63,493 bases of DNA, taken from Candidatus Cloacimonadota bacterium. GTDB taxonomy: Bacteria; Cloacimonadota; Cloacimonadia; Cloacimonadales; TCS61. The notes under the pieces were generated by a model. The model did no database searches and was not told where the DNA came from. It saw only the letters and a list, made by a program, of their open reading frames with translations. Shown here in pieces: positions 1-63,493 of the stretch (positions within the stretch are counted from its first letter, which is position 1; every line of letters starts with the position of its first letter). The position numbers were made by a program, and so were the translations under genes. Location: NCBI GenBank assembly GCA_021157525.1, contig JAGGWK010000007.1:1-63493 (forward strand), in the 5' to 3' direction.

Positions 1-128
1 CCGGTGACAACGTATCGATCTTTGCAGAACTGATCACCCCCATCGCAATGGAAAAAGGTCTTCGTTATGCTATCCGCGAAGGTGGTCGTACAATCGGCGC
101 CGGCGTTGTTGCTGACGTGATCGAATAG
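1..128 (+). CDS. tuf: Elongation factor Tu, C-terminal fragment (5' truncated by window edge)
   Basis: Frame 3 translates [41 protein letters not shown], the EF-Tu C-terminus. Confidence 0.95.
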
Positions 129-141
129 TTCGGAGGAATAC

Positions 142-462
142 GTGTCTCAGAAAAAAATAATGAATCGGATTCGCATCAAGTTGAAGGCCTACGATTTTCG
201 TCTTTTAGACAAATCGGTAGCTGAAATTGTGAAGAACACCCGTAATACCGGTGCTAAAATCGTGGGTCCTGTTCCCATGCCTACCGAGCGTTCTCTCTAT
301 ACTGTGCTTCGTTCACCTCACGTGAACAAAAAAGCACAGGAACAGTTTGAGATGCTGGTTCACAAGCGCTTGATTGATATCATTAATCCCACACCCCAGA
401 CCACAAACGCCCTGAAGAAGCTAAGTCTTCCCGCAGGCGTACATGTAGAGATTAAGGTTTAA
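142..462 (+). CDS. rpsJ: Ribosomal protein S10 (GTG start)
   Basis: [16 protein letters not shown]...GPVPMPTE; first gene of S10 operon. Confidence 0.97.
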
Positions 463-473
463 AGGAGCTTATC

Positions 474-1097
474 ATGATAGGATTGATTGGTAAAAAGCTC
501 GGCATGACACAGATCTTCAACGAAAGTGGCGAATGCATCCCGGTAACAGTAATTCAGGCCGGTCCCTGCCGTGTAATCGCTCGCAAATCCAAAGAAGTAC
601 ATGGTTATGATGCAGTTCAGCTTGGTTTTGAAGAGGTAGATACAAAAAAACTGAATAAGCCGGATAATGGCTATTTCGCTAAGAAGAACAGCCCGGCATA
701 CCGCTATCTGCGGGAATTTCGTCTGAAATTATACAAAGATATCAATGAAGGTGAAATGTTTGATGTAAGCATGTTTGTAGAGCATGAGATCATCAAAGTC
801 ACTGGCACATCAAAAGGCAAGGGATTCCAGGGCGTAATGAAGCGTTATGGCTTTTCCGGCTTTAAAGCATCTCACGGTGTTCATGAATCATATCGTGGGC
901 CCGGCTCAATTGGTATGTGCGCAACCCCTTCCCGTGTATTCAGAGGGAAGAAACTTCCCGGTCATACCGGAAATGCAACGGTTTCAGTGAAGAACCTGCA
1001 GGTTGTAAAAGTAGATACAGAACACAATCTGGTGATGTTGAAGGGTGCCGTGCCTGGTCACAGAAACAGCATTGTACGTCTGAGAAAAGAACTATAG
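474..1097 (+). CDS. rplC: Ribosomal protein L3
   Basis: IGKKLGMTQIF...GTSKGKGFQGVMKR...PGHTGN; operon position. Confidence 0.97.
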   Translation: MIGLIGKKLGMTQIFNESGECIPVTVIQAGPCRVIARKSKEVHGYDAVQLGFEEVDTKKLNKPDNGYFAKKNSPAYRYLREFRLKLYKDINEGEMFDVSMFVEHEIIKVTGTSKGKGFQGVMKRYGFSGFKASHGVHESYRGPGSIGMCATPSRVFRGKKLPGHTGNATVSVKNLQVVKVDTEHNLVMLKGAVPGHRNSIVRLRKEL

Positions 1098-1110
1098 TGG
1101 GAGTTTAGCA

Positions 1111-1746
1111 ATGTTGGAAGTGAAAAAATATAGTGTTACCGGTGAAGAAGCCGGAACAGTTAAGCTGCCGGAAGCATTGTTTGGTGCAACAGCAAACAAC
1201 CCTAAAGCAGTTATATATGAAGTAATCAATATGTATCTGGCAAATCAGCGGCAAGGAACTTCATGCGTGAAGAATCGTGCTGTAGTGCAAGGCAGTGGTA
1301 AAAAGCTGTTCCGCCAGAAAGGTACTGGTAATGCTCGTCCCGGTAATCTTCGTACTCCTGTACGAGTAGGCGGCGGTGTTGCATTTGGCCCACGGCCCAA
1401 AGACTGGTATCGTCCAATTCCTAAAAAGAAAAAACGCTTAGCCCTGAAGCTTGCTCTTACCGAACGGGTAAAAGCTGGTCAGGTTGTGGTTCTGGAATCA
1501 TTGCATTATGATGCTCCAAATACCAAAGCAGCGAAAGCATTATTGAGTAAGATTGCTCCGGAACGAAGCAAAACACTGGTTATCTTTGATGGCAGTGATG
1601 CATCCCTGGTAAAGTCTTTCTCTAATATTCCCTATGTAAAAACCGATCGCGCAGACGGTTTGTTTGCCTATGAAGTACTGAACAGCACCTTCCTGGTACT
1701 TACCGAAGACGCGCTGACCAAAATGATGGAGGTATTCGCAAAATGA
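1111..1746 (+). CDS. rplD: Ribosomal protein L4
   Basis: RQGTSCVKNRAVVQGSGKKLFRQKGTGNARPG; operon position. Confidence 0.96.
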   Translation: MLEVKKYSVTGEEAGTVKLPEALFGATANNPKAVIYEVINMYLANQRQGTSCVKNRAVVQGSGKKLFRQKGTGNARPGNLRTPVRVGGGVAFGPRPKDWYRPIPKKKKRLALKLALTERVKAGQVVVLESLHYDAPNTKAAKALLSKIAPERSKTLVIFDGSDASLVKSFSNIPYVKTDRADGLFAYEVLNSTFLVLTEDALTKMMEVFAK

Positions 1747-2030
1747 GAGAATTACGACAAATCATCATTGCGCCACTGATTACCGAAAAAACCACTGGTC
1801 AGAAATTCGCCAACAACAGCTACACCTTCAGGGTGAGCACAAATGCAAATAAAATCGAAATCCGTAAAGCGGTTGAAAAGATTTTCAATGTTACCGTTTT
1901 GGAAGTGAATACGATAAATACCCGTGGGAAGAACAAGCGCATGGGACGGTACTCTGGCAAACGTCCGGACTGGAAAAAAGCAATCGTAAAACTGAAAGAT
2001 GGCGACTCTATCGCTGAATTCGAAGCATAA
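1743..2030 (+). CDS. rplW: Ribosomal protein L23
   Basis: [12 protein letters not shown]...[26 protein letters not shown] overlap with rplD. Confidence 0.96.
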
Positions 2031-2044
2031 GAGGGAGAGAAGAA

Positions 2045-2875
2045 ATGGGTATTAAAAAATACAATCCGATCACCCCGACGATGAGATATAAAACCGGCTA
2101 TACCTTTGAAGAGATTACAGCCAGCAAACCGGAAAAATCTCTCTTGGCTCCGAAGCCTAAGACAGCAGGTCGCAACCACCATGGACGCATTACCTGCCGG
2201 CATCGCGGTGGTGGACACAAACGACAATATCGTATCATTGATTTCAAACGGAACAAGTTCGACATTCCGGCAAAAGTAGCTACTATTGAGTATGATCCAA
2301 ATCGTAGCGCCCGTATCGCTCTGCTGTTTTATGCAGATGGAGAAAAACGGTACATCCTGGCGCCAAACGGTATGAAAGTGGGTGACACAATCATGTCCGG
2401 TTCCAAAGCCGAGATTCGTGTTGGAAACGCGCTTCCTCTGGAAAATATGCCACTGGGTACTATTGTGCATAATGTTGAATTCAAAGCTGGTCGTGGCGGA
2501 CAAATTGCCCGCAGCGCCGGGACCTATGGTCAGATTATCGCTAAAGATGGAAACTATGTGCACCTGCGCATGCCTTCAAATGATGTGCATATCTTGCGTA
2601 AAGAATGCTTCGCAACTGTGGGAAAAGTAGGTAACGACGAGCACAACTCTATCGTTCTGGGTAAAGCTGGCCGCACACGCTGGATGGGTATACGTCCGAC
2701 CGTCCGTGGTGTGGCAATGAATCCGGTAGATCACCCAATGGGTGGTGGTGAAGGCAAAACTTCCGGTGGTGGACATCCTGTCTCTCCATGGGGTGTTTTG
2801 GCCAAAGGTGGAAAAACTCGTAAGAAACGGAAATACTCCGATAAGTACATCATAAAAGCGAAAAAACGGAAGTAA
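2045..2875 (+). CDS. rplB: Ribosomal protein L2
   Basis: [19 protein letters not shown]...[16 protein letters not shown]. Confidence 0.98.
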
Positions 2876-2892
2876 GAGGTACAGGTAAGATT

Positions 2893-3156
2893 ATGGCTCG
2901 TTCGATTAAAAAAGGACCGTTTATCGATAAACATTTGGAAAAGAAAGTCGACGCTCTGAATGCTGAAAGGAAGAAACAGGTGATCAAAACCTGGTCACGG
3001 CGCTCGACAATCCTGCCCAAATTCGTGGAACATACATTTGCCGTTCATAATGGCCGCAAATTCGTACCCGTTTATGTGAACGAAAACATGGTTGGCCACA
3101 AACTGGGCGAATTCTCACCCACCCGCACATTCCGTGGTCATAAAGACAAGAAGTAA
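2893..3156 (+). CDS. rpsS: Ribosomal protein S19
   Basis: [13 protein letters not shown]...[16 protein letters not shown]. Confidence 0.97.
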
Positions 3157-3199
3157 CAGAACAGATGAGTGGAAAGAGTAGTAAGAGGGAGCTGAAATA

Positions 3200-3538
3200 A
3201 TGCAAGCAATAGCCAAAGTTCGGAATTTAAGAGGCTCAGCACGAAAAGCTCGACTGGTCTTAGATTTGATTCGTGGAAAGTCGGTGGCTGAAGCACAGAA
3301 AATATTGCTGTTCTCCAAGAAACGTGTCGCTCATGATGTGGCAAAAGTGCTGAATGCTGCTGTAGCAAACGCACAGGTGAAAGAGGGGAAAATAGCTGTA
3401 GAAACAATGCAGGTGAAAACCGCTTTTGCCGATGATGGCCCAATAATGAAAAGACAACGTCCACGTGCTCAAGGGAGAGCTACAGTGATCCGTCGCCGGA
3501 CCTGTCACATAACCCTTGAAATTGAGCATAAGGAATAG
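3200..3538 (+). CDS. rplV: Ribosomal protein L22
   Basis: RGSARKARLVLDLIRGKSVAEA...RRRTCHITLEI. Confidence 0.95.
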   Translation: MQAIAKVRNLRGSARKARLVLDLIRGKSVAEAQKILLFSKKRVAHDVAKVLNAAVANAQVKEGKIAVETMQVKTAFADDGPIMKRQRPRAQGRATVIRRRTCHITLEIEHKE

Positions 3539-3547
3539 GAGGATACA

Positions 3548-4195
3548 TTGGGACAGAAAGTTAATCCAGTCGGTTATCGAATTGGGGTAAACAAGCAAAC
3601 AGATTCAATCTGGTTTGCTACCCGTGAAGAATATATCACCAATTTCCATGAAGACCTTCAGATCAAGAAGTATCTGGAGAATCGTCTCAGCTCAGCAATG
3701 GTCGCCAAAGTAACACTCACCCGTAAATCCAAATCGGTAACGGTGGATGTTCACACAGCGCGTCCAGGCCAGGTAATTGGTCGTAAAGGAGCGGAAATTG
3801 AAAAACTGCGTAATGAATTAACCATCCTGGTTAATAAACATCGCTCTATACCGATCAATGTGTTTGTAAATGTACAAGAGATTAAGAATGCTTGGACAGA
3901 TGCAAAACTGGTAGGTATGGATATCGGTCGTCAGCTTCTGAACCGTGTGTCATTCCGTCGCGCCATGAAGTTTGCGATTCGCAACGCTATGCGTAACGGA
4001 GCTCAGGGTATCAAGGTGCAGTGTTCCGGCCGTTTAGGTGGCGCGGAAATGGCCCGTACAGAACGGTATCAGGAAGGTCGTACACCATTGCACACACTTC
4101 GTGCTGATATCGATTATGCCCTGTCTGAAATTACCACGACCTATGGTAAGATCGGCATTAAGGTATGGATATACAAAGGTGACATCCTTAAATAA
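3548..4195 (+). CDS. rpsC: Ribosomal protein S3 (TTG start)
   Basis: [12 protein letters not shown]...[16 protein letters not shown]. Confidence 0.97.
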
Positions 4196-4206
4196 GGAGA
4201 GGTTCA

Positions 4207-4626
4207 ATGTTAGCACCAAAGAAAGTAAAATATAGAAAACAGCAGAAAGGCCGCAATCGTGGTCTTGCCTATCGTGGCAGCACTCTGAACTTTGGCGATT
4301 ATGGCATCATTGCAACTGAATCCGGTTGGATCACCAGTCGTCAGATCGAAGCAGGGCGTGTAACCATTACCCGTAAAATGAAACGTTCCGGTAAGCTCTG
4401 GATACGGATATTTCCAGACAAACCGGTTACCAGTAAGCCAGCTGAAACCCGTATGGGTAAAGGTAAAGGCGCACCCGACCATTGGGTGGCTGTGATCAAG
4501 CCCGGTCGCATCCTCTTTGAATATGAAGGTGTGGATTATGAGACAGCCAAAGAAGCGGCTCGGTTGGTTAACTATAAATTACCCTTTAAAACGAAATTTA
4601 TATACCGAGAAGGAGTTGAGTTATGA
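4207..4626 (+). CDS. rplP: Ribosomal protein L16
   Basis: [17 protein letters not shown]...[24 protein letters not shown]. Confidence 0.97.
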
Positions 4627-4820
4627 AGATCTCCGAACTCCGTGAATTAACCCAGGAAGAACTGCAGCAGAAGCTTAATGATTTTGCTGAAGAACTGTTC
4701 AATCTTCGTTTCCAAAAGGCTTTGAATCGCCTGGAAAATCCCAAGCGCATCCCGAAAGTAAAGCGTAATGTTGCCCGCATCAAGACGCTGCTTACGCAAC
4801 GTGCTCAGGAAACAAAATAA
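4623..4820 (+). CDS. rpmC: Ribosomal protein L29
   Basis: [35 protein letters not shown] overlap with rplP. Confidence 0.95.
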
Positions 4821-4829
4821 GAGGTAGTA

Positions 4830-5084
4830 ATGGCTTACGAAAGAAAATTAGCCCGTACCGGAGTGGTGGTAAGCAATAAGATGGATAAAACCATTGTTGT
4901 GGACATCGAACGTCAATTCAGACATCCGTTGTACAAGAAAATTGTCCGCCGTCATAAAAAATATAAAGCCCACGATGCAAACAACGAGTGCAACGAAGGA
5001 GATGTGGTAATCATCAGAGAATGCCGTCCCCTGAGCCGCGATAAGCGGTGGCAACTCGAAAAGATCGTGGAACGAAGCAAATAA
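4830..5084 (+). CDS. rpsQ: Ribosomal protein S17
   Basis: [29 protein letters not shown]. Confidence 0.96.
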
Positions 5085-5096
5085 AAGGAGTCTGGA

Positions 5097-5465
5097 ATGA
5101 TTCAAACGCAGTCAATGTTAACCGTAGCCGACAATTCAGGCGCGAAAAAAGTGATGTGCATTAAGGTTCCTGGTGGCTCCAAGCGTAGATATGCCACAGT
5201 TGGCGATATCATTGTCGTCGCCGTTAAATCTGCAGTGCCCAATAGTCGTATTAAGAAAGGTTCGGTGGAGAAAGCCGTTATCGTTCGTACGCACAAAGAA
5301 GTAGGCAGAAAAGACGGGTCGTACATTCGCTTCCAGGATAATGCCTGTGTAGTGCTGGACGACAAGCTGGAGCCCAAGGCCACACGTATATTTGGCCCTG
5401 TTGCTCGCGAGTTGCGTGATAGTGGATTCATGAAAATCGTCTCATTAGCACCAGAAGTTATCTAG
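5097..5465 (+). CDS. rplN: Ribosomal protein L14
   Basis: [24 protein letters not shown]. Confidence 0.97.
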
Positions 5466-5474
5466 GAGTCACGA

Positions 5475-5804
5475 ATGAAAGAAGCTAAACATACAAAGAT
5501 GAGAGTGAAAAAAGGTGATACCGTCATCGTTATCTCCGGTAAATACAAAGGCGTGAAAGGGAAGGTGTTAAAAGCATTTCCAAAGGAACAACGGGTCATC
5601 GTTGAACGAGTGAATTTCATTAAGAAACACACGCGTCCTACCCAGCAAAACCCCCAGGGTGGCATCATTGAAAAAGAAGCGACCATCCATGTTTCTAACG
5701 TTATGTTGTTTAATGAAAAGATTAACGATGTAACCCGTGCCGTGCATAAAGTCATTGGCGATTCCCGTGTTCGCGTGTGCAAAAAAACCGGCGACGAGAT
5801 ATAA
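5475..5804 (+). CDS. rplX: Ribosomal protein L24
   Basis: [23 protein letters not shown] (KOW); operon position. Confidence 0.95.
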
Positions 5805-5815
5805 GGGAGTAAGAA

Positions 5816-6358
5816 ATGGCTCGATTGAAAGAACGTTATAACAAAGAGATCCTGCCCGCTCTGGTGAAGCACTTTGAATACGACAATGTTCATCGTGCGC
5901 CAAAGCTGGTAAAGATTACGGTGAATATGGGTGTAGGTGAAGCTACACAAAACAAGACGGTCCTGGATAATGCTGTGAAGGAAATGACTCAGATAACTGG
6001 TCGTAAACCCATCATTACCAAGGCAAAAAAATCCATCTCAAACTTCAAGCTGCGGGAAGGCATGCCCATAGGATGCATGGTTACGTTGCGGGGTGAGGTG
6101 ATGTATGAATTCCTGGATCGTCTGATAACCGTGGTACTGCCTCGGGTACGTGACTTCCGTGGAATCTCTGCAAAAGCCTTTGATGGCCGAGGAAATTATT
6201 CTTTGGGTATCAAAGAACAAACGGTTTTCCCGGAAATCGAGTATGACAAAATCGATAAGATTCGGGGAATGAATATTACGATCGTAACGACAGCCGATAC
6301 CGATGAAGAGGGGAAAGAACTTCTTCGTCAGTTTGGAATGCCCTTTAAGAAGAATTAA
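5816..6358 (+). CDS. rplE: Ribosomal protein L5
   Basis: [19 protein letters not shown]...[22 protein letters not shown]. Confidence 0.97.
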
Positions 6359-6373
6359 GGATAAGGAGTAATT

Positions 6374-6559
6374 TTGGCAAAGAAATCCTGGGTCGTAAAA
6401 CAACAGCGCAAGCCGAAATTTGCAGTGCGTAAATACAGCCGCTGCAAGATATGTGGTCGCTCACGCGGATACATGCGTGATTTTGGTGTTTGTCGCCTGT
6501 GTTTCCGGAAATTGGCCAGCAATGGTCAGATCCCCGGAATTAGAAAAGCTAGTTGGTAA
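6374..6559 (+). CDS. rpsN: Ribosomal protein S14, zinc-binding type Z (TTG start)
   Basis: [38 protein letters not shown], two CxxC pairs. Confidence 0.96.
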
Positions 6560-6571
6560 GAAGGAGAAAGA

Positions 6572-6985
6572 ATGAGTGTAACAGATCCGATCGCTGATGC
6601 GATTACCAAAATCAGGAACGCATATCGGGCCGGGCACAAGGTGGTTACTGTGAATCACAGTAATGTAAACGAAGCAATTATAAAAATCTTAGCGGACGAG
6701 AATTTCGTTAATAGTTATGATCTTATTGATCGGGATGCTGCGAAGAAAATATATCGCAAAAAAATCCTGGTTAATCTTCGTTACACCAATAGCGGCATGC
6801 CGGTTATGCGTAACATCGAGCGAATTAGTACGCCTGGGCGTCGTACCTATGTAAACGCCAACAACATTCCGTCTGTGTATAACAATACCGGTTGTGCAAT
6901 TATCTCTACAAGCCGCGGTGTAATGGTAGATAGAGAAGCAAAAAAGCTGCACGTAGGCGGCGAATACATCTGCAAGGTCTGGTAG
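6572..6985 (+). CDS. rpsH: Ribosomal protein S8
   Basis: VTDPIADAITKIRNA...ISTSRGVMVDREA. Confidence 0.96.
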   Translation: MSVTDPIADAITKIRNAYRAGHKVVTVNHSNVNEAIIKILADENFVNSYDLIDRDAAKKIYRKKILVNLRYTNSGMPVMRNIERISTPGRRTYVNANNIPSVYNNTGCAIISTSRGVMVDREAKKLHVGGEYICKVW

Positions 6986-6994
6986 GAGGAAGAT

Positions 6995-7570
6995 ATGTCA
7001 CGTATAGGAAGAACTCCGATCAAGATAGCAGATGGTGTAGCCCTTACAATCACTCCTGATCTGGTAACGGTGAAAGGTGCAAAGGGAGAATTGAGTCAAA
7101 GGATTCTCGAAGGCATTACCGTAGAAGAGAAGGATGGTTTTGTTATTGTTAATCGTCGTGATGACAGCAGAGAGCAAAAGGCGTATCATGGCCTTATCCG
7201 CGCTCTGATCAACAACATGATCATTGGTGTATCGGCAGGATACGAAAAGAATCTTCAGGTAATTGGTACTGGGTACTCAGCTGAGAGAGTAGGGCCGTGG
7301 CTCAGACTATCTCTGGGATATTCCCATGACATCCTGATGGAAGTACCTTCGCATCTTACGGTAGCCGCCGAAGTGGTTCCTCGCCGTGAGCAAGGTCCTT
7401 TGGGTGTTCAGGCCAAGATCAAAGTCAGCGGCATCCTGAAAGAAGATGTTGGCAAATTTTCTGCCGAGATCAGAGGTTGCCGGCCACCGGAAAATTACAA
7501 AGGCAAAGGTGTGCGCTATGAAGGCGAACACGTTGTTATCAAGCCTGGTAAATCCGGTGCAAAAGGGTAA
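6995..7570 (+). CDS. rplF: Ribosomal protein L6
   Basis: MSRIGRTPIKI...RGCRPPENYKGKGVRYEGE. Confidence 0.96.
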   Translation: MSRIGRTPIKIADGVALTITPDLVTVKGAKGELSQRILEGITVEEKDGFVIVNRRDDSREQKAYHGLIRALINNMIIGVSAGYEKNLQVIGTGYSAERVGPWLRLSLGYSHDILMEVPSHLTVAAEVVPRREQGPLGVQAKIKVSGILKEDVGKFSAEIRGCRPPENYKGKGVRYEGEHVVIKPGKSGAKG

Positions 7571-7582
7571 TAAGGAGTCATC

Positions 7583-7957
7583 ATGAAGCATAATTCTATT
7601 ACACGCGATAAATATCTGGCTCGTAAGCGCCGGGTTAAACATATCCGTAAACGCATGATGGGAACAGAAGATCGTCCCCGTTTGGTTATCTTCCGCAGTT
7701 TAAAAAATATCAGCGGGCAGATCATTGATGATACAAAGGGAATTACTTTGATTTCCTATGCATCCAATGCCAAGGAGATGGAGATCAATGGTTCCGGGAA
7801 AAAAGTAGCGCAAAGCTTTGAAGTGGGTAAGAAACTTGGTGAGCTGGCATTAGCCAAAGGCATCAGTAAGGTATGTTTCGACCGGGCTGGATACTTGTAT
7901 CATGGCCGGGTGAAAGCCTTTGCTGAAGGTGCTCGTAAAGCCGGGTTAGACTTCTAA
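7583..7957 (+). CDS. rplR: Ribosomal protein L18
   Basis: RVKHIRKRMMGTEDRPRLVIFRSLKNI...VCFDRAGYLYHGRVKAFAEGARKAGLDF. Confidence 0.96.
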   Translation: MKHNSITRDKYLARKRRVKHIRKRMMGTEDRPRLVIFRSLKNISGQIIDDTKGITLISYASNAKEMEINGSGKKVAQSFEVGKKLGELALAKGISKVCFDRAGYLYHGRVKAFAEGARKAGLDF

Positions 7958-7969
7958 GGGAGGCATGAA

Positions 7970-8503
7970 TTGAAACAACAGAAAAAAAGTCCTCGTAATG
8001 AGCCCCAATTTGCAGTTGAAAAGATCATTGATACAAACCGCGTAGCAAAAGTAGTGAAAGGTGGACGTAATTTCAGCTTTAACGCTACTGTGGTTGTGGG
8101 CGATAAAGAAGGCCGGGTCGGCGTAGGCACTGGAAAGGCAAACGAGATCGTTGATGCGATTCGCAAAGCCAAAGAACATGCTGCAGCTACCATGTTTTCA
8201 GTTCCTCTTATCAAAGGAACAATACCCCACGAGATCATTGGACGCTTTGGTGCCAGTCGCATCATGCTCCGTCCTGCTGCACCTGGTACCGGTATTATTG
8301 CCGGTGGGCCAGCCCGTGCGATTTTGGAAGCTGTGGGCGTAGAAAACATCCTGACTAAATCTCTGGGATCAAACACACCAGCCAACGTAGTGAAAGCTGC
8401 GGTGAATGGCCTGAAAGATCTCCGCACTATCGCTGACGTTGCACGTCTGCGTGGTAAAACAGTATCGGAAATTACCGGACGTGAGGTTAAGGATGAAGCT
8501 TAA
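7970..8503 (+). CDS. rpsE: Ribosomal protein S5 (TTG start)
   Basis: [41 protein letters not shown]. Confidence 0.96.
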
Positions 8504-8675
8504 AGTTACCCAAATCAAAAGTGTTATCGGGCAGAAAGAACCGGCCAAGCGCACCATCATTGCGCTGGGCCTGAATAAAATTAACCGCAGCCGGCTGCAC
8601 GACGATAATCCGGTGATCCGCGGAATGATCCAAAAGGTGATTCACCTTGTAACAGTCGAAGAAGTTACGGAATAA
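8493..8675 (+). CDS. rpmD: Ribosomal protein L30 (start re-assigned inside the longer ORF 8439..8675)
   Basis: [32 protein letters not shown]; 60 aa, overlaps end of rpsE. Confidence 0.9.
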
Positions 8676-8692
8676 ACCGTTGAGGAGTTACA

Positions 8693-9145
8693 ATGAAACT
8701 TCATTCAATCGAACGACCTGAGATAAAGAAACATAAAAAACGCTTGGGAAAAGGTGAGGGAACAGGACTGGGCAAAACAGCCGGTCGTGGTCAGAAGGGG
8801 CAGAAATCTCGCTCTGGTGGAAACATCCCTGCCTGGTTTGAAGGCGGTCAGATGCCATTGCAGCGTCGCCTTCCCAAACGTGGTTTCACCAATATATTCA
8901 AGACCTACTACCGCATCGTGAATCTTGGTGCGCTGATGACTGTGGACGAAACTGAGTTTGATGTAGCGAAGCTGGAGAAGCTCAATCTCATCGGTAGCGA
9001 GCTGAAGAATAAAAAAGCACCGGTAAAGATATTGGCGCGAGGGTCAGAAAAATTTGACAAAAAAGTAACAATTAAGGCACATGTTTTCTCCAAGAATGCC
9101 AAGAAGATAATTGAAGATCTGGGTGGCAAAGCGGAGGTAATATAA
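8693..9145 (+). CDS. rplO: Ribosomal protein L15
   Basis: RLGKGEGTGLGKTAGRGQKGQKSRSGG. Confidence 0.97.
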   Translation: MKLHSIERPEIKKHKKRLGKGEGTGLGKTAGRGQKGQKSRSGGNIPAWFEGGQMPLQRRLPKRGFTNIFKTYYRIVNLGALMTVDETEFDVAKLEKLNLIGSELKNKKAPVKILARGSEKFDKKVTIKAHVFSKNAKKIIEDLGGKAEVI

Positions 9146-9146
9146 A

Positions 9147-10457
9147 GTGTTACAGAGTATCAGTAATGTTTTCAAGATCCCGGATCTGAAAAAGAAGATT
9201 CTCTACACGGCCTTCATTCTCGTGCTGTATCGGCTGGGTAGCTTTATCCCTATCCCAGGCATAAACGCTACTGCACTGAAAGATTTTATGGGTGGTGCAA
9301 CCAGTCAGGGAGGCAACCTTTTTGGTATGTTTGACCTGTTTGTTGGCGGAAACTTAGGGCGCGCATCTGTGTTTGCTCTGGGAATTATGCCTTACATCAC
9401 CGCATCTATCGTAGTTCAGCTTCTGGGGGGAGTAATCCCCTATTTCGAACGCCTGAAAAAAGAGGGCGCCGAAGGGCAGAAGAAAATGAACCAGATTATC
9501 CGCTACGGAACTCTGCCGATCGCTGCATTCAATGCAATCGGCATCACACTGTTTTTGAAAAACGGTGTCGAAGGCGCGGTAATGATTCCGGGACCTTTGT
9601 TTATCTTTACCAGTGTTCTCACCATGGTAACAGGTGTGATGCTGATTATGTGGCTTGGTGAACAGATCACTGACCACGGTATTGGTAATGGTATCTCGTT
9701 AATTATCTTTGCCGGTATTATTGCTCGCTATCCCAGCGGATTCTGGAACATGTTCCAGATGGTTCGGGTAGGATCCATGAGCCTGTTCTCTGCCATCCTG
9801 GTTCTTATCATGATGGTATTTGTAACAGCTTCTGTGGTTCTTATTACCGAGGCAAATCGCAAAATACCAGTACAGTATGCAAAACGCATTATCGGACGCA
9901 AAGTCTATGGCGGACAGAGCACGCATATTCCCTTAAAAGTGAATACTGCCGGTGTGATCCCTATCATCTTTGCACAGTCCATCATCATGTTCCCCCGTAC
10001 CATCGCCACCTTCTTCCCAGATAGTGATTTCTGGATTGGTGTCGTACGGCTTCTTTCACCGGGAGCAGCATTATACACCATCCTCTATGTTACCCTCATC
10101 ATCTTCTTTGCCTATTTCTATACGGCAATGGTGATGAACCCCACAGAGATGGCTGAAAATATGAAGAAATACGGCGGATTTATTCCAGGACGCAAGCCCG
10201 GAAAGAAAACCGCTGATTACATCAACAATGTACTGGTTCGCATCACATTGCCGGGAGCGGTTTTCTTCGCTGCCATCGCCATACTTCCCGAATTTATGTC
10301 GAAGTGGTTTAGTCTCCCCTTCGCTTTCGGTGGTACTGGCCTTATCATCATTGTGGGTGTGGCACTGGATACATTACAACAAATCGAATCTCATCTGGTG
10401 ATGCGTCACTATGAAGGATTCATGAAAAAAGGAAAACTGCGGTCTCGCCGTGGATAA
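9147..10457 (+). CDS. secY: Preprotein translocase SecY (GTG start)
   Basis: RLGSFIPIPGIN...LGIMPYITASIVVQLL...IPLKVNTAGVIPIIFAQSI. Confidence 0.97.
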   Translation: MLQSISNVFKIPDLKKKILYTAFILVLYRLGSFIPIPGINATALKDFMGGATSQGGNLFGMFDLFVGGNLGRASVFALGIMPYITASIVVQLLGGVIPYFERLKKEGAEGQKKMNQIIRYGTLPIAAFNAIGITLFLKNGVEGAVMIPGPLFIFTSVLTMVTGVMLIMWLGEQITDHGIGNGISLIIFAGIIARYPSGFWNMFQMVRVGSMSLFSAILVLIMMVFVTASVVLITEANRKIPVQYAKRIIGRKVYGGQSTHIPLKVNTAGVIPIIFAQSIIMFPRTIATFFPDSDFWIGVVRLLSPGAALYTILYVTLIIFFAYFYTAMVMNPTEMAENMKKYGGFIPGRKPGKKTADYINNVLVRITLPGAVFFAAIAILPEFMSKWFSLPFAFGGTGLIIIVGVALDTLQQIESHLVMRHYEGFMKKGKLRSRRG

Positions 10458-10489
10458 TTTCCTGATGAAAGAATCATGGGAGTAAGCAA

Positions 10490-11245
10490 ATGATAACAAT
10501 AAAAAATGCTCACGAGATAGAACTCATGCGCAGTGTAAATAGTATTGTTGGCAATTTGCTTCGTAATCTGGGCGAAATGGTGCGTCCCGGAATAAGTACG
10601 GCCGAACTCAATGCCTATGCTGAGGATTTTATCCGCAGCAACGATGGGCATCCTGCGTTCAAGGGCTACACTGTATCCGGGCTTCCGCCATTTCCTGCCG
10701 CTACCTGCATCTCGGTTAATTCCTGCATTGTGCACGGCATCCCTTCCACGGAAGCTGTTTTGCAGGATGGAGATATTGTAGGTGTGGATATAGGAGTTCG
10801 TAAAAATGGTTTCCACGCAGACGCGGCTCGTACCTATAGCGTTGGTACAATCTCCGTAGAAACCCAGCGACTTCTGGACGTAACACAGGAAGCGTTAGCC
10901 CGAGGAATCGCAGTCGCTCTTGATGGAAATCGGGTAGGTGACATTTCTCATGCTATTGGTAGTTTTGTAGAGCAGCAGGGGTTTTATGTAGCTGATAACC
11001 TCACCGGGCATGGCATTGGCCGACTGCTTCACGAAGATCCAATGATCCCCAATTTTGGTAGAGCTGGGCGGGGACCACGCTTAAAAGCGGGAATGACAGT
11101 AGCTATAGAACCCATGGTAAACGTAGGTACCAACCGCACGAAAGAAGACGGTTGGGAATGGTATGTGGCAGATAATTCGAATTCTGCTCATTATGAAAAT
11201 ACCATATTGATTACAAAGAGCAAACCGGAAATCTTAACAAAATAG
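10490..11245 (+). CDS. map: Methionine aminopeptidase type I
   Basis: [28 protein letters not shown]...[18 protein letters not shown]. Confidence 0.96.
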
Positions 11246-11250
11246 AGAGA

Positions 11251-11475
11251 ATGGGTATGGCAAAATCAGGTGTAATTGAAGTAGAAGGTGTGGTAGTGGA
11301 AGCATTACCAAACACATCATTCAAGGTAAGGTTAGAAAATGGACATGAGATACTGGCACATAGTTCCGGCAAGATGAGGATGCATTACATCCGCATCTTA
11401 CCCGGCGATAAAGTGAAGGTTGAACTGTCACCCTATGATCTCAACCGGGGTCGCATTGTATATCGGTATAAATAG
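11251..11475 (+). CDS. infA: Translation initiation factor IF-1 (start may be at 11257)
   Basis: [58 protein letters not shown]. Confidence 0.96.
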
Positions 11476-11483
11476 GAGTAATC

Positions 11484-11600
11484 ATGAAGGTACAAGCATC
11501 AGTAAAGAAAATCTGTAAAGATTGCCAAATCATCAAACGGCATGGTGTGATCAGAGTGATATGCCCGAGTAACCCGAAGCATAAGCAGCGTCAGGGTTAA
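11484..11600 (+). CDS. rpmJ: Ribosomal protein L36 (zinc-type), missing from ORF track because it is short
   Basis: [38 protein letters not shown]. Confidence 0.95.
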
Positions 11601-11621
11601 TTGGTATAAGGAGGATTAAAC

Positions 11622-11993
11622 TTGGCTCATATAGCAGGTGTAGATTTACCCAAGAATAAACGGGTCGTTATCGGCCTCACGTATATTTTCGGCATCGGCA
11701 GATCTATCTCCGAAGATATACTTCGTAAGGCGAACATCGATGAGAACATTCGTGTCAAAGACCTCAGTGTCGAACAAGAAAAGACTCTCAGAGACATCGT
11801 CCAAAACGATTGTATCGTAGAAGGTGAACTGCGCACGAAAGTTGCGCTGGATATAAAACGTCTGATGGAAATCGGATGTTATCGTGGAATCCGTCATAAA
11901 AGAAGTATGCCCGTGCGTGGACAACGCACCCATACTAATGCCCGTACCCGTCGCGGTCGTCGTCGTGGTTCGATGGTAGCAAAAAAGAAGTAG
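11622..11993 (+). CDS. rpsM: Ribosomal protein S13 (TTG start)
   Basis: [26 protein letters not shown]...[14 protein letters not shown]. Confidence 0.97.
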
Positions 11994-12002
11994 GAGAAAT
12001 AC

Positions 12003-12398
12003 ATGGCAAAAAAAGCTAAGACACGGGTGAAGAAAAAACGTGTACGTCTTGCCTTTAATGAAGGTGTGGCTCATGTACACTCCAGCTTCAACAATACTAT
12101 CATAACTCTTTCCGATAAAGCCGGAAATGTTCTTACCTGGTCTAGTGGCGGTAAGATCGGCTATAAGGGATCGAAGAAAAGCACACCATTTGCTGCTCAG
12201 GTAGCTGGTGAAGAAGTAGCAAAAAAAGCTCTGGATATGGGCATCACCCGCGTCCGCGTCATTGTGCGTGGCCCCGGCGGTGGTCGTGAATCTGCCCTCC
12301 GTGCAATGAATGCCACGGGTCTGCAGATTACCTCCATTACCGATGCTACTCCGATTCCTCACAACGGATGTCGACCCAGAAAAACGAGAAGAATTTAA
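12003..12398 (+). CDS. rpsK: Ribosomal protein S11
   Basis: [21 protein letters not shown]...[13 protein letters not shown]. Confidence 0.97.
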
Positions 12399-12407
12399 GG
12401 TGTAATT

Positions 12408-13031
12408 ATGGCAAAATTTACAGGACCAAAAGGTAAAATTGTAAGACGATTTGGCCAAAATATCTACGGTAACCCGAAATTCGATAAATTATTGGAAAAA
12501 CGGAATTACCCTCCAGGACAACATGGCAATTCCAGAAGCTTCCGTAAACGCAAAAGCGATTACGGTCTTCACTTGCTGGAAAAACAGAAACTGCGCTATA
12601 CTTACAATCTGCTGGAACGGCAGTTTAGCAACTACTTTAAAAAAGCAGATGCAATGAAAGGTGTAACCGGTACCAATCTGTTACAACTTCTGGAACGCAG
12701 ACTGGATGTAGTCGTATTGCGTATGGGCTTTGCCCGTACCATTATGCAGTCACGTCAGTTTGTAAATCACGGACATTTTATGGTGAATGATCGCAAAGTA
12801 AACATTCCATCATACCTGGTACGCCCCGGTGATGTGGTGACAGTGCGTGAACGCAGCCACTCGATGACTGCTATTCAGGAAGCTATGGAGGCTCGTCAGG
12901 ATGCATCCCAATATAGCTGGCTGGAAATAGACACCAAAGCAATGCGGGGAACCTATGTAGAAGTTCCTACCCGTGAACAAATCCCGGTAGACATAGACGA
13001 ACGTCTGATTGTTGAGTTCTACTCTAAATAA
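12408..13031 (+). CDS. rpsD: Ribosomal protein S4
   Basis: YPPGQHG...LERRLDVVVLRMGFARTIMQSRQFVNHGHFMVNDRKVNIPSY. Confidence 0.97.
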   Translation: MAKFTGPKGKIVRRFGQNIYGNPKFDKLLEKRNYPPGQHGNSRSFRKRKSDYGLHLLEKQKLRYTYNLLERQFSNYFKKADAMKGVTGTNLLQLLERRLDVVVLRMGFARTIMQSRQFVNHGHFMVNDRKVNIPSYLVRPGDVVTVRERSHSMTAIQEAMEARQDASQYSWLEIDTKAMRGTYVEVPTREQIPVDIDERLIVEFYSK

Positions 13032-13046
13032 CCTAGGAGTATAGAT

Positions 13047-14066
13047 ATGAAGTACATCGAACCAATCCAATTACCGGAAAATGTGATTATAGATGAGACC
13101 AGCTATAGCTCCACGTATGGAAAGTTTGAGATAGGACCGTTGGAGCAAGGATATGCCACTACAATAGGTAACACTCTGCGTCGGGTTCTTCTCTCTTCTA
13201 TTCAGGGGGCAGCGGTTCGGTTTGTAAAAATCGAAGGGCTTCATCATGAATTTGCTCCCATCCCCGGTTCAGATTCCGATTACATAGATCTGATACTGCG
13301 ATTGAAGCAACTGGTTATCCGTTCTGAATCTCTGAATGAAGAGAAACTGGTGCTTGAGCACTCGGGCAAAGGAATAGTGACAGCCGCAGAGATTCAGGAA
13401 ACAGGTGATGTTAAGATCGTTAATAAGGAGCTTAAGCTTCTTACCTTAACCGAAGATGTGGATTTCCGAATGGAATTGTGGGTTGGTATCGGTAGAGGGT
13501 ATGTCCCGGCGGATGAACACGACATGGAAGAAGTAACCGATGTCGGACTTATCCCCATCGATTCTATCTACTCTCCCATTACCAAGGTTAATTTCTCAGC
13601 AGCAAATCAGCGTGTTGGTGAAAAAATCGACTACGATAAATTGATCATGGAAGTGTGGACTGATGGCAGTATCCAGCCGAAGAATGCTTTGTATCTTTCG
13701 GCAAAATTACTGCGTGACCTCTACAAGACCATCGTTCGGTTTGAGGATGAGCCGGAGTACATTGAAGAAGTGGAAATGGATCCCGAACTGGAACGTCTGG
13801 AAAAAATTCTGGAAACCAATGTAAACGAACTGGAGCTTTCTGTGCGTTGCAGCAATTGTTTATCTGCCGCCAAGATAGATTCCATTGGTGAGCTGGTATC
13901 CAAGAATGAAAATGAGATGCTCAAATATCGTAATTTCGGTAAGAAATCTCTGGAAGAAATCACAGCGTTGCTGGAAAAATATGATCTTCATCTTGGCATG
14001 AATGTCGATGAAATCCGGCAGAACATTGTGGAAGCAAAAAATAAAGTAACGATCAAAAAGGGTTAG
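13047..14066 (+). CDS. rpoA: RNA polymerase alpha subunit
   Basis: KFEIGPLEQGYATTIGNTLRRVLLSSIQGAAV...RNFGKKSLEEI. Confidence 0.97.
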   Translation: MKYIEPIQLPENVIIDETSYSSTYGKFEIGPLEQGYATTIGNTLRRVLLSSIQGAAVRFVKIEGLHHEFAPIPGSDSDYIDLILRLKQLVIRSESLNEEKLVLEHSGKGIVTAAEIQETGDVKIVNKELKLLTLTEDVDFRMELWVGIGRGYVPADEHDMEEVTDVGLIPIDSIYSPITKVNFSAANQRVGEKIDYDKLIMEVWTDGSIQPKNALYLSAKLLRDLYKTIVRFEDEPEYIEEVEMDPELERLEKILETNVNELELSVRCSNCLSAAKIDSIGELVSKNENEMLKYRNFGKKSLEEITALLEKYDLHLGMNVDEIRQNIVEAKNKVTIKKG

Positions 14067-14070
14067 GATT

Positions 14071-14478
14071 ATGCGTCATAAAGTATCAGGCCGTAAATTC
14101 GGAAGAGAACGCGATCACCGTCGTCTAATGCTGAGAAACCTGGTGAAATCCCTGGTGGAGCATGGCCGCATCAATACTACGGTTGCAAAAGCTAAGGAAA
14201 TTCGCAGTCTGGCAGAACGGGTTATTACCTATGGTAAAAGAGGATCTGTTCATCATCGCCGTCTGGCCTTCAGCGTTTTGCAAAACCGTGATCTCGTGAA
14301 AAAGGTTTTCGACGAATTGGCTCCCCGCTATACAACCCGTGAAGGTGGATATACCCGCGTATTAAAAGCAGGATACCGCAAGGGTGACTGTGCTCCCATG
14401 GCTATTATAGAGTTTGTGGAAGGCAGTGAAGTAGCAGATAAGGGCAACAATATTAAAGCCGAAGATTTAACGAAATAG
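14071..14478 (+). CDS. rplQ: Ribosomal protein L17
   Basis: MRHKVSGRKFGRERDHRRLMLRNLVKSLVEHGRINTTVAKAKEIR. Confidence 0.97.
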   Translation: MRHKVSGRKFGRERDHRRLMLRNLVKSLVEHGRINTTVAKAKEIRSLAERVITYGKRGSVHHRRLAFSVLQNRDLVKKVFDELAPRYTTREGGYTRVLKAGYRKGDCAPMAIIEFVEGSEVADKGNNIKAEDLTK

Positions 14479-14499
14479 TTCGGATAAAACATAAAAATT

Positions 14500-14528
14500 G
14501 CGGGTTGTGAAAACAGCCCGCATTTTTT
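14500..14528 (+). terminator. Intrinsic terminator ending the ribosomal superoperon
   Basis: GCGGGTTGT-GAAA-ACAGCCCGC stem-loop followed by a T6 tract. Confidence 0.85.
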
Positions 14529-14723
14529 GTGCCTCTGGTTTGTCCGCTGATAAAGGGATATCTGAATATTGTAGTTTGATCAACGGCATGCCTGTGGGAT
14601 TTGAACCGCAATCGGTAATTGCCCCTCGACAATTGCTGTGTAACATTAAAAACGCTACTTTTCTATTTACGGGAAATCCCTGCTTTGTTTTATGGCTACT
14701 AATGATAATTCGGGGAGGCACCA

Positions 14724-16064
14724 ATGGGTGAGCTCTATTTTTCCAAAGTTATTGAACTGTTAAACACAGGAGATTCAGCCGCATTACATGGGCTTTTTGC
14801 CCGGCTTCATGAAGCTGATATCGCCGACATCCTGCATGAGCTACCACCCGATAAATGTCTGGAAGCATTTCGTCTGTTAGATGAAGAGCTGGCTTCGGAA
14901 GTATTACCCGAACTCAATGACGACGTCCGGAATAACATACTGGAACACATCCATGAAAAACGTCTGGCAGGAATCCTGGATGAGATGGACTCGGACGAAG
15001 CTACAGATATCGTGAGTGAATTGGACGATGAGCGCACCCGCAAAGTACTGGCATCCCTGGATACCATTAACCGTGAAGATTCCGATGATATCCGTCAGTT
15101 ACTGGCTTATGATGAAGATGTCGCCGGTGGTTTGATGCAGAAGGAGATCATCTCCGTTCAGGAAAACATGAAACGAGATGAGATGATCGAATACATCAGA
15201 GAAAGCCATGAGGAAGTTGAAAATTTCCACTATATTTTTGTTACCGATGAGCAACATAAATTGAAAGGAATCCTGGAAGTAACAAAGTTACTGTTGGCAA
15301 AACAAAACAAACTGGCCAAAGACTTGATGGAAAATGATGTAATCTCGGTACCTGTGAATATGGATCAGGAACAGGTTGCTCATATGTTCCGTAAATACGA
15401 TATATATATTTTGCCGGTGGTTGATGAAAATAACGTACTTCTCGGCCGAATCACCGTAGATGACATTATCGACGTTATTGACGAAGAAGCTTCCGAAGAT
15501 GCCTATAAGATGGTGGGTCTTGAAAGCGAAGACCGGGTTTTCAGCAAGCCACTTCAATCTGCCCGTAGAAGAACACCCTGGCTTATTGTTAACCTTTTTA
15601 CTGCTGTTTTTGCTGCAAGCGTCGTGAGCCTATTTGAAGGAACAATCAGCAGATTTGTTATCTTAGCTGTTTTTATGCCTATCGTTGCCGGAATGGGTGG
15701 AAATGCCGGCACACAAACGTTAACGGTTATTACCAGAGGGATTGCTCTTGGTGAGTTAACCTTCTACAATACCAGAAAAGCACTATTCAAAGAGCTGATT
15801 GTCGGCATTATCAATGGTGTGGTTTTGGGCATTATCGGTTGTGCGGTTGCCTATCTTTGGAAAGGAAATATGCTCATCGGTTTGATTTTGGGAGCGGCTA
15901 TGGTCATCAACATGATAATTGCCGGATTTTTTGGTGCTCTCATACCGATTTTAATGAAAACCCTCAAAATCGATCCAGCCTTAGCCTCTGGTGTGATAAT
16001 AACAACTCTGACAGATGTTTGTGGCTTTGCCAGCTTCCTGGGGCTTGCCACGCTGTTGTTATGA
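14724..16064 (+). CDS. mgtE: Magnesium transporter MgtE
   Basis: DIADILHELPPDK...YDEDVAGGLMQKEIISVQENM, CBS region, C-terminal TM helices. Confidence 0.92.
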   Translation: MGELYFSKVIELLNTGDSAALHGLFARLHEADIADILHELPPDKCLEAFRLLDEELASEVLPELNDDVRNNILEHIHEKRLAGILDEMDSDEATDIVSELDDERTRKVLASLDTINREDSDDIRQLLAYDEDVAGGLMQKEIISVQENMKRDEMIEYIRESHEEVENFHYIFVTDEQHKLKGILEVTKLLLAKQNKLAKDLMENDVISVPVNMDQEQVAHMFRKYDIYILPVVDENNVLLGRITVDDIIDVIDEEASEDAYKMVGLESEDRVFSKPLQSARRRTPWLIVNLFTAVFAASVVSLFEGTISRFVILAVFMPIVAGMGGNAGTQTLTVITRGIALGELTFYNTRKALFKELIVGIINGVVLGIIGCAVAYLWKGNMLIGLILGAAMVINMIIAGFFGALIPILMKTLKIDPALASGVIITTLTDVCGFASFLGLATLLL

Positions 16065-16175
16065 TAAAAAATCCTGTCTCTATGGAAATTTCTTTCTATT
16101 ACAGGATGCATCCTGCTGAAGCCTGCTGCTTTTTTACCTCAGATGCAGGGTTCATCGGTTTCTGATAACGGTAGA

Positions 16176-16577
16176 TCAGTCGGAAAGTTTGATATACTTT
16201 TGATAATGTGCATAGAGCTCGGGGGATATTCGGGTGGGCTTTCCGGCCTTGATAAAGGCACCATGCACCACGGCCACAGCACAGAGAGTACCATCTTCGA
16301 TATACATTTCCTGCTTCCAGACACTCCGTAACCGACTCGCCTTCAGCCAGGATGTCTTCACTGTTACCGTAGAATCCAGGGGAATACCCCGGAGATAATC
16401 CAGTTCGACCCGAGTAACATAAATCGCCACTCCCTGCTCATTGAGCCACCGAATAGGGGTTTCCATCTGGCTCAACGCTTCCGCCCGAGCTTCCTCCAGT
16501 ATGTGTAGATAATTTGCATTGTTTACATGACCATAAATGTCACATTCATAGCCAAAGACTTTTCGTGAGTATTCCAT
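16176..16577 (-). CDS. Acyl-CoA thioesterase, 4HBT / YbgC-FadM-like
   Basis: KVFGYECDIYGHVNNANYLHILEEARAEAL hotdog motif. Confidence 0.8.
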   Translation of the reverse strand: MEYSRKVFGYECDIYGHVNNANYLHILEEARAEALSQMETPIRWLNEQGVAIYVTRVELDYLRGIPLDSTVTVKTSWLKASRLRSVWKQEMYIEDGTLCAVAVVHGAFIKAGKPTRISPELYAHYQKYIKLSD

Positions 16578-16651
16578 CTCTGCTCCTTTTACCCTTTACA
16601 ATCTTAAGGGCAAATTCAGGATGCCATCAGCAGTGTCAAAGAAAAAGAGGT

Positions 16652-17434
16652 ATGAACATGGCCTATAGTAAGAAGAAATTTTTGCAATTTACCGTTGAAA
16701 AGCAGAAGAAAACAGTATTCCAACAGGCGCAGCATTGCCTGGATGCATGGGACACTTCAGCTCGGGATGACGCCATCAGCAGCTTGAAGGAACTCCTTTT
16801 CTGGATGGATATTCCGGCATTTCAAGCCCTTCGTGATGCTATCGTACCAGCCCTTTCCCTCTATCAATTTGATGCACTGATAAACGAACTCCGCCAAAAA
16901 GAAATGCCACCTCAGCGAGACTATGACTTTGTCATCTATTCCCGGGACAAATCCCAGACATCCACAGGGCATACTCCTGTCATCTTAGTACTGGATAATC
17001 TGCGTTCGGCATTCAATGTTGGCTCGATAGTGCGAACCGCCGAGTGTTTCAATGTGGAAAAAGTATATTTCTGTGGCTACACGCCAACTCCTCAAAGCCC
17101 GCAGGTGAAAAAGACAGCTATGGGCACGGATGCATGGGTGTCGTGGGAAAAGTCACCTCACACAGCTCAGGTGATAACTGCTTTGCAGCAGGATGGCTAC
17201 ACTGTTTATGCCCTGGAAACAACATCCAATGCTCTGGATATCAATATCACAGCTCTCACCTTTCCCTGTGCTTTTGTGTTAGGCAATGAAGCTCTGGGCC
17301 TGGCTCCCGACACCATCGCTTTCTGTAACACGACCCTTCGGATTCCATTACAGGGGAAAAAAAATTCCCTCAATGTAGGAGTTTCTGCCGCCATTGCCTG
17401 TTATGAAGCCCAAAGGCAGAGACAAAGTATTTAA
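16652..17434 (+). CDS. TrmH/SpoU-family RNA methyltransferase (start re-assigned)
   Basis: VILVLDNLRSAFNVGSIVRTAECFNVEKVYFCG...FVLGNEALGL...RIPLQGKKNSLNVGVSAAIACYEA. Confidence 0.9.
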   Translation: MNMAYSKKKFLQFTVEKQKKTVFQQAQHCLDAWDTSARDDAISSLKELLFWMDIPAFQALRDAIVPALSLYQFDALINELRQKEMPPQRDYDFVIYSRDKSQTSTGHTPVILVLDNLRSAFNVGSIVRTAECFNVEKVYFCGYTPTPQSPQVKKTAMGTDAWVSWEKSPHTAQVITALQQDGYTVYALETTSNALDINITALTFPCAFVLGNEALGLAPDTIAFCNTTLRIPLQGKKNSLNVGVSAAIACYEAQRQRQSI

Positions 17435-17487
17435 AGCCCGGCCTCATTTTAGGCTTTCCCCCAACCTGCCAGAAGGCCGGAGACACG

Positions 17488-20334
17488 CTATTTCAACAGC
17501 AAGCATTTCTCGCTTCTGGCATTTTTCCCACTCTGGATGCGGTACAGATACAGCCCGGATGCCACCGGTTTTTCACCATCATCTTCACCATTCCATACTA
17601 CGCTGTAACTTCCTGCATCCCGATAGCCAGAAACCAGTGTACGCACTTTCCGGCCTTTTACATTATATATTTCCACACTCACTTCCCCGGATGCAGGCAG
17701 CGAATAGCAGATGGTTGTCGCAGGATTGAAAGGATTTGGATAAGCCGCCAGAGATAGCTTTTTTGCCATCACTACCGGCGCAGCATCCACACTACCCAAC
17801 TCCGTAAGAATGTCATGCAGTGCCGCAGTCACATCGACCTGCTGGCAATAATAGAGCGGGAACCCAAACAGCACCATCGTCCCTGCCTCCTGTGCCATCA
17901 CCGCAACCGGCTCATCCTGATAACTGCTTCCCCCGGCACTGTCAAAGGTATAGATGCCATTGGCCGCATCGGGAAAAATAGCCACATAGGGCAAGGTGCC
18001 GTTGAATGCAGGGTTTACCTTATCTGCATCCACGGCTATGGTGGGGTACATGCTGGACGCAGCGGCGGTAAATTCGAAGGTAGAAATCAGCTGTGAAGCC
18101 GGGCATCCTGCAAAGTCGCTAATGAAGAAGGAAGGCATAGACGCAGTGGTTTTCCAACCCGAGATGATCAGTTTGCCACCTCCCAGCAGATAGCACCCCA
18201 AGTCGTTCACACTGCCATCTATAAAATGCTCAAAAAGGTCGTCATCATGCCAGATCACGGTGTGATATTGAGCCAGCAAATCAAGTGGCGGAAGGCCATC
18301 CTGGGCCACATCGTAGTCAGTATGAGGTGCATTGATCACGGCATCATAAAAGAGATCAACGACCTCATCAGACGGTGTACCGTCCAGGGTTTCATCCACC
18401 ACAAGGATACCCTGATCCAGCGGAAATGCGATGGGAGTGGCGGCAAAGACCTCCGAGAAGGCTGAGTGGAAGGTACCATCCAGTACTGCCTGAACCTGAT
18501 AATAATAGGTTGTGCCATTGGTCACACTTTCATCCAGATAGGAGGTTTCGGTGACCACCGCAGTGTTGATTTTGCTAAAGGGGCCAGATTCATTCTCCCC
18601 CCGCCACACATCGTAGCCATCCACAGAGACGTCGTCCCATAACGGGCTCCACAGCACCATCACTTTGCCGTCGGCAGCGTAGGCATTGCTCACTTCCATG
18701 GTGTGCTGAGTTGTCATGCGGCTGAGAATCCAATGATCGGGATCCAGAGCAACGGCAGATATATCACTGCCGGAAAGGGTGAGGTTGGTAACGGCTGGAG
18801 AGCCGGGATTAGCCTGCACTCGCAGTGAATCGCTGCCGGAGGTGTAGGTAACTTCTATAGGCAAATCACAGTAAAACTCCGTGGCACAATTGGAGATGGT
18901 TTTGGCAAACACCCGTAGCTGGGATGTCCCTTCGTCCAGAAACCAGGCATATTCCAGGTTTGGTGTTCCCGGATGATAGATCCACTGTTGAAAGAACTGC
19001 TCCAGATCCAGACCACTTTGAGCCTCGCAGACATCTTGAAAATCCTGAGTAATAACATTTCCGTTTTTGTAGGTTTGAAAATAGGTTTGCAGAGTGGCAA
19101 AGAACGTGTCATCTCCCATCATCATCCGCAGCATGTGCAACACCGATGCCGCTTTTTCATAGGTGGTAGGTACAAATATCGCCGTAGGTAAGGGATCGTA
19201 AATCGTATTCACTCCCGAGCCTGCCCAGTTGAGGTAGTAATTCTGGAGATTGAGTCGCACATAGTTTTGCATGGCCTCATAGCCCTGAGTTGCCTCTATC
19301 CACACCGCTTCGGAATAGACGGCAAAACCCTCGGAAAGCCACACATCCTTCCACGTGAGAGGTGTGAGACAATCACCAAACCAGTGGTGGGACAGCTCGT
19401 GAGCCACCACGGTTTCGTAGGAGTGATTTCCGGTGATAAGGTTGCTCCCTAAAGTTACCATGGTTTGGTGTTCCATAGCACCATAGGTGGCAAAATTGGT
19501 GATGGCATTCCCGGCTTTTTCAAAGGGATACATGCCGTAGGCATCGGAATAAACCTGCAACATCTGGGGGTAATTGGACAAATCTTCCACCGCATTATTA
19601 TAGATGCCGGCAGAGGCAAAATGCTGGATGGGGATGCCGTTCCAGCTGTCGTTGATCTCATTATATTGCCGCGCAACAAATGCCACCAAATAGGTTGCGA
19701 TGGGGTTTTGACCATCCCAATTGTGGGTCATCATGCCGTTACCCAGATCTTCTATAGAGGTACGGATGCCGTTTGCCGCCACCTTCCAGTCATCTCGCAC
19801 CGTGATGTGCAGATCAGTTTCGGCCTTATCCCATGGATGGTCGTAGCAAGGCCACCAGTAGCGGGATGCATTGGGATCAGACACCGTAAAGATGCCGTTT
19901 GCCCCAAAGAACATTCCCAGCTGATAGGTTCCACTGCTGAGGATGGGATTGCCGGAATAGTTCACAACCGTGGTAAACTGGGTACCGGGAGATACCTGCC
20001 CCAGCGGGATTGCGATTACCCCATCCTGAAATGTGTATGGTGCAACAGATCCATTAAGCAACACACCGTCCACATCCAGCCCTTCCAGCTCGTAAGAGAT
20101 TTCGCTGAGGGTTTCTTCGGCAATTACCGTGGTTTCCACCGCGCCGAATATATATTGATCCTGGTCATTTATGGTTATGGTAACATCATAATGAAGGATA
20201 TCAAAGCCATGGGCGGAATCTGCCCGTGTATATTCTCCGGAAACGGTGAAATCCGGTTTATAGCCAGTTTTGGGGTGGGCATAGAGCGAAAGCCCCACCA
20301 TAATGATAAGAATGGTCAATACTGTTTTTTTCAT
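17488..20334 (-). CDS. Secreted M1-family (gluzincin) aminopeptidase with C-terminal sorting/FlgD-like domain
   Basis: GAMEH and HELSHHWFG-x18-E motifs; signal peptide; C-term AAYPNPFNPATTICYSLP...VEIYNVKGRKVRTLVSG...SVVWNGEDD. Confidence 0.9.
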   Translation of the reverse strand: MKKTVLTILIIMVGLSLYAHPKTGYKPDFTVSGEYTRADSAHGFDILHYDVTITINDQDQYIFGAVETTVIAEETLSEISYELEGLDVDGVLLNGSVAPYTFQDGVIAIPLGQVSPGTQFTTVVNYSGNPILSSGTYQLGMFFGANGIFTVSDPNASRYWWPCYDHPWDKAETDLHITVRDDWKVAANGIRTSIEDLGNGMMTHNWDGQNPIATYLVAFVARQYNEINDSWNGIPIQHFASAGIYNNAVEDLSNYPQMLQVYSDAYGMYPFEKAGNAITNFATYGAMEHQTMVTLGSNLITGNHSYETVVAHELSHHWFGDCLTPLTWKDVWLSEGFAVYSEAVWIEATQGYEAMQNYVRLNLQNYYLNWAGSGVNTIYDPLPTAIFVPTTYEKAASVLHMLRMMMGDDTFFATLQTYFQTYKNGNVITQDFQDVCEAQSGLDLEQFFQQWIYHPGTPNLEYAWFLDEGTSQLRVFAKTISNCATEFYCDLPIEVTYTSGSDSLRVQANPGSPAVTNLTLSGSDISAVALDPDHWILSRMTTQHTMEVSNAYAADGKVMVLWSPLWDDVSVDGYDVWRGENESGPFSKINTAVVTETSYLDESVTNGTTYYYQVQAVLDGTFHSAFSEVFAATPIAFPLDQGILVVDETLDGTPSDEVVDLFYDAVINAPHTDYDVAQDGLPPLDLLAQYHTVIWHDDDLFEHFIDGSVNDLGCYLLGGGKLIISGWKTTASMPSFFISDFAGCPASQLISTFEFTAAASSMYPTIAVDADKVNPAFNGTLPYVAIFPDAANGIYTFDSAGGSSYQDEPVAVMAQEAGTMVLFGFPLYYCQQVDVTAALHDILTELGSVDAAPVVMAKKLSLAAYPNPFNPATTICYSLPASGEVSVEIYNVKGRKVRTLVSGYRDAGSYSVVWNGEDDGEKPVASGLYLYRIQSGKNARSEKCLLLK

Positions 20335-20447
20335 ATATTCCCCTTTTCCTTTTTTTTTCGTTTTAATATTTGGTCAGGTGCAAAAAGCTGACAATCAATT
20401 TCTCGATTTTTTTATTTTTGTTTGACAAAAAAACAGCTACGTTATTT

Positions 20448-20474
20448 CTAGCACTCATATAGAGAGATTGCTAA
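20448..20474 (+). promoter_or_regulatory. CIRCE (HrcA operator) upstream of groEL
   Basis: CTAGCACTC-N9-GATTGCTAA, one mismatch per arm to TTAGCACTC-N9-GAGTGCTAA; TTGACA at 20422-20427. Confidence 0.88.
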
Positions 20475-20505
20475 AAATTAAATTAATGGATAGAGGAGGT
20501 TCTAA

Positions 20506-22149
<1,644 letters not shown>

Positions 22150-22170
22150 GATTCAGAAAACTGAGATATT

Positions 22171-22202
22171 GCAAAGCTGCTCCTTTTCTGGAGCAGCTTT
22201 GC
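22171..22202 (+). terminator. Strong hairpin after groEL
   Basis: GCAAAGCTGCTCC-TTTTCT-GGAGCAGCTTTGC, perfect 13-bp stem. Confidence 0.75.
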
Positions 22203-22265
22203 CGATTTTACCCACCCAAAAATCCCTTGACATCATTAACCGCTGTTTTTTTTCTACCTGCCTGT

Positions 22266-22351
22266 GCCGAAGTGGTGAAATTGGTAGACGCAGTGGACTC
22301 AAAATCCTCCGAGCTTTGCTCATGCCGGTTCGATTCCGGCCTTCGGCACCA
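22266..22351 (+). tRNA. tRNA-Leu (anticodon CAA), CCA encoded
   Basis: Acceptor GCCGAAG/CTTCGGC, loop CTCAAAA, long variable arm GAGC-TTT-GCTC, T-arm GCCGGTTCGATTCCGGC, CCA. Confidence 0.95.
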
Positions 22352-22453
22352 GTTATTTTTTAATGGAGGGAAAGGACTAAATCTTGCTAAGATACAATTC
22401 CAAATTTGCGACTTGCTCGCTTTGAATTAAAATGTGACGTGGAGGATCTGACG

Positions 22454-23548
22454 ATGAAGAAAATAACCTTATTCTACTTAGCAATGGTGACTTTAGTACT
22501 TTTACCGGTGTCATCTTTCGCTGTATCAAATGCAGCGGTAATATTTCTTACCATAGAACCGGGGTCTCGTTCCGGCGCTATGGGTCACTCGTATGTAGCC
22601 CAGGCAGATGATGCTTTTGCAAACTGGTGGAACCCTGCCATGCTGGCTTTTAATCGCAAAACACAGTTTGCAGGAATGCACTCAAACTGGTTTGGTGAAG
22701 TTTTTGATGATATGTACTATGACTATTTTGCCATGAGCAAGTATGTGGAAGATGTAGGAAACTTCGGATTTTCTATTACCTATATGACCTATGGCGAGCA
22801 GGAACGTACTGGCGAAGAGCAGCCGGATCCCGGTGAAACCCCTGAAACCTTCAAGAGCTTTGATGTATCTGTTGCAGGAACCTATGCCTACCAGTGGAAA
22901 CCTGATGTTGGTGTCGGTGTAACTTTTAAATTTATCTATAGCGACCTTGCGCCGGAAGGCCAGGGAAATACAGAAAATGAAGTGAAAGGACAGGGAACCA
23001 GTTTCGCCTTTGACTTGGGCTATGCCCACAAAGATATCTTTGTTAAAAACCTCGATTTTGGCTTGAACTTTCAAAACTTTGGACCCAATATCACCTACAT
23101 CAACGAATCTCAATCTGACCCTCTACCCATGAACGTGAAACTGGGCTTCAGCTATACTGCTGTTGATCATAAATACAGCAAGCTGACCTTCAACGCTGAT
23201 ATGAATAAGATGCTGGCAAACCGCGATAACCTCTTTAAACGTGTCTTCACTGCGTGGGGTGACGACTTTACCAAAGACGATTTCAAATCCTTCGATAACT
23301 TTATAAACTCCACCGAGATTCGGGAAGTCATCCTGGGCTTCGGTGCCGAATATCAGTATCTGAATCTACTCTCTGTTCGGGCTGGATACTATGCCGACCG
23401 TGCCGGGGAAATTACCGGACCATCCTTCGGCGGTGGTATTCACCGTTTTATCAACGACAAATACAAGTTGAATGTCGATTTTGCAATGCAACCCGCCGGC
23501 GGTTTGCAGGATTATAACCAGACCTTTACGCTGCGCATCGAGTTCTAG
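22454..23548 (+). CDS. PorV/PorQ-family outer-membrane protein
   Basis: Signal peptide; VIFLTIEPGSRSGAMGHSYVAQADDAFANWWNPAMLAF; C-terminal beta-barrel strand FTLRIEF. Confidence 0.8.
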   Translation: MKKITLFYLAMVTLVLLPVSSFAVSNAAVIFLTIEPGSRSGAMGHSYVAQADDAFANWWNPAMLAFNRKTQFAGMHSNWFGEVFDDMYYDYFAMSKYVEDVGNFGFSITYMTYGEQERTGEEQPDPGETPETFKSFDVSVAGTYAYQWKPDVGVGVTFKFIYSDLAPEGQGNTENEVKGQGTSFAFDLGYAHKDIFVKNLDFGLNFQNFGPNITYINESQSDPLPMNVKLGFSYTAVDHKYSKLTFNADMNKMLANRDNLFKRVFTAWGDDFTKDDFKSFDNFINSTEIREVILGFGAEYQYLNLLSVRAGYYADRAGEITGPSFGGGIHRFINDKYKLNVDFAMQPAGGLQDYNQTFTLRIEF

Positions 23549-23552
23549 CTCT

Positions 23553-26500
23553 ATGAAGATTCGAACCATGCAGATTCTGCTGGTTCTTACCGGTCTCTTT
23601 CTGGGGGCCGGTGGAGAACTGTATGCCAGGAAAATTCCCCTCATCCGGTTTGCTACCGAAGCAAAAACGCCAAAAATCAGCCCACTTCAACAGTACTTTT
23701 CCAGGCCCGCTGACCGACGCAACATAAACCGCGGTAACAAACTCCTCATACTGCTGGTTGAATTTCAACAGGAGATCACAGACGATCCCCTTACCACCGG
23801 AGACGGCACCTTTGTGCAGGATGCAGCAGACTTCCCCGGAATGCCTTATCCCGACGAGCTGAGCCTGGCCAAACCGCCTCACAATCAAGCTTTTTTCGCC
23901 CTTCATGCCGAAGCACTGAAATACTATTATTACGGAGCCAGCTCAGGCAGCCTCAATCTCGTTACAAACATCTATCCACAACCCGCAGCCGGAGAAGACT
24001 TCGCAGCCTATCAACTACCCCAAACCATGAGCTACTACCATCCAGCAGGTGCCACAAATGCAGAAAAAGTAGCCCGCTTTGAAGAATATTTCCACGATGT
24101 CTTTACCGAAGCCGATCAAGATTCCACCATCAATTTTGCTTACTATGACCATTTCATGATTATCCACGCTGGATCCGACTGGCAGCACGACGTAAACGGC
24201 GACACTCCCTCAGACATCCCCTCATTTTTCATCCAGATGGGCTCTGGCAAAGAAATTTATGTGGATGACGGCGTGATGATAGACCATGCCTGCAACATCC
24301 CGGAAATGATCACCCAGGATATCACATCAGATGTGGTAAATGGAAAACAGACTTACTTCAACTTTGGTCTTATCAATGCCGTAATGGCCCATGAATTCGG
24401 CCACTCGTTGGGATTTGTGGATCTGTACAACACCTCCAATTTCAACCCCGGTGTAGGCTATTTTGAAATCATGGATAATGGCGGATCCGGTGCGATCCCT
24501 ATTTCCGGAACCGATGCAAATTACATCCTGGAAGGTGGCCTGCCGGTTTATCCCGGTGCGTGGCACCGCATAAAAGTATGGGGAGATGCCTTTGCCGCCC
24601 GAGGTATCCTGCAAACCATAGACGATGTTCCCCTGGATGAAGAGATAACCATGCTTCCTGCGGAATCGATGATCTACCCCACCCAATCAACCACCGATCC
24701 CATGTTTATCAAAATTCCCCTCAGCGACAAAGAATACATCCTGCTGGAAAATCGCCAGGTTGATCCCGATGGTGATGGCGGCGCTTATGCCGAAGTCTCC
24801 GATGGCGGCTGGGTGATTCTCTACCCCAGCTCTACAGATCCCTTTGATCACTATCCCAATTACGAATACGACTACTTCTTACCCGGGTGGTCTGACCCTA
24901 TGGGCAATGTGCATGGCGGCGGCATCCTGGCCTGGCATATCAACGATAAGCGCATATATGATGACGGCTACATCAATGCCGACGGAGAATTTGTGAGCAA
25001 CCATGACGCAAATGCGGTAAATGCCTACTACAACTATCGCGGCGTCCGCATCATCGAGGCCGACAACATCGCAGACATCGGCAATCCCAGCTCACTGTAC
25101 TGGAACGGCACCCCCTACGAACCCTTCTTCCGCTATCAACCGGTACTAAACACCCATGGCTACATCACCGGCTGGGATGACCAGACCATTCAGCAACCTA
25201 ACGGTAACCAGACCTTCATCGGCACGTACCACAACACCGAGCTAAGCAGCTCCTCCCATCCTGCACTGAAAACCGATACCGGCCAATCCTCTTTCTTCCG
25301 CATCTACGATATCAGCAGCTTTCCCATCACTCTCGGCGAATCCCGCACCATGACGCTGAAAATCGGCACATCACTCTTTGAAAGCACCCGATCGCTGGGA
25401 AGCTTTGTCGGCGCTATAAAAGTGAGTGATATCGGCACCGCTATGGGCTTCCCTGCCATCGTACTCAGCGCCCACCGCACCTTGCACTTCTTCTTTGATA
25501 TCGCCGGCCAATGGGGTGATCATTTCAACCTGAGCCTTCCCTTCGAAGCAAAGCCCTATCACGACATCATTGCCGTGGATGAAGACCAAAATGGAGAATC
25601 GGAATTCCTCATCTCTTCGGGAACCCGGCTCTACAGCGCCACAACCACCGACATAACCCAGCGCACCTACCCCGATTCCATCATCGATACACCTCTCTGG
25701 CTTCCGCAGTTCCAGCGCCTGGTAGTGGCCACCTCCTCCATGATCTACAGCCAAGACGACAGCCTGGCCATTCCCGATGCGCAGCTGCTGTTCAATGGCA
25801 CTCACATCATCGCCGTCAGTCAGGATGCAGTCTACACTATCCAGCCACAGGATTTTTCCCTCGTCTCCACCACACCGCTACCCTTCACCGTTTCCCACTA
25901 CGCGCCCCGTTATTATCAGGATGCAAACCCCCAATACTCAGCCCTCTTTGTTCAGGATGACGCAGGCAAAGTGCACCGCATCCAGGATGACCGGATAACT
26001 ACTATTTTCGATCCCCGGGCTTATACCGCGATGCTGCCCACCCAGATGGCCATTGGCACTCTGTTTGATGACGGCCAACCCTACATTGTGTTGGGATGCG
26101 AAGATCGGGTGATTGCCATTACCACCAGCGGAACCCTGGCTTCGGGTTTCCCCGCCCTCATAGAGAATAAAACCAGCACCCCCTGCGGATTTCCCCGCAT
26201 CGTCCGCTTTGATGGCGAGCCAACGATCTTTGTCCCGGAAATCGATGGTGGCTACATCGCCGTAGATGCCTCTGGTCACATGAACGATGCCCTCTCCTTT
26301 TCCTGGCAAAATACCGGTGTAAGCGATCGCATGCTGTGGGATGGCGAGACGTTGCACTATTTCTTCATCCGTTCTTCAGAAGCACTTTTTGCAGCCACCT
26401 CATCCAGTTTCACAGCACCGCCACTGATCTGGGGTGGAAAGAATTTCCAGCAGCGCACTGCCTACGGCGAGATCGTGCCTCCTCAATCCCAAAGTTCTTT

Positions 26501-26753
26501 CAGTGCCTATGCTTTCCCCAATCCTGCATCTTCTGCAGAAACCCGCATCCACATAGAAGGAGCTCAGGGAATGATTTCCGTAAAAATATTTGACATCGCG
26601 GGCAACCGCATATTTTCGAAACAGATTTCCTGTGAGCCCCATACAGCGCAGGATATCCGCTGGGATATCTCCGCCGTGGCTTCCGGAGTTTATTATGCGG
26701 TAATACGGGGAATGGGTAAAACGGAAACCGTGCCCATTGCCATTGAAAAATAA
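23553..26753 (+). CDS. M6-family (immune inhibitor A-like) metalloprotease with C-terminal sorting-type domain (start re-assigned)
   Basis: VMAHEFGHSLGFVDLYNTSNFNPGVGYFEIMDNG; C-term AYAFPNPASSAETRIHIEGAQGMISVKIFDIAGNRI...ASGVYYAVIRG. Confidence 0.85.
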   Translation: MKIRTMQILLVLTGLFLGAGGELYARKIPLIRFATEAKTPKISPLQQYFSRPADRRNINRGNKLLILLVEFQQEITDDPLTTGDGTFVQDAADFPGMPYPDELSLAKPPHNQAFFALHAEALKYYYYGASSGSLNLVTNIYPQPAAGEDFAAYQLPQTMSYYHPAGATNAEKVARFEEYFHDVFTEADQDSTINFAYYDHFMIIHAGSDWQHDVNGDTPSDIPSFFIQMGSGKEIYVDDGVMIDHACNIPEMITQDITSDVVNGKQTYFNFGLINAVMAHEFGHSLGFVDLYNTSNFNPGVGYFEIMDNGGSGAIPISGTDANYILEGGLPVYPGAWHRIKVWGDAFAARGILQTIDDVPLDEEITMLPAESMIYPTQSTTDPMFIKIPLSDKEYILLENRQVDPDGDGGAYAEVSDGGWVILYPSSTDPFDHYPNYEYDYFLPGWSDPMGNVHGGGILAWHINDKRIYDDGYINADGEFVSNHDANAVNAYYNYRGVRIIEADNIADIGNPSSLYWNGTPYEPFFRYQPVLNTHGYITGWDDQTIQQPNGNQTFIGTYHNTELSSSSHPALKTDTGQSSFFRIYDISSFPITLGESRTMTLKIGTSLFESTRSLGSFVGAIKVSDIGTAMGFPAIVLSAHRTLHFFFDIAGQWGDHFNLSLPFEAKPYHDIIAVDEDQNGESEFLISSGTRLYSATTTDITQRTYPDSIIDTPLWLPQFQRLVVATSSMIYSQDDSLAIPDAQLLFNGTHIIAVSQDAVYTIQPQDFSLVSTTPLPFTVSHYAPRYYQDANPQYSALFVQDDAGKVHRIQDDRITTIFDPRAYTAMLPTQMAIGTLFDDGQPYIVLGCEDRVIAITTSGTLASGFPALIENKTSTPCGFPRIVRFDGEPTIFVPEIDGGYIAVDASGHMNDALSFSWQNTGVSDRMLWDGETLHYFFIRSSEALFAATSSSFTAPPLIWGGKNFQQRTAYGEIVPPQSQSSFSAYAFPNPASSAETRIHIEGAQGMISVKIFDIAGNRIFSKQISCEPHTAQDIRWDISAVASGVYYAVIRGMGKTETVPIAIEK

Positions 26754-26763
26754 GGAGTTACAA

Positions 26764-27684
26764 ATGAAAAAAGCAATGATCACTCTCATCCTGTTGAGTC
26801 TCCTTCTCGGACTGGTTGCAGAGGAAATCAAAAACGATATTATCACTGTGAATTACCAGGAAAAGTCTGCATCCAGAGCAATGCTGATGTCTTCCCTTTT
26901 TCCCGGCGCTGGCCAGTTGTATGCCAATCCACGCAGCATCACCTCTTACATCTTCCCGGTATTAGAAATTGGCCTCTGGGTAGGATATTTTACCTACTTC
27001 AAGAGGGGAGAAGATAAGGAAGATGATTATGAACACTGGGCAAACAGAGAGAACATTAATCCTAACCCCGACGAAGATCCCATTTACCGCTACGATCGTA
27101 CCCGTTATAATAATTGCGTAGATGATTTTTTGGATGCCGTAAATTTCAACGCTCAAGTACTCAACAACGGCTACGAAAACCATTTCCGCCTGGATGAGAA
27201 AAATTCACAGCATTTTTACGAAGATATCGCCAAATACGATAAATATGTGCTGGGCTGGCTGGACTGGTATGATATCTACATGTCTGACAGTAGCGGTAAC
27301 TTCCTGCACTTCAATCTTGCCGACCCTACTTGGAAATTTGACCAGAATTCTCTGGGACAAAACGTCTGGAAGGGAAACTATGTGCAAAATCCCGATTCAC
27401 CTTACTATGATGCAGACCTCTACCCCGATGGCACTGGCTGGTACAGCGGAATGCGGGCCGAATACATCGACATGCGTGCCGACGCCGAAGCAGAGTACGA
27501 CAAAGCCCGTCTCTTTTCCTACGGTGTAATATTCAACCATATCTTTGCAGCCGTCGATGCTGTTCGTCTGGTAAAAAAACACAATCTTGGCGCAGTTTCC
27601 CAAAATCCTGTGTCTGTGAAATTGCTTCCCCTGGTTACTAATGACCGATTTACCCCTACATTGCAATTGCGGGTTGCCTTCTGA
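26764..27684 (+). CDS. Small membrane protein, paralog 1 of 3 (DUF5683-like, tentative)
   Basis: Signal peptide then SASRAMLMSSLFPGAGQLYANPRSITSYIFPVLEIGLWVGYF. Confidence 0.6.
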   Translation: MKKAMITLILLSLLLGLVAEEIKNDIITVNYQEKSASRAMLMSSLFPGAGQLYANPRSITSYIFPVLEIGLWVGYFTYFKRGEDKEDDYEHWANRENINPNPDEDPIYRYDRTRYNNCVDDFLDAVNFNAQVLNNGYENHFRLDEKNSQHFYEDIAKYDKYVLGWLDWYDIYMSDSSGNFLHFNLADPTWKFDQNSLGQNVWKGNYVQNPDSPYYDADLYPDGTGWYSGMRAEYIDMRADAEAEYDKARLFSYGVIFNHIFAAVDAVRLVKKHNLGAVSQNPVSVKLLPLVTNDRFTPTLQLRVAF

Positions 27685-28346
27685 TGAAACGCACTATCAT
27701 CACACTTCTCATTGTGCTCATGGCCATCTCAGCCTTTGCCGCGCAGCGGTCTGCAAAAAAGGCGATGCTCTTTTCTGCTCTGCTTCCCGGAGCCGGCGAA
27801 ATATATGTGCAAGACTACACCAAAGGCAGTATCTTCCTCTCGGTTGAAGCCGCCATTATTTTCAGCTATTTCCGGCTGCAACTGGAACGTACCTGGGCCA
27901 TAGACAGCTACAAGGAATTTGCCTTTGTAAAGGCCGATGTAGCCAAAGACAACGAAGACTGGTACTATCAGCTTATCCAGGACTGGGAGAGCAGCGAACG
28001 CTACAATCAGTCTATCTATCGGGATGCACGGAACTATTACCTCATCTACAAAAACGATCCTCAGGGATATCAGGACTATCTGGAAAAATATCTCATCCCT
28101 GAAGAAAATCAATGGGATTGGGAAACCAATACCAATTGGCAAAAGTTCCGTTCCATGCGCCATGATAAGCAAAACTTTGAAATCTATCAAAACTTCGCCA
28201 TCGCTGCAATGATACTGAACCGGCTGGTGAGTGTGGTAGATGTGACAACCAATATGAAACACCACAAACGACTGCTGAGCGGACTCTCCGTAGAGCCCGA
28301 CTTTGCCAAAAACGGAGTGCAGATACGTTATGAATACCGCTTTTAA
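27684..28346 (+). CDS. Small membrane protein, paralog 2 of 3 (DUF5683-like, tentative)
   Basis: RSAKKAMLFSALLPGAGEIYVQDYTKGSIFLSVEAAIIFSYF; overlaps previous stop. Confidence 0.6.
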   Translation: MKRTIITLLIVLMAISAFAAQRSAKKAMLFSALLPGAGEIYVQDYTKGSIFLSVEAAIIFSYFRLQLERTWAIDSYKEFAFVKADVAKDNEDWYYQLIQDWESSERYNQSIYRDARNYYLIYKNDPQGYQDYLEKYLIPEENQWDWETNTNWQKFRSMRHDKQNFEIYQNFAIAAMILNRLVSVVDVTTNMKHHKRLLSGLSVEPDFAKNGVQIRYEYRF

Positions 28347-29004
28347 AACTACCATCATCTGCTGTGTGCTATTGCTGACAGCAGTATCGGCCACGGCGCA
28401 GGAAATCCCGGTACGTTCGGCTATGCTTCGCTCGGTATTGGTTCCCGGACTGGGAGCTGTGCAGGGTGGGCATCAGTCGGGATACGCCTTTATGCTCTCG
28501 GAAGCTATCTTCTGGGGCGCATACCTTTATAACAACAACGAGGCAGACCTCAAAGAAACCGCATCCATCAATCAGGCGCTGCGCTATGCAGACATTGATG
28601 CAGATGGCTCCTATGACCACCAGTTTTACTACGATCTCGCCCGCTACATCAGCTCGGGATACGAACCGGGAGGTTACAACGCCATGGTGGTAGAAACCGC
28701 TACCGCCCGCTATCCCGATGATCCTGATGCGCGCCAGGCTTACATAGATGCAAACATCTATGACGAAGATCACTACTGGAGCTGGGAAAGCAAAGATGCC
28801 AAATACGATTACCGCATCCTTCGCAAACGCATCACCCAATATGACGACAAAGCAAAACTCTTCACCGGTGCCATCATTGCAAACCACATTATCAGCATGA
28901 TTCACACCGCTGTGGTAACCCGAAATGGCTCATCCCGACTAAGTATGGACGTCCAGTTTAATCGGGATATGCAGCCAATGCTGGCCTGCACCTATCGATT
29001 TTAG
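28330..29004 (+). CDS. Small membrane protein, paralog 3 of 3 (DUF5683-like, tentative; start re-assigned)
   Basis: PVRSAMLRSVLVPGLGAVQGGHQSGYAFMLSEAIFWGAYLYNNNEADLKE. Confidence 0.6.
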   Translation: MNTAFKTTIICCVLLLTAVSATAQEIPVRSAMLRSVLVPGLGAVQGGHQSGYAFMLSEAIFWGAYLYNNNEADLKETASINQALRYADIDADGSYDHQFYYDLARYISSGYEPGGYNAMVVETATARYPDDPDARQAYIDANIYDEDHYWSWESKDAKYDYRILRKRITQYDDKAKLFTGAIIANHIISMIHTAVVTRNGSSRLSMDVQFNRDMQPMLACTYRF

Positions 29005-29035
29005 TAAAAAAACAGAGATAAATTCAGGAGATTTA

Positions 29036-30559
29036 ATGACAGTTATTTTAACGGGACACACCCTCACTTTGGAGCAGCTCTACGAGGTTGCTGAAAACCA
29101 TGCAAAAGTGGCTCTGCACCCGGACTCGGTGAAAAACGTAGAGAAATGCCGCGCCTATGTAGAAAAGATAGTAGCTGAAAACCGCGTCGTTTATGGTCTT
29201 ACAACGGGCTTTGGCAAGTTTGCCACCATCCGCATACCCACGGAGCAGATTGAAGAGCTTCAAACCAATCTCATCATGAGCCACGCTACTGCTGTAGGGG
29301 CCTATCTCTCAGAAGCAGAAACCCGGGCAATCATGCTGTTACGTATCAATGTGCTGGCAAATGGCCACTCAGGCATTCGGCTACAAACCCTGCAAACCCT
29401 CATTGACATGCTCAATGCCGGCATCCATCCCTGCATCCCGGAAAAAGGATCGGTAGGTGCCAGCGGCGATTTGGCCCCCTTGTCTCACCTGGCACTGGTA
29501 CTGCTGGGCAAAGGCAGAGCCGTGTATAATGGCGAAGAGATGACGGGCGGCGAAGCTATGCAACTGGCCGGCCTTACCCCGGTTACCCTCAAGGCAAAAG
29601 AGGGGCTCGCTCTGAACAACGGCACCCAGGTAATGACTGGTATCACCGCCCTGGCACTGCTCAAAGCCGAGCACCTGTGCCGGGTGGCAGATGTATGCGC
29701 CGCCATGAGTATCGACGCACTTCTGGGCACAACAGACGCTTTTGATCCATTGATTCACAAACTACGTCCCTTCGGCGGCCAACAGGATTCTGCAAAAAAC
29801 ATCACAGCCCTCCTTGATGGCAGCGAACTGCGGGAATCTCACCGCAATTGCGGCAATGTACAGGATGCCTACAGCTTGCGCTGCACACCCCAGGTTCACG
29901 GCGCTGTGCGGGAAGCCTTGCGCTATGTTCGATCGGTATTGGACGTGGAGATAAATGCTACTACAGACAATCCGCTGATTTTCCCCGATGAAGACAGAGT
30001 GATTTCCGGCGGAAACTTTCATGGTGAGCCGGTTGCTTTTGCCGCTGATACGTTGGGCTTTACCATTGCCGAATTGGCAAATATCTCCGAACGCCGGATG
30101 GAACAGATGCTCAATCCCGCCCTCAATCGCGGGCTCAACGCCTTCCTGGCACCCCGTCCCGGCCTGGATTCCGGCTTCATGATCGCTCAGCTCACCGCTG
30201 CATCATTGATCTCGGAAAACAAAGTGATGGCACATCCCGCTTCGGTAGATTCCATCCCCACATCGGCCAATCAGGAAGACCATGTGAGCATGGGAACCAT
30301 TGGTGCAGTGAAGGCCCGCAACATGATAGACAACGTCTGCTTCGTGCTGGGCATCGAGCTTATGATAGCCACTCAAGCCATTGATGGCCGTAGCTACACC
30401 AGTTCGAAAGCGTTGGAATCTCTGCGTCATCAGGTACGTAAAAACGTTCCTTTCCTGGAAAAGGACCGCATCATCATGGGCGACATCAACAGTATGAAAG
30501 CCCTGATCGAAAGCGCTACCATCCCGCAGGTGATACAAGAATTCGTCACCTTGAGCTAA
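29036..30559 (+). CDS. hutH: Histidine ammonia-lyase
   Basis: MIO triad GSVGASGDLAPLSHLAL; VYGLTTGFGKFA; substrate SH motif LIMSHATAVG; NFHGEPVAFAADTLG. Confidence 0.93.
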   Translation: MTVILTGHTLTLEQLYEVAENHAKVALHPDSVKNVEKCRAYVEKIVAENRVVYGLTTGFGKFATIRIPTEQIEELQTNLIMSHATAVGAYLSEAETRAIMLLRINVLANGHSGIRLQTLQTLIDMLNAGIHPCIPEKGSVGASGDLAPLSHLALVLLGKGRAVYNGEEMTGGEAMQLAGLTPVTLKAKEGLALNNGTQVMTGITALALLKAEHLCRVADVCAAMSIDALLGTTDAFDPLIHKLRPFGGQQDSAKNITALLDGSELRESHRNCGNVQDAYSLRCTPQVHGAVREALRYVRSVLDVEINATTDNPLIFPDEDRVISGGNFHGEPVAFAADTLGFTIAELANISERRMEQMLNPALNRGLNAFLAPRPGLDSGFMIAQLTAASLISENKVMAHPASVDSIPTSANQEDHVSMGTIGAVKARNMIDNVCFVLGIELMIATQAIDGRSYTSSKALESLRHQVRKNVPFLEKDRIIMGDINSMKALIESATIPQVIQEFVTLS

Positions 30560-32769
30560 TGAAACATTCATCACGCATCTTTGTGGTTATGGCCATTCTC
30601 CTCTTCGCAGGAGGATGTGCCTACTATAACACCTTTTTCAATGCTGAAAAATACTTTGCCAACGCCAATAAAATGCCTCTGCTGGACAATGGACGTCCCA
30701 ACCCAAATGCGGTTCGGGACTACAACAAAGCCATCAAGAAGTGCGGCATAATCCTCACGGAATACAAAGACACTAAATACGCCGATGATGCCCTGTTTCT
30801 TCTGGCAAAGTGCTTTTATTTCACCGGGACCAACTACACTCTGGCCATGGAAAAATTCGATGACCTGATCCGCTTCTATCCGGAAAGTGAATTTGTGCCC
30901 GAAGCAATGCTCTACAAAGCCCGGTGCAAACAGGGGTTTAACAAACATGAAGAAGCATACCGGATGTTGCGGGATTTCATCGCAGATGACACCTACAGCG
31001 ACTATCATCCTCAGGCTCTTAACCTGCTGGCTCACTATTACTTGGATGAAGAAAACTTTGTACAAGCTGCTTACTATTTCGATAAAATAATCAATGACTA
31101 TCCCGAATCTAAGGAATATGAAGATGCCTATTTTCTGCGGGGGAAAGCCCTGCATATTTATGGATTGTACAGGGATTCCAACGAGGTGTTTTTCCAGCTT
31201 CTTAATTCACGAATTTCAAAAAAGACCAAGTTGGATGCCCGATACTACATTGCCTACAACTACCTGGAGTTGGGCGAATATGCCAAAGCCGAGAAATATA
31301 TTCAACGCCTTTTGAAACAGGAATACCGTACTCATCTCTTCTCTAAAATCGAGTTGCTTCTGGCTCGCTCCTACAGAGGGATGGGAAAGATCACCGAGGC
31401 TGAAGAGCTTTTTGAAAGTGTGATAAACAATAATCGCCGCCGCCTTATCGCATCGGAAGCCGCCTTTTATCTTTCCGAAATGTACTTCGATGTGCATGAC
31501 TATAAGAAAGCTATAGAAAACTACAAACGGGTAAAACAGGAGAACAAAAAATCTCCCTTCATAGCCCGATCCCTTACCAAAAGTGCCGTCGCCAGCCAGA
31601 TTATCCAATACTACAATCCTGACAATACAATGGATGTCCAGGATCTCGTGCAGGAACAATTCAAGCTGGCCGAGTACTATATCGAAATCCTCGATACCCC
31701 GGATTCTGCTCTGGTGGTGTACCAAAAAATCTACACCCAGCGACAACAACTGGCATCCCGTATAGACAGCCTCTCTTCACGACTGGTACTGTTGCAGGAT
31801 AGTCTTGCCAGCATCACCCCGGCCGTCGATAGCTCCCGGACCGTCACTGTGGCGGATTCTACCGTTTCCAGCGTACCGGATTCCAGCACCATTGCCAAAG
31901 CAGTAACGGCGGACGATTCTATCATCGCCAGAGCAGACACTCTTGCTCTGGCGGACAGCACGCTGGCTGAAAACACCCCAGCCGCACCAGACAGCGCGGC
32001 AATCGCCATGCAAAATAAGCGGGAAGCCCTTGCATCCAACATAACGGAAACCACAGCCTCTCTCACCAAAGCACAGCAGGACATTACGCTGTTCGACGAG
32101 GAATTTATCCCCTTCAGCAAAATGGTGAAAGTGTGGCTCTATGCAAACGTGTACCGTGATTCTGCTAAGGCGGACTCTATCTATAGAGAAATGTACCGCA
32201 CCATGCCGGACAACAAACACACCTTTGCGGCGGAGCGTTATTTGGCAGGCAAGGAAGTGGAATTGATCACCCGACAAACCTATCTGCAACGGGAAGAATA
32301 CAAAGATGCGATCGGCATGCTGGACACATCGGTGGATTCCACCATCGCCCGACTGCAGAATATTGCTACAAAGCCGGACCATCACTATTATCCTCTGGCG
32401 ATGTACAGCCTCGGACATCTCTATTATTTCGATAAACAGGACAGTACCACAGCGCGACCTTACCTCGACGAGCTTCTGGCTATCCCTACACTGGATAGTC
32501 AGTTACGCAGTGCTGCAAGTGCCTTTTACACCGGTAAGCATTTTGTCCGGTATCAGCGCTTGCCCGCATTGATCACCCTGGAAGAACAGCAGCGTGCGGC
32601 AGAAGCAGAAACCGAGCGTTTACGCAAGGAAGCCGAAGAGGCTGCCGCGGCCGAAGCACAAAAACAAGATCAGACTTCTGACCTGCCGGATGACCAGCAA
32701 AAAACCGATGATTCCAGTTCCCAAGCACCAGCTCAAACCGATATTCTGGAATCTGTCTCTGATCAGTAA
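30559..32769 (+). CDS. TPR lipoprotein (possible PorW/SprE- or YfiO-like)
   Basis: Lipobox LFAGGC; repeated TPR-like helices (YADDALFLLAKCFYFTG, FVQAAYYFDKIINDYPESKEYEDAYFLRG). Confidence 0.65.
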   Translation: MKHSSRIFVVMAILLFAGGCAYYNTFFNAEKYFANANKMPLLDNGRPNPNAVRDYNKAIKKCGIILTEYKDTKYADDALFLLAKCFYFTGTNYTLAMEKFDDLIRFYPESEFVPEAMLYKARCKQGFNKHEEAYRMLRDFIADDTYSDYHPQALNLLAHYYLDEENFVQAAYYFDKIINDYPESKEYEDAYFLRGKALHIYGLYRDSNEVFFQLLNSRISKKTKLDARYYIAYNYLELGEYAKAEKYIQRLLKQEYRTHLFSKIELLLARSYRGMGKITEAEELFESVINNNRRRLIASEAAFYLSEMYFDVHDYKKAIENYKRVKQENKKSPFIARSLTKSAVASQIIQYYNPDNTMDVQDLVQEQFKLAEYYIEILDTPDSALVVYQKIYTQRQQLASRIDSLSSRLVLLQDSLASITPAVDSSRTVTVADSTVSSVPDSSTIAKAVTADDSIIARADTLALADSTLAENTPAAPDSAAIAMQNKREALASNITETTASLTKAQQDITLFDEEFIPFSKMVKVWLYANVYRDSAKADSIYREMYRTMPDNKHTFAAERYLAGKEVELITRQTYLQREEYKDAIGMLDTSVDSTIARLQNIATKPDHHYYPLAMYSLGHLYYFDKQDSTTARPYLDELLAIPTLDSQLRSAASAFYTGKHFVRYQRLPALITLEEQQRAAEAETERLRKEAEEAAAAEAQKQDQTSDLPDDQQKTDDSSSQAPAQTDILESVSDQ

Positions 32770-33407
32770 TGTACGCTGACTTTACTTTTTTCAGCCGTCA
32801 ACATGTCGGATTAAAAGCCATATTCACCCTGTTGGCGATTTTCTTTTTCTCCGCCCTTCCGGTTTCTCAATCTCTGCTGTTCTGTGTATTTCTGGCCTTG
32901 TACTACAGTCTGGATGCACCTTTCTGGCGCATTTTTCCTCGGGTTCTACTGCGGCTGATTCCCTTTTTTATCTCGTATTTCCTCATGGGGATTCTCTTCT
33001 CCCTGGATTTTTATCAGCAGCTTCACACCGCCTTTCGCATCTGCGCCATCCTGTCACTTTCAGTGTATGCCATCGCTTCCACCCCACCTCAGCGTATTTT
33101 TCACGATGCCGGCCCACTGTTACGCTTCCCTCTTTTTCGGGATGCATGCATCTTTTTTGCGGCAACCGTCTCCTTTGTTCCGTTATTTCAGGATGCCTAC
33201 CGCTCCGTGCCGGCAGGTACTTCACTTCTGGCAAAATCCCTTCGGGCTGTGCAGCAGGTTTTTGAAACCCTGACCACTATAGAAAAAGAGGTTTATGGAC
33301 AACTGAATGTTCATCAAACTACGGATACCAGAGGGCTCATGCCCAACATGGCAATCGTCATCATGATCATTATTCAGACAGCACTGTATCTGATTTTGAG
33401 ATACTAA
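32769..33407 (+). CDS. Polytopic membrane protein, EcfT/CbiQ-like (tentative)
   Basis: Hydrophobic N-terminal two thirds, then short cytoplasmic helix SLRAVQQVFETLTTIEKEVYGQL. Confidence 0.45.
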   Translation: MYADFTFFSRQHVGLKAIFTLLAIFFFSALPVSQSLLFCVFLALYYSLDAPFWRIFPRVLLRLIPFFISYFLMGILFSLDFYQQLHTAFRICAILSLSVYAIASTPPQRIFHDAGPLLRFPLFRDACIFFAATVSFVPLFQDAYRSVPAGTSLLAKSLRAVQQVFETLTTIEKEVYGQLNVHQTTDTRGLMPNMAIVIMIIIQTALYLILRY

Positions 33408-34150
33408 TGCAGCGTTATCTTTTACACATCTCCTATGATGGTACCGATTTTTGTGGATGGCAGAGCCAATCGGATGGCCGCACTGTGCAACAAACCATCG
33501 AAAAGGCCCTCAGTATTCTGGCTAAACAACCCATCACCATTTTTGGCTCTGGCCGCACCGATGCCGGAGTACATGCCATTGATCAAACCGCACATGTGGA
33601 TTTTCCGATTCAGATGGAACCGCAGCAAATTATCCGGGGATTACGGTCACATCTTCCCATGGATGTGTGCGTGCATCATATCGAACCGGTTTCAGGGGAT
33701 TTTCACGCTCGCTACCAGGCGTTCCGCCGTACATACCGCTACCGACTCTGTCTCGAGAAAACACCCTTCAACAACCGTTTTTGCAGCTTTATGCCCCATC
33801 GGCGTATTTGCCCCGAAACCATTGCGGCGGTTCTTCCCTATTTTGAAGGAACCCATGATTTCACCTCTTTTTCCAAGTTTAATCCCAAAATTGCATCCAC
33901 CGTTTGTCAAATGTATCAATGCACAATGGAAAACCTGGATAACGAGCTGCAATTTACCGTATCGGCTAATCGCTTTCTGCATCATATGGTGCGAAGAATT
34001 GTTGGGACAGCGGTACTTATCGGGCATCATAAAGAATCACCAAAAATCATAGAAACGCTTTTTGAGCAAAAGGATCCTCGGAACAAGCTCATCGCAACGG
34101 CACCACCACAGGGATTATACCTGCTGAAAGTAGAATATCCCCAAAATTAA
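33407..34150 (+). CDS. truA: tRNA pseudouridine(38-40) synthase TruA
   Basis: DGTDFCGWQSQSDGRTVQQTIEKAL...GSGRTDAGVHAIDQTAHVDF. Confidence 0.95.
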   Translation: MQRYLLHISYDGTDFCGWQSQSDGRTVQQTIEKALSILAKQPITIFGSGRTDAGVHAIDQTAHVDFPIQMEPQQIIRGLRSHLPMDVCVHHIEPVSGDFHARYQAFRRTYRYRLCLEKTPFNNRFCSFMPHRRICPETIAAVLPYFEGTHDFTSFSKFNPKIASTVCQMYQCTMENLDNELQFTVSANRFLHHMVRRIVGTAVLIGHHKESPKIIETLFEQKDPRNKLIATAPPQGLYLLKVEYPQN

Positions 34151-34322
34151 CGTTACTGCTCTCAGCGTCGGATTTCCCATCCCGAAAAGTACACCTACTC
34201 ATCTGCAGCTACCTGCATCCGGGAATACCATACCCGCTATCGCTACATGCATCCCTGCGTAAAAGCAAAGGCACGAAACAAGTCCGCGCCTTTTAGTATC
34301 GTAAGAATGCAAGGTTACACTC

Positions 34323-34505
34323 TTATTTCATAAGAAAGAAAAAGTTGCCCCGACACATACGCATCGGGGCGAAATTCCCTTATTTCATAAGAAAGAAAAA
34401 GTTGCCCCGACACTCACGTATCGGGGCGAAATTCCCTTATTTCATAAGAAAGAAAAAGTTGCCCCGACACTCACGTATCGGGGCGAAATTCCCTTATTTC
34501 ATAAG
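34323..34505 (-). repeat. 3 x 57-bp tandem terminator array that re-copies the 3' end of the adjacent CDS (array A)
   Basis: TTATTTCATAAG at 34323, 34380, 34437, 34494 (exact 57-bp period); each unit has GCCCCGA...TCGGGGC hairpin plus T-rich tail (minus-strand sense). Confidence 0.95.
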
Positions 34506-36554
34506 GATCATTTTGCGAGCGCTCTCGAAGGTGCTGGATTTCATTTTGTAGAAATAAACACCACTGGAAACGCTGTTACCGCTGTTGTCATCGCCGTTCC
34601 AAACTACGTTATGAACGCCTTCTGTTTGTGTTTCATTAACCAGAGTCTTCACGAGCTGACCTTTAGTATTGTACACTTGCAGAACAACGGGTTGAGCCTG
34701 TTGCAGTTCATAGCTGATATTTGTAGTAGGATTGAAGGGGTTAGGATAGTTCTGATTGAGGCTTGCAGTAACAGGAGCTACCGGGTTGCCAGGTACGTCA
34801 TCGAAAGGACCGAAGTCGATATCGATAGAAGCGTACATCAGAGTACCACCGTTGGTTTCGCCGAAACCTTGAATAGAAGAGCCGAAGCTGTTGTCATCAA
34901 GGAAGAACAGTTGCACTTTACCGTGTTGCTCACCTAAGTCTTCGATAGTCTCACTGGGATATACATATTCAGGAATCATCCCAGCTAATTCAGGAGTGTC
35001 GATGGAGTTCAGAAGAGCAACTTCTGACCATGTAATGCCGTTGTCACCGGAAACTGCGATTGCAATTTCAGGAACTTCAGCGTAGTCTGCCCAGTTAGGA
35101 TCGCCGGCTTGAGCAAGCTTGTTTTTTAAACCATCTTGCCACATGGCTACGAGCCAGCCGTTTTCTTCGTTTTTAGCGATTCTGAATCCATTTTCATGGA
35201 AAGCAGTGTCGTTATCGTGGAAGTAGATTGGCCAACCCATGTGTATAATCACGTTACCTTCGTCGTCATATTCATCTACAGCACCGTCAGCGTTAAGATC
35301 CCAAGGGATCATAGGTTCGCCATCAGCTGGGAAATCACCGGCAATGTCAAGGTCAACAAAGGTGAATTCGTGGGTTGTGAGGTCAAATTTGTAAGCTTTG
35401 GGGAAGATGTAGTAGGGATAGTAGGAGCCATCTTCGTTATTTACCTGCAGGCCCATAGTACCAATCTGATAGGTAGCACCATCAACCATGGTTGTGTTCA
35501 TGTGGTGAGCATGGATGGGTGCAAAGAAGAGCGTTTCGCCAGCAGCCAAATCAAATACGTAGGAGCCATCAAGGTTTTGAGGATTGGGTACAACGTTGTT
35601 TGAAAGTGGATCTGTATGATAGAAATCCCATGCGCCTTCACCATAGTTGGTGTTAACAAAAGCGATCAGGCGATCGTTGGTATCATAGCCCATGAAGCAG
35701 AGAGTACCGTCTGTTTCGGATACAGCCAGCGAAAGGCTGGGACGGATCCATTCGGGGATACTCTGATTCCAGTTGTTCAGTTCTTCGATCTGGTTATAAG
35801 ACCAGGAAAGTTCGGACTGAGCAGCCAGATCATTTTCATCAAAATCGGCATAGGCAATCATAACGTTTTCACTAGGATTGCCTTCTGGACCATGGCCTAC
35901 TGAGTTGTTGGCATACACATACACACGACGTTTCCCAGCAACTGGAGAAGCACCGATGAATGTGTAAGGCCAGATGAATTCGTCATCAGCGAAAGTAGAA
36001 GGAACAGATTCGTTGATGATTTCGAAAGGAGTTTTCCAGAGTCCGGGTCCACCCATCAGATGATAGAGGTCGTAGGTAAATACGTCTTCCAGATCCGGAG
36101 TGCTTGTATCCACGTTTGCATGCCATGCAACCATGGGGTCTGCACTTACGGGATCGATGTCAATTCCGAGGTAACCTTCATGGATGTCTTCGTTACCGAT
36201 AGTAGATGTGTTAACCACTGTGCCTTCGCTATTTACATAGGAGTAAAAAGCGCGACGGGTTCCACCGGCAACTTCACGTGAGTGAAATGCGATGTAAACA
36301 CCGCCGGCAGAAGCTGGTTGAACACGGATTGGGAAGCCATTGTAGCTTCCTGGTTGATAATCATAGTAGGTTGTCGTAAGAGATGTTGGCTCTGTGATGA
36401 AGCTATACTCAGGAACTAAACGAGTACCTTCACGCACGATTCCGGTAGCGTTGGCATAACGAGCTTCTCCCCGTTTTGTCGGCCGCATAACGTCACTGGC
36501 AAAAGCACTTACAATGAGCATTGTAAGAACTAATACAACTAATGTTTTCTTCAT
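34494..36554 (-). CDS. Secreted protein with C-terminal sorting-type/FlgD-like domain
   Basis: Signal peptide; C-term LNQNYPNPFNPTTNISYELQQAQPVVLQVYNTKGQLVKTLVNE...VVWNGDDNSGNSVSSGVYFYKMKSSTFESARKMILMK. Confidence 0.85.
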   Translation of the reverse strand: MKKTLVVLVLTMLIVSAFASDVMRPTKRGEARYANATGIVREGTRLVPEYSFITEPTSLTTTYYDYQPGSYNGFPIRVQPASAGGVYIAFHSREVAGGTRRAFYSYVNSEGTVVNTSTIGNEDIHEGYLGIDIDPVSADPMVAWHANVDTSTPDLEDVFTYDLYHLMGGPGLWKTPFEIINESVPSTFADDEFIWPYTFIGASPVAGKRRVYVYANNSVGHGPEGNPSENVMIAYADFDENDLAAQSELSWSYNQIEELNNWNQSIPEWIRPSLSLAVSETDGTLCFMGYDTNDRLIAFVNTNYGEGAWDFYHTDPLSNNVVPNPQNLDGSYVFDLAAGETLFFAPIHAHHMNTTMVDGATYQIGTMGLQVNNEDGSYYPYYIFPKAYKFDLTTHEFTFVDLDIAGDFPADGEPMIPWDLNADGAVDEYDDEGNVIIHMGWPIYFHDNDTAFHENGFRIAKNEENGWLVAMWQDGLKNKLAQAGDPNWADYAEVPEIAIAVSGDNGITWSEVALLNSIDTPELAGMIPEYVYPSETIEDLGEQHGKVQLFFLDDNSFGSSIQGFGETNGGTLMYASIDIDFGPFDDVPGNPVAPVTASLNQNYPNPFNPTTNISYELQQAQPVVLQVYNTKGQLVKTLVNETQTEGVHNVVWNGDDNSGNSVSSGVYFYKMKSSTFESARKMILMK

Positions 36555-36584
36555 AATACCTCCCCTTTTTTTGGTACTTTATTT

Positions 36585-37613
36585 TTAGTAATAAAGCTTA
36601 ATGGTAAATCGATGAGGTGACTTCAGGAAACTTTCCGAGAGGTCATTCATCTCTGTAAATGAGTAATCAAGATCGATGATGCCGAAGCTGAGGGGCAGGG
36701 TCCATCCGAGGCCTGCTGCCAACCCGGCTGCATCCATGTTAAATTGATTACCGGCACGAATTTTAAATGTGCCGATTTTGTATTCAAAACCGACATTATA
36801 GGTTTCTTCACGGTCAACGCAGTTATCGATCTGACCTGATGCGATAAGTCGTTGGTTACCTCTGTTCATAAGGTCTACTGCGACACCGAGGGAGAAGTTC
36901 ATCGGAATCTTAAATTCCACTTCTTCCCGGTCTTCATCGATGAGGCCATCGCCGTCATTATCCAACAAATCGAAGGGATCTTCATCAGAGCTTCCATCGC
37001 CATCGTTATCCAGTTCGTAGCGAAGGTCTGGCCCGAAGTTACGCAGAGCCATTCCGATAGTAAGGTTTTTCCAGCCGGTATTGTAGAGAGACCCTACATC
37101 CACCGACATACCATTCACATTGTACTTATCAAGATTTTGGCGTAAGTACTTCACCGTAGCACCGAAGGAAAATTTGTCTGTAAACATACTGGCGTAGGTC
37201 AAACCGGCAGAGAGGTCATAATTGGTGAAGGTCTCACCGTTTGGGCCAAACTGCTCTTCCGTCGTAACGTCCATGTCATCCATGTACAGCATACCAAGGC
37301 TGAGGGCGAAGGTACCATAATTGGTAACCTTTGAGGCGGCAGCGTAATCATAATAGATGTCTGCTACCCAGTTGGTATGGGATACAAAGAATTGGTCTTT
37401 ATCGCTTTTGAGGGCCAATCCTGCAGGATTCCAGTACACCGATGAGATGTCGTCGGTAACTGCTGTATAGGCTTCAGCCATTCCGGTAGCCCGTGCATCA
37501 ACCCCAATTTTGAGGAACTGCAATCCGGCGGTACCGGTTTTTGCGAAGATCTCTGCCATCAGTAACGTAGGGACCAAGGCGGTAATGAGTAGTATAACAA
37601 TTATTTTCTTCAT
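36585..37613 (-). CDS. PorV/PorQ-family outer-membrane protein with acidic Ca-binding-like insert
   Basis: AGTAGLQFLKIGVDARATGMAEAYTAVTDDISSVYWNPAGLA; DNDGDGSSDEDPFDLLDNDGDGLIDED; terminal aromatic strand. Confidence 0.85.
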   Translation of the reverse strand: MKKIIVILLITALVPTLLMAEIFAKTGTAGLQFLKIGVDARATGMAEAYTAVTDDISSVYWNPAGLALKSDKDQFFVSHTNWVADIYYDYAAASKVTNYGTFALSLGMLYMDDMDVTTEEQFGPNGETFTNYDLSAGLTYASMFTDKFSFGATVKYLRQNLDKYNVNGMSVDVGSLYNTGWKNLTIGMALRNFGPDLRYELDNDGDGSSDEDPFDLLDNDGDGLIDEDREEVEFKIPMNFSLGVAVDLMNRGNQRLIASGQIDNCVDREETYNVGFEYKIGTFKIRAGNQFNMDAAGLAAGLGWTLPLSFGIIDLDYSFTEMNDLSESFLKSPHRFTIKLYY

Positions 37614-37625
37614 CTTTTACCCCTC

Positions 37626-40600
37626 TTACTTAATTATCACGAACTTGCCAACTTTGATATCGCCGGAGTCCTTATCTTTTACGGAGAAGAGATAAACGCC
37701 GCTGGCAATAATCTGGTTGTTTTTCGAGAGCAGATCCCATGAAGCAATACCACTGGCAGCCACGCCGCTATAGGATGCTTTACTGATGGTGATGATATCT
37801 TCAGTGTGAACGCCATCGTGTTTGATGGTATCAACCAGGTCACCGGCAAGGGTGAATATTTTGATGGTACAGCGTTCGGGCAGATTTACAAACCACAGAC
37901 GACGACTTTTGTCCCCTTTGTCATCGTTTTCTCTACGTCCGTCAAAGGAGCTCAACCCAACGTATGGGTTAGGAACGACGTAGATATCGTCCATATCTTC
38001 TGTGGCTTCCGGGCCGGGGAAGAAAATGCGCATGTTTGCATCTGCGTCACGGCCAGATTCCAGAGATTGGAGATTGTTTTTGGGAATACCGCGGTCCCAT
38101 GCAGTAACGGCAATGTAATATTCCACACCTTTGGGAGGATTGGGAATTTGCGCATTGAAGTACCGACGGGAAAGACGATCTTTCCGTTGCATCTCCAGGG
38201 TTTCGGGAGTAGCGGATGCACTCTGTCCACCATGATCATTCAAAGGAATCAGCTTATCGTCATAGAGAGCCAGATAGATTTTTTCACCCAGGGCTCCCAT
38301 AGCTTTCAGTTCGGGATTCATGAAGAGTTTAGCCTGATCGTTGAAGCTAAGCATGTTTGCCTGACTTTGCAGATCATCACTATACAGGACATTTGCATCA
38401 TAGAGTGGTTTCCCGTAGATTTCGTCACCGATCTCATAGGGTACCAGAGTGAAATATTCATCGAAGTGATAATACATGGTATCTGCTTCGGTTGCAGAAG
38501 ATTCTCCGGGGAATCCACGGTCAATACCCAGTTCGCCACCAAAGTTGAAGTATTCGGGAGTACCATAATTTATCACATAGTCTTGCTGATCTATTGGGGT
38601 TTCTTTTTTATCCCAACGGTCCACCATTACCCAATCTTCCTGAGAACCACTGGCAGAACGTCCCCAGAGGGTATACCCCTGGAAGTCATGACGCAGGCGA
38701 TATCCGGTCCACGGGTTCATCAGCGCATTATCATTTACTACCAGACTTCCACCGACATACTCGGGTGCATATTCTTCGGGGAAGGTATCGGGATCGTAGT
38801 TACCGATATAGCTATCCAAGTCTGGATTGAAGTCCTGCCATCCGATATCAGCGTTATCCACTGTTTTTGTATCAATGTTATCCATGCGGGATCTGTTATC
38901 CCAATAGACATCGATCATATTTCCATTATCTCCGGCAAGAGCATACACTTTGGGAATTGCCGGAGGTTCCGGTGCAATATAATGCACAAAGGTATCGGGC
39001 TGGACAACAGTTTCAAGGGTTTGTGCCTGACCATAGATGGTTTTGGCCCATTTTGACTGCTGCTTCAGCTCGGGAATCGTTTCCCCGGGGAATATAGCAA
39101 TCACGATTTTCATGGTTTTGCCAGGTTCAAGATTCCAGGATGTCTCTGTGGGAGTTTCACTCATCCCTTCCATGTCGCCATAGAAAGCGAAGAGATACCG
39201 TGTATCGTCAGGGCTGTTTACCTGAGAGTTCGGGAAGTCACGCAGAGAGATGTACTGGCTGTCATCGGGATTACGGTTGGTAAGCAACCAGTATTTCTGA
39301 TTGGCGGTCGGGCTGCCACTATGGGTTAAATCCCGGGCATCGGTATCATCGGGGCCCTGACCTACGTTCCAGTACCAGCAGGCAAAGTCCAGCAGTTCGG
39401 GATCCGGCGTACACACACGAGAGCCCACGTAGCCGGTTGTCAGGCCACCGTCGAAGTCTGCGTCATAGGTATAGGCAAATTCATATCCTTCACCCTTTAC
39501 ATAAGAGCTTACATCGTCGTTGGCACGTTCTTGGCCACCCAGAGCCTGAGGGCCTACATCGGAATCCATATACACACCCATGGCGCAGTCATACAAGGTA
39601 TCCAGCTCATTCATGTTTGTGATATCAAATTCCACATAGACCAGGTTTTTGATATAGTCATAGCTCCACTGATAGCTCATCTGACGGACGCGGACGTTGA
39701 GTGGGAAGTGCTTGTTGCCTCCTTTTCTCGATCCCCAATCGCGGTCTCCAGAAGTACCGAAGGGGCTGTAATCATAGTAATAAGAGATGAAATCCTGCTC
39801 AGAAACAGGGTATCCGTCCTCGTCACGAAGTCCGTCGTTATCGTCGTCGGTAGCTTCGCTGAAGTTATATAGTTCATTGGAGTCATCACTGAGGTTTACG
39901 AATCCCAGTGGAAACCATATATCAAAGTCTGCATTGATAATGCCCATATCTTCGGGCTGCAGATTTGCCAGGTACTCATCGCCGAAACTAATGAATTGAG
40001 ATGGTAGTTCGTAGGCTGCCCGAAAGGGAAATGAATAGCCGATAGGATCTTCATCAATCAGGCCATCACCGTCATCATCAATGCCGCGACGCTGTCGGCG
40101 GATGGAGGCATACATAATGGTATCGGTGATATTGTATTGGCTATATTGTGTGCCAAGGGCTGCTGTTTCCAGTGGATTGTACGCAGGGAGAAACTCGTAA
40201 GTGTCGTCATCTCCGTCAAATCCAGCGCTCACCAGGGTATCCACGGCAAGGTCAAGGAAAGGAGTCCACCCATTTTCGTAGTCTCCTTCTGCTACTACAT
40301 CATCTTCATCTACCGGATCCGGTAGAAAATAAAGTTTCTGACCCAGTGAGTTACGGCGCACCTTTTTGGCGCCAAACCACAGAGCACCCTGATAGAGGTA
40401 GTCAATAGCGCTACCGCCGGGATACTCAAGTGAAGGCCACTGTGGCTGGATGTCATCACCCGAGCCGAAGAAACCGTAGTTACTAACTCGCAACCAGATG
40501 TTTCCTACATTGTGATACTTCACCAGGTCGAACTTCTTATTAGAGCCGTCGCCATGTGCATAACGTGCGAACGCCGTCTGGGCACACAGTACGAGAACAA

Positions 40601-40670
40601 GCACTAACAAAAAAACCCGAATTCTCGCTAACTTCATAAAAAATCCCCCAATATATTTTTTTACCTTCAT
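37626..40670 (-). CDS. Large surface protein with TSP3-like acidic loops and degenerate C-terminal sorting-type domain
   Basis: Signal peptide; DDDGDGLIDEDP, DDDNDGLRDEDG; C-term VVPNPYVG...CTIKIFTLAGDLVDTI...IASGVYLFSVKDKDSGDIKVGKFVIIK; start possibly 40637. Confidence 0.7.
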   Translation of the reverse strand: MKVKKYIGGFFMKLARIRVFLLVLVLVLCAQTAFARYAHGDGSNKKFDLVKYHNVGNIWLRVSNYGFFGSGDDIQPQWPSLEYPGGSAIDYLYQGALWFGAKKVRRNSLGQKLYFLPDPVDEDDVVAEGDYENGWTPFLDLAVDTLVSAGFDGDDDTYEFLPAYNPLETAALGTQYSQYNITDTIMYASIRRQRRGIDDDGDGLIDEDPIGYSFPFRAAYELPSQFISFGDEYLANLQPEDMGIINADFDIWFPLGFVNLSDDSNELYNFSEATDDDNDGLRDEDGYPVSEQDFISYYYDYSPFGTSGDRDWGSRKGGNKHFPLNVRVRQMSYQWSYDYIKNLVYVEFDITNMNELDTLYDCAMGVYMDSDVGPQALGGQERANDDVSSYVKGEGYEFAYTYDADFDGGLTTGYVGSRVCTPDPELLDFACWYWNVGQGPDDTDARDLTHSGSPTANQKYWLLTNRNPDDSQYISLRDFPNSQVNSPDDTRYLFAFYGDMEGMSETPTETSWNLEPGKTMKIVIAIFPGETIPELKQQSKWAKTIYGQAQTLETVVQPDTFVHYIAPEPPAIPKVYALAGDNGNMIDVYWDNRSRMDNIDTKTVDNADIGWQDFNPDLDSYIGNYDPDTFPEEYAPEYVGGSLVVNDNALMNPWTGYRLRHDFQGYTLWGRSASGSQEDWVMVDRWDKKETPIDQQDYVINYGTPEYFNFGGELGIDRGFPGESSATEADTMYYHFDEYFTLVPYEIGDEIYGKPLYDANVLYSDDLQSQANMLSFNDQAKLFMNPELKAMGALGEKIYLALYDDKLIPLNDHGGQSASATPETLEMQRKDRLSRRYFNAQIPNPPKGVEYYIAVTAWDRGIPKNNLQSLESGRDADANMRIFFPGPEATEDMDDIYVVPNPYVGLSSFDGRRENDDKGDKSRRLWFVNLPERCTIKIFTLAGDLVDTIKHDGVHTEDIITISKASYSGVAASGIASWDLLSKNNQIIASGVYLFSVKDKDSGDIKVGKFVIIK

Positions 40671-41321
40671 TTAGTGCAACGTAAAGGTAACCGGGAATGT
40701 TACCCACACAGCTACCGGCTGACCGTTGGACTTTGCCGGATTGAATTCCCATTGCTGCACAGCTTTTACAGCAGCTTCGTCAAGGCCTCCCGGACCGGGA
40801 AGCAAAGACTGGATTACTTCTACAGCGCCCACACTACCATCTTCAAATACTTCCACACTCAGCACCACTTCCCCTTCGATTCCCAGGGAGCGGGCATTTG
40901 GCGGGTATTTTGGTTCTATCACTTTCAGGGCAACCGGAGCTTCTTCATATACCTGAAATTTATTAGTCTTTCCCCGTTCACGAGTAGGAGGAGCAACCTC
41001 TTCCGTCATGTCCAGACTGGTCTCAGCAATGGTATCCAGAATTTCCAGTTCCTCATCATCGTCCCCACTATCCAGATCGTCTGTAATAACGATCTGCACG
41101 GTGGGTTTAGCGATGGTTTTAGGCGGTTTTATTTCTTCTTTGATTTCATCGGGGATATCAATTGATTCGATCTCTTTAACTTCTCTCGTGTAAGGCTTCA
41201 CTTCCATCTTGGGTGAAACCAGAAACGAAAAGAGTATCAAAAGGACAGCAAGGCTCACAGCTTTGTCATAATAGCTGTCGGCCACATCTTTCCAGTCAAC
41301 TCGTGTTTGTTTCATCTTCAC
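40671..41321 (-). CDS. tonB: TonB-family energy transducer
   Basis: Single N-terminal TM; PKYPPNARSLGIEGEVVLSVEVFEDGSVGAVEVIQSLLPGPGGLDEAAVKAVQQWEFNPAKSNGQPVAVWVTFPVTFTL. Confidence 0.9.
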   Translation of the reverse strand: MKMKQTRVDWKDVADSYYDKAVSLAVLLILFSFLVSPKMEVKPYTREVKEIESIDIPDEIKEEIKPPKTIAKPTVQIVITDDLDSGDDDEELEILDTIAETSLDMTEEVAPPTRERGKTNKFQVYEEAPVALKVIEPKYPPNARSLGIEGEVVLSVEVFEDGSVGAVEVIQSLLPGPGGLDEAAVKAVQQWEFNPAKSNGQPVAVWVTFPVTFTLH

Positions 41322-41729
41322 CTACCTTTTCAGTTTCGCCTCAAAAGAGACCCGCAGCACATCTGCTTCTCTCAATTGATTCATTATATCAGCCATGGTT
41401 CCATAGCTGGCATCACGATCGGTACGGAAGCAGGCAATGACATTGAAGTCTTCTGCCAGCTTACGTTGCATGATCATGCTTATCTGTGGAATTTCTACGC
41501 GGAAATCGTCGATAGAAATCACGTCATTTCTCGTTACATATATAGTTGCCGAGTGCTTACGGGGAATTTTTTGAATTTGCGCAGCTTTTGGCATATGCAC
41601 TTTCAGCCCTTTTTCCCGTACAAACACGGTGGAAACCATAAAGAACAACAGCAACAAGAAGGCGATGTCAGACATGGATGAGCTTGGTATCTCCGTCTTT
41701 GGACGGGTAGTTCTTTGAATTTTTGCCAT
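41322..41729 (-). CDS. exbD: ExbD/TolR-family biopolymer transport protein (copy 2)
   Basis: EIPSSSMSDIAFLLLLFFMVSTVFVREKGLKVHMP. Confidence 0.9.
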   Translation of the reverse strand: MAKIQRTTRPKTEIPSSSMSDIAFLLLLFFMVSTVFVREKGLKVHMPKAAQIQKIPRKHSATIYVTRNDVISIDDFRVEIPQISMIMQRKLAEDFNVIACFRTDRDASYGTMADIMNQLREADVLRVSFEAKLKR

Positions 41730-41738
41730 GCTACCTTC

Positions 41739-42161
41739 CTAGTTTGTTGATAAGGATATTTTCGAAGCGCCTGCTGCTTGAAGACGATCGAGCACTTGAA
41801 CCATATAGTTGTATTTTGCCCTGCGTTCGGTTTTCAATGAAATCACCATCTGCGGGTTTTTAGTGATAATACGTTTCACTTTGGCCTGAACTTCCTTCAT
41901 GGCCAATTGCTCTTCTGTACCGGCGGTTTTCAGCAGAATGCTACCGTCTTCTTTGATAGTAATCTTGGTAAGGTTCTCATCCTTTATTTTCGCTCTTTTT
42001 ACATTTTCCTGATTTTTCGCCATGGCTGGCAAAACCAGTCCCAGCCCTTTCTTGGTATCAAACTTGGTGGTTGATAAGAAGAATATCAGGAGCAGAAAAG
42101 CAACATCGCTCATCGATGAAGTGGGGATACCTCCCAAGTCTCTTTTCTTCCTGCGTATCAT
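41739..42161 (-). CDS. exbD: ExbD/TolR-family biopolymer transport protein (copy 1)
   Basis: GIPTSSMSDVAFLLLIFFLSTTKFDTKKGLGLVLP. Confidence 0.9.
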   Translation of the reverse strand: MIRRKKRDLGGIPTSSMSDVAFLLLIFFLSTTKFDTKKGLGLVLPAMAKNQENVKRAKIKDENLTKITIKEDGSILLKTAGTEEQLAMKEVQAKVKRIITKNPQMVISLKTERRAKYNYMVQVLDRLQAAGASKISLSTN

Positions 42162-42172
42162 TCCATTACCCC

Positions 42173-43003
42173 CTATTTTGTCTCACCAAGGATCTCAATA
42201 ACTCGCTCGGAACCTCTCTGCATGTCCATCACCAGTGTGTCAATCGAACCCAGGAACAGGTTATTGAAGAACTGCATGGGGATGGCCACAGCAAGACCGG
42301 CTGCTGTAGTAACAAGGGCAATCGAGATACCTGTTGCCACGATGGTAGGTTCTACTTCACCAGCAGCTGCGATGTCTGTAAAGGCTTTGATCATACCAAC
42401 CATGGTTCCGAAGAAACCAAACATAGGGGCCAGGGTGATAACAGTAGAAAGAGGAATAAATCCTTTTTCCAGAAACGCCATTTCAATAACCCCAGCGTTT
42501 TCGATAGCTTTTTCTACTGCCGGAAGCCCCTTGTCCACTCTTAGCAGACCAGCATGAATGATAGACGAAACAGGGCCACGGGTATTTTCGCATATTTTGA
42601 TAACTTCGTCATATTTTTTTTCTTTCAGGAGGGGTTCAATGGTGTTGAGGAAATCGACAACATTGATTTTTGCGTAATTCAGGGAAACCAATTTCCAGAT
42701 AACAGTAGCAATACCCCAAATAAGGAGTAACAGTATTGGCCACATGGTGAAACCACCCTGAATAAAGAGGTCAACCAATCCGCTACCAAAGAGCTTACGG
42801 GCAAACATTTCGATACCACTAACCGTTTCTGTTTCGGCAAAAGGCTCTTCGGTAACCATGGCGGAATCATCTGTTGCCGATGCTGCAACCTGCTCGGCAG
42901 CCTGTGCTGGCTCTGTTACCTCATCCTGTGCGTAGGCTACGGTGGCAATAAAGAAGTTTGCCAAAGCCATTATCATCAATATAGTTAAGAATCTTTTTCT
43001 CAT
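42173..43003 (-). CDS. exbB: ExbB/TolQ/MotA-family proton channel
   Basis: LFIQGGFTMWPILLLLIWGIATVIWKL...LAPMFGFFGTMVGMIKAF...ISIALVTTAAGLAVAIPMQFFNN. Confidence 0.9.
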   Translation of the reverse strand: MRKRFLTILMIMALANFFIATVAYAQDEVTEPAQAAEQVAASATDDSAMVTEEPFAETETVSGIEMFARKLFGSGLVDLFIQGGFTMWPILLLLIWGIATVIWKLVSLNYAKINVVDFLNTIEPLLKEKKYDEVIKICENTRGPVSSIIHAGLLRVDKGLPAVEKAIENAGVIEMAFLEKGFIPLSTVITLAPMFGFFGTMVGMIKAFTDIAAAGEVEPTIVATGISIALVTTAAGLAVAIPMQFFNNLFLGSIDTLVMDMQRGSERVIEILGETK

Positions 43004-43038
43004 TTCTGTGTTCCTCCTAGTTATTTATCTACACTTAT

Positions 43039-46005
43039 TTAGAAATTAAAGTTAACCCCAAACGTAATCTTTCTTCCCTGGCTTACGTTATAAGGGTTCT
43101 TTGTAGCAAGATTATGAACGTATTCCACTTCCTTAGCCACGTAGTCGGTGTTTGGTTCACTGATGTCGACACCGTCTTCATAGGGAGATCCGGTGATGGA
43201 ATACACCGAATTTACATTGGTTCTATTAAAGAGATTGTCGATATAGCAATATACTTTGACGTTGGAATGTTCATTAAAGGCAAAGGTCTTGGTGATTTTC
43301 AGGTTTGCTGTCTCGGTATGAGGCATCAAAGAACTGTTGGTATCCAGAGCGTTGCCTTCCTGAGTGGTCGGAGTGTATGGACGTCCAGACTGGATGCTGT
43401 AGTTCATGTTCATACTGAAATCATCGAAGGGAAGTTTGAAATCGGTGTAGGGTACGTAAAACTCTTCACCTTTACGCACTTTCCATGTAGAACTGGCACT
43501 GAAGTTATGGCGCATATCCCAATCCAGAGGAAATTCCCGCAAGTTGGTAGCTTCATCCTGAATCACGGTACTGGAGTTGTTACCGTTTGCCCATGAGAGG
43601 GAGTAGGAGATGTTACCGGAGAAGAAGTTGGAGAGACGTTTTTGCAGACCAATGTCCAAACCACGGGCGCTGCCGTAGTCTTCCGAGAAGTATTCATACC
43701 AGCTGATGGTTTCGTCGTCTTCGTCGGTAACTTTACGGGTGCTTACGTAGTTATAAATATTTTTGTAATAGACAGTAATGTCCATCCCATAGTCTTCGCT
43801 CAATTGTTTCTGCAGACCAACCTCGTAGGTGATGGTAGTCTGAGGATCAAGATTCGGATTACCCACAATAACAGTGCTATTGCTGGTAATTGCATCTTCC
43901 GGACGAGCAGTGGTAAACACATACTGCATCTGTGGAAGCTGGTTCTGGTAGTTGTATGCAAAGTGCATAACAGCAGTTTCTGAAATCGGATGGGAAATAC
44001 CCAAACGAGGCGAGATCATCATCTGCATGCGATCATCCTTGTCAAAATGTTCCCATACTTCCAGTCCGTTATTCTTGATAATCTTGTATTTTTTTCCAAG
44101 ATACCATACATCCATCCGCATACCGGCATTCACGATCATGCCTTCCCATTCCATTTTGTCTTGCAGATAGTAGCCAAGCTGCCATGGTTCTGCTTCATAG
44201 CCATCTGTTTGGCCGGATGCAGCAAGGGTGGCATTGTAGATATCATCAAGATCATACAGATTCTTGATGAAGTCTTCGGAGTTGTCGGGAAGTTCAACGT
44301 CAGAAAAGACGATGCTGTCGTTGATGCTATACACCCAATATTGAGGATCACCGTAATTATTCAGATAATCTTCATAACGGAACGCATCGATATCCCAGGG
44401 AGAGCGGATCTGATTCTTACGAATTGTGTGTTTGATCAGTTCAAGGCCTGTTTTCAAACCGTGAATCTGATTGAGCTGATACTCAACGTCTGCACGGAAG
44501 TTCAGAATTTCGTTTTCATCATCGATGTAATTACTGTAGATTGATCCCGGGCGTACAAAATCTCCGATGTTTTTTTCCTGAGCATCAGAGTCAATAGTCC
44601 AGTTATACAGAGTATTTTCATCAGATGCCATCAGGCCATTGTCATCGGTAAGATAATCGATACCGGTACAGTTGTTAATGCCGTTATCGGCGAAGATGTC
44701 GAAATTTGCATCATTACGCGTAAAGAAGGAGTTACGATCGACACCTTTTGGTCCGGATTGTATTTCCTTATGATAATAACTACCCTTGATTTTCATGTTT
44801 ACTTTGGAATTGAAAGTGTGGTCATAAGTAGCGATGTACTGTGACTGAGAGCTTTCTTCTGAATTGTAATAATCCAGCGCATATTTCCAAGCATGAGAAT
44901 AGTAGTCGTATTTGTTCTTATCGCCACGCACGGCAAAAGTGAGCTTTTTCAGGTTGTCGATATCATATTTCACTTTCAGGTTTGCATTATACTTATTGTA
45001 GTTACGATCACTCAAATCGAAGCCGGCAAAATCATCGCGGCCTTCGTAAGGATCATAACTGGAAAAGTATGGCTGTGTGAGATATTTCAATTCTTTGACA
45101 GGATCTGACTTATAATAGTCTTTTACGCGACCATCATACCAGTTAGCAGCAGCGTTAAAGAAGAAGGTGAACTTTTTCCGCAATGCTTCTGAGGTAAAGG
45201 AAGAGAGCACCGGGCCACCCAGAGCGAATTTGACAACGTCGGAATTCGAATTATCAATATCATCTCCAAGGAGATGGTCGGAAGAAGCTTCCAGCTTTCC
45301 ATGATAATCAGAGGAACCACTTTTGGTTACAATGTTTACCACACCAGACTGAGCATTACCATATTCGGCAGTAAGACCACCGGTGATAGTTTTCATATCG
45401 GCAATAGCATCGGTATCCAAGGTAAGTGCAGAGCCACCGTCAACAGGGTCTGATACAGACATCCCATCCACAGAATATTGCACTTCATTTGAACGGCCTC
45501 CGCGAACAAAAATCTCGCCGCCAACCACGCTTACTCCGGTTTGCAAAGCCATGATGTCTGCTACGTTCTGGGTTGCCATGTCCTGAATCTGTTCAGTATT
45601 GATAGACTGTACAGTTCCCGACACGCCGGGTTTGATCATACTTTCTTTTTCTTCAGAAACCGTGATACCGCCGATAGCAATAGCAGCGGAGATCAACTCG
45701 ATATTGAGTTTCTTGGTTTCATCGACACTGATTTTCACGCCGTTCACTTGACTGGGAGCAAAACCCCCACGTTGACATGAAACGGTGTAGGTTCCCGGAG
45801 GAATGTTGATGATAAAATAATTACCATTTTTATCAGTCTGGATACCAGATTGATACTCCTCACCCTTAATAATTACACTGGCGTATGGTACAGGTTTGCC
45901 CTTGTCGTCTTTGACTTGCCCCATGAGCTTACCGGTAGTACCCGCAAATAAAGAGAGGCTGAGTGCCACAAGCACCAGCAAAATAACCATTCTCTTTTGC
46001 ATCAA
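43039..46005 (-). CDS. TonB-dependent receptor with N-terminal carboxypeptidase-regulatory-like domain
   Basis: GKLMGQVKDDKGKPVPYASVIIKG...PPGTYTVSCQRGGF; plug VADIMALQTGVSVVGGEIFVRGGRSNEVQYSVDGMSVSDP; C-term ITFGVNFNF. Confidence 0.92.
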   Translation of the reverse strand: MMQKRMVILLVLVALSLSLFAGTTGKLMGQVKDDKGKPVPYASVIIKGEEYQSGIQTDKNGNYFIINIPPGTYTVSCQRGGFAPSQVNGVKISVDETKKLNIELISAAIAIGGITVSEEKESMIKPGVSGTVQSINTEQIQDMATQNVADIMALQTGVSVVGGEIFVRGGRSNEVQYSVDGMSVSDPVDGGSALTLDTDAIADMKTITGGLTAEYGNAQSGVVNIVTKSGSSDYHGKLEASSDHLLGDDIDNSNSDVVKFALGGPVLSSFTSEALRKKFTFFFNAAANWYDGRVKDYYKSDPVKELKYLTQPYFSSYDPYEGRDDFAGFDLSDRNYNKYNANLKVKYDIDNLKKLTFAVRGDKNKYDYYSHAWKYALDYYNSEESSQSQYIATYDHTFNSKVNMKIKGSYYHKEIQSGPKGVDRNSFFTRNDANFDIFADNGINNCTGIDYLTDDNGLMASDENTLYNWTIDSDAQEKNIGDFVRPGSIYSNYIDDENEILNFRADVEYQLNQIHGLKTGLELIKHTIRKNQIRSPWDIDAFRYEDYLNNYGDPQYWVYSINDSIVFSDVELPDNSEDFIKNLYDLDDIYNATLAASGQTDGYEAEPWQLGYYLQDKMEWEGMIVNAGMRMDVWYLGKKYKIIKNNGLEVWEHFDKDDRMQMMISPRLGISHPISETAVMHFAYNYQNQLPQMQYVFTTARPEDAITSNSTVIVGNPNLDPQTTITYEVGLQKQLSEDYGMDITVYYKNIYNYVSTRKVTDEDDETISWYEYFSEDYGSARGLDIGLQKRLSNFFSGNISYSLSWANGNNSSTVIQDEATNLREFPLDWDMRHNFSASSTWKVRKGEEFYVPYTDFKLPFDDFSMNMNYSIQSGRPYTPTTQEGNALDTNSSLMPHTETANLKITKTFAFNEHSNVKVYCYIDNLFNRTNVNSVYSITGSPYEDGVDISEPNTDYVAKEVEYVHNLATKNPYNVSQGRKITFGVNFNF

Positions 46006-46495
46006 AATAATCCCCCTATTATGTTGGAATTTTCGCTTCAGACAAAAACGGCATTGTGAAGCAACGTGTCAATTTTTTTTTAACTCGCCAATACCGCACT
46101 GGATTCAAATTTCCTGCATCTCTGCTTCTGTCAAGGCTTACATTCTCGGCTTTGCAAAAAAAAATCAGCCCTTTGGACAACACCATCTCACGGAGCAACT
46201 CTTCTGAGCCTGCACGCCAGCGAGTGATTTCGCACGTTAAAGAGCTAATCGGAAAATCATTGTTCTGCCATCTTTGTGTTGCACTAGGAAAAAGAGAGAC
46301 CTGCGGCGCTGCTTCTTCATTATTTGCGAAATTACACAGCTGCATCATCTTACCTCCTCTTTCTGTAAATTGCAAACCCACACTGTGGTACGTCCCACCG
46401 TATTTATGGCAATTTCTCTATACTTAAATTCCTTATCCCCTCAGACAGCTATTGCCACTTTTGTTCCAACTTCATTGCCCCGGAATGAAACAAAA

Positions 46496-46702
46496 CTACC
46501 CGACCTCCCGAGGTATCGGCGCTTGATTGAGAAACTCAAAGAAATTACGAAACTTATCGATATCCGGATCGGCGAAGAATGCAATCACCATCACCACAAA
46601 AGCCAGGAGCAGGATACGCAGAATGAGGTTTGCCCATGTCGCATATTTTTTGGAGCGCCGCTCTTCCCAGCGCCGTTGCATTTCTTCGCGAAATTGTTTC
46701 AT
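46496..46702 (-). CDS. Small single-TM hypothetical protein
   Basis: MKQFREEMQRRWEERRSKKYATWANLILRILLLAFVVMVIAFFADPDIDKF...; charged N-term plus one TM; no convincing RBS (G9 tract upstream). Confidence 0.45.
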   Translation of the reverse strand: MKQFREEMQRRWEERRSKKYATWANLILRILLLAFVVMVIAFFADPDIDKFRNFFEFLNQAPIPREVG

Positions 46703-46711
46703 ACCCCCCCC

Positions 46712-47914
46712 CTAGGTTAATAGTTCAAGAAGGCCCCGCTCAAAACGAACCAACCCTTCTTTAATGTTTTCCATGCTGTTTGCATAGGAAAAACGTACAT
46801 AATTATCAGCGCCAAAGGCAGAGCCGGGAACGACGGCAATGTGGTGCTGCTGCAACAGATATTCACACAGGTCTACCGATGTCTTAATTCCACGCTTGTT
46901 TTTCTGTAGATAAAAAGAGATATTTGGCATCACATAAAACGCACCATGTGGTTTGATGCAGGTCACATTATCGATCTGACGCACCCGCTCGATGAAATAA
47001 TTGCGACGCAGCTCAAATTCCTCACGCATCCTGGTTACACTGCCATCACACTCCCGCAACGCCACTATTGCTGCTTTTTGGGTCATGGCATTTACACAGG
47101 ATGTGGTGTGACTCTGAATGCGGCTGGCTTGTTTGATGATCTCGGAAGGTCCGGCGCAATAACCCAGACGCCATCCCGTCATGGCATAGGCCTTGGAAAC
47201 ACCGTTTATCACCACCGTATGTTCCCGAACTTCTTTGGAGATAGAGGCAATGGACACATGCTTTTCATTATCATATATCAGCTTTTCATAGATCTCATCC
47301 GAGATAATCAGGATGTTGTGCTTGATGCACACTTCGGCGATTTCGGTCAATTCTTTCCGTGAGTACACAGAGCCCGTCGGATTGTTCGGCGAGTTTAATA
47401 TCAGTGCTTTGGGATTGCTAAGGGTTTTCAGTGTTTGGTCCAGCACCTTGGCTTTGAGCTTAAATTTCGCCGATGCTTTGGTAGGAACAATCACCGGAAA
47501 AGAATCCACCATTTCCACCTGAGAGGTGTAGCTCACCCAATAGGGAGATGGGATTATCACTTCGTCCCGAGGATCGCACACAGCCATGAGAACGTTTATG
47601 ATTGAGGCTTTTGCGCCGGGAGATACCAGGATGTCTTCAGGATCGCAATGCAAATCATTATCCCGAAGCAGTTTTTCAGAGATAACTCTCCGCAGCTCAA
47701 TGATTCCTGCAGAAGCGGTGTAGCGGGTAAAGTTATCATCTATGGCCTTTTTGGCCTCTTCCTTGATGTATTCCGGCGTGTTAAAATCGGGCTCACCCAC
47801 GCCGAAGTTTATCACATCAATTCCCTGAGCTTTCATCTTTTTTGCCAAAGATGATACCGTAAGGGTGGGTGATGGTTTTATCGCCCGTGCCCGATGAGAC
47901 AGTTGAATTGCCAT
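46712..47914 (-). CDS. PLP-dependent class I/II aminotransferase (aspartate aminotransferase-like)
   Basis: DVINFGVGEPDFNTPEYIKEEAKKAI...LNSPNNPTGSVYSRKEL...VVINGVSKAYAMTGWRLGYCAG. Confidence 0.93.
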   Translation of the reverse strand: MAIQLSHRARAIKPSPTLTVSSLAKKMKAQGIDVINFGVGEPDFNTPEYIKEEAKKAIDDNFTRYTASAGIIELRRVISEKLLRDNDLHCDPEDILVSPGAKASIINVLMAVCDPRDEVIIPSPYWVSYTSQVEMVDSFPVIVPTKASAKFKLKAKVLDQTLKTLSNPKALILNSPNNPTGSVYSRKELTEIAEVCIKHNILIISDEIYEKLIYDNEKHVSIASISKEVREHTVVINGVSKAYAMTGWRLGYCAGPSEIIKQASRIQSHTTSCVNAMTQKAAIVALRECDGSVTRMREEFELRRNYFIERVRQIDNVTCIKPHGAFYVMPNISFYLQKNKRGIKTSVDLCEYLLQQHHIAVVPGSAFGADNYVRFSYANSMENIKEGLVRFERGLLELLT

Positions 47915-47923
47915 GGAATTCTC

Positions 47924-48913
47924 CTATTGCGCCATTAATAAAACAAGCGCCGTTGTATTGATAATATCTTCTGCAGAACATCCCCTGGAAAGGTCACAGA
48001 TGGGGCCGCCGAGTCCTTGGATAATGGGACCTATTGCCTGAGCGCCAGCAAAACGCTGTACCAGCTTGTAGCCAATGTTTCCCGCCTGAAGATCGGGAAA
48101 AATCAGAACGTTGGCATTGCCCGCCACATCACTTTCGGGTGCTTTGGATGCCCCAACTTTGTGCATCACAGCTGCATCCAGTTGCAGTTCTCCATCAAAA
48201 TCAAAATCCACGTTCCGCTGAACCAGGAGCTCCCGCGCCCGGGTTACTTTATCCACCATTTCGTGCCTGGCACTTCCCATGGTAGAGAAGGAAAGCAGAG
48301 CCACTTTCGGCTCATCACCAAACAATTTGCGCCGGGTGTTTGCCGTACTCACGGCGATATCGGCCAATTGCTCCGCTGTGGGATCTGGCACCACGGCACA
48401 ATCACCAAACAGGAACAGCTCTTTGCCGTCCACCGCCTGAGGATTGACCATAATGAAGGAACTGGAAACGGTTTTGAGCCCTTTGGCCACGCCAACTACG
48501 TGAAGCGCAGCGCGCAATACATCGCCGGTGGTATTAGCGGCGCCGGCAACCATGCCCTTCACTTCACCGAATTTTACCAGCAACGCACCAAAATAGAGTG
48601 GCTTCCGCACGGTGGCAGCAGCTTGCTCTAATGTAAGCCCTTTTGCTTTGCGCTTTTCATACAAAAAGTTGGCAAATTCATCGATTTTTTCATACTCTTC
48701 AGGATCAATCACCCCAACGCCATCCAGACAAATGTCCAGACCTACAGCCCGAGCCTTCACCACTTCAGGATTTCCCACCAGCACAACCCTGGCAAGGGCT
48801 GTAGCAGTGATTTCCTGAGCAGCAGTAAGCACACGCACATCGCTGGATTCGGGCAATACAACACAGCTCTTCAACTGCGCCGCCTTTGTTCTGAATTGAT
48901 CAACAATGTTCAT
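47924..48913 (-). CDS. pta: Phosphate acetyltransferase
   Basis: VVLPESSDVRVLTAAQEI...VAGAANTTGDVLRAALHVVG...NVLIFPDLQAGNIGYKLVQRFAGAQAIGPIIQGL. Confidence 0.93.
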   Translation of the reverse strand: MNIVDQFRTKAAQLKSCVVLPESSDVRVLTAAQEITATALARVVLVGNPEVVKARAVGLDICLDGVGVIDPEEYEKIDEFANFLYEKRKAKGLTLEQAAATVRKPLYFGALLVKFGEVKGMVAGAANTTGDVLRAALHVVGVAKGLKTVSSSFIMVNPQAVDGKELFLFGDCAVVPDPTAEQLADIAVSTANTRRKLFGDEPKVALLSFSTMGSARHEMVDKVTRARELLVQRNVDFDFDGELQLDAAVMHKVGASKAPESDVAGNANVLIFPDLQAGNIGYKLVQRFAGAQAIGPIIQGLGGPICDLSRGCSAEDIINTTALVLLMAQ

Positions 48914-48921
48914 TATAACCT

Positions 48922-51024
48922 CTATTTTACATTATTCTCTGATATTACTATTTGGGCCAGATCCGCCACATGAAGGAACAAACGGCGAATTTCCGCCAGC
49001 AATGCGTAGCGGTTTTTCCGCACTTCTTCCGCTTCCACATTCACTAATACGTCATCAAAAAAGCGATCGATAACGGCCCCAAACTGCACCAGTTCTTCCA
49101 TCACTTCGGCGTATTTTCGGGCATTGAGTTTTGGCTGGATGCGGGAACGCAACTGCCCCAGCTCTGCATAAAGAGCCTGTTCAGCAGGTTCCACCAACAA
49201 AGATTCATTCACTTCGCCACCAGAACGTACATCGGCAATAATATTGGAAACCCGCTTAAATCCCAAGACCAGCTTGATAAAGTCATCCCGTTGCTTAAAG
49301 GTCTGCACATCCAGTCCCCGCCGCTTCAGGTCGGAAATATCCCGGTAAGGCATGTGCACCACACTGGCGATCACATCGTATTCGATGCCGGCATTTTTCA
49401 GCAGCCACTCTATCCGCTGCTGAAAAAAGTCGATAACAACGCTGCGATTGGCATTTTCTTCAGGCAGTTTTGGTGCCAGCAATGTAAAGGCAACATCGAT
49501 CAGCTTTTGTATATCGATAGCCCAGGGGAGTGCGTCTAAAATCTGCACCACACCGTTTGCTGCCCGACGCAAAGCAAAAGGATCAGCGGAACCGGTGGGA
49601 ATAAGCCCCACGCCGATGATGCCACACACAGTATCCAACTTGTCGGCCACAGCCACCAGCATCCCTACTACCGAGCGTGGCAGACTGTCCTTTTGACCCC
49701 GAGGCATATAATGCTCATAAATTCCCTGGCAGACCTGAGGATTTTCGCCACTGATGCGCGCGTAATTCATCCCTATGTAGCCCTGAAGTTTGGTAAATTC
49801 TTTTTCTCCCAGCATCCCGGTTACCAGATCGGCTTTGCACAAATACGCCGCCCGCAACGCGTCTTCTCTAAGCTGTTCCTCTGCCTTCATCTCGTCCAGC
49901 ATGGATGCCGTAATGGCTTTCACCCGGGTGGTTTTTTCCAGTAACGAGCCCAGCTGAGCCTGGAAGGTCACATCTGCCAGGCGGGGAACAAAATCTGCCA
50001 AGGGGATGGAGGTATCTTGTTTGAAATAAAATTCGGCGTCTTCCAGTCGGGCGGTGATCACCTTTTCATTTCCCCTTCGGATGAGCTCGCTGTGAGCGGG
50101 ATCACCGTTGGAAATAAAGACAAACCCATTTACCAAATGGCCGGCTGCATCCTGAATGGCAAAGTACTTCTGGTGCTGCGAAAGGGTGGAAACGATGATT
50201 TTGGATGGAAGCTCCAGATAGCGTTTGTCGAAGGTGCCGATAACTGCGGTGGGAAATTCCACAAGGTCGGTAACCACATCCAGCAGGCGCTCATCAGGGA
50301 TCACGGCATCGGTGCGGGAGGCAAAAAGCGCATCTATTTGAGAGCGGATACTCTCCTTGCGTTTTTCCCGATGAGCAATAACAAGAACCCGCCCGAGGGC
50401 AGCTTCGTAATCATGCACGGATGCAATGGTAGTGCTGTTTTCCAGGTTGGCATAGCGATTTCCGTAAGTGGTGGCCCCGGCAGTGATGCCAAAGAGCGAG
50501 ACGGGAATAACGTCGGCATCCAGCATCGCCACGATCCAGCGAACCGGCCGGGCAAAGGAAGTTTGCATCAAGTCCCAGCGCATGGTTTTGGGAAAGGAGA
50601 TGGTTTCCACAGCTTTTTTGATGAAGGTGGGAAGCAGTTGGGCGGCAGGTTGCCCGATACGCTGCATGCGCAGGGCTATTTTTTCTCCCTTGGGAGTATC
50701 CTTTATCACGATGTCGTCAGGGGAGGCTTTTGCACTTCGCAGGAATCCCTGAGCAGCCTTGGTCAGATTTCCCGCCGCATCATAGGCCATCGCTTTGGAA
50801 GGCCCTACCCGTTCGATAATCTCGTCCTGCTGTTTCTTTTGGAGACCCTGCAGCACAAGGGCAAAGCGGCGGGGTGTGGAATAGGTATCCAGTCGGGCGT
50901 AGGACAGTTTTGCATCCCGTAATTGAGCGGTGAGTGCCGTCTGCAATTTCTGCATTGCCGGGCTTATATAACTGGCGGGAATTTCTTCCACCCCGATTTC
51001 CAACAAGAAATCCTGTACTTCCAT
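48922..51024 (-). CDS. glyS: Glycine--tRNA ligase beta subunit
   Basis: DFLLEIGVEEIPASYISPAMQKL...PKTMRWDLMQTSFARPVRWIVAMLD...GLIPTGSADPFALRRAANGVVQIL. Confidence 0.95.
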   Translation of the reverse strand: MEVQDFLLEIGVEEIPASYISPAMQKLQTALTAQLRDAKLSYARLDTYSTPRRFALVLQGLQKKQQDEIIERVGPSKAMAYDAAGNLTKAAQGFLRSAKASPDDIVIKDTPKGEKIALRMQRIGQPAAQLLPTFIKKAVETISFPKTMRWDLMQTSFARPVRWIVAMLDADVIPVSLFGITAGATTYGNRYANLENSTTIASVHDYEAALGRVLVIAHREKRKESIRSQIDALFASRTDAVIPDERLLDVVTDLVEFPTAVIGTFDKRYLELPSKIIVSTLSQHQKYFAIQDAAGHLVNGFVFISNGDPAHSELIRRGNEKVITARLEDAEFYFKQDTSIPLADFVPRLADVTFQAQLGSLLEKTTRVKAITASMLDEMKAEEQLREDALRAAYLCKADLVTGMLGEKEFTKLQGYIGMNYARISGENPQVCQGIYEHYMPRGQKDSLPRSVVGMLVAVADKLDTVCGIIGVGLIPTGSADPFALRRAANGVVQILDALPWAIDIQKLIDVAFTLLAPKLPEENANRSVVIDFFQQRIEWLLKNAGIEYDVIASVVHMPYRDISDLKRRGLDVQTFKQRDDFIKLVLGFKRVSNIIADVRSGGEVNESLLVEPAEQALYAELGQLRSRIQPKLNARKYAEVMEELVQFGAVIDRFFDDVLVNVEAEEVRKNRYALLAEIRRLFLHVADLAQIVISENNVK

Positions 51025-51113
51025 TTATAACCTCATTTTATTCAAATGAGATTCAACATTTAAAGTACCTTTATTTTGTCTAACTTTTTATTGTAAAAAT
51101 CAAATGGGGCACC

Positions 51114-51277
51114 GGTAACGTTCTGGGTATTCCCGACGTGCCCGTCCCACTAAGCCTGTCACAAAACTTGCCAAACGTCATACTAACCTCACGAATTGCA
51201 AGCTTTGTGACAGAGGGCATATCCCGCAGGACAGGCTAGTCTTTAGGCGTCATGGAAATACCTTGTTAGTTATACGC
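51114..51277 (-). other. attC-like recombination site
   Basis: Minus strand: GCGTATAAC (R'') - TAACAA - GGTATTTCC (L'') ... bulged palindrome ... GGGAATACC (L') - CAGAAC - GTTACC (R', hybrid with flank). Confidence 0.55.
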
Positions 51278-52068
51278 AGTAGCCGGCCTATCATTTTAAT
51301 CCACCTCATGTAATACCCAAACATTTGGTTCTATATATTCTCCGATATCTTTTTCTAAATTTATTTTAACAGGTTTTAAAGCACCCTGAATTACATAATC
51401 ACCAGTTTCAAAGAATTTCATTTTTGTCCATTCTTCCCATTCAGCTATAGTTCCAGGAATATACATTGCTTTATGACAAGGTTTTATTATTTTCCCTCCA
51501 AGTCTAACGTGAACACGTAACCAAGGATCAAATGGTAAACCATCTTTTCTTTCCCACTTTATATAATTATCTATCGGTATTAAGGGATATTTGCTTTTAA
51601 GACTGGGCCTAACCGGTATAGTTACATATTTAAAACCGTTATCACGCGCAATCGAGATCATCTCTTTTACTATAACAGAACTTATTCCTTTACCTTGGTG
51701 TTCTTTATTTACAGCAATTTGAAGACCATTTAAAGTATTTGCCTTAATATTATTCAATTTATCATTAATTCCTTTCTCTAATACCCAATCCCAACCTCTT
51801 TCAGGTAACTCTTCAAATGATTTATCCCAAAAATATGGTAAACAATTAGCCACACCGATAATTTCATCATTAGCCATTAAAGAAAACTGAACCTCAGGAA
51901 AAAGTTCGAATAACTTAAGCCAATTCGCATTAGAAACAAGGTCATGAAACATAAATTCGGGCCATAATTTTGATGTGCCTTTATCTTGTAACTTTACATG
52001 ATTAGGTACATTTTTTATAACTTTATATTGCATACTGATTTCCTCTCTCCCTGGGCTATTGCGTATAA
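51119..52068 (-). mobile_element. Putative single integron-type gene cassette (GNAT gene plus attC-like site)
   Basis: Near-perfect 19-bp inverted ends (51266-51284 vs 52054-52072, 1 mismatch); intervals from ends to CDS only ~11 and ~20 nt; AT-rich CDS; long imperfect palindrome on the 3' side of the gene. Confidence 0.55.
51296..52033 (-). CDS. GNAT-family N-acetyltransferase
   Basis: GLQIAVNKEHQGKGISSVIVKEMISIARDNGFKYVTIPVRP (acetyl-CoA binding signature); markedly more AT-rich than neighbours. Confidence 0.85.
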   Translation of the reverse strand: MQYKVIKNVPNHVKLQDKGTSKLWPEFMFHDLVSNANWLKLFELFPEVQFSLMANDEIIGVANCLPYFWDKSFEELPERGWDWVLEKGINDKLNNIKANTLNGLQIAVNKEHQGKGISSVIVKEMISIARDNGFKYVTIPVRPSLKSKYPLIPIDNYIKWERKDGLPFDPWLRVHVRLGGKIIKPCHKAMYIPGTIAEWEEWTKMKFFETGDYVIQGALKPVKINLEKDIGEYIEPNVWVLHEVD

Positions 52069-52148
52069 CTAATTAAGAGTTTCCAGACTTTCCCATGCCG
52101 GGAAATTCTGTTAACATCCGGTACCCCGCACAATAATGTTGCTCAGAA

Positions 52149-53099
52149 TCAGAATTGATAACTGAGGGTAAGCTGGTTTACCAAGCCCAGGTCTCCGTAG
52201 GATACAGCAGCGTAATCGATGGTCATACGGTAGCGTGGAATGGCAAATCCGGCGCCTGCAGAAAGGCCGGAGAGAAATTCGCTATCCCCACCGCTTTTCC
52301 AGTCATCGGCATTGCTTTTGTAGCCAGCTCGCAGCATCAGGCCGGGATAGGCAATGTACTCGGCGCCCATGCGAAAAGAAAAATCCTGATCCAAAGGATG
52401 ATAGACATCCAGAAGGGCGATGGTTTTTTCGCTGAATCGATAACTCACTCCTCCGACAAAGGTGGTGGGTAAGCCCTCTTTGTATTTATCGTCGGTATAA
52501 TAGGTGAGCTGAGTGCCGATATTTTGCAGGGTAAGCCCTACCTTAATGTGTTCGTTGGTAGATTGATGCAGGATAGCAATATCAGCGGCAACAGCGGAGG
52601 CGCCGTGTTCATCCAGGGATTCGCTGATGTATTTGAGGTTGATCCCTACATCCAGCATATCAGAGGCCATGTGGCTGGCGGCGATGCCCAGCACGACGTC
52701 GGAAACCCCGAAGGTACCGGTAGATGCCGCAGGATCATATTGACCATTTTCATCGGCCACGGTGCGATCCTCTTTGGTATAAAGTCCTTTTATAAAGAAT
52801 GCAAGGGTGGTTTTGTCATCATAAGGATGGGTAAAAACCGCAGAGCCACACTGAGTGTTATCGATATAATTCATGTAGCTGGCCGAGGCGTTGTGGTTAC
52901 GAATCTGGTGAAGGCCGGCGGGATTGTAAAACACGGTATTGGCATCGTCGGCAAGGCCGGTGAAGGCGTAGCCCATGGCAGCCTGACGTGCGGCGAAATT
53001 GAGTTTCAGGAAGCTGAATCCGGTGGTACCGGCGTCTTCATTTATGGCAAAAGCCGAAAGGGAAAATCCCAGCAACAGTAAAAGCATTGATTTTTTCAT
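52149..53099 (-). CDS. PorV/PorQ-family outer-membrane protein
   Basis: AGTTGFSFLKLNFAARQAAMGYAFTGLADDANTVFYNPAGLHQI; C-term LTLSYQF. Confidence 0.85.
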   Translation of the reverse strand: MKKSMLLLLLGFSLSAFAINEDAGTTGFSFLKLNFAARQAAMGYAFTGLADDANTVFYNPAGLHQIRNHNASASYMNYIDNTQCGSAVFTHPYDDKTTLAFFIKGLYTKEDRTVADENGQYDPAASTGTFGVSDVVLGIAASHMASDMLDVGINLKYISESLDEHGASAVAADIAILHQSTNEHIKVGLTLQNIGTQLTYYTDDKYKEGLPTTFVGGVSYRFSEKTIALLDVYHPLDQDFSFRMGAEYIAYPGLMLRAGYKSNADDWKSGGDSEFLSGLSAGAGFAIPRYRMTIDYAAVSYGDLGLVNQLTLSYQF

Positions 53100-53548
53100 A
53101 TGGTTATCCTTTGTAGAATAGTGTACAATTCCCGTTCGCTGGATGCGCCGAGCACGGCAGCCCGGTTATCTGCATCCCGAAAGAACTGGGAAATGGCGCT
53201 GAGCACCTTCATATATTCAGATTTCATTGCTTCGGGCACTGCGATCATGCAGATCACCCGCACCGGAAGGTCATCAATGGCCTCATAATCCAGGTCATGG
53301 GCCAAAACAAAAACTGCCACAGCCAGAGATGATACCGAACTGCTGCGGGCATGGGGAATGGCGATTCCGCGTCCGATTCCCGTAGACATAATGGCTTCTC
53401 GCTCAAAGACTGCCTTTGCAAACTCCTTTGGCTGCGTTACTACTCCGGCGTTATGTAAGACTTCTGCCATTTCTTCCAGGCAGCTCTTTTTATCCAGAGC
53501 ACCATAACCGACTCGTATTAGTTGTTCAAAAAACATCTGCATACTCAA
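53096..53548 (-). CDS. PTS fructose/nitrogen-type EIIA domain protein (PtsN-like)
   Basis: FERE...GIGRGIAIPHARSSSVSSLAVAVFVL; overlaps downstream PorV-like start by ATGA. Confidence 0.85.
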   Translation of the reverse strand: MSMQMFFEQLIRVGYGALDKKSCLEEMAEVLHNAGVVTQPKEFAKAVFEREAIMSTGIGRGIAIPHARSSSVSSLAVAVFVLAHDLDYEAIDDLPVRVICMIAVPEAMKSEYMKVLSAISQFFRDADNRAAVLGASSERELYTILQRITI

Positions 53549-53653
53549 CTTTATGTAATCTCTTTATTAATGCTTACCGCCGTCATTTATTTCCTTGACT
53601 CCATGAAGTCAATTTCTTTTTTTGAAGCTAATTTATCGAAAGAAGGAGTTACA

Positions 53654-55363
53654 ATGTCAAAGAAAACGTTGTTTGCAATTATCGCCTCAGCTGTGTTGAT
53701 ACTACTTGCCTCTAATGGATACACCAAAGAGACACCTGCAGAGACTGTCATCGCAGAATTTGATGGCGGACAAATTACCTACGGTGATATCGAATATCGT
53801 ATCAGTAAGATTTCACCGATGTACCAACAGAAGTACAAAACCTATGACGGGAAGGTCAAACTCCTTGAAATGATGTGTACCGAAGAGCTTTTTTATCAGG
53901 AAGCACTCACCCGGAATATCCAGGCAGATCCCAAATTTGCGGAACGCACCGACCTTCAGATCAAATCCCAGTTTTATAAAGTTTACAAAAAAGAGTTGCT
54001 TGCTTCGATAGTACTCACTGAAGATGAGATTCAAGCGTATTATAACGAGCATCAGGATGAGTTCCCCGGTAAAACCCTGAAAGAAGTAAAATCCGGTGTT
54101 GAAAATAAACTTCGTCAAACGAAAGAAACCGAGCTCCTGGATGCCACCAGTCAGCAGCTTCTCAGCGAATATGGTTTTGCTATCGATGAAGAAGTGCTGA
54201 ATTCGGTAAAGCTGGATACCCTGGATAACAACACGGCGATAGAAAACGCACTCTTGGTTACAGCCAATGATCCATCTCAAAGCCGCTCGGTAAAATACTT
54301 TATTAACGTATTAAAGCAGATGTCTCCCGCCCAGGCAAAACGTATGGCAGACCCCAAAAACTTCCGTGATTACATCACCTTTTACATGGAAGCCAGTGCT
54401 TACACTGCAAAAGCCAGGGAACTGGGATATGCATCCAGACCTGAGCTGGTGGAAGCGATAGACCAGATAAATAAAACCATGATGCTTCGCACGGTGTACA
54501 ACAGTATGGTAGTGGACAAATTAGACTACAGTGACGATGCGGTTCGGGCATATTACGATGACAATATTGCGCAGTTCAGCTCCCGTAATTACCGCACAAT
54601 TCAGGCCTTTACCTTTGACGACGAAGAGACGGCCAAGCGGATACTGAAGAAATATCGCAAAGCGTTGGGCTATGGTTTTATGGGCATCAAATCTGGTAAA
54701 ATCGACCAGGAAGCGTTGGATATGCTGATCAAGGATTATTCTGCAGCGCCAAAAAACAACGGCATCCTGGACTATGTGTATAAAAATGACATCATCCCCG
54801 GGTTGGGAAATGACAAAATTTACTCTGCCAAAGTATGGGAGTCCAAGGTAAACGAGATCAGCAAAGTATTTGCCGATGTCAAAGGGAAATACGTCTTCTT
54901 CCGGGTTACGGAAGACCATCCTGCCGAGCCGGAAGCCTTTGATTTTAATAAGGTAAAGCAAGCCATGACCAAGGATTTATCGAAAAAACTCTTCGATGAA
55001 GCAAACGCCGCATTGGCTGAGAAATATCATCTGAAAAAATACGAAGATCGACTGGAAGAACGGCTCACTGCCAAAGAGTATTTCACCAAAGCTGAAGAAG
55101 CTCAGAAAAGCCGCCGTTTCAAAGACGCAGTGTTTTACTATGATCAAATCATCAAATATTACCCAAACGGTACCGACGACTACAAAGCGGCCTTTATGAA
55201 AGCCTTTTTGCATTCTGAAGAAATGGATCAAAAAGAGGAAGCGCTAAAGTTGTTCAAAGAGTTCGTCAAGGCCTACCCCAAAGGTGAACTTCTTGAATCA
55301 GCACAGTTTATGATCGATGAACTGGAAGGAAAAAAAGATCTAATGGAGTCCTTTGATAAATAA
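53654..55363 (+). CDS. SurA/PpiC-like periplasmic peptidyl-prolyl isomerase (start re-assigned)
   Basis: Signal peptide; VIAEFDGGQITYGDIEYRIS...LLEMMCTEELFYQEALTRNI; YYNEHQDEFPGKTLKEVKSGVENKL; C-terminal TPR-like. Confidence 0.75.
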   Translation: MSKKTLFAIIASAVLILLASNGYTKETPAETVIAEFDGGQITYGDIEYRISKISPMYQQKYKTYDGKVKLLEMMCTEELFYQEALTRNIQADPKFAERTDLQIKSQFYKVYKKELLASIVLTEDEIQAYYNEHQDEFPGKTLKEVKSGVENKLRQTKETELLDATSQQLLSEYGFAIDEEVLNSVKLDTLDNNTAIENALLVTANDPSQSRSVKYFINVLKQMSPAQAKRMADPKNFRDYITFYMEASAYTAKARELGYASRPELVEAIDQINKTMMLRTVYNSMVVDKLDYSDDAVRAYYDDNIAQFSSRNYRTIQAFTFDDEETAKRILKKYRKALGYGFMGIKSGKIDQEALDMLIKDYSAAPKNNGILDYVYKNDIIPGLGNDKIYSAKVWESKVNEISKVFADVKGKYVFFRVTEDHPAEPEAFDFNKVKQAMTKDLSKKLFDEANAALAEKYHLKKYEDRLEERLTAKEYFTKAEEAQKSRRFKDAVFYYDQIIKYYPNGTDDYKAAFMKAFLHSEEMDQKEEALKLFKEFVKAYPKGELLESAQFMIDELEGKKDLMESFDK

Positions 55364-55381
55364 TCAAGGACAGGAGGAGTC

Positions 55382-56356
55382 ATGTTTTATCAGGGTGAGA
55401 AACTGAAGCAAGTTTTTTTAAAAGCGAAACGCGATCGCTTTGGCATTATCGCGTCTAATGTTGTGTTTGACAATCAGATCCGGGCAATTTTGCAGGGCTA
55501 TGATGCTCAGCGTTCAGATGGCCTGCTTCAGATGAGTTCCGGTGCCTGCAAATACGCAGCCGGAGCCAGTAGTGATATGAAGATCGGTGCGCAGCTGATC
55601 TCCTCCATGATAAAAGTATTATCGCAACAGTTCAAGCAATCCGGTGTTGGATTGCACATAGACCATGCTACTCCTAACTACTTTGATTTTGTGGTGTATT
55701 GCATCGAAAACGATCTGGTTTCTTCGGTAATGATCGATGCATCTAAAGAGGATTTTCTGGAAAACATCCGCATTTCCTCGGAAGTGGTAAAGGTTGCCCA
55801 TAAATATGGCGTACTGGTAGAAGGCGAGATTGGATACATCAAAGGTTCTGAAGACGAAATTGTCTCTGATGATGAGCTGTACACCAATCCACAGCAAGCG
55901 CTGGAATATGTGAAGAAGACCAATGTTGATCTCTTTGCCGCTTCGGTGGGAACCAATCACGGGGTAACCAAAGGAGCGGATGTCCATCTGCATCTTGGCC
56001 TGATAAAGGAGATCGATGATCTTCTGATAGCCAACAATCTCGAGCGTGGCATCGTACTGCATGGTGCTTCCGGTCTTACTGCCGAGCAGCAGCAGGGAGC
56101 CATTCGAAACGGTGTGGTAAAGATCAACAAAGATACCACGTATCAGATGGATAGTGCCGCTGCCGTGCAAGCCTATTGGGAGATAAACAAGGATGCAATA
56201 GTGCGCCCCGATGGTGTTTCCGAGCATGACTACCTTCCTGAGAAAAAGCGATTCGATCCCCGTAAGTGGATCATCAAAGCCGAAAATTCCATGCAGGAAA
56301 CGGTAGAGAGATTAGTACAGATAACCGGTAGCGCAGGCAAATCAACAGCATTGTAA
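55382..56356 (+). CDS. fba: Class II fructose-bisphosphate aldolase
   Basis: GLHIDHATPNYFDFV...VMIDASKEDFLENIRISSEVVKVAHKYGVLVEGEIGYI...GIVLHGASGL. Confidence 0.88.
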   Translation: MFYQGEKLKQVFLKAKRDRFGIIASNVVFDNQIRAILQGYDAQRSDGLLQMSSGACKYAAGASSDMKIGAQLISSMIKVLSQQFKQSGVGLHIDHATPNYFDFVVYCIENDLVSSVMIDASKEDFLENIRISSEVVKVAHKYGVLVEGEIGYIKGSEDEIVSDDELYTNPQQALEYVKKTNVDLFAASVGTNHGVTKGADVHLHLGLIKEIDDLLIANNLERGIVLHGASGLTAEQQQGAIRNGVVKINKDTTYQMDSAAAVQAYWEINKDAIVRPDGVSEHDYLPEKKRFDPRKWIIKAENSMQETVERLVQITGSAGKSTAL

Positions 56357-56382
56357 GATAAACAAAATACATGATATAGTAA

Positions 56383-57390
<1,008 letters not shown>

Positions 57391-57437
57391 TTTCTGCACC
57401 GAATCTTTACTATAAAGGATTTGAGGAGTTACTGAAC

Positions 57438-59744
57438 ATGAAGAAACATCTTTACGTGTTCAGCATTGTTGTGCTGGCTACTATGCTTTCAGCCATAGGA
57501 TTCGACGGCCGCGTAAATGCTGTCCGTCCTGAACAGAGTGCGGCGCAATCCCGTACCGTGTTTACCTTTGAAGAGGATTTCGAAACAGGTTCAAACAATT
57601 GGACCCATATAGATGGGACATTGCCCAGTGCCATGTGGCATGTGCATTATGTACCCTATAGTTCACCAGCAAATTTTATCTGGTGGATGGGGGACGAACT
57701 TCTGGGTGGATACCCCGACCATCACTATTTATTTCTGGATTCTGAAGAGATAGCCGTCCCCACGGACGGCCATCTCACTTTTGATTTAAAATACGCCACC
57801 GAAGAGCCTGGCACCAATCCATCCGCGCCGGAGTACAACGGCTGGGATGGCGGTAATGTGCGCATCTCAACCGATGGCGGAACCAGTTGGCAGGTTATCA
57901 GCGGCTCTCCAGCCTACGACTCGTCATCCCTCTACAGTTTTGGCGGTGAATTTGGCGAAGGGCCAAATGTCCCGGGTTGGGCAGGCAGTTCAAACGGCTG
58001 GGTAACGGCAGATTTTGATCTTTCAGCCTATGCCGGGCAGGATGTCCGCATCCGTTTTGCCTTCGCATCAGATCCCGAGACAAGCACCAGCAGCAATGCC
58101 AGCTGGATTGGGATGGCCATCGACAACATTACATTGGGAGACTTCAGTAACACAGGCGAAGATACCGGTTTTACTCCAGGAACGATGTTGCCCACTGCCG
58201 GGGATTTTTGGGCGCTTTCTCAGCCTGCAGGCGGTGCCGCATCTCCATCCTATGCCTTCACTTGCCAGCAGGATGATGGAACCTACCCACAGGGAGCATA
58301 CGACATCCTGGAATCCCGCCCCTATCCGGTTCAGCAATTTGGCTTTTACGGCGGCAGATTAACCGCAGATTTTAAGATCAAAGGATCCTTTATCGACGAG
58401 CCGGGAACCTACTGGATATGGCAGGTAAAAGCGGCGGTGGACGACATCTGGCGAAATGTGAGCAATCCCACCAACAGCAATACTGGGCAAAATCTTGTCT
58501 TTGGCTCCCCTCTGCCCGATGAATGGATAAGTGTTTCACAGCTTTACCCCGGAATAACCGGTCGCATCGACAACCTTAATGGAGATACGGTTACCTTCCG
58601 CATCATTTTTGTATCCAGTGGCCAAACCCAGCCACAGGGAGCAGGCATCATGATAGATGACTTCACCCTGTGCATGGAACGATTTACCGGCCCGCCACCT
58701 ACAGCCCTTTCGGCTACAACCCTGGCTAATGGCTATGTTTCGGTAGCCTGGCACACCACAGACCCATCTCGGGTTACACAGTTCAACGTGTTCCACGGAA
58801 CCACGGTAAACGGTCCCTGGGAACTCCTTGATACGGTGCAGGATTCTTTCTACATGCACATCAATCCTCTGGAAGATCAGCTTAATTACTATACGGTAAC
58901 CACGCTGTTTTCCGACGATGATGAATCGGATTTTGCCCCGGCTATCGGCACCTTTGTGCCACAGCAGGGAGCCCTGCAATTATATCGGGATGACGGAAGT
59001 GCCGAGGAACAATTCTCTGCCGCCCCGCTTAACATATTGGCGGTAAAGCTCATTTCTCCAGAACCTCTGGCAGTAAACTATATCGGCGTGTACATCGACA
59101 CTCTCCGCTCCGGACCTCTGGTAGCACAACTATGGGATGACGATGGTGCCAACGGCCGTCCGGGAACCCCATTACTGGCCACTCCCCTCAGCGTGATGGC
59201 CAGCGATCTTGCTTTGGGTTGGAACTTCTTCCCGCTGCAATCCGGTAGCACCAGTGCCAATGTAGAGGGCGCATTTTATGTAGGCATCCAGGAAACGGCG
59301 GATGCATCCGGCTTGGGAATAGACACCTCAACCTCCGGATTCAGCTATCAGTTTCAAGGGGAATCGTGGCTCCCCATCACCCAGGGTTCTCTGATGCTCC
59401 GTGCGGTGGTATCCCCTGCAACTACCACATCAAACGCTACTGCATCCCTGCCTGAAGCCCGCACCTGGAACAGCCCGAACCCCTTTGCACCCGGGCAAAA
59501 CAGTCGTGCTGTTGCCACCACTATTCGCTTCAGCATCCCCGGTGCAGAGGAAGCAACGGTGAAGATATTCAATCTGCGGGGGCAAGCTCTTGCATCCCGG
59601 AAAGTACGGCTGTACAATGATGCGGGAAGCATGAGCTGGGACGGCCATGACACCACGGGGAAACCGGTGGCCACCGGTGTATATTTCTATACCATAACCT
59701 CTGGAAAAATGACCGTTTCACATAAAATGATGGTTATAAAATAG
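57438..59744 (+). CDS. Secreted multi-domain (MAM/Fn3-like) protein with C-terminal sorting-type domain
   Basis: FEEDFETGSNNWTHIDG...; C-term NSPNPFAPGQNSRAVATTIRFSIP...VKIFNLRGQAL...MSWDGHDTTGKPVATGVYFYTITSGK. Confidence 0.8.
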   Translation: MKKHLYVFSIVVLATMLSAIGFDGRVNAVRPEQSAAQSRTVFTFEEDFETGSNNWTHIDGTLPSAMWHVHYVPYSSPANFIWWMGDELLGGYPDHHYLFLDSEEIAVPTDGHLTFDLKYATEEPGTNPSAPEYNGWDGGNVRISTDGGTSWQVISGSPAYDSSSLYSFGGEFGEGPNVPGWAGSSNGWVTADFDLSAYAGQDVRIRFAFASDPETSTSSNASWIGMAIDNITLGDFSNTGEDTGFTPGTMLPTAGDFWALSQPAGGAASPSYAFTCQQDDGTYPQGAYDILESRPYPVQQFGFYGGRLTADFKIKGSFIDEPGTYWIWQVKAAVDDIWRNVSNPTNSNTGQNLVFGSPLPDEWISVSQLYPGITGRIDNLNGDTVTFRIIFVSSGQTQPQGAGIMIDDFTLCMERFTGPPPTALSATTLANGYVSVAWHTTDPSRVTQFNVFHGTTVNGPWELLDTVQDSFYMHINPLEDQLNYYTVTTLFSDDDESDFAPAIGTFVPQQGALQLYRDDGSAEEQFSAAPLNILAVKLISPEPLAVNYIGVYIDTLRSGPLVAQLWDDDGANGRPGTPLLATPLSVMASDLALGWNFFPLQSGSTSANVEGAFYVGIQETADASGLGIDTSTSGFSYQFQGESWLPITQGSLMLRAVVSPATTTSNATASLPEARTWNSPNPFAPGQNSRAVATTIRFSIPGAEEATVKIFNLRGQALASRKVRLYNDAGSMSWDGHDTTGKPVATGVYFYTITSGKMTVSHKMMVIK

Positions 59745-59760
59745 ACAAAAAGGAGTATAT

Positions 59761-62700
59761 ATGAAACAAATAGTTGGGCTAATGCTTATCTGCTTTATCG
59801 TTATCGGCTTATGGGCAAATCAAAACTTTACATTTAATGCAGCAAATTCGTATGAAAAGACAATCGTTGTCTGCTTCGATCGGGATGTTGTGGGAAATCG
59901 TGAAGGTATTATCAACGTGGACATCACCGATGGTGTGGTTCATACAGGAATTTCTGCCTTTGATGCCATGGCTCAAAAGCATCGCTTTGTAGATATGAAA
60001 CAAACCGTAGATTTCATTCAGGATCTTGATTGGAATGACAATGGTATGTATCCCAGCTGCATTTATCGCATCAGTCTGGAAAGCAACGACAACATAGAAA
60101 TTGCGTTGCGGGAAATGATGGAACAAGATTACATTCTCTTTGCAGAATATGATCCCATCCAGCGCATAGACTATATCCCCAATGATCCCAATTTCTCACA
60201 GCAATGGCATTTACCCAAGATATCCGCACCTCTGGCATGGGACTGGACTACCGGTGATGATGACGTCATCATAGGTATCGTGGATTCCGGCATCATGTGG
60301 AATCATCCAGATCTGATGGACAATATATGGGTTAATGAGCCTGAATTGAACTCTATCAGCGGCGGGACCCCTATGACCATCAACTGGTCAAACGGCACCG
60401 TAAGCGGCGGTAACGGTATTGATGATGACGGAAATGGAAAAACCGATGACTGTATCGGCTGGAACTTTTACAATCCCCAGAGCAACCAATCCTATCAATC
60501 CAATGCCAGCAACGACCATGGTACTCACGTGGCAGGTTGCGCTGGCGCTGTTGGAGACAACAGCATAGGCGTATCCGGTAGCAGTATGCATGTCAAGCTG
60601 ATCTCATCCCGCCATGCACCCACCAGCCAAGCATCTCCCTATATCCAAAACGGCAATAACGGTATCTATTATTGTGCCCAGAGTGGCGCTGATGTTATCA
60701 ACTGCTCCTGGGGCGGGACCGGTGGTTCTTCTCAGGCAAACTTAGCCATCAACTTCGCCGTTGATCACGGCGCAGTGGTTATTTGCGCTGCAGGTAATGA
60801 CGGCACAAATAACGGTACTACTCACCACTATCCCAGTGATGCAACCAATGCCGTGGCCGTAGCCGCAACCGACCAATCTGATGTAAAAGCAAACTTCTCA
60901 AATTATGGCGAGCCTATCGACATCGCCAGCCCCGGTGTAAGTATTCTCTCTACCATTATTGCCGCACCCGGTTATGGTGGGATGCAGGGAACGTCTATGG
61001 CTTCACCGGTAGCTGCTGGGGTTGCTGCGTTGGTAAAAGCAACCCATCCCGATATGCTTCCGCTGGAAATCAAGGCTCGTCTGGAAGAATCAGCTGACAA
61101 CATCGATGCGGTAAATCCAGACTATATCGGCATGCTTGGCGGAGGACGGATAAATGCCTATCGCGCCGCAATGTATGACCTTATCCCGGACCTCAACATA
61201 GAAACAGTGGTACTCGAAGAGCTCTCTGGTGATGGCGATAATGTGCCAAACCCCGGTGAAGAAATAGGCATCTCGATGGAACTCAAAAACTCCGACTTTG
61301 ACGGCGGCACCTGGCTTACCGCCACTGGTATCTCAGTTATGCTCAGTTGCGATATCCCCGAAGTGGAAATTCTATCCAACACCATAACCTTCTCAGATAT
61401 TCCCGGTGGTGCTCAGTTGTGGAATACCAGTGTTCCTTTCAAATTCCAGATTCCCGCCAATTCTTCACTACAAACCATCCCCTTCACCGCAACTATTTAC
61501 GCAAACCTCGGCAATCCATGGCCCTACATCATAGACAAAGAATTCACCGTTGAAGTCGGCCTGGTTCAGGCTGGATGGCCTCTCGCCGTAGGCGGCGCCA
61601 GCACCTCGGCAGCGGTTATCGTCGATATGTTGGATAACGGTGTGCAGGAAACCGTATTTGCCGATAACAGCGGCAAAGTTCATGCAGTGATGTCTGACGG
61701 CACCGAAGCTCCGGGATTCCCAGTAGATTTAGCAAGTCCCATCAACGGTGCTGTGGCTGTAGCCAATTTCGCCGGTAATCCTGGCCGCGAAATCGTTGCA
61801 ACTACCGAAGGCAACCACATTGTTGCCATCGCCAACGACGGCTCGATTATTTTCGACCATGATGCCGGCGATATTATCAAAACCAATCCCATCATCGCCG
61901 ATGTGGATGGCAACGGAACCAATGAAATCATCGCCGTTACCATGACTGGTAACAAAGTCATCGTCCTCAACGCCGATGGAACCGACTTTGCTGGCTTCCC
62001 GGCAATTATGGATGCAGGTTTCCTGGCGTCTCCTGCTGTTGCCGATCTGGATGGCGATGGTAACAAGGAAATTCTCTGCAACACCATGACAGGTCAGCTT
62101 CACGCTGTTTCGTCTGCCACTGCTACCGACATCACCGGATTCCCGGTTGCTCTGGGCGCTGGCGCATGGAAAGGCCCCATCGTGGATAATATGGATGCCG
62201 ATGACGAGCCCGAAATAGTCATCGCCAATCTCTTCGGAAAAATGATGATCTTTAACCATGATGCATCCCTGGCTATGGAACATCAGGTAACCGGCCAGAT
62301 CAAAGGCTCTCCCGTTACCTACGACTTCGATGGTAACGGCACAAAAGACATCGCCTTTACCACCATGGCCGGCGATCTGCAGGTTATCGATACTGCAGGT
62401 AACAACCTGCCAAACTTTCCGGTAAACATCGCCTCAGGCTCGGAAGCTACACCCGTCCTGGGAGACATCGATAACAACGGCACCGTAGATATCGTAGTTG
62501 GAGACAACGACGGCTACCTGCACGCTATCGACATCACCGGCGCTGAAGTTGCCAACTTTCCCATCTTCTTCGGTGGCGAAAGTAACCTCACTACCAGCGC
62601 TGCTCTGGGCTATGCAGATGACGATGATGACCTGGAAATCGTGATTCCCAACGCCACCTCCTTCTATATGATAGACATCAAACACAGCGCCGGGCAATTA

Positions 62701-63066
62701 CCATGGAAATGCTTCAAGGGAAATACATCCCGCACCGGAGATGCCTCTCAAGCCTACACTCCCAGCGGAAATACGGTGACACCGGTAGTTACAAATGAAC
62801 TGGTGGGCAACTACCCTAACCCCTTCAACCCTACCACCACCATCCTGTATAACATGCAGCAGGAAGGCCCGGTGACAGTTGATATATTCAACATCAAAGG
62901 TCAGAAAGTGAAAACCCTGGTAAATCAACATCAGGATGCCGGAACCCATTACGCCGTCTGGAATGGCAACGATGACAACGGCAACAATGTTGGAAGCGGC
63001 ATCTACTTCTACAAAATGCGTGCCGGGAAATACACTTCGACGAAAAAAATGATCCTTATGAAATAA
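59761..63066 (+). CDS. Subtilisin-like (S8) protease with FG-GAP/VCBS-like repeats and C-terminal sorting-type domain
   Basis: IVDSGIMWNHPDL, NDHGTHVAGCAGA, GTSMASPVAAGVAALVK catalytic triad; DVDGNGTNEI/DLDGDGNKEI repeats; C-term NYPNPFNPTTTILYNM...SGIYFYKMRAGKYTSTKKMILMK. Confidence 0.93.
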   Translation: MKQIVGLMLICFIVIGLWANQNFTFNAANSYEKTIVVCFDRDVVGNREGIINVDITDGVVHTGISAFDAMAQKHRFVDMKQTVDFIQDLDWNDNGMYPSCIYRISLESNDNIEIALREMMEQDYILFAEYDPIQRIDYIPNDPNFSQQWHLPKISAPLAWDWTTGDDDVIIGIVDSGIMWNHPDLMDNIWVNEPELNSISGGTPMTINWSNGTVSGGNGIDDDGNGKTDDCIGWNFYNPQSNQSYQSNASNDHGTHVAGCAGAVGDNSIGVSGSSMHVKLISSRHAPTSQASPYIQNGNNGIYYCAQSGADVINCSWGGTGGSSQANLAINFAVDHGAVVICAAGNDGTNNGTTHHYPSDATNAVAVAATDQSDVKANFSNYGEPIDIASPGVSILSTIIAAPGYGGMQGTSMASPVAAGVAALVKATHPDMLPLEIKARLEESADNIDAVNPDYIGMLGGGRINAYRAAMYDLIPDLNIETVVLEELSGDGDNVPNPGEEIGISMELKNSDFDGGTWLTATGISVMLSCDIPEVEILSNTITFSDIPGGAQLWNTSVPFKFQIPANSSLQTIPFTATIYANLGNPWPYIIDKEFTVEVGLVQAGWPLAVGGASTSAAVIVDMLDNGVQETVFADNSGKVHAVMSDGTEAPGFPVDLASPINGAVAVANFAGNPGREIVATTEGNHIVAIANDGSIIFDHDAGDIIKTNPIIADVDGNGTNEIIAVTMTGNKVIVLNADGTDFAGFPAIMDAGFLASPAVADLDGDGNKEILCNTMTGQLHAVSSATATDITGFPVALGAGAWKGPIVDNMDADDEPEIVIANLFGKMMIFNHDASLAMEHQVTGQIKGSPVTYDFDGNGTKDIAFTTMAGDLQVIDTAGNNLPNFPVNIASGSEATPVLGDIDNNGTVDIVVGDNDGYLHAIDITGAEVANFPIFFGGESNLTTSAALGYADDDDDLEIVIPNATSFYMIDIKHSAGQLPWKCFKGNTSRTGDASQAYTPSGNTVTPVVTNELVGNYPNPFNPTTTILYNMQQEGPVTVDIFNIKGQKVKTLVNQHQDAGTHYAVWNGNDDNGNNVGSGIYFYKMRAGKYTSTKKMILMK

Positions 63067-63236
63067 GGGAATTTCGCCCCGATGCGTGAGTGTCGGGGCA
63101 ACTTTTCCTTCCTTATGAAATAAGGGAATTTCGCCCCGATGCGTGAGTGTCGGGGCAACTTTTCCTTCCTTATGAAATAAGGGAATTTCGCCCCGATGCG
63201 CATGTGTCGGGGCAACTTTTTCTTTACTTGAAATAA
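63055..63236 (+). repeat. 3 x 57-bp tandem terminator array that re-copies the 3' end of the adjacent CDS (array B)
   Basis: CTTATGAAATAAGGGAATTTCGCCCCGAT at 63055, 63112, 63169 plus degenerate CTTGAAATAA at about 63227; GCCCCGA...TCGGGGC hairpin plus T-rich tail in each. Confidence 0.95.
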
Positions 63237-63241
63237 AAACG

Positions 63242-63287
63242 TCCGGCCTCCTGGCAGGTTTTTCTCAACCTGCCAGGTGTTGCCGGA
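63242..63287. other. Long two-tier hairpin
   Basis: TCCGGC...CCTGGCAGGTT-TTTCTC-AACCTGCCAGG...GCCGGA; 11-bp perfect inner stem. Confidence 0.7.
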
Positions 63288-63355
63288 GCTTGGATCAATC
63301 CCCCTTGTAAGGGGGAATAAAAGGGGGTTTGGATGTCGGTTTTACTTTCATCCTT

Positions 63356-63404
63356 CGTCGATTGCCTCTGTAGGTTCATCCTCAGGAAGACGAACAAATC
63401 GACG
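63356..63404. other. Nested stem-loop element of unknown function
   Basis: CGTCGATT (63356-63363)/AATCGACG (63397-63404) enclosing GTTCATC (63374-63380)/GACGAAC (63389-63395). Confidence 0.55.
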
Positions 63405-63493
63405 ATCTGACGTATCTTACAGCGATAATCTACTCCCATTGAGCTACACTCAACGGGCGCATAAATTTAAAGAAAGGGCGGCATGAACTGAAA

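Follow-up and report, generated by a model that had tools for sequence, protein, structure and literature searches.

The window, the whole 63,493-nt stretch of Cloacimonadota DNA analysed here, is contig C10 of a draft genome of 2.23 Mb in 87 contigs, 98.5% complete. It carries a GNAT acetyltransferase gene between two host genes, a porV-like gene upstream and glyS downstream, with all three on the minus strand. The GNAT gene has a G+C content of 31.6%, versus 50-52% for porV and glyS. The features of the locus, in minus-strand order, are these:

52149..53099, minus strand: porV-like gene, the upstream host neighbour, with full-length homologues in the family, many of them adjoining glyS
52118..52127, minus strand: first half of the porV terminator stem, GGGGTACCGG, with loop bases ATG at 52115-52117
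52069..52114, minus strand: 46-nt hairpin mini-element, TTAACAGAATTTCC..GGAAACTCTTAATTAG, with G^TT at both edges, a 59-bit match to model R1 and stem covariation
51119..52068, minus strand: very likely a one-gene integron cassette, 950 bp, with a G^TT cut at both ends, assigned from attC geometry and the minimum-energy fold
51296..52033, minus strand: GNAT acetyltransferase gene, 245 aa, Pfam Acetyltransf_1 (E 7.8e-7)
51269..51277, minus strand: attC box R'', GCGTATAAC, from sequence and G^TT-pair scoring
51254..51262, minus strand: attC box L'', GGTATTTCC, 6 nt from R''
51126..51134, minus strand: attC box L', GGGAATACC, 6 nt from the cut
51119, minus strand: last base of the cassette (G), which with the cassette start at 52068-52061 yields box R', GTTATACGC, in the circle
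51106..51115, minus strand: second half of the porV terminator stem, CCGGTGCCCC, with loop bases TTA at 51116-51118 and the tail ATTTGATTTTT at 51095-51105
48922..51024, minus strand: glyS, the downstream host neighbour, Pfam tRNA_synt_2f (E 1.7e-189)

The original prediction, made from the letters of this DNA, had recognised an AT-rich acetyltransferase reading frame here, and both the composition and the Pfam match confirm it. Full-length homologues with 48-54% identity occur in related genera, where they are located in ordinary chromosomal settings, and none was seen by eye to be carried elsewhere as a cassette. The cassette found no match among phages and the protein none in viral contigs; plasmids contained distant relatives only, and no solved structure was informative for the protein (best E 0.03). 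The GNAT gene is a foreign acetyltransferase.

The gene is tightly enclosed by 19-nt inverted sequences (51266-51284 and 52054-52072), which had been noticed at the outset along with the distances of about 11 nt to the stop and about 20 nt to the start. Both distances are correct, and the two sequences are complementary at 18 of 19 positions, within a 32-nt, 81% inverted pair. Their TTAG/CTAA tails fall outside the R box and the cassette start, one in the attC spacer and the other in the 46-nt element. It had further been proposed that the minus strand is cut at G^TT at 52069/52068 and 51119/51118, and that circularisation restores an R' box complementary to R''. The attC geometry supports this proposal: in the circularised cassette GCGTATAAC and GTTATACGC form 9 of 9 pairs and R' begins with GTT, the spacers TAACAA and CAGAAC are symmetric (6/6), and L'' and L' are joined by nine pairs, eight Watson-Crick and one G-T, with a long central stem. 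The minimum-energy fold of the circular-junction strand, computed without constraints, pairs both the R and the L boxes (-41.4 kcal/mol with DNA parameters), and forcing these boxes leaves the fold unaltered. An inverted pair of 23 nt (83%) at 51156-51213 makes up the inner attC stem, and the site is thus unusually long (about 165 nt).

The geometry was scored against the rest of the window by circularising all G^TT pairs 350-1600 bp apart, on both strands, and grading R box, spacers and L box. Of 35,430 such pairs none beats the real cassette, which scores 18.25 compared with 17.25 for the runner-up. The GNAT gene runs towards its attC, as a single compact gene whose stop lies 11 nt before the extended repeat. 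A search of the genome for further copies of the box sequence, which the original prediction had suggested as a check, did not add to the case: GCGTATAAC occurs six times, no more than its reversed control, so that only the pair at the cassette is informative. A narrow covariance model, R2, built from 15 attC sites mostly of class 1 and 2 cassettes, gave no match at the cassette attC, and it was equally blind to intact attC sites in Cloacimonadota. An earlier attC scanner gave noise, with matches in shuffled sequence too. In all likelihood, the stretch from 51119 to 52068 on the minus strand is an integron cassette with a single gene.

The lack of an integron integrase, first noticed for the window, extends to the whole source genome, where no intI scored over the curated cut-off; the cassette is therefore an orphan cassette, or SALIN. 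Because the genome is a draft, 98.5% complete, an intI could have been missed. A candidate truncated intI on contig C47 of this genome was rejected, being only an Xer-like C-terminal fragment. At the threshold used, intI turned up in 6 of the 125 Cloacimonadota genomes. One full-length integron integrase (L065, G003:C128:535-1479, 443 bits) comes from the same family as the window's genome; other full-length examples lie in another family of the class (four: G111, G115, G116 and G121) and in the order (one: G065). A Cloacimonadota integron was also seen at L090/L066 (G035:C175), where an intI match split over two frames stands beside an attI-like region and an attC cassette array.

The site of insertion can be read from the flanks. 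On the minus strand, the outer flanks ...GCGGGGTACCGGATG (ending at 52115) and TTACCGGTGCCCCATTTGATTTTT (from 51118) are the two halves of one intrinsic terminator, and joining them gives a stem of 10 bp whose 6-nt loop is ATG^TTA, followed by a T-rich tail. The position of the second half agrees with the porV-glyS gap of relatives. Stems of at least 10 bp across the join arise at 123 of 41,779 G^TT pairs (about 0.3%), before a tail or a stop codon just upstream is required, a figure that is only indicative because the right-hand cut (52114/52115) was picked with the terminator in view. The left junction is thus ATG^TTA in the terminator loop, neither attC nor attI, and the right junction is the edge of the 46-nt element. 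The length of 950 bp first given for the inserted unit is right for the cassette, but the inserted DNA is longer, because the hairpin element at 52069-52114, which had been overlooked, belongs to it: the insert runs from 51119 to 52114 and comprises 996 bp, the 950-bp cassette plus the 46-nt element. Removing it reduces the porV-glyS gap from 1128 bp to 132 bp. A comparison of this junction in relatives, also suggested initially, found insert-free gaps of 134-183 bp in seven genomes (G001, G012, G015, G030, G034, G035 and G037), several of which have a terminator-like hairpin behind porV. The window's genome is the sole member of its genus among those compared, and the empty site is a reconstruction since all insert-free relatives belong to other genera. 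The insertion is precise and lies at a G^TT within the loop of a terminator, which is what an attG site would predict.

The 46-nt element is not peculiar to this locus. Related copies occur at six further places in the same genome and in 12 of the 125 Cloacimonadota genomes, and every copy diverges at the edge that abuts GTTATACGC in the window, i.e. the cassette-side edge. Eight of the 12 stem pairs are changed on both sides among 27 distinct copies, with none of 500 shuffles reaching the observed values. The element was considered as an ordinary attC and rejected on its spacer, which is too asymmetric (1 versus 7 nt); it was also rejected as an attI, since in arrays it sits inside attC R'' with genes running towards it.

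In other genomes the same hairpin forms one end of full-length units, of 2403 bp (G013), 2355 bp (G036) and 2384 bp (G008, whose far flank is seen only in part because the stretch ends there), with edges G^TTGAACTAAGCTGC...G^TT. These 2.36-2.40 kb units encode an IS91-family transposase (E 5e-116; NF033538, 388 bits; Y2_Tnp PF04986 with a zinc domain, PF14319) and also an Xer-like tyrosine recombinase. The recombinase scores best against integron integrases, yet at 184 bits it remains below the 265-bit cut-off, and the IntI-specific insert is absent. A full-length unit sits within R'' of an array attC (CACGCTTG^TTRRRY on the unit strand) and is oriented against the cassette genes; the same or related contigs also contain uninterrupted attC sites of that type. 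The two ends of the unit show attC-like R''/R' complementarity over 12 nt, and they are hairpins that fit the origin and terminator ends of rolling-circle elements in shape only. Shorter forms accompany the units: G031 has a 183-bp gene-less form as well as a 46-nt form, and G004 has two MITE-like copies in one array. No IS91 transposase was found in the source genome of the window, where the 46-nt element is homologous only to the end of such units.

Within that genome, six of the seven element copies stand where G+C falls from host values of about 44-52% to about 31-36%. Contigs C14, C22, C43, C50 and C79 end inside their foreign segments, and the copy at C17 looks solitary. The genes beside the element encode HsdM, an Eco57I/TaqI-type restriction-modification protein and a Schlafen-AlbA_2/HTH protein, at C14, C22 and C50 (L017, L126 and L016 in G000), and each of these segments reaches the contig end. 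They are possible defence-gene cassettes or islands. Elsewhere, patatin-like and nucleotidyltransferase-like genes lie behind the 183-bp gene-less element in a cassette array (L051 2050-4627, G031:C88), and by eye they make a CBASS-like pair. In several genomes the hairpin element is repeatedly preceded by a large secreted beta-helix protein that ends in a sorting tail of the Por type (L049, L054, L138, L139, L140 and L128), an assignment made with Pfam for the L128 copy and by eye for the other five.

Several explanations for this arrangement need to be weighed. The near-perfect inverted pair around the gene could suggest a passenger gene carried by a DNA transposon, or by a MITE-like element, whose terminal inverted repeats are the 19-nt sequences. 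This reading is rejected on its edges and is highly improbable: the true edges, at 51118/51119 and 52114/52115, do not coincide with the repeats, and about 150 bp of attC extend beyond the left one. The unit contains no transposase, no target duplication flanks the repeats, and the right-hand CTAA belongs to the element, which is found elsewhere without the gene. The original prediction had left a choice between an off-site insertion and the remnant of an array. Cassette-like gene series with attC sites do occur elsewhere in this genome and in the family, so a last survivor of a larger array or integron lost from between porV and glyS might be imagined. That history is improbable, and it is less favoured because both outer flanks are the two halves of a single host terminator; the locus has no array trace apart from the 46-nt element, and relatives have porV and glyS without an array. 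The off-site insertion is the alternative that stands, on the strength of the rejoined terminator and the insert-free relatives.

A different question is how the element and the cassette came to lie together. They could have arrived in a single insertion at the terminator G^TT, as an array of two units in which GNAT follows a mini-cassette that consists of an attC only. Both units have G^TT at both ends and lie in tandem as in an array, and the start of a cassette at the element edge is the normal array order. On the other hand, the element occurs alone or beside other DNA at further sites of its own genome, which argues that it moves independently, and its asymmetric spacer is unlike a standard attC; joint arrival is possible, though we lean against it. 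The probability comes close to even, but just short of it, that the 46-nt element was placed by an HUH transposase of the IS91 type, with GTTA beside the hairpin end as its target, rather than by a tyrosine recombinase, and that only GNAT came in by integron recombination. The full-length units do carry such a transposase, GTTA is present in the terminator loop too, and the element has a hairpin 7 nt from its end, followed by GTTA, which we take to resemble the origin end of IS91-type elements. GTTA alone would leave unexplained why full-length and MITE-like copies with both ends visible are located in attC R'', and the units have attC-like ends as well as an Xer-like recombinase of their own. 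Either enzyme, the IS91 transposase with its GTTA target or the recombinase with its G^TT cut, could account for the mobility of the element.

The explanation that we prefer, and consider probable, is that the GNAT gene is a genuine integron gene cassette, as originally predicted, that was integrated outside any integron, in the porV terminator loop and beside the 46-nt hairpin element, which is attC-like. A single cassette is supported by the attC geometry, by the terminator that its flanks rejoin to, by the insert-free porV-glyS gaps in seven relatives and by the lack of an intI over the cut-off in the genome. The hairpin element probably settled in the terminator loop (...CCGGATG^TTACCGG...) before the cassette arrived. 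The folded attC of the cassette circle may then have been brought together with the G^TT of the element edge by an integron integrase, acting in trans or since lost, and insertion of the circle there would make the element a landing pad. This order is not favoured by the other copies of the element, at which the neighbouring gene (those at C14, C22 and C50) runs towards the element; only in the window does it run away. Since porV, GNAT and glyS share one strand and the terminator is split, porV transcripts may read through into the promoterless GNAT cassette.

An orphan cassette is in itself of a kind already known, and what sets this locus apart is the combination of cassette, element and terminator loop. 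SALINs are single attC sites that lack an integron integrase, and such orphan cassettes are frequent in some genera (PMC9229058; see PMC9024848 on single attC calls). Like them, the present locus has one gene, one attC and a genome without an integrase (PMC9229058, PMC9024848), whereas here the borders of the insert and the break in the host terminator are exact, and the insert also includes another small element. Cassette integration at chromosomal attG sites has been described (Loot et al. 2024, as cited in PMC12901181 and PMC12444791). The likeness lies in a cassette joined at G^TT to a chromosomal site that is neither attC nor attI, and the difference in that this is a natural Cloacimonadota case, its G^TT belonging to the loop of a terminator and also to a hairpin element's edge.

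For the element family, the nearest report that was found is ISShvi3, an IS91-like element adjoining attC in a Shewanella integron, which likewise places an IS91 transposase unit by an attC; the same survey saw no IS interrupting attC (PMC9229058). The Cloacimonadota unit differs from ISShvi3 in its position, within R'' of array attC sites, in encoding an Xer-like recombinase as well, and in having gene-less forms of 183 bp and 46 nt. Group IIC-attC introns insert at the bottom-strand R'' of attC, at TTG-T-T sites and opposite to cassette genes, and also use terminators (PMC7923331). Their choice of target thus resembles that of the Cloacimonadota family, but the genes of the Cloacimonadota units are for a transposase and a recombinase instead of a reverse transcriptase, and both unit edges are G^TT. 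The IS1111-attC elements are also insertion sequences that target attC; they have a DEDD transposase, unrelated to the genes of the unit, and use a different site in the attC. These elements are cited in PMC9229058, and IS1111 is treated in PMC11187229. No published report of an IS91/Xer-like unit inserting into attC was found in the open-access literature, which as a single class of source makes this weak evidence of novelty. There is apparently no earlier report of an attC-targeting element class of this type, the smallest hairpins of which lie where host DNA gives way to AT-rich foreign DNA (six of seven copies in one genome).

It is possible, though less likely than not, that a family of units with an IS91 transposase and an Xer-like recombinase, together with gene-less derivatives of 183 bp and 46 nt, is maintained in the cassette arrays of Cloacimonadota through G^TT insertion inside attC R'', and that its attC-like hairpin ends, when dispersed over a chromosome, serve as landing pads at which cassettes and other foreign genes are captured outside integrons. 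The parts of gene capture seem to have spread in the source bacterium without an integron platform. The locus offers a natural, base-exact example of a chromosomal cassette outside an integron, and the phylum is one for which there are no laboratory integron models. The host site is known, as a terminator loop on the coding strand, and suggests a route to the expression of a promoterless cassette. The element class makes directly testable whether mobile attC-like hairpins seed cassette capture.
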